IMG/VR virus record: IMGVR_UViG_3300009419_000132
Span: 1 to 20,272 of that record
Source of the DNA: a virus
Length of the DNA stretch: 20,272 nucleotides
Strand: one strand, 5' to 3'
The notes under the pieces are model-generated. The model did no database searches, was not told the origin of the DNA, and worked only from the letters and a program-made list of their open reading frames with translations. Position numbers and translations under genes: made by a program. Shown piece by piece: positions 1 to 20,272 of this stretch. The first letter of the stretch is position 1. The number at the start of each line of letters is the position of its first letter.

Positions 1-7
1 GCATAAT

Positions 8-262
8 ATGGAATTAATAATAATAATTTTAATTATATTTTTAGTGGCGGCAGGATATGGTATTTATAATCTTTTAAATAAATTAGAAAGATATGAAGAT
101 GCAATTGCAGAAAATACAGAAAATTATATTCAAATTTTAAATGCAATGAAAGAAATTGATTCTACTGGTGCATTTGAGAGTGATGATGAAGTGGGTTCAA
201 CTTTTACTGATTTAAAGAATTTAATAGAAAAAAATAAAAATATCCTAAACGGAAAATTATAA
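8..262 (+). CDS. Small single-pass membrane protein, function unknown
   Basis: An 84-residue protein with a very hydrophobic N-terminal segment (about residues 3-22, Ile/Leu-rich) that reads as one membrane-spanning helix or uncleaved signal anchor. It is followed by a charged, helical tail of about 60 residues with an acidic patch around residues 56-62 (ESDDEVG). A tail of this general form after a short membrane anchor is familiar to me from small hypothetical proteins of T4-like marine phages, but that is memory, not a search. The start ATG at 8 follows a TAA at 4-6, which may be the end of an upstream gene outside the window. The stop overlaps the next ATG by one base (TAATG), so it is probably translationally coupled to the late sigma factor. 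No enzymatic motif is visible. Confidence 0.75.
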   Translation: MELIIIILIIFLVAAGYGIYNLLNKLERYEDAIAENTENYIQILNAMKEIDSTGAFESDDEVGSTFTDLKNLIEKNKNILNGKL

Positions 263-990
263 TGGGAAGAAAGAAAAAAGATACCCGTTATTTTACGGAA
301 CAAACGGAAGCAGCTATTATCTCTTACAACAAATCGGATAATCAAATAGAAAGAAACAAATTATATTCAGAGCATATACATTACTCTTTTTATAAATTAG
401 CAGAAAATGTTTTGAATACATGGGGGTTTACGTATTTTGATGATGATAAAGAAGATATTAAACATGAAGTAATTTCATTCTTATTAGAAAAAATACATAA
501 GTTTGAAGAGGGTAAAGGTAAAGCATTTAGTTATTTTACAATTGCAGCTCGTAACTATCTTATTTTAAATAATAATTCTAATTACAAACGTTTTAAAGCA
601 ACATCACAATTAAGCACAATGCCAGAACATTGGGATTTAGAAAATGATTTTAAACAGGCCGCTCATAATGACGAGTTTAAAATATTTAATACTAGAATGT
701 TACAATATTGGGATTTAAATCTAAATAAAGAGTTTACTAAAAAACGAGATATACAAATAGCAGATGCTGTTTTAGAATTATTTAGAAGGGCAGAATATAT
801 TGAGAACTTTAATAAAAAATCGTTATACTTATTGGTTCGAGAAATGACCGGTTATAAAACACATTATATAACTAAAGTTGTTTCTAAAATGAAGGAAACT
901 CAAATGAAATTGTATTATCAATTTGTAGATGAGGGTGATATTACGCAAGAATCAAAAGACCCGTTTTGGAAGAGAACAATAACGAGATGA
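262..990 (+). CDS. gp55: T4 gp55-like late-transcription RNA polymerase sigma factor
   Basis: A 242-residue, helix-rich, basic protein resembling the divergent sigma-70-family late sigma factors of T4-like phages. The recognisable part is the region 2-like core at about residues 40-110: helices with a DDKEDIKHEVISFLLEKI stretch, then the KGKAFSYFTIAARNYLI stretch (residues 85-101), the equivalent of the polymerase- and -10-binding segment. In T4, gp55 binds host core RNA polymerase and, with the sliding clamp and gp33, recognises the late box TATAAATA. The protein is somewhat longer than T4 gp55 (185 residues); the extra C-terminal helices (about 150-225) could carry region-4-like or coactivator contacts, which is inference. 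It starts inside the upstream stop (TAATG) and its stop overlaps the carbamoyltransferase start (ATGA). It most likely drives the virion genes downstream. Confidence 0.78.
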   Translation: MGRKKKDTRYFTEQTEAAIISYNKSDNQIERNKLYSEHIHYSFYKLAENVLNTWGFTYFDDDKEDIKHEVISFLLEKIHKFEEGKGKAFSYFTIAARNYLILNNNSNYKRFKATSQLSTMPEHWDLENDFKQAAHNDEFKIFNTRMLQYWDLNLNKEFTKKRDIQIADAVLELFRRAEYIENFNKKSLYLLVREMTGYKTHYITKVVSKMKETQMKLYYQFVDEGDITQESKDPFWKRTITR

Positions 991-2684
991 GAATATTAGG
1001 GATATCAGCATTTTACCACGACTCAGCCGCAGCATTAATTGTGGATGGCAAAGTTGTATCGGCACAAGAAGAAGAACGATTTACGGGTATAAAGCACGAC
1101 CAACGATTTCCTATAAATTCCATTAAGTGGATTTTAAAACAAAACAAATTAAAAATTAACCAAATAGATAAAATTGTTTGGTACGAAGACCCTAAGAAAA
1201 AATACGAAAGATTTAAAGAACAATGGTTTAAATATTTTCCTAAAACAATTCGTCTAACTAAAAAACTTATATTTTGGAGAAAGAATAATAACATTGAAAA
1301 TATTATTCGTACACAATTAGGATATACAGGTTCAATAGAATATGTAGAACATCACATATCACATTTAGCATATTCATTCTATACTTCACCATTTGAAAAC
1401 GCACATTTATTTTCAGTAGATGGGGTTGGTGAAAATGAAACAGCAATATTAGGATTAGGATTAAAGGGTAGATACATACAACCATTAGAGAGAACATTCT
1501 TTCCACATTCATTGGGCTTACTTTACGCAACCATTACGGCATTTTTAGGATTCAAACCAAATAGTGGTGAATACAAAGTAATGGGATTAGTGGCATATGG
1601 TAATCAAACAGATTTATATAGAGAACAATTTGAAAAGTTAGCTAAACTAAATGGTAATACATTAGACTTAGATTTAAAATATTTTTCATTTCATTATTCG
1701 GATAGAGGGATGTTCACTTCTAAAATGTGTGAGTTATTCGGTATTTCACCAAGAGTTCCTGAAAGTGAGTTAGAACAAATACATAAAGATATTGCCTTTT
1801 CATTACAAGCTCATTACGAAAGATTGTTTTTCCAAATGTTAAACACCTTTTATAAACATTACCCACAAGACAATTTATGTTTGAGTGGTGGGTGTGCATA
1901 CAATGGATTAGCAAATGGTAAGATAACAATAGAAACTCCCTACAAGAACGTATATGTTCCACCAGCACCATCTGATGCGGGTAGTGCTATTGGGTGTGCA
2001 TTATTTGTGTATTATCAATCTAACCCTACGCAAAAAAGAGTAGAAAATTCAAATCCATTCTTAGGACCTTCATATGGTGCAGCAGATTTTATAACTGCAA
2101 TTGCTAAGTTAGTTCCAAAAGAAAATGTACAAAGATTTGAAAATTATAATCCATTAATAGAAAAAGTAGCGGGATTAATTAATGATGGTGCAATCATAGG
2201 ATGGTTTCAAGATGGTAGTGAGTTTGGACAAAGAGCATTAGGACATCGTTCTATATTAGCCAATCCAACTATTAAAGATATTAAACCAAAGGTAAATAGA
2301 GTTATTAAAAAGAGAGAAGGATTTAGACCGTTCGCACCAATGGTTACCGCGGATGATGCAAATAAATACTTTCAAATGTTAGGACAAGAAGTTCCGTATA
2401 TGAATCAAGTTTTTAAAGTTAAAGATAGTTTTATTGCAGGTTTACCTTCTATTACTCACGCTGATGGTACGGCTAGAGTTCAGACAGTTCGTTCTACTTT
2501 TAATCCATATATTTTTAGTTTACTTAAAAAATTTGAAAAGAAAAGTGGTTATCCTATCTTACTTAATACCTCTTTTAATCTTAGAGGTCAAACAATGGTA
2601 TTAGACCCAAAAACAGCTATTAAAACATTTTACGATTGTGAAATGGATTACTTAGTATTGGGTAACTATTTGATTAGTAAGTAA
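987..2684 (+). CDS. NodU/CmcH-family carbamoyltransferase
   Basis: A 565-residue, apparently full-length O-carbamoyltransferase. The N-terminal Kae1-like part begins MRILGISAFYHDSAAAL and carries EEERFTGIKHD (residues 28-38), the metal-site motif HHISH (H122 and H126), VDGVGE (D145), EYKVMGL (195-201), LSGGCAYN (299-306) and PSDAGSAIG (D330). The C-terminal domain has GWFQDGSEFGQRALGHRSIL (405-424), GFRPFAPMV (445-453) and ILLNTSFNLRGQ (524-535). By analogy with TobZ, H122, H126, D145 and D330 should hold the metal and carbamoyl phosphate plus ATP would form a carbamoyladenylate that is passed to a hydroxyl acceptor. I chose ATG 987, which overlaps the sigma factor stop as ATGA and gives the family's usual N-terminus, over a TTG at 966. 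The acceptor is unknown: hypermodified DNA base, surface sugar or metabolite. Coupling to gp55 suggests middle/late expression. Confidence 0.93.
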   Translation: MRILGISAFYHDSAAALIVDGKVVSAQEEERFTGIKHDQRFPINSIKWILKQNKLKINQIDKIVWYEDPKKKYERFKEQWFKYFPKTIRLTKKLIFWRKNNNIENIIRTQLGYTGSIEYVEHHISHLAYSFYTSPFENAHLFSVDGVGENETAILGLGLKGRYIQPLERTFFPHSLGLLYATITAFLGFKPNSGEYKVMGLVAYGNQTDLYREQFEKLAKLNGNTLDLDLKYFSFHYSDRGMFTSKMCELFGISPRVPESELEQIHKDIAFSLQAHYERLFFQMLNTFYKHYPQDNLCLSGGCAYNGLANGKITIETPYKNVYVPPAPSDAGSAIGCALFVYYQSNPTQKRVENSNPFLGPSYGAADFITAIAKLVPKENVQRFENYNPLIEKVAGLINDGAIIGWFQDGSEFGQRALGHRSILANPTIKDIKPKVNRVIKKREGFRPFAPMVTADDANKYFQMLGQEVPYMNQVFKVKDSFIAGLPSITHADGTARVQTVRSTFNPYIFSLLKKFEKKSGYPILLNTSFNLRGQTMVLDPKTAIKTFYDCEMDYLVLGNYLISK

Positions 2685-2700
2685 GTTTTTAAATACACAA

Positions 2701-2708
2701 TATTTATA
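2701..2708 (+). promoter_or_regulatory. Promoter-like box TATTTATA upstream of the 2719 gene
   Basis: TATTTATA, preceded by A at 2700, lies in the 34-base gap after the carbamoyltransferase, 10 bases before the next ATG. The same 9-mer (ATATTTATA) recurs in other gaps of this window. The overlapping 2705-2712 (TATAAAAA) differs from the T4 late box TATAAATA at one base. This gap is where a hub/baseplate transcription unit would be expected to start. A start site about six bases downstream would give an almost leaderless mRNA. Confidence 0.45.
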
Positions 2709-2718
2709 AAAAAGATTT

Positions 2719-3138
2719 ATGGCAAGTGTAGACATGAATTTTCCTTTATTTAAGGGAAAAACATTTAGTGATTTGTTGGGAGATATTTATGAAAACCAAC
2801 AAAGTAAAAAGAAAAACATTTCTGGTCTTATTGAAGAAATGAGAAAATTGGTAACTAAACCATCCGATGTAATTACTATCGGTCCTATCATTACGCAATT
2901 AATTGAAGCGAGTATTAGTAACGATGACCATTTAATTAAGATTGCAAATATAGCACAAAAGTTAGTATTAGCAAACACTAAGAAAGCAGGTGATGAAGGT
3001 TGGTTAAGTGAAGATGATAAGAAAGCATTGTTAGAAGAAATGGATGTTGTAGCAAAAGAAATTACACAAAGTACAGACGATAAGATTGAAGATTTAGAAT
3101 TTGAAATTGAATCATTAAAAGAAAGTATAGGTAAATAA
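2719..3138 (+). CDS. Conserved-looking small helical phage protein, function unknown
   Basis: A 139-residue protein with no signal peptide or membrane segment. The N-terminus (residues 8-27, FPLFKGKTFSDLLGDIYENQ) is followed by predicted helices. The last third is highly acidic/charged with heptad-like spacing (about 100-138, ending in EDLEFEIESLKESIG), suggesting a short coiled coil. I do not recognise a named family; I have an impression of similar hypothetical proteins next to baseplate genes in T4-like marine phages, unverified. It heads the cluster that follows the first large gap and ends in a one-base overlap (TAATG) with the gp5-like gene, so a role in tail assembly, such as a chaperone or small virion protein, is plausible but only inferred from position. 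No Shine-Dalgarno sequence precedes it. Confidence 0.78.
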   Translation: MASVDMNFPLFKGKTFSDLLGDIYENQQSKKKNISGLIEEMRKLVTKPSDVITIGPIITQLIEASISNDDHLIKIANIAQKLVLANTKKAGDEGWLSEDDKKALLEEMDVVAKEITQSTDDKIEDLEFEIESLKESIGK

Positions 3139-4439
3139 TGGCAATAAGTAATTACGTATCTAGTAAATCGGGCGGTTCAGTACAAACATCAGTAGGTAGG
3201 GGTGGACAAGAAACTAAACTTGCTTCGGTGGCATTTGTATTTACTGAAAAAGATGATATAGTTGAAAAATTAACTGATACCGATAAGATATTTGAAGAAA
3301 TAGAAAATACATCGGATTACTTTGAAAAAGATGGTTTGTATTATGGTGCAATTCGATATAGAACACCTGAACAGGCTGAAACTAAAGATGAAGATTTAAA
3401 AGTAGCGTTTCCATTAGATAGATACAACTTTACATTACCTGTTAGGGGTGAGATTGTATTTATAGATGTTATAAATGGTAAACCTTTTTATAAAGCTATT
3501 GGTTTCCAAAATTCAGTTGGCTTTAATACAAATTTAGATGTATTACTTAACACCATAAAAACAATTGAATCAAATAGTAATACAGCGGGTTTAGCTAATT
3601 TTAAAGAAGTACAAGCAACCGGTATTGCAAATTCAAATGAACCAAACGTTACCCAAACAACAGTAAACAAAGGGTTCGCCGGTAAGTATTATAAACGAAA
3701 TGTTAGATTACATCAATTAAAACCAAATGAAGGTGATACATTACTACAAGGTAAAGCAGGTAACTCAATTCGTTTTAGTGGATACATTCATAGTGATAGA
3801 ACCGATGGTAAACAATACCCTGCTATATTAATTCGTAATGGTGAGAATGCAGAATCACAGACTAATAATAAAGTATTTGATACAACGATTGAAGATGTAA
3901 ATAAAGATGGTACATCAATTCAAATTACTTCAGGAGAATATATTAGTTTATTCAAAGAGACAGTAGCTGTTGATAAAGAAGCAGTTGGTAAATACCCATC
4001 TTCGGATGAATTAAAAGGAGACCAAATTGTAGTTAATAGTGGTAGAGTAATCATATCATCAAAAACTGCAGAGACTTTTTTGTTTAGTAAGAAAAATATT
4101 AGTATCTTTACGGATGATATTGTATCAATAGATGCAGAAAGAGGTTTAAACTTTATTGTTCAAAATGGTCCTATCCAAATAGCAGCTAGTGGAAATAACA
4201 ATATAATAATTGGTGTTGAAAATGGAAAAATATTTGCAGGAAATGATGCCGCAGAAGAACCAATGATATTGGGAAATGTAATGGTTGATTTAATAGGTAG
4301 ATTGATAGATGCTATAAATCAAATGACAATTGCAACTCCATCTGGTCCTTCATCACCTGGTCCTATTGATAAAGCAGTATTTAATAATATTAGAAACGAC
4401 TTAAAAACAGCATTATCTAAAACTAATTATTTAATCTAA
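3138..4439 (+). CDS. gp5: gp5-like baseplate hub/central spike protein (OB-fold, no lysozyme domain)
   Basis: A 433-residue protein with the layout of a phage tail-spike/hub protein. Residues about 90-125 (FPLDRYNFTLPVRGEIVFID and onward) look like the start of an OB-fold. Residues 199-214 hold GDTLLQGKAGNSIRFSG, the signature seen in gp5/gpV-type OB domains of marine phages. Residues about 295-370 are alternating short beta stretches (SGRVIISSK, GLNFIVQNGPIQIAASGNN, ENGKIFAGND) resembling a triple-stranded beta-helix or rod. The C-terminus (about 375-433) is a helix with a Pro/Ser/Gly turn (TPSGPSSPGPI). In T4, trimeric gp5 forms the membrane-piercing device and contains a lysozyme domain; nothing like that is seen here. 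The next gene, overlapping by one base, supplies a peptidase instead. The family call is confident; exact equivalence to gp5 is inferred. Confidence 0.68.
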   Translation: MAISNYVSSKSGGSVQTSVGRGGQETKLASVAFVFTEKDDIVEKLTDTDKIFEEIENTSDYFEKDGLYYGAIRYRTPEQAETKDEDLKVAFPLDRYNFTLPVRGEIVFIDVINGKPFYKAIGFQNSVGFNTNLDVLLNTIKTIESNSNTAGLANFKEVQATGIANSNEPNVTQTTVNKGFAGKYYKRNVRLHQLKPNEGDTLLQGKAGNSIRFSGYIHSDRTDGKQYPAILIRNGENAESQTNNKVFDTTIEDVNKDGTSIQITSGEYISLFKETVAVDKEAVGKYPSSDELKGDQIVVNSGRVIISSKTAETFLFSKKNISIFTDDIVSIDAERGLNFIVQNGPIQIAASGNNNIIIGVENGKIFAGNDAAEEPMILGNVMVDLIGRLIDAINQMTIATPSGPSSPGPIDKAVFNNIRNDLKTALSKTNYLI

Positions 4440-5830
4440 TGTCTTGGTCTCAATTTAGAAGTGAAGTTGGTAGTAGAATGAAAGAAGCTAATTGGAAAAC
4501 ATCCGATGAGTGGGCAAAGTTCTTTACTAAAAAATATGATGAGTGTATTAAGAGAGGAATGGATTTAAGTGGTAAAAATCCAGTTCTAAAAGGAAATACT
4601 GAATTAATGGAACAAACCTTAATTAATGCAGGTCAGATAGCATTAGCGGCAAAAACACCGGCTTTCTATGGTACATATTTAAATTTAATAGGACAGGCGG
4701 TAATTGGGTATTGGAGTACGGCAACTTTACAAAAAATGAGTACACCATTAATTCCAGCACCAGGTACAATTTTAAACTTACAAGTAACAAATAACTATTG
4801 TACAAATCCAGGAAAATTTATAGGAACACCTACTCCACCGACAAAAGATGTTGATACGTTCTTAAGTTCATTTATTTCAGCAGCTACAATACATTTAACA
4901 ACAATTAGTGGAACAACTGAATTAATTTCACAATACATTCCACCCTTACCAATAGGACCTGCAATTGCAACTTGGACCGGATATAAAATAGAGGGGTCTA
5001 CTAAAAGAGTTAGACCAGTTGTTGTAGAAGAAATATTACCTGACCCACCATTAGAAGATGATTCACCAATAGTTGAAGGTAAAGCACATTTTGATCATGA
5101 AAAGAGAAATGGTAGAGTTAGATTTAATAGAGTAGCGGATGCAGAAAATCCAGCTTTATTAGAACAACCAAAACGAGTTTTATATAAAGCACCGGAGCCA
5201 GTTAGAGCAACAACTCCAGCACCACAAACAACAACTGAAAGAATACAACAGACTGTATCAACACCACTTACACAGGATGTATTAGAACCAATTAAATATA
5301 TGGGAGCAATTGGAGTAACAGCTCCACAACCTGCACCTGGTTTAGCAATTTACAAAAATGGATTTATAGATACAAAACAATTAGTTCCAATTGCAAATGG
5401 TGGTCGTTATAATGGTAAATATATTATAGAAAAAAAGGCAGCAGAAAATTTCCTAAAGTGGCATGCACAGGCAGATAGAGATGGATTTTCATTTACCGTC
5501 ACATCCGCATATAGAGATTTTGAATATCAAAATGGTTTAAATTCAAAAAGTAAAGCAGCCGGCGGGGGTAAAACAGTAACCGTTGCAAGTGCGGGTAAAT
5601 CAGTACATGGTTTGGGATTGGCAATTGATATAGGTGAATTATATAGATTAGTAGGTGGAAGCGGGAGTCTTTCAAAAAATGCTACAGCTAGGTCTAATAG
5701 TAAACTATACAAATATTTAGCTAAAACAGGTCCACAATATGGTTGGTATAATCCAATTAGATTAGCAGATGGAGCGGGTAGTGTTGATGAATGTTGGCAT
5801 TGGGAATATTGGGGATATTATAAAAAATAA
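4439..5830 (+). CDS. Tail-associated structural protein with C-terminal M15 (VanY-like) D-Ala-D-Ala peptidase domain
   Basis: A 463-residue two-part protein. Residues 1-190 are a non-enzymatic domain (amphipathic N-terminal helices, an Ala/Gly-rich helical stretch 60-105, and another at 140-180) that I do not recognise. Residues about 190-300 are a Pro/Thr-rich linker. Residues about 305-463 are an M15 zinc peptidase: SAYRD (356-360), SVHGLGLAIDI (zinc ligands H390 and D397) and ECWHWEYWG (catalytic E451, zinc ligand H454). Such enzymes cut D-Ala peptide bonds in peptidoglycan. The position right after the spike gene and the fused structural domain argue for a virion cell-wall-piercing enzyme rather than a free endolysin, though lysis cannot be excluded. 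The start overlaps the upstream stop (TAATG). No signal peptide is seen. Confidence 0.85.
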   Translation: MSWSQFRSEVGSRMKEANWKTSDEWAKFFTKKYDECIKRGMDLSGKNPVLKGNTELMEQTLINAGQIALAAKTPAFYGTYLNLIGQAVIGYWSTATLQKMSTPLIPAPGTILNLQVTNNYCTNPGKFIGTPTPPTKDVDTFLSSFISAATIHLTTISGTTELISQYIPPLPIGPAIATWTGYKIEGSTKRVRPVVVEEILPDPPLEDDSPIVEGKAHFDHEKRNGRVRFNRVADAENPALLEQPKRVLYKAPEPVRATTPAPQTTTERIQQTVSTPLTQDVLEPIKYMGAIGVTAPQPAPGLAIYKNGFIDTKQLVPIANGGRYNGKYIIEKKAAENFLKWHAQADRDGFSFTVTSAYRDFEYQNGLNSKSKAAGGGKTVTVASAGKSVHGLGLAIDIGELYRLVGGSGSLSKNATARSNSKLYKYLAKTGPQYGWYNPIRLADGAGSVDECWHWEYWGYYKK

Positions 5831-5831
5831 A

Positions 5832-5839
5832 TACTTATA
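5832..5839 (+). promoter_or_regulatory. Variant promoter-like box TACTTATA upstream of the 5858 gene
   Basis: TACTTATA, preceded by A, is one mismatch from the ATATTTATA box found in other gaps. It lies in the 27-base gap after the peptidase gene, 18 bases before the next ATG, a distance compatible with a short 5' leader. The leader downstream is A-rich and has no Shine-Dalgarno sequence. In such AT-rich DNA a single near-match has limited weight; the placement in one of the few gaps is the main support. Confidence 0.35.
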
Positions 5840-5857
5840 TAAAGAAAACACAATTTT

Positions 5858-6319
5858 ATGGATCAAACACAATTAATTAAAGCTTTAGTAAAAGTTCTTA
5901 GAGAGGATATCAAAAAAACTCTTAAAGAAGAAATACGTAAAGCTGTTCACGAAGTGTTAAATGAAACAGTTGAAACACCTAAAAAACAAGTGAACGAAGG
6001 TTACGAATTTAAATCAAAAGATGATGGTAGTTATGGTACAATCCAATACGGACAAACACCACAGACTACAAGACCAATGATTTCACCAGCTGATTTAGGA
6101 TATGGTGATAATTTTAGAGAATACTCACAACCTGAACCAACATTCGGTGGAACTCAATCGGAATATGGTTCTTATTTACAAGGACAAGAAGAAGGTGGTA
6201 TTCCATTAGAACATAAGATGGCAATGGCGGCAAGGAAAAATCCTGAAGCTGCTCAATCAGTTATGAAAGCAATGACTAGAGATTATTCTCAATTAGTAAA
6301 AAAATTCAATAAGGGGTAA
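5858..6319 (+). CDS. Small phage protein with basic helical N-terminus, function unknown
   Basis: A 153-residue protein. Residues 1-40 form a strongly amphipathic Lys/Glu-rich helix (KALVKVLREDIKKTLKEEIR) likely to be coiled coil or surface-binding. Residues about 45-120 are Gly/Gln/Tyr/Pro-rich and probably disordered, with repeated YG pairs (GSYGTIQYG, LGYGDN, SEYGSYLQG). Residues about 120-153 form a second helix (EHKMAMAARKNPEAAQSVM). I recognise no domain. It lies between the peptidase and the gp25-like gene, five bases before the latter's start, so a small tail or baseplate component or assembly factor is a reasonable guess and no more than that. Its last codons overlap the strong ribosome-binding site (AAGGGG, 6311-6316) of the next gene. 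Confidence 0.75.
   Translation: MDQTQLIKALVKVLREDIKKTLKEEIRKAVHEVLNETVETPKKQVNEGYEFKSKDDGSYGTIQYGQTPQTTRPMISPADLGYGDNFREYSQPEPTFGGTQSEYGSYLQGQEEGGIPLEHKMAMAARKNPEAAQSVMKAMTRDYSQLVKKFNKG
6311..6316 (+). promoter_or_regulatory. Strong Shine-Dalgarno for the GTG start at 6325
   Basis: AAGGGG lies eight bases before the GTG at 6325 and supports that unusual start codon for the gp25-like gene. It is one of only two clear Shine-Dalgarno sequences in the window; most other starts have A/T-rich leaders. Confidence 0.7.
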
Positions 6320-6324
6320 CCTAA

Positions 6325-6747
6325 GTGGCAAGAGTATTAGAAAAGAAATTCTTAGTAGATGAGCAAGACAAAAGTGTTGGTGTTACACTTCCATTAAGGA
6401 AAGGAAACAACGGATACTTTGAAGTGTCTTATACAACTAAAGACCAAATTAAATCTAATATTAAATCATTATTGTTAACCCAAAAAGGTGAAAGAGTGAT
6501 GCAACCCAATTTTGGTTCTGATTTAAAAAAATGTTTATTTGAACCAATTACCCAAAATTTAGATTCTATTATAGAAGATAATATTACGGAAGCAATCAAT
6601 ACTTGGATGCCATATGTTACAGTCGAAAGTATAATTTATGATGTAGATAATACATTAAAAGATAGAAATAGAATAGATTTAGAATTAAAATATAGTTTGA
6701 AATATTCTAACTCACAAATATTAGAACAATTAAATATAGTAATATAA
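6325..6747 (+). CDS. gp25: gp25-like baseplate wedge / sheath initiator protein
   Basis: A 140-residue protein of the GPW/gp25 family. The signature is at residues 50-74: LLTQKGERVMQPNFGSDLKK, then CLFEP, followed by the helix with IIEDNITEAINTWMPYV (82-98) and the beta strands of the C-terminus. In T4 and other contractile systems this small protein sits where the baseplate meets the tube and sheath and starts sheath polymerisation. Despite the older annotation as a lysozyme it is structural. The length is typical. Translation starts at a GTG, the only non-ATG start I accept here, justified by the strong AAGGGG at 6311-6316 and the absence of a better ATG. It is followed one base later by the gp6-like gene, an order common in contractile tail clusters. 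Confidence 0.93.
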   Translation: MARVLEKKFLVDEQDKSVGVTLPLRKGNNGYFEVSYTTKDQIKSNIKSLLLTQKGERVMQPNFGSDLKKCLFEPITQNLDSIIEDNITEAINTWMPYVTVESIIYDVDNTLKDRNRIDLELKYSLKYSNSQILEQLNIVI

Positions 6748-6748
6748 A

Positions 6749-8785
6749 ATGGCATTAAAACCTATCGATAAAAGTTGGGCAACAAATAAAAAAGATATTA
6801 AATATCTTAATAGAGATTTTGCATCCTTAAGACAAGCATTAGTTGAATTTACTAAAACATATTATAGTAACACTTATAACGATTTTAGTGAAGCATCACC
6901 GGGTATGATGTTCATTGAGCAAGCAGCATATGTTGGAGATATTCTTTCATATTATACCGATGCTCAATTGAAAGAATCATTTATTAACTTAGCAAGTAAT
7001 AAAAATAACATTTATCAATTAGCACAGAACTTAGGATATAAACCAAAAATTTCTACGCCTGCAAGTGTTACTTTAACTTTGTATCAAACATTACCTTCTA
7101 AATGGATGTCAAGTGATAATACAATTGTTAACTATGAACCGGATTTTGATTATGCATTAAAAATTAATGAAGGTATGTTAGTGGGTTCTAATTCTAACCA
7201 AAATGTTGAATTTTTAACAACAGATTTTGTAGATTTTGCAGATGAAAATAATAGAGAAGTAAGTGTATTTACAGTAGATGCTAGTAATAATCCTATAACT
7301 TATTTGATTACAAAAAAAGTATCAGCAATTAGTGCAACGAGATATACACAAACGTTTGATGTTGGTGAATTTAAACCAAATCCTACATTTAGACTTACAT
7401 CTACTAATTTTATTAAAATAGAAAGTGTAAAAGATAGTGATGATACTACGTATTATGAAGTTCCTTATTTAGCACAAGAAATGGTTTATATTAAATCACC
7501 AAATGAAGCATATAACGAACCAATCTTAGCAACTGCTAATTCACCTAAGTATATTTTAAAATTACAACAAACAAACAAAAGATTTACAACTCGTTTAGTA
7601 GATGAGCAAACTATTGAATTAAGATTTGGTAGTGGAAATGAATCAACACCGGATGAATTATTAATTCCAAATACAAAGAATGTAGGATTGGGATTAAACA
7701 ATTCAATCAATAGAATGGGTGAATCGTTTGACCCTTCTAACTTTTTGAAAACAAATACATATGGTATAGCACCTGCACAAACCACATTAACAGTTAATTA
7801 TTTAGCAGGTGGTGGTATTCAATCAAATGTACCACAGGGTGATTTAACAAAAATAAAAGCAGTTTCATTTAACGATGATATATTAGCATTTACTGAAATT
7901 AATTTTCCTGTATATAATGAAGCAAGACGTTCATTGGTTGTAGAAAATATAGAACCTGCAACTGGTGGTAAAGGTTTTGAAACAATTGAAGAAATTAGAG
8001 AGAATGCAATTGCTACTTTTGGTGCACAAAATAGAGCAGTAACTAAAAAAGATTACGAAGTTAGAGCATTGGCAATGGATACTATGTTTGGTGGTGTTGC
8101 AAAAGTATATGTTGAACAAGATGGTTCGATTGATACAAACGCAGCACAACAAGTTTTAAGAAATCCATCAGTTAAAAAAGATTTTACTAATTTAGTTAAA
8201 TCATTAAAAAGTTCAACCGATGATGAAATTACTTTAGCATTAGATACATTCTTAAAAACAAAACAAACATTTGCAGTGGAAAGTAATCCATTCGCAATTA
8301 ATATGTATTTGTTGGGATATGATTCTAATAATAAATTAACTAGACTAAACGCAACAGTAAAACAAAATTTAAAAACATATTTAGAAGAATATAGATTATT
8401 GACAGATGCTATTAATTTAATTGATGGTTACATTGTTAATATTGGTGTAAATTTTGATATAACCGTTTTTGCTAATTATAACAAAAGAGAAGTTGTATTG
8501 AAGTGTGTACAAGTAGTAACTAACTATTTTGATATTAATAAATGGAAAATGAATCAATCAATTAATTTAAGTGAATTAGAATTAGAATTAGCAAATGTAG
8601 ATGGGGTTTCATCAGTTCCTAAAGTAGAAATAGTAAATTTAGCAGATTCAACCGGAGACACCTATTCAGAATATTCATATAACATAATTGAAGCAACTAG
8701 AAATAAGATTGTGTATCCATCATTGGATCCTTCTATATTTGAAATTAAATATCCAAACAAAGATATTAAGGGGAGAGCATTATAA
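6749..8785 (+). CDS. gp6: gp6-like baseplate wedge protein (baseplate J family)
   Basis: A 678-residue structural protein. The N-terminus (about 15-100: DIKYLNRDFASLRQALVEF, then FSEASPGMMFIEQAAYVGD) is typical of gp6-like wedge proteins of T4-related phages. The J-like core is seen at about residues 398-450 with VENIEPATGGKGFETIEEI and AQNRAVTKKDYEVRALA. The remainder is mixed beta/alpha with Asn-rich stretches. In T4 a gp6 dimer with gp7 forms the inner ring of the baseplate, clamps adjacent wedges together and changes shape when the sheath contracts. The length is close to T4 gp6 (660). It directly follows the gp25-like gene and its stop overlaps the next ATG by one base; near its end is the AAGGGGAG ribosome-binding site of that gene. 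Confidence 0.9.
   Translation: MALKPIDKSWATNKKDIKYLNRDFASLRQALVEFTKTYYSNTYNDFSEASPGMMFIEQAAYVGDILSYYTDAQLKESFINLASNKNNIYQLAQNLGYKPKISTPASVTLTLYQTLPSKWMSSDNTIVNYEPDFDYALKINEGMLVGSNSNQNVEFLTTDFVDFADENNREVSVFTVDASNNPITYLITKKVSAISATRYTQTFDVGEFKPNPTFRLTSTNFIKIESVKDSDDTTYYEVPYLAQEMVYIKSPNEAYNEPILATANSPKYILKLQQTNKRFTTRLVDEQTIELRFGSGNESTPDELLIPNTKNVGLGLNNSINRMGESFDPSNFLKTNTYGIAPAQTTLTVNYLAGGGIQSNVPQGDLTKIKAVSFNDDILAFTEINFPVYNEARRSLVVENIEPATGGKGFETIEEIRENAIATFGAQNRAVTKKDYEVRALAMDTMFGGVAKVYVEQDGSIDTNAAQQVLRNPSVKKDFTNLVKSLKSSTDDEITLALDTFLKTKQTFAVESNPFAINMYLLGYDSNNKLTRLNATVKQNLKTYLEEYRLLTDAINLIDGYIVNIGVNFDITVFANYNKREVVLKCVQVVTNYFDINKWKMNQSINLSELELELANVDGVSSVPKVEIVNLADSTGDTYSEYSYNIIEATRNKIVYPSLDPSIFEIKYPNKDIKGRAL
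8768..8775 (+). promoter_or_regulatory. Strong Shine-Dalgarno for the 8785 start
   Basis: AAGGGGAG ends nine bases before the ATG at 8785, inside the end of the gp6-like gene. It is the second of only two strong Shine-Dalgarno sequences noticed in the window, and suggests independent high-level initiation for the Ser-rich structural protein. Confidence 0.65.
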
Positions 8786-10605
8786 TGGTACTATTTTATA
8801 CCGCATCAAAAGATGCAAGTATTTATTTACAACAACCTTACCAAAATACTGGTATAGATGAGGTATTAGAAATTTCTAAAGTGTATTATGGTGATACACG
8901 AGATAATAGTAGAGTATTAATTCAGTTTGATACTATGGAAATATCTAAAAGTGTATTTGAATTACAAAATGAAAAATTACAAACTATATCATCTTCAATA
9001 TATAGTAATAACTTAATTTCCAGTTCTTGGTCATCTAGTGTTTCAACTTCTAATTATTATTCAGCCTCTTATAATACAATATCACAATCATTATTTATTG
9101 CAAATGTAAGTGCTAGTGCAGTATCAGCATCGTTATTTACTTATACAAATACAACCTCTGAATTATCAACCGATTATTTAGAAGCATCACATTCGGTATA
9201 TTTACAATTGGTTCCTGTGGTTAGTGCAATAGCATTACAATCTATAACATTATCACCACTATCGGCATCATATACATTAATTTCTTCATCATATAGTACA
9301 TTATTAGCAACACAGACGGGTTCTATTGCAGATGATGTATTGGCTGAATCATTTGGTACATTATCAGCATCATATGCAACCGCACTTAATACGTCGGCAT
9401 CTTTATTAATTCAATCAGCTTCTTTATATAATGAAATAGTTGAATTAAATACATTGTTTACTAGAGTGGTTAATAGTAGTGCATCCGCATCTTATTCTGC
9501 TAGTCAATTTATACCTCAATTACAAACATCAGCTTCAGTATTATCGGGTTCAATTTATACATTAAGTGTAAGTGCATCAATACTTTCATCATCATGGCAT
9601 GTAGCAAATATAAGTTCTAGTTTATTTAGTTCATCTTATAATGAAACATCACAATCAATTTTAACTATAATTCAAAATGGTGGATATGATTTTCCATTTA
9701 CCGCATCTTTACAATTAAAATTAACTAAAGCAGAGGAATTAGCTGCTAATTTTAGAATTGAAGCATATCAGGTTAGTGGTAGTTGGGAAATGGGTACCGG
9801 TACTCGTTTTGATAACCTTACTACAAATGGTTTAAGTTGGTATTATAGAAATGGTGATAATACATCTACACATTGGTATAATACAATGGATGGTATTACA
9901 GCATCTTATTCTACGTTTGTAGATGGTAATGCAGATGGTTTAGGTGGTGCATGGTATAGTAGTTCAGTTGTAACACAATCTTTTAGTTATACCTTAGATG
10001 ATATTAATTTAGATGTTACAAACTTTATTAAAAGTTGGAATAGTGGTAGTATTCAAAATAATGGATTAATACTTAAATTCCCAAATAGTTATGAAACTGA
10101 TACTGTTGATTATGGTACTATTAAATTTTTCTCAAAAGAAACGAATACAATATATCAACCTAAATTAGTAATAACTTATCCTGAAACAAGTACAAGTGGT
10201 TCATTAATTGATATTACCGAATTTGCGGCTAGTAGTAGTTATGATGTAGTATATCGTTGTTATTCACCAAATTTGAAAGGCTCTTATACAAAAGGTCAGA
10301 AAGTATCTATAAAGGTGGATGCGAGAGAGTTATACCCTATTAAACAATTCAATAGTACGTTTGCATATCAAGTTAAATACTATCTGCCAAATGAGGCCTA
10401 TTACGCAGTAATGGATACTTTAACAAAAGAATTTATTATAGATTACTCACCAAATACAAAAGTATTAAGGGGGTTACGCAATAATATGATTAACTTAAAC
10501 TTTACCAATTGGCCTATCGGTAGAAATTACACATTATTTGTAAAATCAATTGATACCAATAACGAAGAAATTTTCGAAATTGGTAGTTTTGATATTTATG
10601 AATAA
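8785..10605 (+). CDS. DNRLRE-like virion structural protein with a Ser-rich insertion
   Basis: A 606-residue protein in three parts. Residues 1-60 (KDASIYLQQPYQNTGIDEVL, then DNSRVLIQFD) look like the first strands of a DNRLRE-type jelly roll. Residues about 66-290 are a low-complexity Ser/Ala/Tyr/Leu-rich stretch with repeated SASY, SSSY, SSSW and SASL motifs spaced like a fibrous or coiled region. Residues about 300-465 resume the jelly-roll pattern: ASLQLKLTKAEEL, YQVSGSWEMGTGTRFDN, DVTNFIKSWNSGSIQNNGLI and YQPKLVITY. Residues 480-606 form a separate C-terminal beta domain. There is no transmembrane segment or enzyme motif. Its place after gp6 suggests a baseplate or fibre-attachment role. 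The DNRLRE assignment rests on motif recall and is moderately sure. Confidence 0.72.
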   Translation: MVLFYTASKDASIYLQQPYQNTGIDEVLEISKVYYGDTRDNSRVLIQFDTMEISKSVFELQNEKLQTISSSIYSNNLISSSWSSSVSTSNYYSASYNTISQSLFIANVSASAVSASLFTYTNTTSELSTDYLEASHSVYLQLVPVVSAIALQSITLSPLSASYTLISSSYSTLLATQTGSIADDVLAESFGTLSASYATALNTSASLLIQSASLYNEIVELNTLFTRVVNSSASASYSASQFIPQLQTSASVLSGSIYTLSVSASILSSSWHVANISSSLFSSSYNETSQSILTIIQNGGYDFPFTASLQLKLTKAEELAANFRIEAYQVSGSWEMGTGTRFDNLTTNGLSWYYRNGDNTSTHWYNTMDGITASYSTFVDGNADGLGGAWYSSSVVTQSFSYTLDDINLDVTNFIKSWNSGSIQNNGLILKFPNSYETDTVDYGTIKFFSKETNTIYQPKLVITYPETSTSGSLIDITEFAASSSYDVVYRCYSPNLKGSYTKGQKVSIKVDARELYPIKQFNSTFAYQVKYYLPNEAYYAVMDTLTKEFIIDYSPNTKVLRGLRNNMINLNFTNWPIGRNYTLFVKSIDTNNEEIFEIGSFDIYE

Positions 10606-10607
10606 TA

Positions 10608-11669
10608 ATGGCAAACGAAACAAAATATATAAATCTTTCCGATGATACCAATGTTAGTGTATCTACTAAATTATATGTAGATAAATACAACAAAGGTGAA
10701 TTAGCTAAGTCCGTTGATTTAAGAGTTACGGAATTAATTAAACCCTTACCGGATGTTAATCTAAATTTAGTTCCTAAGCCAATATATGATGCAGAAGTTC
10801 AATTAAATGAAGATTTACAAAATGAAATTGAAATTCTAAATATTACAATTGATGATTTAAATTCAGAATTAGCAATAAAAACAGCAGATAGTGCTTCATT
10901 GGTTTTAGAAAATGATGCATTAAGATTAAAAGAAGCTAAATCGGATAATAATATACAATCAATACAAACTACGGTAGTTGATTTAAGAAGTAACCTTACT
11001 ACTTCATTAACTAAAGCTATTAATGAGGCAACTGAAAAAACGGCATTAGAAGCAGAGAATGGTGGTTTAACTGCTCAAAAGAATGCATTGATTAAACAGA
11101 TTGATACATTAAATAATTTATTAGCACAGGCGAATGCAAGTTTGGCAGTAGCACAACAACAATTAAGTGCAAAGGCGCAGGCAGTAGCAGCCGGCGGGTT
11201 AGCAACTGGAGAATTGGCTACAATTGTATTCGATGGTGGTGACCCTACTAAAAAGAAAGTTGACGGAAAAGATTTTGCAATGGATTATAATGGTGGACCA
11301 TTTGGAGTAAAAGATAAATTTAGTTCTGCAGGTGATCCCTTCAAAAATATTTGGAGCTCGTATTTTGATATAGTTGCTGGGCCTAAAGATATAATGGTAA
11401 CGGTTGAGCCACTTAGTGGATATAAACAAATCCCATGGGAGAGCACTGCATTACCAATTACATTAAAGGCAAATGAAACAAAACGATTTAATACTATCAA
11501 TCCAAATCCAGCTTGGGTACGTGGTAATCCAGGTAATGATGGAGGAAGTTTTTGGAGAAGTTCACGTCCATCTATGACAGATTGGAAGTTTACAATTAAA
11601 ATAAAAGATATAGATGCAAATGGAAAAACTGAAAGTAAAGATTTTTCAATACGAACGTACAAATATTAA
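10608..11669 (+). CDS. Coiled-coil virion structural protein with C-terminal beta domain
   Basis: A 353-residue protein. Residues about 61-190 form a long heptad-patterned coiled coil (NEDLQNEIEILNITIDDLNS and onward, then AQANASLAVAQQQLSAKAQA), ending in an Ala/Gly hinge (192-200). Residues about 200-353 look like a compact beta-rich domain with many aromatic residues (FDGGDP, NIWSSYFDIV, NPNPAWVRGNPGND, SFWRSSRPSMTDWKF). I recognise no named family. The layout, an oligomerising stalk followed by a globular head, is that of a short fibre or baseplate adhesin, which is inference. It starts two bases after the preceding stop and ends three bases before the next gene, so it belongs to the same operon. 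No Shine-Dalgarno sequence is seen. Confidence 0.75.
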   Translation: MANETKYINLSDDTNVSVSTKLYVDKYNKGELAKSVDLRVTELIKPLPDVNLNLVPKPIYDAEVQLNEDLQNEIEILNITIDDLNSELAIKTADSASLVLENDALRLKEAKSDNNIQSIQTTVVDLRSNLTTSLTKAINEATEKTALEAENGGLTAQKNALIKQIDTLNNLLAQANASLAVAQQQLSAKAQAVAAGGLATGELATIVFDGGDPTKKKVDGKDFAMDYNGGPFGVKDKFSSAGDPFKNIWSSYFDIVAGPKDIMVTVEPLSGYKQIPWESTALPITLKANETKRFNTINPNPAWVRGNPGNDGGSFWRSSRPSMTDWKFTIKIKDIDANGKTESKDFSIRTYKY

Positions 11670-11672
11670 TAT

Positions 11673-12974
11673 ATGGCACTAAACGATTTTAAAAATATTG
11701 AAAATATAAATCTTAATTTAGATACAACGGCTCAATTACTAAATTCAAAAGATTTAAATATATTCAAAACATCAATATCAAATGTTACTGATTTCGGAAT
11801 GTCTAAAAATGATGTTATTGAATTTAGAGTATACGATATTGGAAATAATTTATTAGAACAAACGGGTGGTAAAACTGTAAACTATATTCATAAAGATAAC
11901 TTACCAAAATATTTAAAATCATCAATAGATACAAAAACACAAGAAAAGATATTTGAAATTGATGTTGAGAAATTAGTTAAAGAAGCGGGATATGGTAATG
12001 GTGAATTTAAAGTTGTATTTAATTTTTTAAAGAACTATGTTGGTAACGAAAATCAAAAACAAAAAGTTTGGATACATGAAGTTTCACCAAGTAGAACGGA
12101 AATTCGTATACAACCATTGATAACAAACGATGAAAATCAAAATAGGCAAATCCAACGTAGATATACCTCATTTATGGATGGAGCAGCGGAACTAAGAGAG
12201 AATGTTATTAATATAAAAAATCAAATAGATAAAGTTGAATTACAAATAAGTGAGTTAATTGATAAATATTTTATAGAAAAGCATGGTCAGAAATGGTTAG
12301 ATGTTGTTAAAGCAGATTTCAAATTTTTAACCGACTCACAATACAAATTATTTAAGCAAAAAATATTTACTGATTTTAAGACAAGTGTGTTTGCACAATT
12401 GGATGGTAACGAATTTAAGTTAGGTAATCCTAATTTTAATAAACAAGTAACAACACCTTTCGATTTAGATGAATACTTAACACCTATCGAAATTAATGCA
12501 TTGGTAAATTCTAGATTAATTGAAGCTATTGATTATAATATGAGTAATGTTACATATAAAGATTACCCACAGGCAATAAAGGATATTATCAATCAAAAGA
12601 AAGATTTACAGGTATTACAAAATTTGTTAGATACAACTACAATTTCAAAATCTAATTTAACACAAACACAAAAATTAGGAAAGGTAAATAAGGATGTAAA
12701 AATAACACCAAATACACCTATTGTAGAAATTATTGATGAACCTATTTTAAAAAAGATAGATCCACCAGTAGTAGAACCACCAATTAAAGTAATACCAACA
12801 CCTGATGTAATTGCAGTTCCTGATGTAATTGCAGTTCCTAGAGAACCTGTATATGGTGGAGGTGGAGGTTTTGGTGGTGAAATGATTGATAATAGTAGAT
12901 TGGATGGTGGTTATGGTAGAGAGCAACTTTTTAATAATGATGGGTTAAATCAACAAAGAGAAAACCTAAGATAA
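11673..12974 (+). CDS. Virion structural protein with SPSRTEIR motif, Pro-rich and Gly-rich tail
   Basis: A 433-residue protein. Residues about 40-150 form a beta domain (NDVIEFRVYDIGNNLLEQ ... EFKVVFNFLKNYVG) closing with SPSRTEIRI (138-146). This sentence-like motif is one I associate with structural proteins of T4-like marine phages, from memory only. Residues about 165-345 are mostly helical and charged. Residues about 345-395 are a Pro/Val-rich linker with a perfect repeat (PDVIAV twice), then GGGGGFGG (about 396-403) and a short Gln/Asn-rich tail. The linker suggests a tether between the virion and a mobile or protruding part. It may work with the next gene, whose N-terminus carries a similar Gly tract. 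No enzyme signature is seen, and the function beyond a tail/baseplate component is not determined. Confidence 0.75.
   Translation: MALNDFKNIENINLNLDTTAQLLNSKDLNIFKTSISNVTDFGMSKNDVIEFRVYDIGNNLLEQTGGKTVNYIHKDNLPKYLKSSIDTKTQEKIFEIDVEKLVKEAGYGNGEFKVVFNFLKNYVGNENQKQKVWIHEVSPSRTEIRIQPLITNDENQNRQIQRRYTSFMDGAAELRENVINIKNQIDKVELQISELIDKYFIEKHGQKWLDVVKADFKFLTDSQYKLFKQKIFTDFKTSVFAQLDGNEFKLGNPNFNKQVTTPFDLDEYLTPIEINALVNSRLIEAIDYNMSNVTYKDYPQAIKDIINQKKDLQVLQNLLDTTTISKSNLTQTQKLGKVNKDVKITPNTPIVEIIDEPILKKIDPPVVEPPIKVIPTPDVIAVPDVIAVPREPVYGGGGGFGGEMIDNSRLDGGYGREQLFNNDGLNQQRENLR
12801..12836 (+). repeat. Perfect 18-bp in-frame tandem duplication
   Basis: CCTGATGTAATTGCAGTT occurs twice in direct succession and is followed by CCT. 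It encodes PDVIAV twice in the Pro-rich linker of the preceding structural gene. The absence of any difference between copies points to recent duplication by slippage, and the unit keeps frame. Confidence 0.9.
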
Positions 12975-12976
12975 GA

Positions 12977-12984
12977 TATTTATA
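12977..12984 (+). promoter_or_regulatory. TATTTATA box immediately upstream of the 12989 start
   Basis: TATTTATA, preceded by A, fills most of the 14-base gap before the 1746-residue protein and ends four bases before its ATG. The overlapping 12981-12988 (TATAGATA) differs at one base from the T4 late box TATAAATA. The distance is too short for a normal promoter plus leader, so this copy may instead be a translation-start element, a leaderless start or chance. Confidence 0.35.
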
Positions 12985-12988
12985 GATA

Positions 12989-15900
12989 ATGAGTTTAAGC
13001 GATATATACAATAGAAACCAGGCTGGAGCTTTATATACTCCAATTAATGATAACACCTTTGATTTTACCTATGGTGGTGGAGGTGGTGGTGGTAACACTC
13101 CACCAACGGTTTCAACGGCTCCTACGTTTGATGTTAAATTAACACTAAGAAACGCAACTGCTGTTCCTAATGTTTTTACATTTGATGTACAAAATAGAAC
13201 ATACAATGAAAATGCAACGGTTGAATTAAATAGTAATACTTTAAATGATGTATTAAGAGTAAACCCAACTGCAAGAGATAATTTTCAACCTACTAATAGA
13301 TTTGAAATTGTTAAAAAATTAATTGAAAAAAAGATATTAGTAAAAGATGTTATTGATTATCAACCATACGCATTTAATTTAGATCCGGCTTCATCATTAT
13401 TTGGTGGTATGGGTGGTAATACTGGATTTAGTGGGTTGGGATTTATAAATACTCCTATACCATCTAGACCTGATTTAAATAAATTTACTGAAATTTCACA
13501 AATAATTAAAGTAAATGGTGTTGAGGTAAATGAATATGATAATAATAATCTATTATTAACATCAGCCGACTATCCATTAGCAGCTAACATTGTATTAGAT
13601 TTTAAAGGAACAAACAAAACAATAGTTACCAAAGTAACTCAAACATATACTAGAACTCAATCTATACAATTTACTTCAAATTATACAAACGATACGTTAT
13701 ATAATGAAATTGAAATTGAGATTAATAGTATTGATTTAACGGCTGGTAAAGTTGTTAATAAACTAAATACAAATGGTGGTGAATTATTACTAACAAATAC
13801 CATAGGTAAATTAAATCCTGTTGATATTTCGTTTAAAGGATTTAGTGCTTTTACATTTAGAAATTTATATTGGCAATATATTGATAAAATAGATACAAAT
13901 ACATTAAATCTGGCAGAGTTTAATAGTGTGAATGATACCACGCTTAAATTAAGTGCAGACCAGTTTAATAGAAATATTGTAGTTTATTTAGATGTAGTGC
14001 CGGCTAATGCAAAACTACCAAATCTTACACTTAAAAATAATAAAATTGAGCAAAGTATTTTAGAATCGGTATATGATTCTAAAACGGAAAGTGCTTTAAT
14101 TGATATTGATTTAACGATTGGTAATACGGATTATGTAAGAATTAAAACTCCTTATAGAGAATTTAATCAACAATTAGTGGCAACAACAGCTACTACTAAT
14201 AGAATTACATTAGATTTAAAACGAGATTTCTTAAATAATGAAGGTTCTTTTAAAGTATTATTAGTACCCGCTTCTAATCTATATGGTGATGGTTCAGTAT
14301 CGGAAGTTATTGTAAAACTTACTAAAACATTTGATACTCCAATTATTGATAAATTAGATTATCCAACTAATGTTTACATTCCATCATATACATTTGGTGA
14401 TGTTAAATTTAAAGTTGATTTTGAATCTACGTTAGCGGATTATATATTAGTATATCATAGTACCGAAAATGATAATAATATTTTAGGTAAGTTTGGTTCG
14501 AAAGGTTCTCTTATATTAAATTACAATGAATTAAAGAATAAACAAATTAAGTTACCACTTGATTTATTATTAGTTCCATACAATGATGGTACTAAGGTAG
14601 TTAGAGGTGAAACTGAACGATTACAAATAACATTTTCTGATGCAGGTATTTATGTATCTACACAGGATTTAAAGGATAATTTATTTAGTGCAATTTCTAA
14701 GAACTTAAATTTAACACTACAAACCGAAGAAAAATATTTATCACATATTGCATCATTTGATAAAAATGATTCACAAATATTAATATCAAACTGGGATACT
14801 GATTTAACTACATTTACTAACTTTAAAAGAGATGAGTTAGGTAATCAGGTACCAGATGGTCAAATAAATAAAAGTGTTGTATTAAAGTTATATGAAGCAT
14901 TGCCGGCAAACATTACTAAAAATGATGTTTTGTGGGTTTCTAGATTATCTTCATTACCAATTATACAAAAGGTAATTATTAATAGTAATCCTGAAGATAA
15001 TACATTACCATTAAGAGCACCTAACTTTAATATTCAAACTGATTATGTAAAAGGTCAATCAACTATATATGAATCTTACAATGATTTAATATTAAGTGGT
15101 TCATTTACATCACAACAATTAGTAGATAAATACCTTACTGAAAATTTAGTAGAAACTGCTAAAATAAACATAGACTATTCAGAGTTTTCTAATTTTGTAA
15201 AATATAGTAGTGCAAAAGAAAGATTAACTAACTTTAGATATAAAAAAGAATTAGCTGAGTATTATGAAGATAAGATTATATTTTTAAGTGCATCTTATTA
15301 CGAAACGGCTAGTGTTATCACATTAAATGATATTGAAACCTATACGGATAAACTTTCTACATTAGTAAGTGGGTTTGATGGTTGGGAAAAAAGTTTAGTA
15401 AGTGGTTCAGTAACGTTCACAGCAGATACTGCATCTTATCAATCATTTCCTGGTGGTAGATTTAATTTATTTAATGGGACTAGTTCATTTATTGATAATG
15501 GTGCAACTTATATAACCGATACTAATTCTACATTACAAAGTTGGTTTGTTGGTACATACGATTCTGCATCTTTTTATGATGATAATAATTTATCTTCATT
15601 AAGAAACAACATACCATTGTTTATAAGTGATGATAGTGAAAATGAAGAATTTTTATTATTTTTAGATATGATTGGTAACCACTTTGATATTATACACACA
15701 TATATCAAAGGGATGACAGAACAAAGATTGATAAGTGAAAATAATTCATATGGTATTAATGATGAATTACTTTACAACTATTTACAATCATTAAGTTGGG
15801 ATGCTAAGAATCTTAATTCAAATAAACAACTTTGGAATTATACATTTGGACAAGATGGTGATGGTGTTAATAATTTTGAACTTAATAAAATTGATGATGA

Positions 15901-18229
15901 AGATTATCAAATAACACCTGAAGAATATACAAAAAAGATTTGGAGAAGAATATCTAATAACTTACCTTATTTATTAAAACATAAAGGTACAGGTAGAGGT
16001 ATTAGAGCATTGATGAGTTGTTATGGTGTTCCTCAAAGTGCATTAACAATAATGGAATTTGGTGGACCAGCCGATAATAGATTAGCATCTGCTTCTTTAT
16101 TTACATACGAAACACAAAGTCCTACATTAGTATTTAATACTGATTCATATATTACAGCAAGTTGGAGTGGAAGTACAAAACCGCAATCAATTGAATTAGT
16201 AGTAAAACCTACATACGACACATCTATTAATTTAGTTAGTGGCAGTGGTTTTAAATTATACATTAATGGTGGGGTTGAATTTAATGGTAATGTTAATACA
16301 CAATATGGTACATTGGGATTAGATGTAGCCGGAGCAACCATATTTGAAACAGCACCATATACATTCTTTGATGGTAATTTCCACACCATATTATTAACTA
16401 AAGAATATGATGGTAGTAATTCGGACTTTACAATTTATTATGGATATGCAGAGAAAGATAGAGTTGTAAAGAAAGAAATTGAATATACATCCGCAGCAAA
16501 TAATGCTTGGGAAAGTGGCTCGCATATTTATATTGGTGGATTTAAAGGTGAATTGGATGAAGTTAAAATATGGAAATCAGCATTAAGTGCTTCTTTATTT
16601 GATATTCATTTGTTAGATAGTGAAAATATGATTGGTAATTATATTTCCGCATCAACAGAAGATTTATTGATAAGATTAGATTTCGAAAATCCACATCAAC
16701 TTTCCGGTTCTGTTATTGAAATCCAATCCGGTAGTGTAAAAGATTATATTAAAAACGTTGCACCTAATGTTATATTATCAAATGTTACAAGTAGTGTAAA
16801 ATATGGTGAAAGATTATTAGAAAGTGGATATGTTTCGTATGTTAGTGCAAGTGGATTTGATTCAGCCTCTCAATATAATACCGGTTCACATCAACATTGG
16901 AATTATTTATATAGAACAAAAGATTCAGCCGTTGAGTTACCAAACACAGGTGTAACAAGATTATCTAATAATAAGATTAGAATTGAAGGACAAGAATTAA
17001 TAGGCGATTTATCTCCAACAAAAAGAGTTACTAAAAAAGCATTTGATACGGCAGCAAATGATTCTAATAGATTAGGATTATTTTTCTCACCTAATAAAGA
17101 TTTAGATTTGAATATTGCAAAATCATTCGGTGGTGATGCAATTGATGATTACTTTGGTGACCCGGCAGATGAATATAATAACACTTACAAAGATTTAGAT
17201 AAATTAAGGAATTACTATTTTCAAAGAATTAATAATAGAAACATTTATGATTTTATTCGTTTAATTAAATACTACGATAAATCATTGTTTGTTAATATTA
17301 AACAAATGTTGCCTGCGAGAGTTAAAGCAACAACTGGTTTACTTATAGCTCCCCATTTTTTAGAAAGAAGTAAAGTTAAACATACTAAACCAACTGCTGA
17401 AAATACACAATTAGAAGGTGTAATTAGTGATACAACGATTACAACATTACATTCTACATTTGATACGTATGAAGGTGAGTTGAATTTATCCGAATCAATT
17501 GATGTGTTAAGTGGTGAATATAACACATATGAAGCAAGTATTTTAACCGAAGACGTTACTACAATAGCCGGTGAATTTAATACCTATGAAGTAACTATAA
17601 ATGATATTGTTGAAGATTTAGTTTCAGCAACATATGATACATACGAAGGCGTTATTGATTTTAGATTAACCGATCCTACTATATTAGCACAATATGATGT
17701 ATTTGGTGGTGCAACTATTATCGGTTTAGATGACAAATATAGTGATTATGGATTTAACACATATTTTAATAATGGTTATGGTAAATATCATTATGAAGAA
17801 AATGGTTCATTTAAATCTAAAGGTGTTAGAGCATTTTTAGTAACAAAACAAGATACTATCATAATACCAAGTGCAAGTATAGATGGTATTTATACAAATG
17901 TATTAACATCATCTTATCATAATGAATTAATTATACAAGATATTGGTGTGAGTGGAAGTTTAGCAAGTGATCCTAAAATAGTTGCAATAGCAACAGCTAG
18001 TGGATATTTACCATCACATTATATTTATAAAGGTGGAAAACATATTGGATTGCAAAATTTGTTTTATAGAGGAAGTAAAAATACATCTTATATTGCAAAT
18101 GGAACAACTGGTTCTTTAACTACAATAGATGGTAAATCTCCGGTTGAAGAGTTTGTAACTAATCCAACTGTTCTTAGAATTAATAAACAAGGTAGAAACA
18201 CAACTGAACCAATTTTGGAAGTTGATTAA
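12989..18229 (+). CDS. Giant baseplate/tail protein: gpI/gp7-like helical region, LamG-like domain and FDTYE repeats
   Basis: A 1746-residue structural protein. The N-terminus has a Gly run (29-35) and beta-rich segments that repeat in style through about residue 690 (several fibronectin- or Ig-like strands). Residues about 725-800 are helical (SAKERLTNFRYKKELAEYYE). Residues about 880-1025 are helical with YGINDELLYNYLQSLSWDAK and RRISNNLPYLLKHKGTGRGI, resembling P2 gpI/T4 gp7-type wedge proteins at the HKGT...GI...YG motif. Residues about 1045-1215 form a LamG/concanavalin-like jelly roll (SIELVVKP, FHTILLTKEY, HIYIGGFKGELDEVKIWKSA). Residues 1488-1595 hold six copies of a roughly 20-residue repeat around [FY][ND]TYE. 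The last 130 residues form another beta domain. It probably completes the wedge with gp6 and reaches toward the host surface; domain roles are inferred. Confidence 0.8.
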   Translation: MSLSDIYNRNQAGALYTPINDNTFDFTYGGGGGGGNTPPTVSTAPTFDVKLTLRNATAVPNVFTFDVQNRTYNENATVELNSNTLNDVLRVNPTARDNFQPTNRFEIVKKLIEKKILVKDVIDYQPYAFNLDPASSLFGGMGGNTGFSGLGFINTPIPSRPDLNKFTEISQIIKVNGVEVNEYDNNNLLLTSADYPLAANIVLDFKGTNKTIVTKVTQTYTRTQSIQFTSNYTNDTLYNEIEIEINSIDLTAGKVVNKLNTNGGELLLTNTIGKLNPVDISFKGFSAFTFRNLYWQYIDKIDTNTLNLAEFNSVNDTTLKLSADQFNRNIVVYLDVVPANAKLPNLTLKNNKIEQSILESVYDSKTESALIDIDLTIGNTDYVRIKTPYREFNQQLVATTATTNRITLDLKRDFLNNEGSFKVLLVPASNLYGDGSVSEVIVKLTKTFDTPIIDKLDYPTNVYIPSYTFGDVKFKVDFESTLADYILVYHSTENDNNILGKFGSKGSLILNYNELKNKQIKLPLDLLLVPYNDGTKVVRGETERLQITFSDAGIYVSTQDLKDNLFSAISKNLNLTLQTEEKYLSHIASFDKNDSQILISNWDTDLTTFTNFKRDELGNQVPDGQINKSVVLKLYEALPANITKNDVLWVSRLSSLPIIQKVIINSNPEDNTLPLRAPNFNIQTDYVKGQSTIYESYNDLILSGSFTSQQLVDKYLTENLVETAKINIDYSEFSNFVKYSSAKERLTNFRYKKELAEYYEDKIIFLSASYYETASVITLNDIETYTDKLSTLVSGFDGWEKSLVSGSVTFTADTASYQSFPGGRFNLFNGTSSFIDNGATYITDTNSTLQSWFVGTYDSASFYDDNNLSSLRNNIPLFISDDSENEEFLLFLDMIGNHFDIIHTYIKGMTEQRLISENNSYGINDELLYNYLQSLSWDAKNLNSNKQLWNYTFGQDGDGVNNFELNKIDDEDYQITPEEYTKKIWRRISNNLPYLLKHKGTGRGIRALMSCYGVPQSALTIMEFGGPADNRLASASLFTYETQSPTLVFNTDSYITASWSGSTKPQSIELVVKPTYDTSINLVSGSGFKLYINGGVEFNGNVNTQYGTLGLDVAGATIFETAPYTFFDGNFHTILLTKEYDGSNSDFTIYYGYAEKDRVVKKEIEYTSAANNAWESGSHIYIGGFKGELDEVKIWKSALSASLFDIHLLDSENMIGNYISASTEDLLIRLDFENPHQLSGSVIEIQSGSVKDYIKNVAPNVILSNVTSSVKYGERLLESGYVSYVSASGFDSASQYNTGSHQHWNYLYRTKDSAVELPNTGVTRLSNNKIRIEGQELIGDLSPTKRVTKKAFDTAANDSNRLGLFFSPNKDLDLNIAKSFGGDAIDDYFGDPADEYNNTYKDLDKLRNYYFQRINNRNIYDFIRLIKYYDKSLFVNIKQMLPARVKATTGLLIAPHFLERSKVKHTKPTAENTQLEGVISDTTITTLHSTFDTYEGELNLSESIDVLSGEYNTYEASILTEDVTTIAGEFNTYEVTINDIVEDLVSATYDTYEGVIDFRLTDPTILAQYDVFGGATIIGLDDKYSDYGFNTYFNNGYGKYHYEENGSFKSKGVRAFLVTKQDTIIIPSASIDGIYTNVLTSSYHNELIIQDIGVSGSLASDPKIVAIATASGYLPSHYIYKGGKHIGLQNLFYRGSKNTSYIANGTTGSLTTIDGKSPVEEFVTNPTVLRINKQGRNTTEPILEVD
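17450..17773 (+). repeat. About six 19-20-residue [FY][ND]TYE repeats in the giant structural gene
   Basis: The repeat core begins at residues 1491, 1511, 1530, 1549, 1569 and 1589 (FDTYE, YNTYE, FNTYE, YDTYE, YDVFG, FNTYF), a steady period of 19-20 residues. The DNA copies have diverged, so this is an old protein-level repeat. The form suggests a beta-solenoid or fibrous shaft. Confidence 0.75.
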
Positions 18230-18257
18230 AAATAATGTAAAGAAAAAATATTTTATA

Positions 18258-18265
18258 TATTTATA
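18258..18265 (+). promoter_or_regulatory. Promoter-like box TATTTATA upstream of the 18285 gene
   Basis: TATTTATA, preceded by A, is in the 55-base gap between the giant structural gene and the next gene, 19 bases before the ATG. This is the best-placed copy for a promoter with a short untranslated leader. The rest of the gap is A/T-only-like sequence with no Shine-Dalgarno sequence and no clear terminator hairpin. Confidence 0.5.
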
Positions 18266-18284
18266 AAAGAATAATAAACGAACT

Positions 18285-18911
18285 ATGGCATATTTAGATA
18301 ACACAACAATTACAGTAGATGCTATCCTTACAAAAAAAGGAAGAGAAAAATTAGCAGCAGGACAACCTTTAAACATTTCTCAATTTGCATTGGGTGATGA
18401 TGAAATCGATTACACATTATATGATGCAGCACATCCGAAGGGTTCTGCTTTCTATGATGCATCTATTTTAGCAACTCCAATCTTAGAAGCTAGTCCAGAT
18501 GAAACTCAAGCGTTAAAGTACAAATTAGTAACTTTACCAAAATCTACAACAAAAATACCACAAGTTTCTTTAAATGCAACTTCAATTGCAGCTAAAACAA
18601 CCGGTGGTCAATTTCCTATTAATCCATCTACTTCTCCAGCAGGAAATAAGAATGGTGGATATACAGCAGTATTAGGTAATAAGAATGCTGGTACTATTGT
18701 AGGGGAAGGATTAACAAATGTAAATACTACAACTACTACATTTAGTAATAGTGTAACTGCAACTGCAGAGGTAGTAAAAGGTTTAACATTTACATTTATA
18801 CCTAATAGTTCATTAACTTCAACAATAACAACAACTTTAACTATATTTGGTAACGAAACTGGTGGTAGTGTAACTATTCCGGTGACTGTTACATATGTAG
18901 CCGCAGTATAA
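18285..18911 (+). CDS. Virion structural protein with TKKGRE...FALGDDEIDY N-terminal domain
   Basis: A 208-residue protein. Residues 1-60 (ILTKKGREKLAAG, then ISQFALGDDEIDYTLYD) form a compact N-terminal module that I recall from structural proteins of marine tailed phages, unverified. Residues about 90-208 are Thr/Ser/Asn-rich beta strands (TAVLGNKNAG, TATAEVVKGLTFTFIPNSS, TTLTIFGNETGGSVTIPVTV) consistent with an Ig-like or fibre-like fold. There is no signal peptide, membrane helix or enzymatic motif. It follows the longest gap inside the structural cluster, preceded by a TATTTATA box, and is 18 bases upstream of the last full gene, so the two probably form one unit. A minor baseplate, fibre or decoration protein is the likeliest role, inferred from position. 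Confidence 0.75.
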   Translation: MAYLDNTTITVDAILTKKGREKLAAGQPLNISQFALGDDEIDYTLYDAAHPKGSAFYDASILATPILEASPDETQALKYKLVTLPKSTTKIPQVSLNATSIAAKTTGGQFPINPSTSPAGNKNGGYTAVLGNKNAGTIVGEGLTNVNTTTTTFSNSVTATAEVVKGLTFTFIPNSSLTSTITTTLTIFGNETGGSVTIPVTVTYVAAV

Positions 18912-18929
18912 TAAAAAAGAAACAATAAT

Positions 18930-20153
18930 ATGGCACAATTAGGATCAAATACTGGTACACAACTTACCAATGATATAGCAAATTATCTAACACAACAAAG
19001 GCAAGCTGCTAATGGTGCAATAGATACAACACAATTGGCTACTATTATTAACAATTACCTTACAACAGGTGAAAAGTTAGTAATGGAAACAGGAGTAACA
19101 ACTAACTCAGTATATAAAGTATTTAATACAACAGATATCGTTACTGCTAAAAATGAAATAGTAACAACCGGTATTTGGAGTAACGGAAGTGGTAGTTTAA
19201 CTGCATTTTTCACTAGCTCTACTGCAACAGCAGGTGGTAGTGGTTCTGCAACTGATGAGTATTACTATAATGTATATGCTTCATCTAATACGGGTTCTGC
19301 TCCAGTTGAATTTGCAGTATCTTATGGGCATATTACCGGTGGTGGTGCTACTGATTTGGCAACTGATGATAATTCAACCTTACCAACAAAAGCAACTTAC
19401 GCACAATATAGAGCATTATTAACTGATACTAATGAAACAAATTTCCGTTTCTATTCTGGTTCAACTGAAGATGCTTATAGTAGTAGTGATATTTACGTAA
19501 TTAATTTAAGTAGAGCTAATTATAGAGAAAGAATGGATGCTGGAAACTGGCAAATTACATTGACTGGTACAAGTGGTTCATTTACATTTATCGATAATAG
19601 TGGTGAGAAGTTTAATACTACAAATAGTGGTACAAACGAATTTAACATTGTTAGTGGTTCATTAAATTTAGGAACAAATACAGCAGCAACTATTAATTCA
19701 TATGTAGCAACTGATGGTAAAGGTTTTGGTAAATTCTATCCTGATTATGGTATATTAATATTCAATCCAACGGCATTAGCAACTACATTGGGTGCTCAAA
19801 CAATATTACCTACTACAACTACAACGGCTAATTCATTTAATCATATTAAATTATTTAATGCTATTAGTGGTGGTGGCGATTTTGAAGCAAGAAGAATTGA
19901 AAATGTATCAACAGCACATTACTTTGTAAGAGTTAATAATAGAGAATTTAACTATTCTAATAACCCTACATTTGTAACTGGTTCTCAAGGTGATTTCTAT
20001 AACGCAGCATTTACAACTGATCCTGTTGTTTATCCTACTACAATTGGATTATTCAACGATTCAAACGAATTGATTGCAGTAGCTAAAACATCTAAACCAA
20101 TCGCTAAATCATTTAGTAAAGAAGTATTGGTAAAAGTTAAATTAGATTTCTAA
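18930..20153 (+). CDS. Virion structural protein, baseplate/tail-associated, family resembling marine phage structural proteins
   Basis: A 407-residue protein. It has a short helical N-terminus (about 5-50), then a beta-rich body with VEFAVSYGHITGGG (122-135), ATYAQYRALLTDTNETNFRF, SSSDIYVINLSRANYRERMD and GNWQITLTG. The C-terminal third has GKFYPDYGILIFNPTAL, HYFVRVNNREFNYSNNPTF, YPTTIGLFNDSNELIAVAKT and the end KPIAKSFSKEVLVKVKLDF. From memory this whole pattern recurs in structural proteins of T4-like marine phages, but I cannot attach a T4 number; T4 gp8 also ends in a short hydrophobic strand with terminal F, which is weak evidence. It is the last gene before a strong terminator, closing the structural operon. 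Confidence 0.8.
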   Translation: MAQLGSNTGTQLTNDIANYLTQQRQAANGAIDTTQLATIINNYLTTGEKLVMETGVTTNSVYKVFNTTDIVTAKNEIVTTGIWSNGSGSLTAFFTSSTATAGGSGSATDEYYYNVYASSNTGSAPVEFAVSYGHITGGGATDLATDDNSTLPTKATYAQYRALLTDTNETNFRFYSGSTEDAYSSSDIYVINLSRANYRERMDAGNWQITLTGTSGSFTFIDNSGEKFNTTNSGTNEFNIVSGSLNLGTNTAATINSYVATDGKGFGKFYPDYGILIFNPTALATTLGAQTILPTTTTTANSFNHIKLFNAISGGGDFEARRIENVSTAHYFVRVNNREFNYSNNPTFVTGSQGDFYNAAFTTDPVVYPTTIGLFNDSNELIAVAKTSKPIAKSFSKEVLVKVKLDF

Positions 20154-20200
20154 GATATTGTTTGAAAGTATCGTAGAACAAAAATCAAACAACATAAAAC

Positions 20201-20233
20201 AAACCCAACCTTAAAAAAGTTGGGTTTTTGTTT
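20201..20233 (+). terminator. Rho-independent terminator at the end of the structural operon
   Basis: AAACCCAAC (20201-20209) pairs perfectly with GTTGGGTTT (20219-20227) around a nine-base A-rich loop, and is followed by a T-rich tract (TTGTTTATT). An outer AAAC/GTTT pair (20197-20200 with 20230-20233) can extend the stem across a two-base bulge. It lies 48 bases after the stop of the preceding gene, the expected place for the end of the transcript. Confidence 0.88.
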
Positions 20234-20240
20234 ATTAGAA

Positions 20241-20248
20241 TATTTATA
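20241..20248 (+). promoter_or_regulatory. Promoter-like box TATTTATA after the terminator
   Basis: TATTTATA, preceded by A, follows the terminator by a few bases and lies seven bases before an ATG at 20256. A box placed between a terminator and a new start fits a promoter for the next unit. The spacing to the ATG is short. Confidence 0.45.
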
Positions 20249-20255
20249 TTAGATT

Positions 20256-20272
20256 ATGTTAAAACAAATACC
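20256..20272 (+). CDS. Start of a downstream gene, cut by the window end
   Basis: ATG followed by codons for Leu-Lys-Gln-Ile and then the window edge. Only five codons are visible, so nothing can be said about the product. Its support is positional: it is the first ATG after the terminator and lies just behind the recurrent TATTTATA box. Confidence 0.3.

Follow-up and report, generated by a model that had tools for sequence, protein, structure and literature searches.

What does the longest gene of a viral baseplate operon encode, and why does its product carry a LamG-like domain? The window, a virus record of 20,272 bases analysed over its full length, carries a myovirus baseplate operon, and a 1746-aa ORF is located downstream of its gp25 and gp6-like genes. 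A gpI/gp7-like wedge region, directly followed by a LamG-like domain, had been proposed for this ORF in the first-pass annotation, together with a role as the gp7 counterpart.

Baseplate operon and layout of the large protein

The following features were recognized in the operon and in the large protein:

3138-4439: hub-like ORF, with a weak DUF2345 match only
4439-5830: peptidase-bearing ORF (VanY, E 6e-17)
6325..6747, +: gp25-like wedge/sheath initiator (Pfam GPW_gp25, E 1.4e-16)
6749..8785, +: gp6/J-like wedge protein, the expected partner (phrog_219, E 3.4e-19; TIGR02243 below cut-off)
8785..10605, +: DNRLRE-domain protein, kept after gp6 in relatives
11673..12974, +: 433-aa ORF, residues 1-184 matching the N-terminal domain of the relatives' wedge protein
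12989..18229, +: very likely gp7/gpI-like baseplate wedge protein, 1746 aa; L009-L011 have homologues in a matching gene order
12989..14755, +: N-terminal extension specific to the lineage, residues 1-589, for the most part missing in L009-L011
14756..15523, +: family-conserved region preceding the gpI core, residues 590-845, from the alignment of homologues
15524..16072, +: first half of the gpI-like core, residues 846-1028, with the KGT helix and the strand ..LTIMEFGG at its end
15980..15991, +: HKGT motif, residues 998-1001
16073..16996, +: insert interrupting the core, residues 1029-1336
16112..16903, +: LamG/ConA-like jelly roll, residues 1042-1305
16997..17413, +: second half of the gpI-like core, residues 1337-1475 (KIRIE..FFSP..LPAR..G..I.P..LER)
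18930..20153, +: possible fibre-type tail protein, homologous to a multi-copy downstream family

Between the DNRLRE gene and the large ORF there were two more ORFs. The order gp25, gp6, DNRLRE protein, large protein, 18285-type and 18930-type protein was also found in Microcystis phage Mel-JY01 (L009), in an Immutovirus (L010) and in a 484-kb phage without annotation (L011). The large protein is thus encoded with gp25 and gp6/J, as a wedge protein should be, in the window and in all three phages. The family of the 18930..20153 product had five matches in Mel-JY01, and its position and copy number point toward a possible fibre-type tail protein. The DNRLRE protein had 606 aa in the window, where it includes an extended Ser-rich stretch, and 368 aa in the relative L002. 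Beside the operon, ORF 966-2684 may encode a carbamoyltransferase, by the look of its sequence. An annotated carbamoyltransferase is present in pelagiphage HTVC008M too.

The region singled out by the first-pass annotation (15626-16633) corresponds to residues 880-1215 of ORF 12989-18229, with HKGT at residue 998 followed by the ...GI...YG pattern. Its pairing of a gpI/gp7-type wedge protein and a LamG jelly roll in one protein stood. In the present analysis the jelly roll begins at ~1042 and the first gpI-like half spans ~846-1028. Two points had to be redrawn: the jelly roll ends at ~1305 instead of 1215, and the gpI-like region resumes at ~1337-1475, the LamG domain interrupting it and not following it. 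No separate gpI/gp7 was detected in the window, the three sequenced phages and 45 further family records (many of them fragments), in agreement with the earlier proposal.

A profile built from the first 240 residues of the relatives' wedge protein matched residues 1-184 of ORF 11673-12974 (E 1.2e-21) and not the large ORF, with the same result in L002. In the window lineage the wedge protein thus seems to have been divided between two genes, with some 830 residues gained on either side of the break.

Identity of the gpI-like core

Searching by tblastn with the large protein gave six phage records, while profile scans of viral contigs gave at least 551 relatives among at least 600 matched stretches, of which 80 were kept. 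Forty-two loci came from an Immutovirus query and two from MAG contigs. Most relatives had 1170-1400 aa, within a family range of 1170-1750 aa. Their core was unnamed by Pfam, NCBIfam and PHROG models in the members scanned. K-KGT-R was invariant in 6/6 full-length homologues aligned, and K.KGT.R...A.....G.P...L.....GG was invariant or nearly so in this six-sequence alignment.

At the position equivalent to this motif, P2 gpI has H.HKGT..AIR.....G.....TEWWE. The family shares with P2 gpI (Tail_P2_I, PF09684; TIGR02242) and R2 pyocin PA0619 a KR..(I/V)...(H)(R/K)..KGT...R......G helix and the strand after it, a J/gp6-like partner gene upstream and a small helix-sheet fold. In contrast, P2 gpI has only 176 aa and a short loop at the site where most of the family has 250-400 aa, and in the family the domain is embedded in much longer proteins (1170-1750 aa). 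By hhalign, residues ~982-1026 of the window protein aligned to P2 gpI 64-108, the right segments, at a weak score (Prob 17.8, P 0.0014), which was lower with larger alignments (Prob 1.9).

The TIGR02242 and PF09684 models were searched against 49 whole records and gave 8 matches each at E<=1 (one per model in a set of 7 records, seven per model in a set of 42). All 16 fell on the KGT motif of the large protein and none elsewhere. All were sub-threshold, none in the 7 or the 42 records exceeding the curated cut-off, and the window record had no match with either model at E<=1. Against 620 control ORFs, the three best matches of a profile of the first core half were a pair of proteins of the P2 gpI type and, from HTVC008M, the protein adjoining gp6 (E 0.011, 0.028 and 0.069; the next was 0.84). 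T4 gp7, P2 gpI itself and A-1(L) gp32 were absent among the matches listed. Searches of PDB sequences with the family profiles gave nothing relevant.

For the fold, an AlphaFold2 model of window residues 590-1490 was built from 59 sequences (pLDDT 58), in which the jelly roll was well predicted and the remainder poorer. Residues 1042-1305 form a beta-sandwich matching ConA/pentraxin/LamG folds (VIA Z up to 17.2, rmsd 3.4, 198 residues aligned), so the LamG/concanavalin-like domain proposed at first is real. Pfam Laminin_G_3 hit residues 1052-1201 below its cut-off (E 0.016). All chains listed by the fold search with this model were either jelly rolls, which cover the LamG and not the gpI part, or unrelated. 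We therefore modelled the core of the LamG-less L106, a phage nearly identical to L010 (Immutovirus type), from 69 sequences including the window (pLDDT 68). The core-fold match accordingly rests on L106, which is 29% identical to the window protein.

The best Foldseek match of the L106 core was the A-1(L) baseplate chain 8kea_c (E 0.018, prob 1.00, TM 0.54 on target), followed by chains of P1, a Streptomyces injection system, Pam3 and phiKZ. With VIA, the first eight matches were all baseplates (Z 6.1, 5.6, 5.2, 4.9, 4.5, 4.1, 4.0 and 3.8), followed by an unrelated chain (3.5) and Pam3 (3.4). As Z values under 8 are modest, it is the consistency of the baseplate list that carries weight. The chain 8kea_c is annotated as "wedge protein gp32" and is matched by the P2 gpI profile (E 0.0057); among the matched chains its gpI-type identity is established, the others being taken as baseplate chains. 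The match of the L106 model with phi812 covers both sides of the insertion site (model 185-367). The core fold thus resembles that of solved gpI-type wedge proteins. A-1(L) gp32 (Z 6.1), the closest structural counterpart, has 191 aa and lacks the jelly roll.

One could argue for a chance resemblance of the KGT region in a fibre-like or otherwise unrelated baseplate protein, given that every family match lies under the curated cut-offs and the hhalign probabilities are low. However, 16 of 16 model matches at one place, baseplate chains leading the structure search and a conserved gene order make this highly improbable. The product of 12989-18229 is very likely a gpI/gp7-type baseplate wedge protein.

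The homology is of the P2 gpI / A-1(L) gp32 type, and in this sense the proposed "gp7 counterpart" holds; a direct sequence match to T4 gp7 does not. T4 gp7 resembles the family in its position after gp6 and in size (1032 aa vs ~1170-1200 in most relatives), but sequence comparison gave no match. A T4 gp7 profile matched neither the family nor the records, in searches of which one lacked a positive control, and sequence homology to T4 gp7 proper is therefore unsupported. Since hhalign found no match between T4 gp7 and P2 gpI either, it is too weak here to exclude homology. T4 gp7 chains were also absent from the Foldseek and VIA listings for the L106 core, which is still compatible with homology to T4 gp7. 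In the injection-system proteins Alg12, Afp12 and Pvc12 the gp7-like part is, unlike here, fused to a gp6-like part, and the available portions of their descriptions mention no LamG insert.

In pelagimyophages, VrlC was proposed as a gp7 substitute (PMC7029224, in the sections available). The large protein is not VrlC: HTVC008M VrlC had only chance-level similarity to the family (best E 0.13 among 5 proteins). The "putative structural protein" adjoining gp6 in HTVC008M (L148:33435-36482) carries the KGT segment. This protein, rather than VrlC, may take the part of gp7 in pelagimyophages, contrary to what the available part of that paper proposes.

Insertion and divergence of the jelly roll

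The interval from the GG that follows the KGT strand to the KIRIE segment measured 250-400 aa in 87 of 121 relatives and 30 aa or fewer in 34, the latter being of the Immutovirus type (the alignment covers relatives other than L009-L011 and L016). The jelly roll (1042-1305) lies in this interval, and the LamG-like domain is therefore inserted inside the gpI core and not appended to it. The Immutovirus wedge protein (immuto35A_161, L010/L106) is a clear homologue over both gpI halves, but has no jelly roll, only 26 aa occupying the site. Flavobacterium phage vB_FspM_immuto likewise lacks LamG, and the insert of Microcystis phage Mel-JY01 is similar in length to the others. In the literature searched, whose limited coverage makes it weak evidence of absence, no paper describing a wedge protein with such an insert was found.

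The presence of the insert requires a single change on a tree of 57 rows built from the two core halves, in which the root and the long branches (window, L142, L092) are unsure. A hint that this change was a loss comes from L092, which adjoins the LamG-less group yet carries 302 aa at the site. The insert diverges slightly faster than the core: mean identity was 62% for the insert vs 65-66% for the core halves at a core identity of 0.6-0.7, 69% vs 73-76% at 0.7-0.8, and 75% vs 82-83% at 0.8-0.9. At a core identity of 0.3-0.5, as seen between distant groups, the insert was 24-28% identical and the core halves 35-47%, so some functional drift is possible.

Single relatives carried further modules. 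In L016 (L016:9410-14512, residues 712-1083) the jelly-roll region contains a complete propeller of the RCC1 type (WD40_RLD, E 1.4e-90). In L134 (L134:4335-7526, residues 525-706) another loop, before the KGT helix, holds a Fib_succ_major domain (E 3.1e-40); the best segment of this protein is 66% identical to Immutovirus. Extra length at the LamG site was considered for L114, L121, L130 and L134 and rejected, the extras being positioned elsewhere.

Possible roles of the inserted domain

In A-1(L), the gp32 segment Val129-Glu151 is reported to help anchor the long tail fibre, which binds directly to this loop (PMC10966104, as far as the accessible text goes). In an alignment of gp32 with P2 gpI, P130 falls on the P of PGTF, the strand start just past the insertion site; the insertion site matches this fibre-binding loop. 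In the available text on AlgoCIS, the authors describe the gp7-like part as a re-engineering hotspot that contacts fibres (PMC8894135).

We propose that the large protein serves as the gp7/gpI-type wedge subunit in the baseplate of a large aquatic phage with a contractile tail. The helical part of the protein would bundle with the gp6-like protein (6749-8785), the presumed partner, to form the wedge core, with the small gpI fold at the end of this core. The LamG/ConA jelly roll interrupts this fold past the strand that follows the KGT helix, ahead of the next strand, and probably lies on the outer rim of the wedge. There it could serve as a built-in docking platform for downstream-encoded fibre or peripheral proteins. 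The correspondence of the site to the fibre-holding loop of A-1(L) gp32 makes such a rim platform the most likely role, and the divergence of the insert, nearly in step with the core, favours a docking or structural part over a host-range tip. The data show which domains are present, how the insertion is arranged, that it was gained or lost once and that it diverges slowly, whereas the gp6 partnership, the rim position and the docking role are inferred. We put the docking role at a probability of roughly 55%.

The same wedge protein may instead use its jelly roll as a putative carbohydrate-binding module touching host glycans, the wedge itself being receptor-binding. The best fold matches of the jelly roll include carbohydrate-binding ConA-like proteins (4dqa, CBM40), single relatives add modules, as in L016 and L134, and a putative wedge variant of phage K8 is reported to bind the LPS core oligosaccharide (PMC9887876, in the accessible part). 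Nevertheless, a ConA/LamG fold alone does not show sugar binding, and near-parallel divergence with one gain or loss is unlike typical host-range tips, and we regard glycan contact as possible but doubtful. The slow, vertical divergence and the tolerance of Immutovirus-type phages for its absence would also suit a mere architectural spacer or stabiliser that contacts adjacent wedge or gp6 subunits and binds neither fibre nor glycan. Yet 250-400 aa is much for a spacer, and the equivalent site in A-1(L) is a loop in contact with the fibre, making a pure spacer improbable.

Beyond the docking role, we tentatively consider that the gp7/gpI wedge subunit of this very large aquatic myovirus family could be a receptor-binding platform whose surface loops accept lectin-type modules: LamG in most members, RCC1 nested in L016, and Fib_succ_major in a second loop of L134. 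The analysis assigns a likely function to a family of more than 550 viral-contig relatives, whose core had no model name in the members scanned, and reveals sites where such phages graft extra domains on a conserved wedge subunit.
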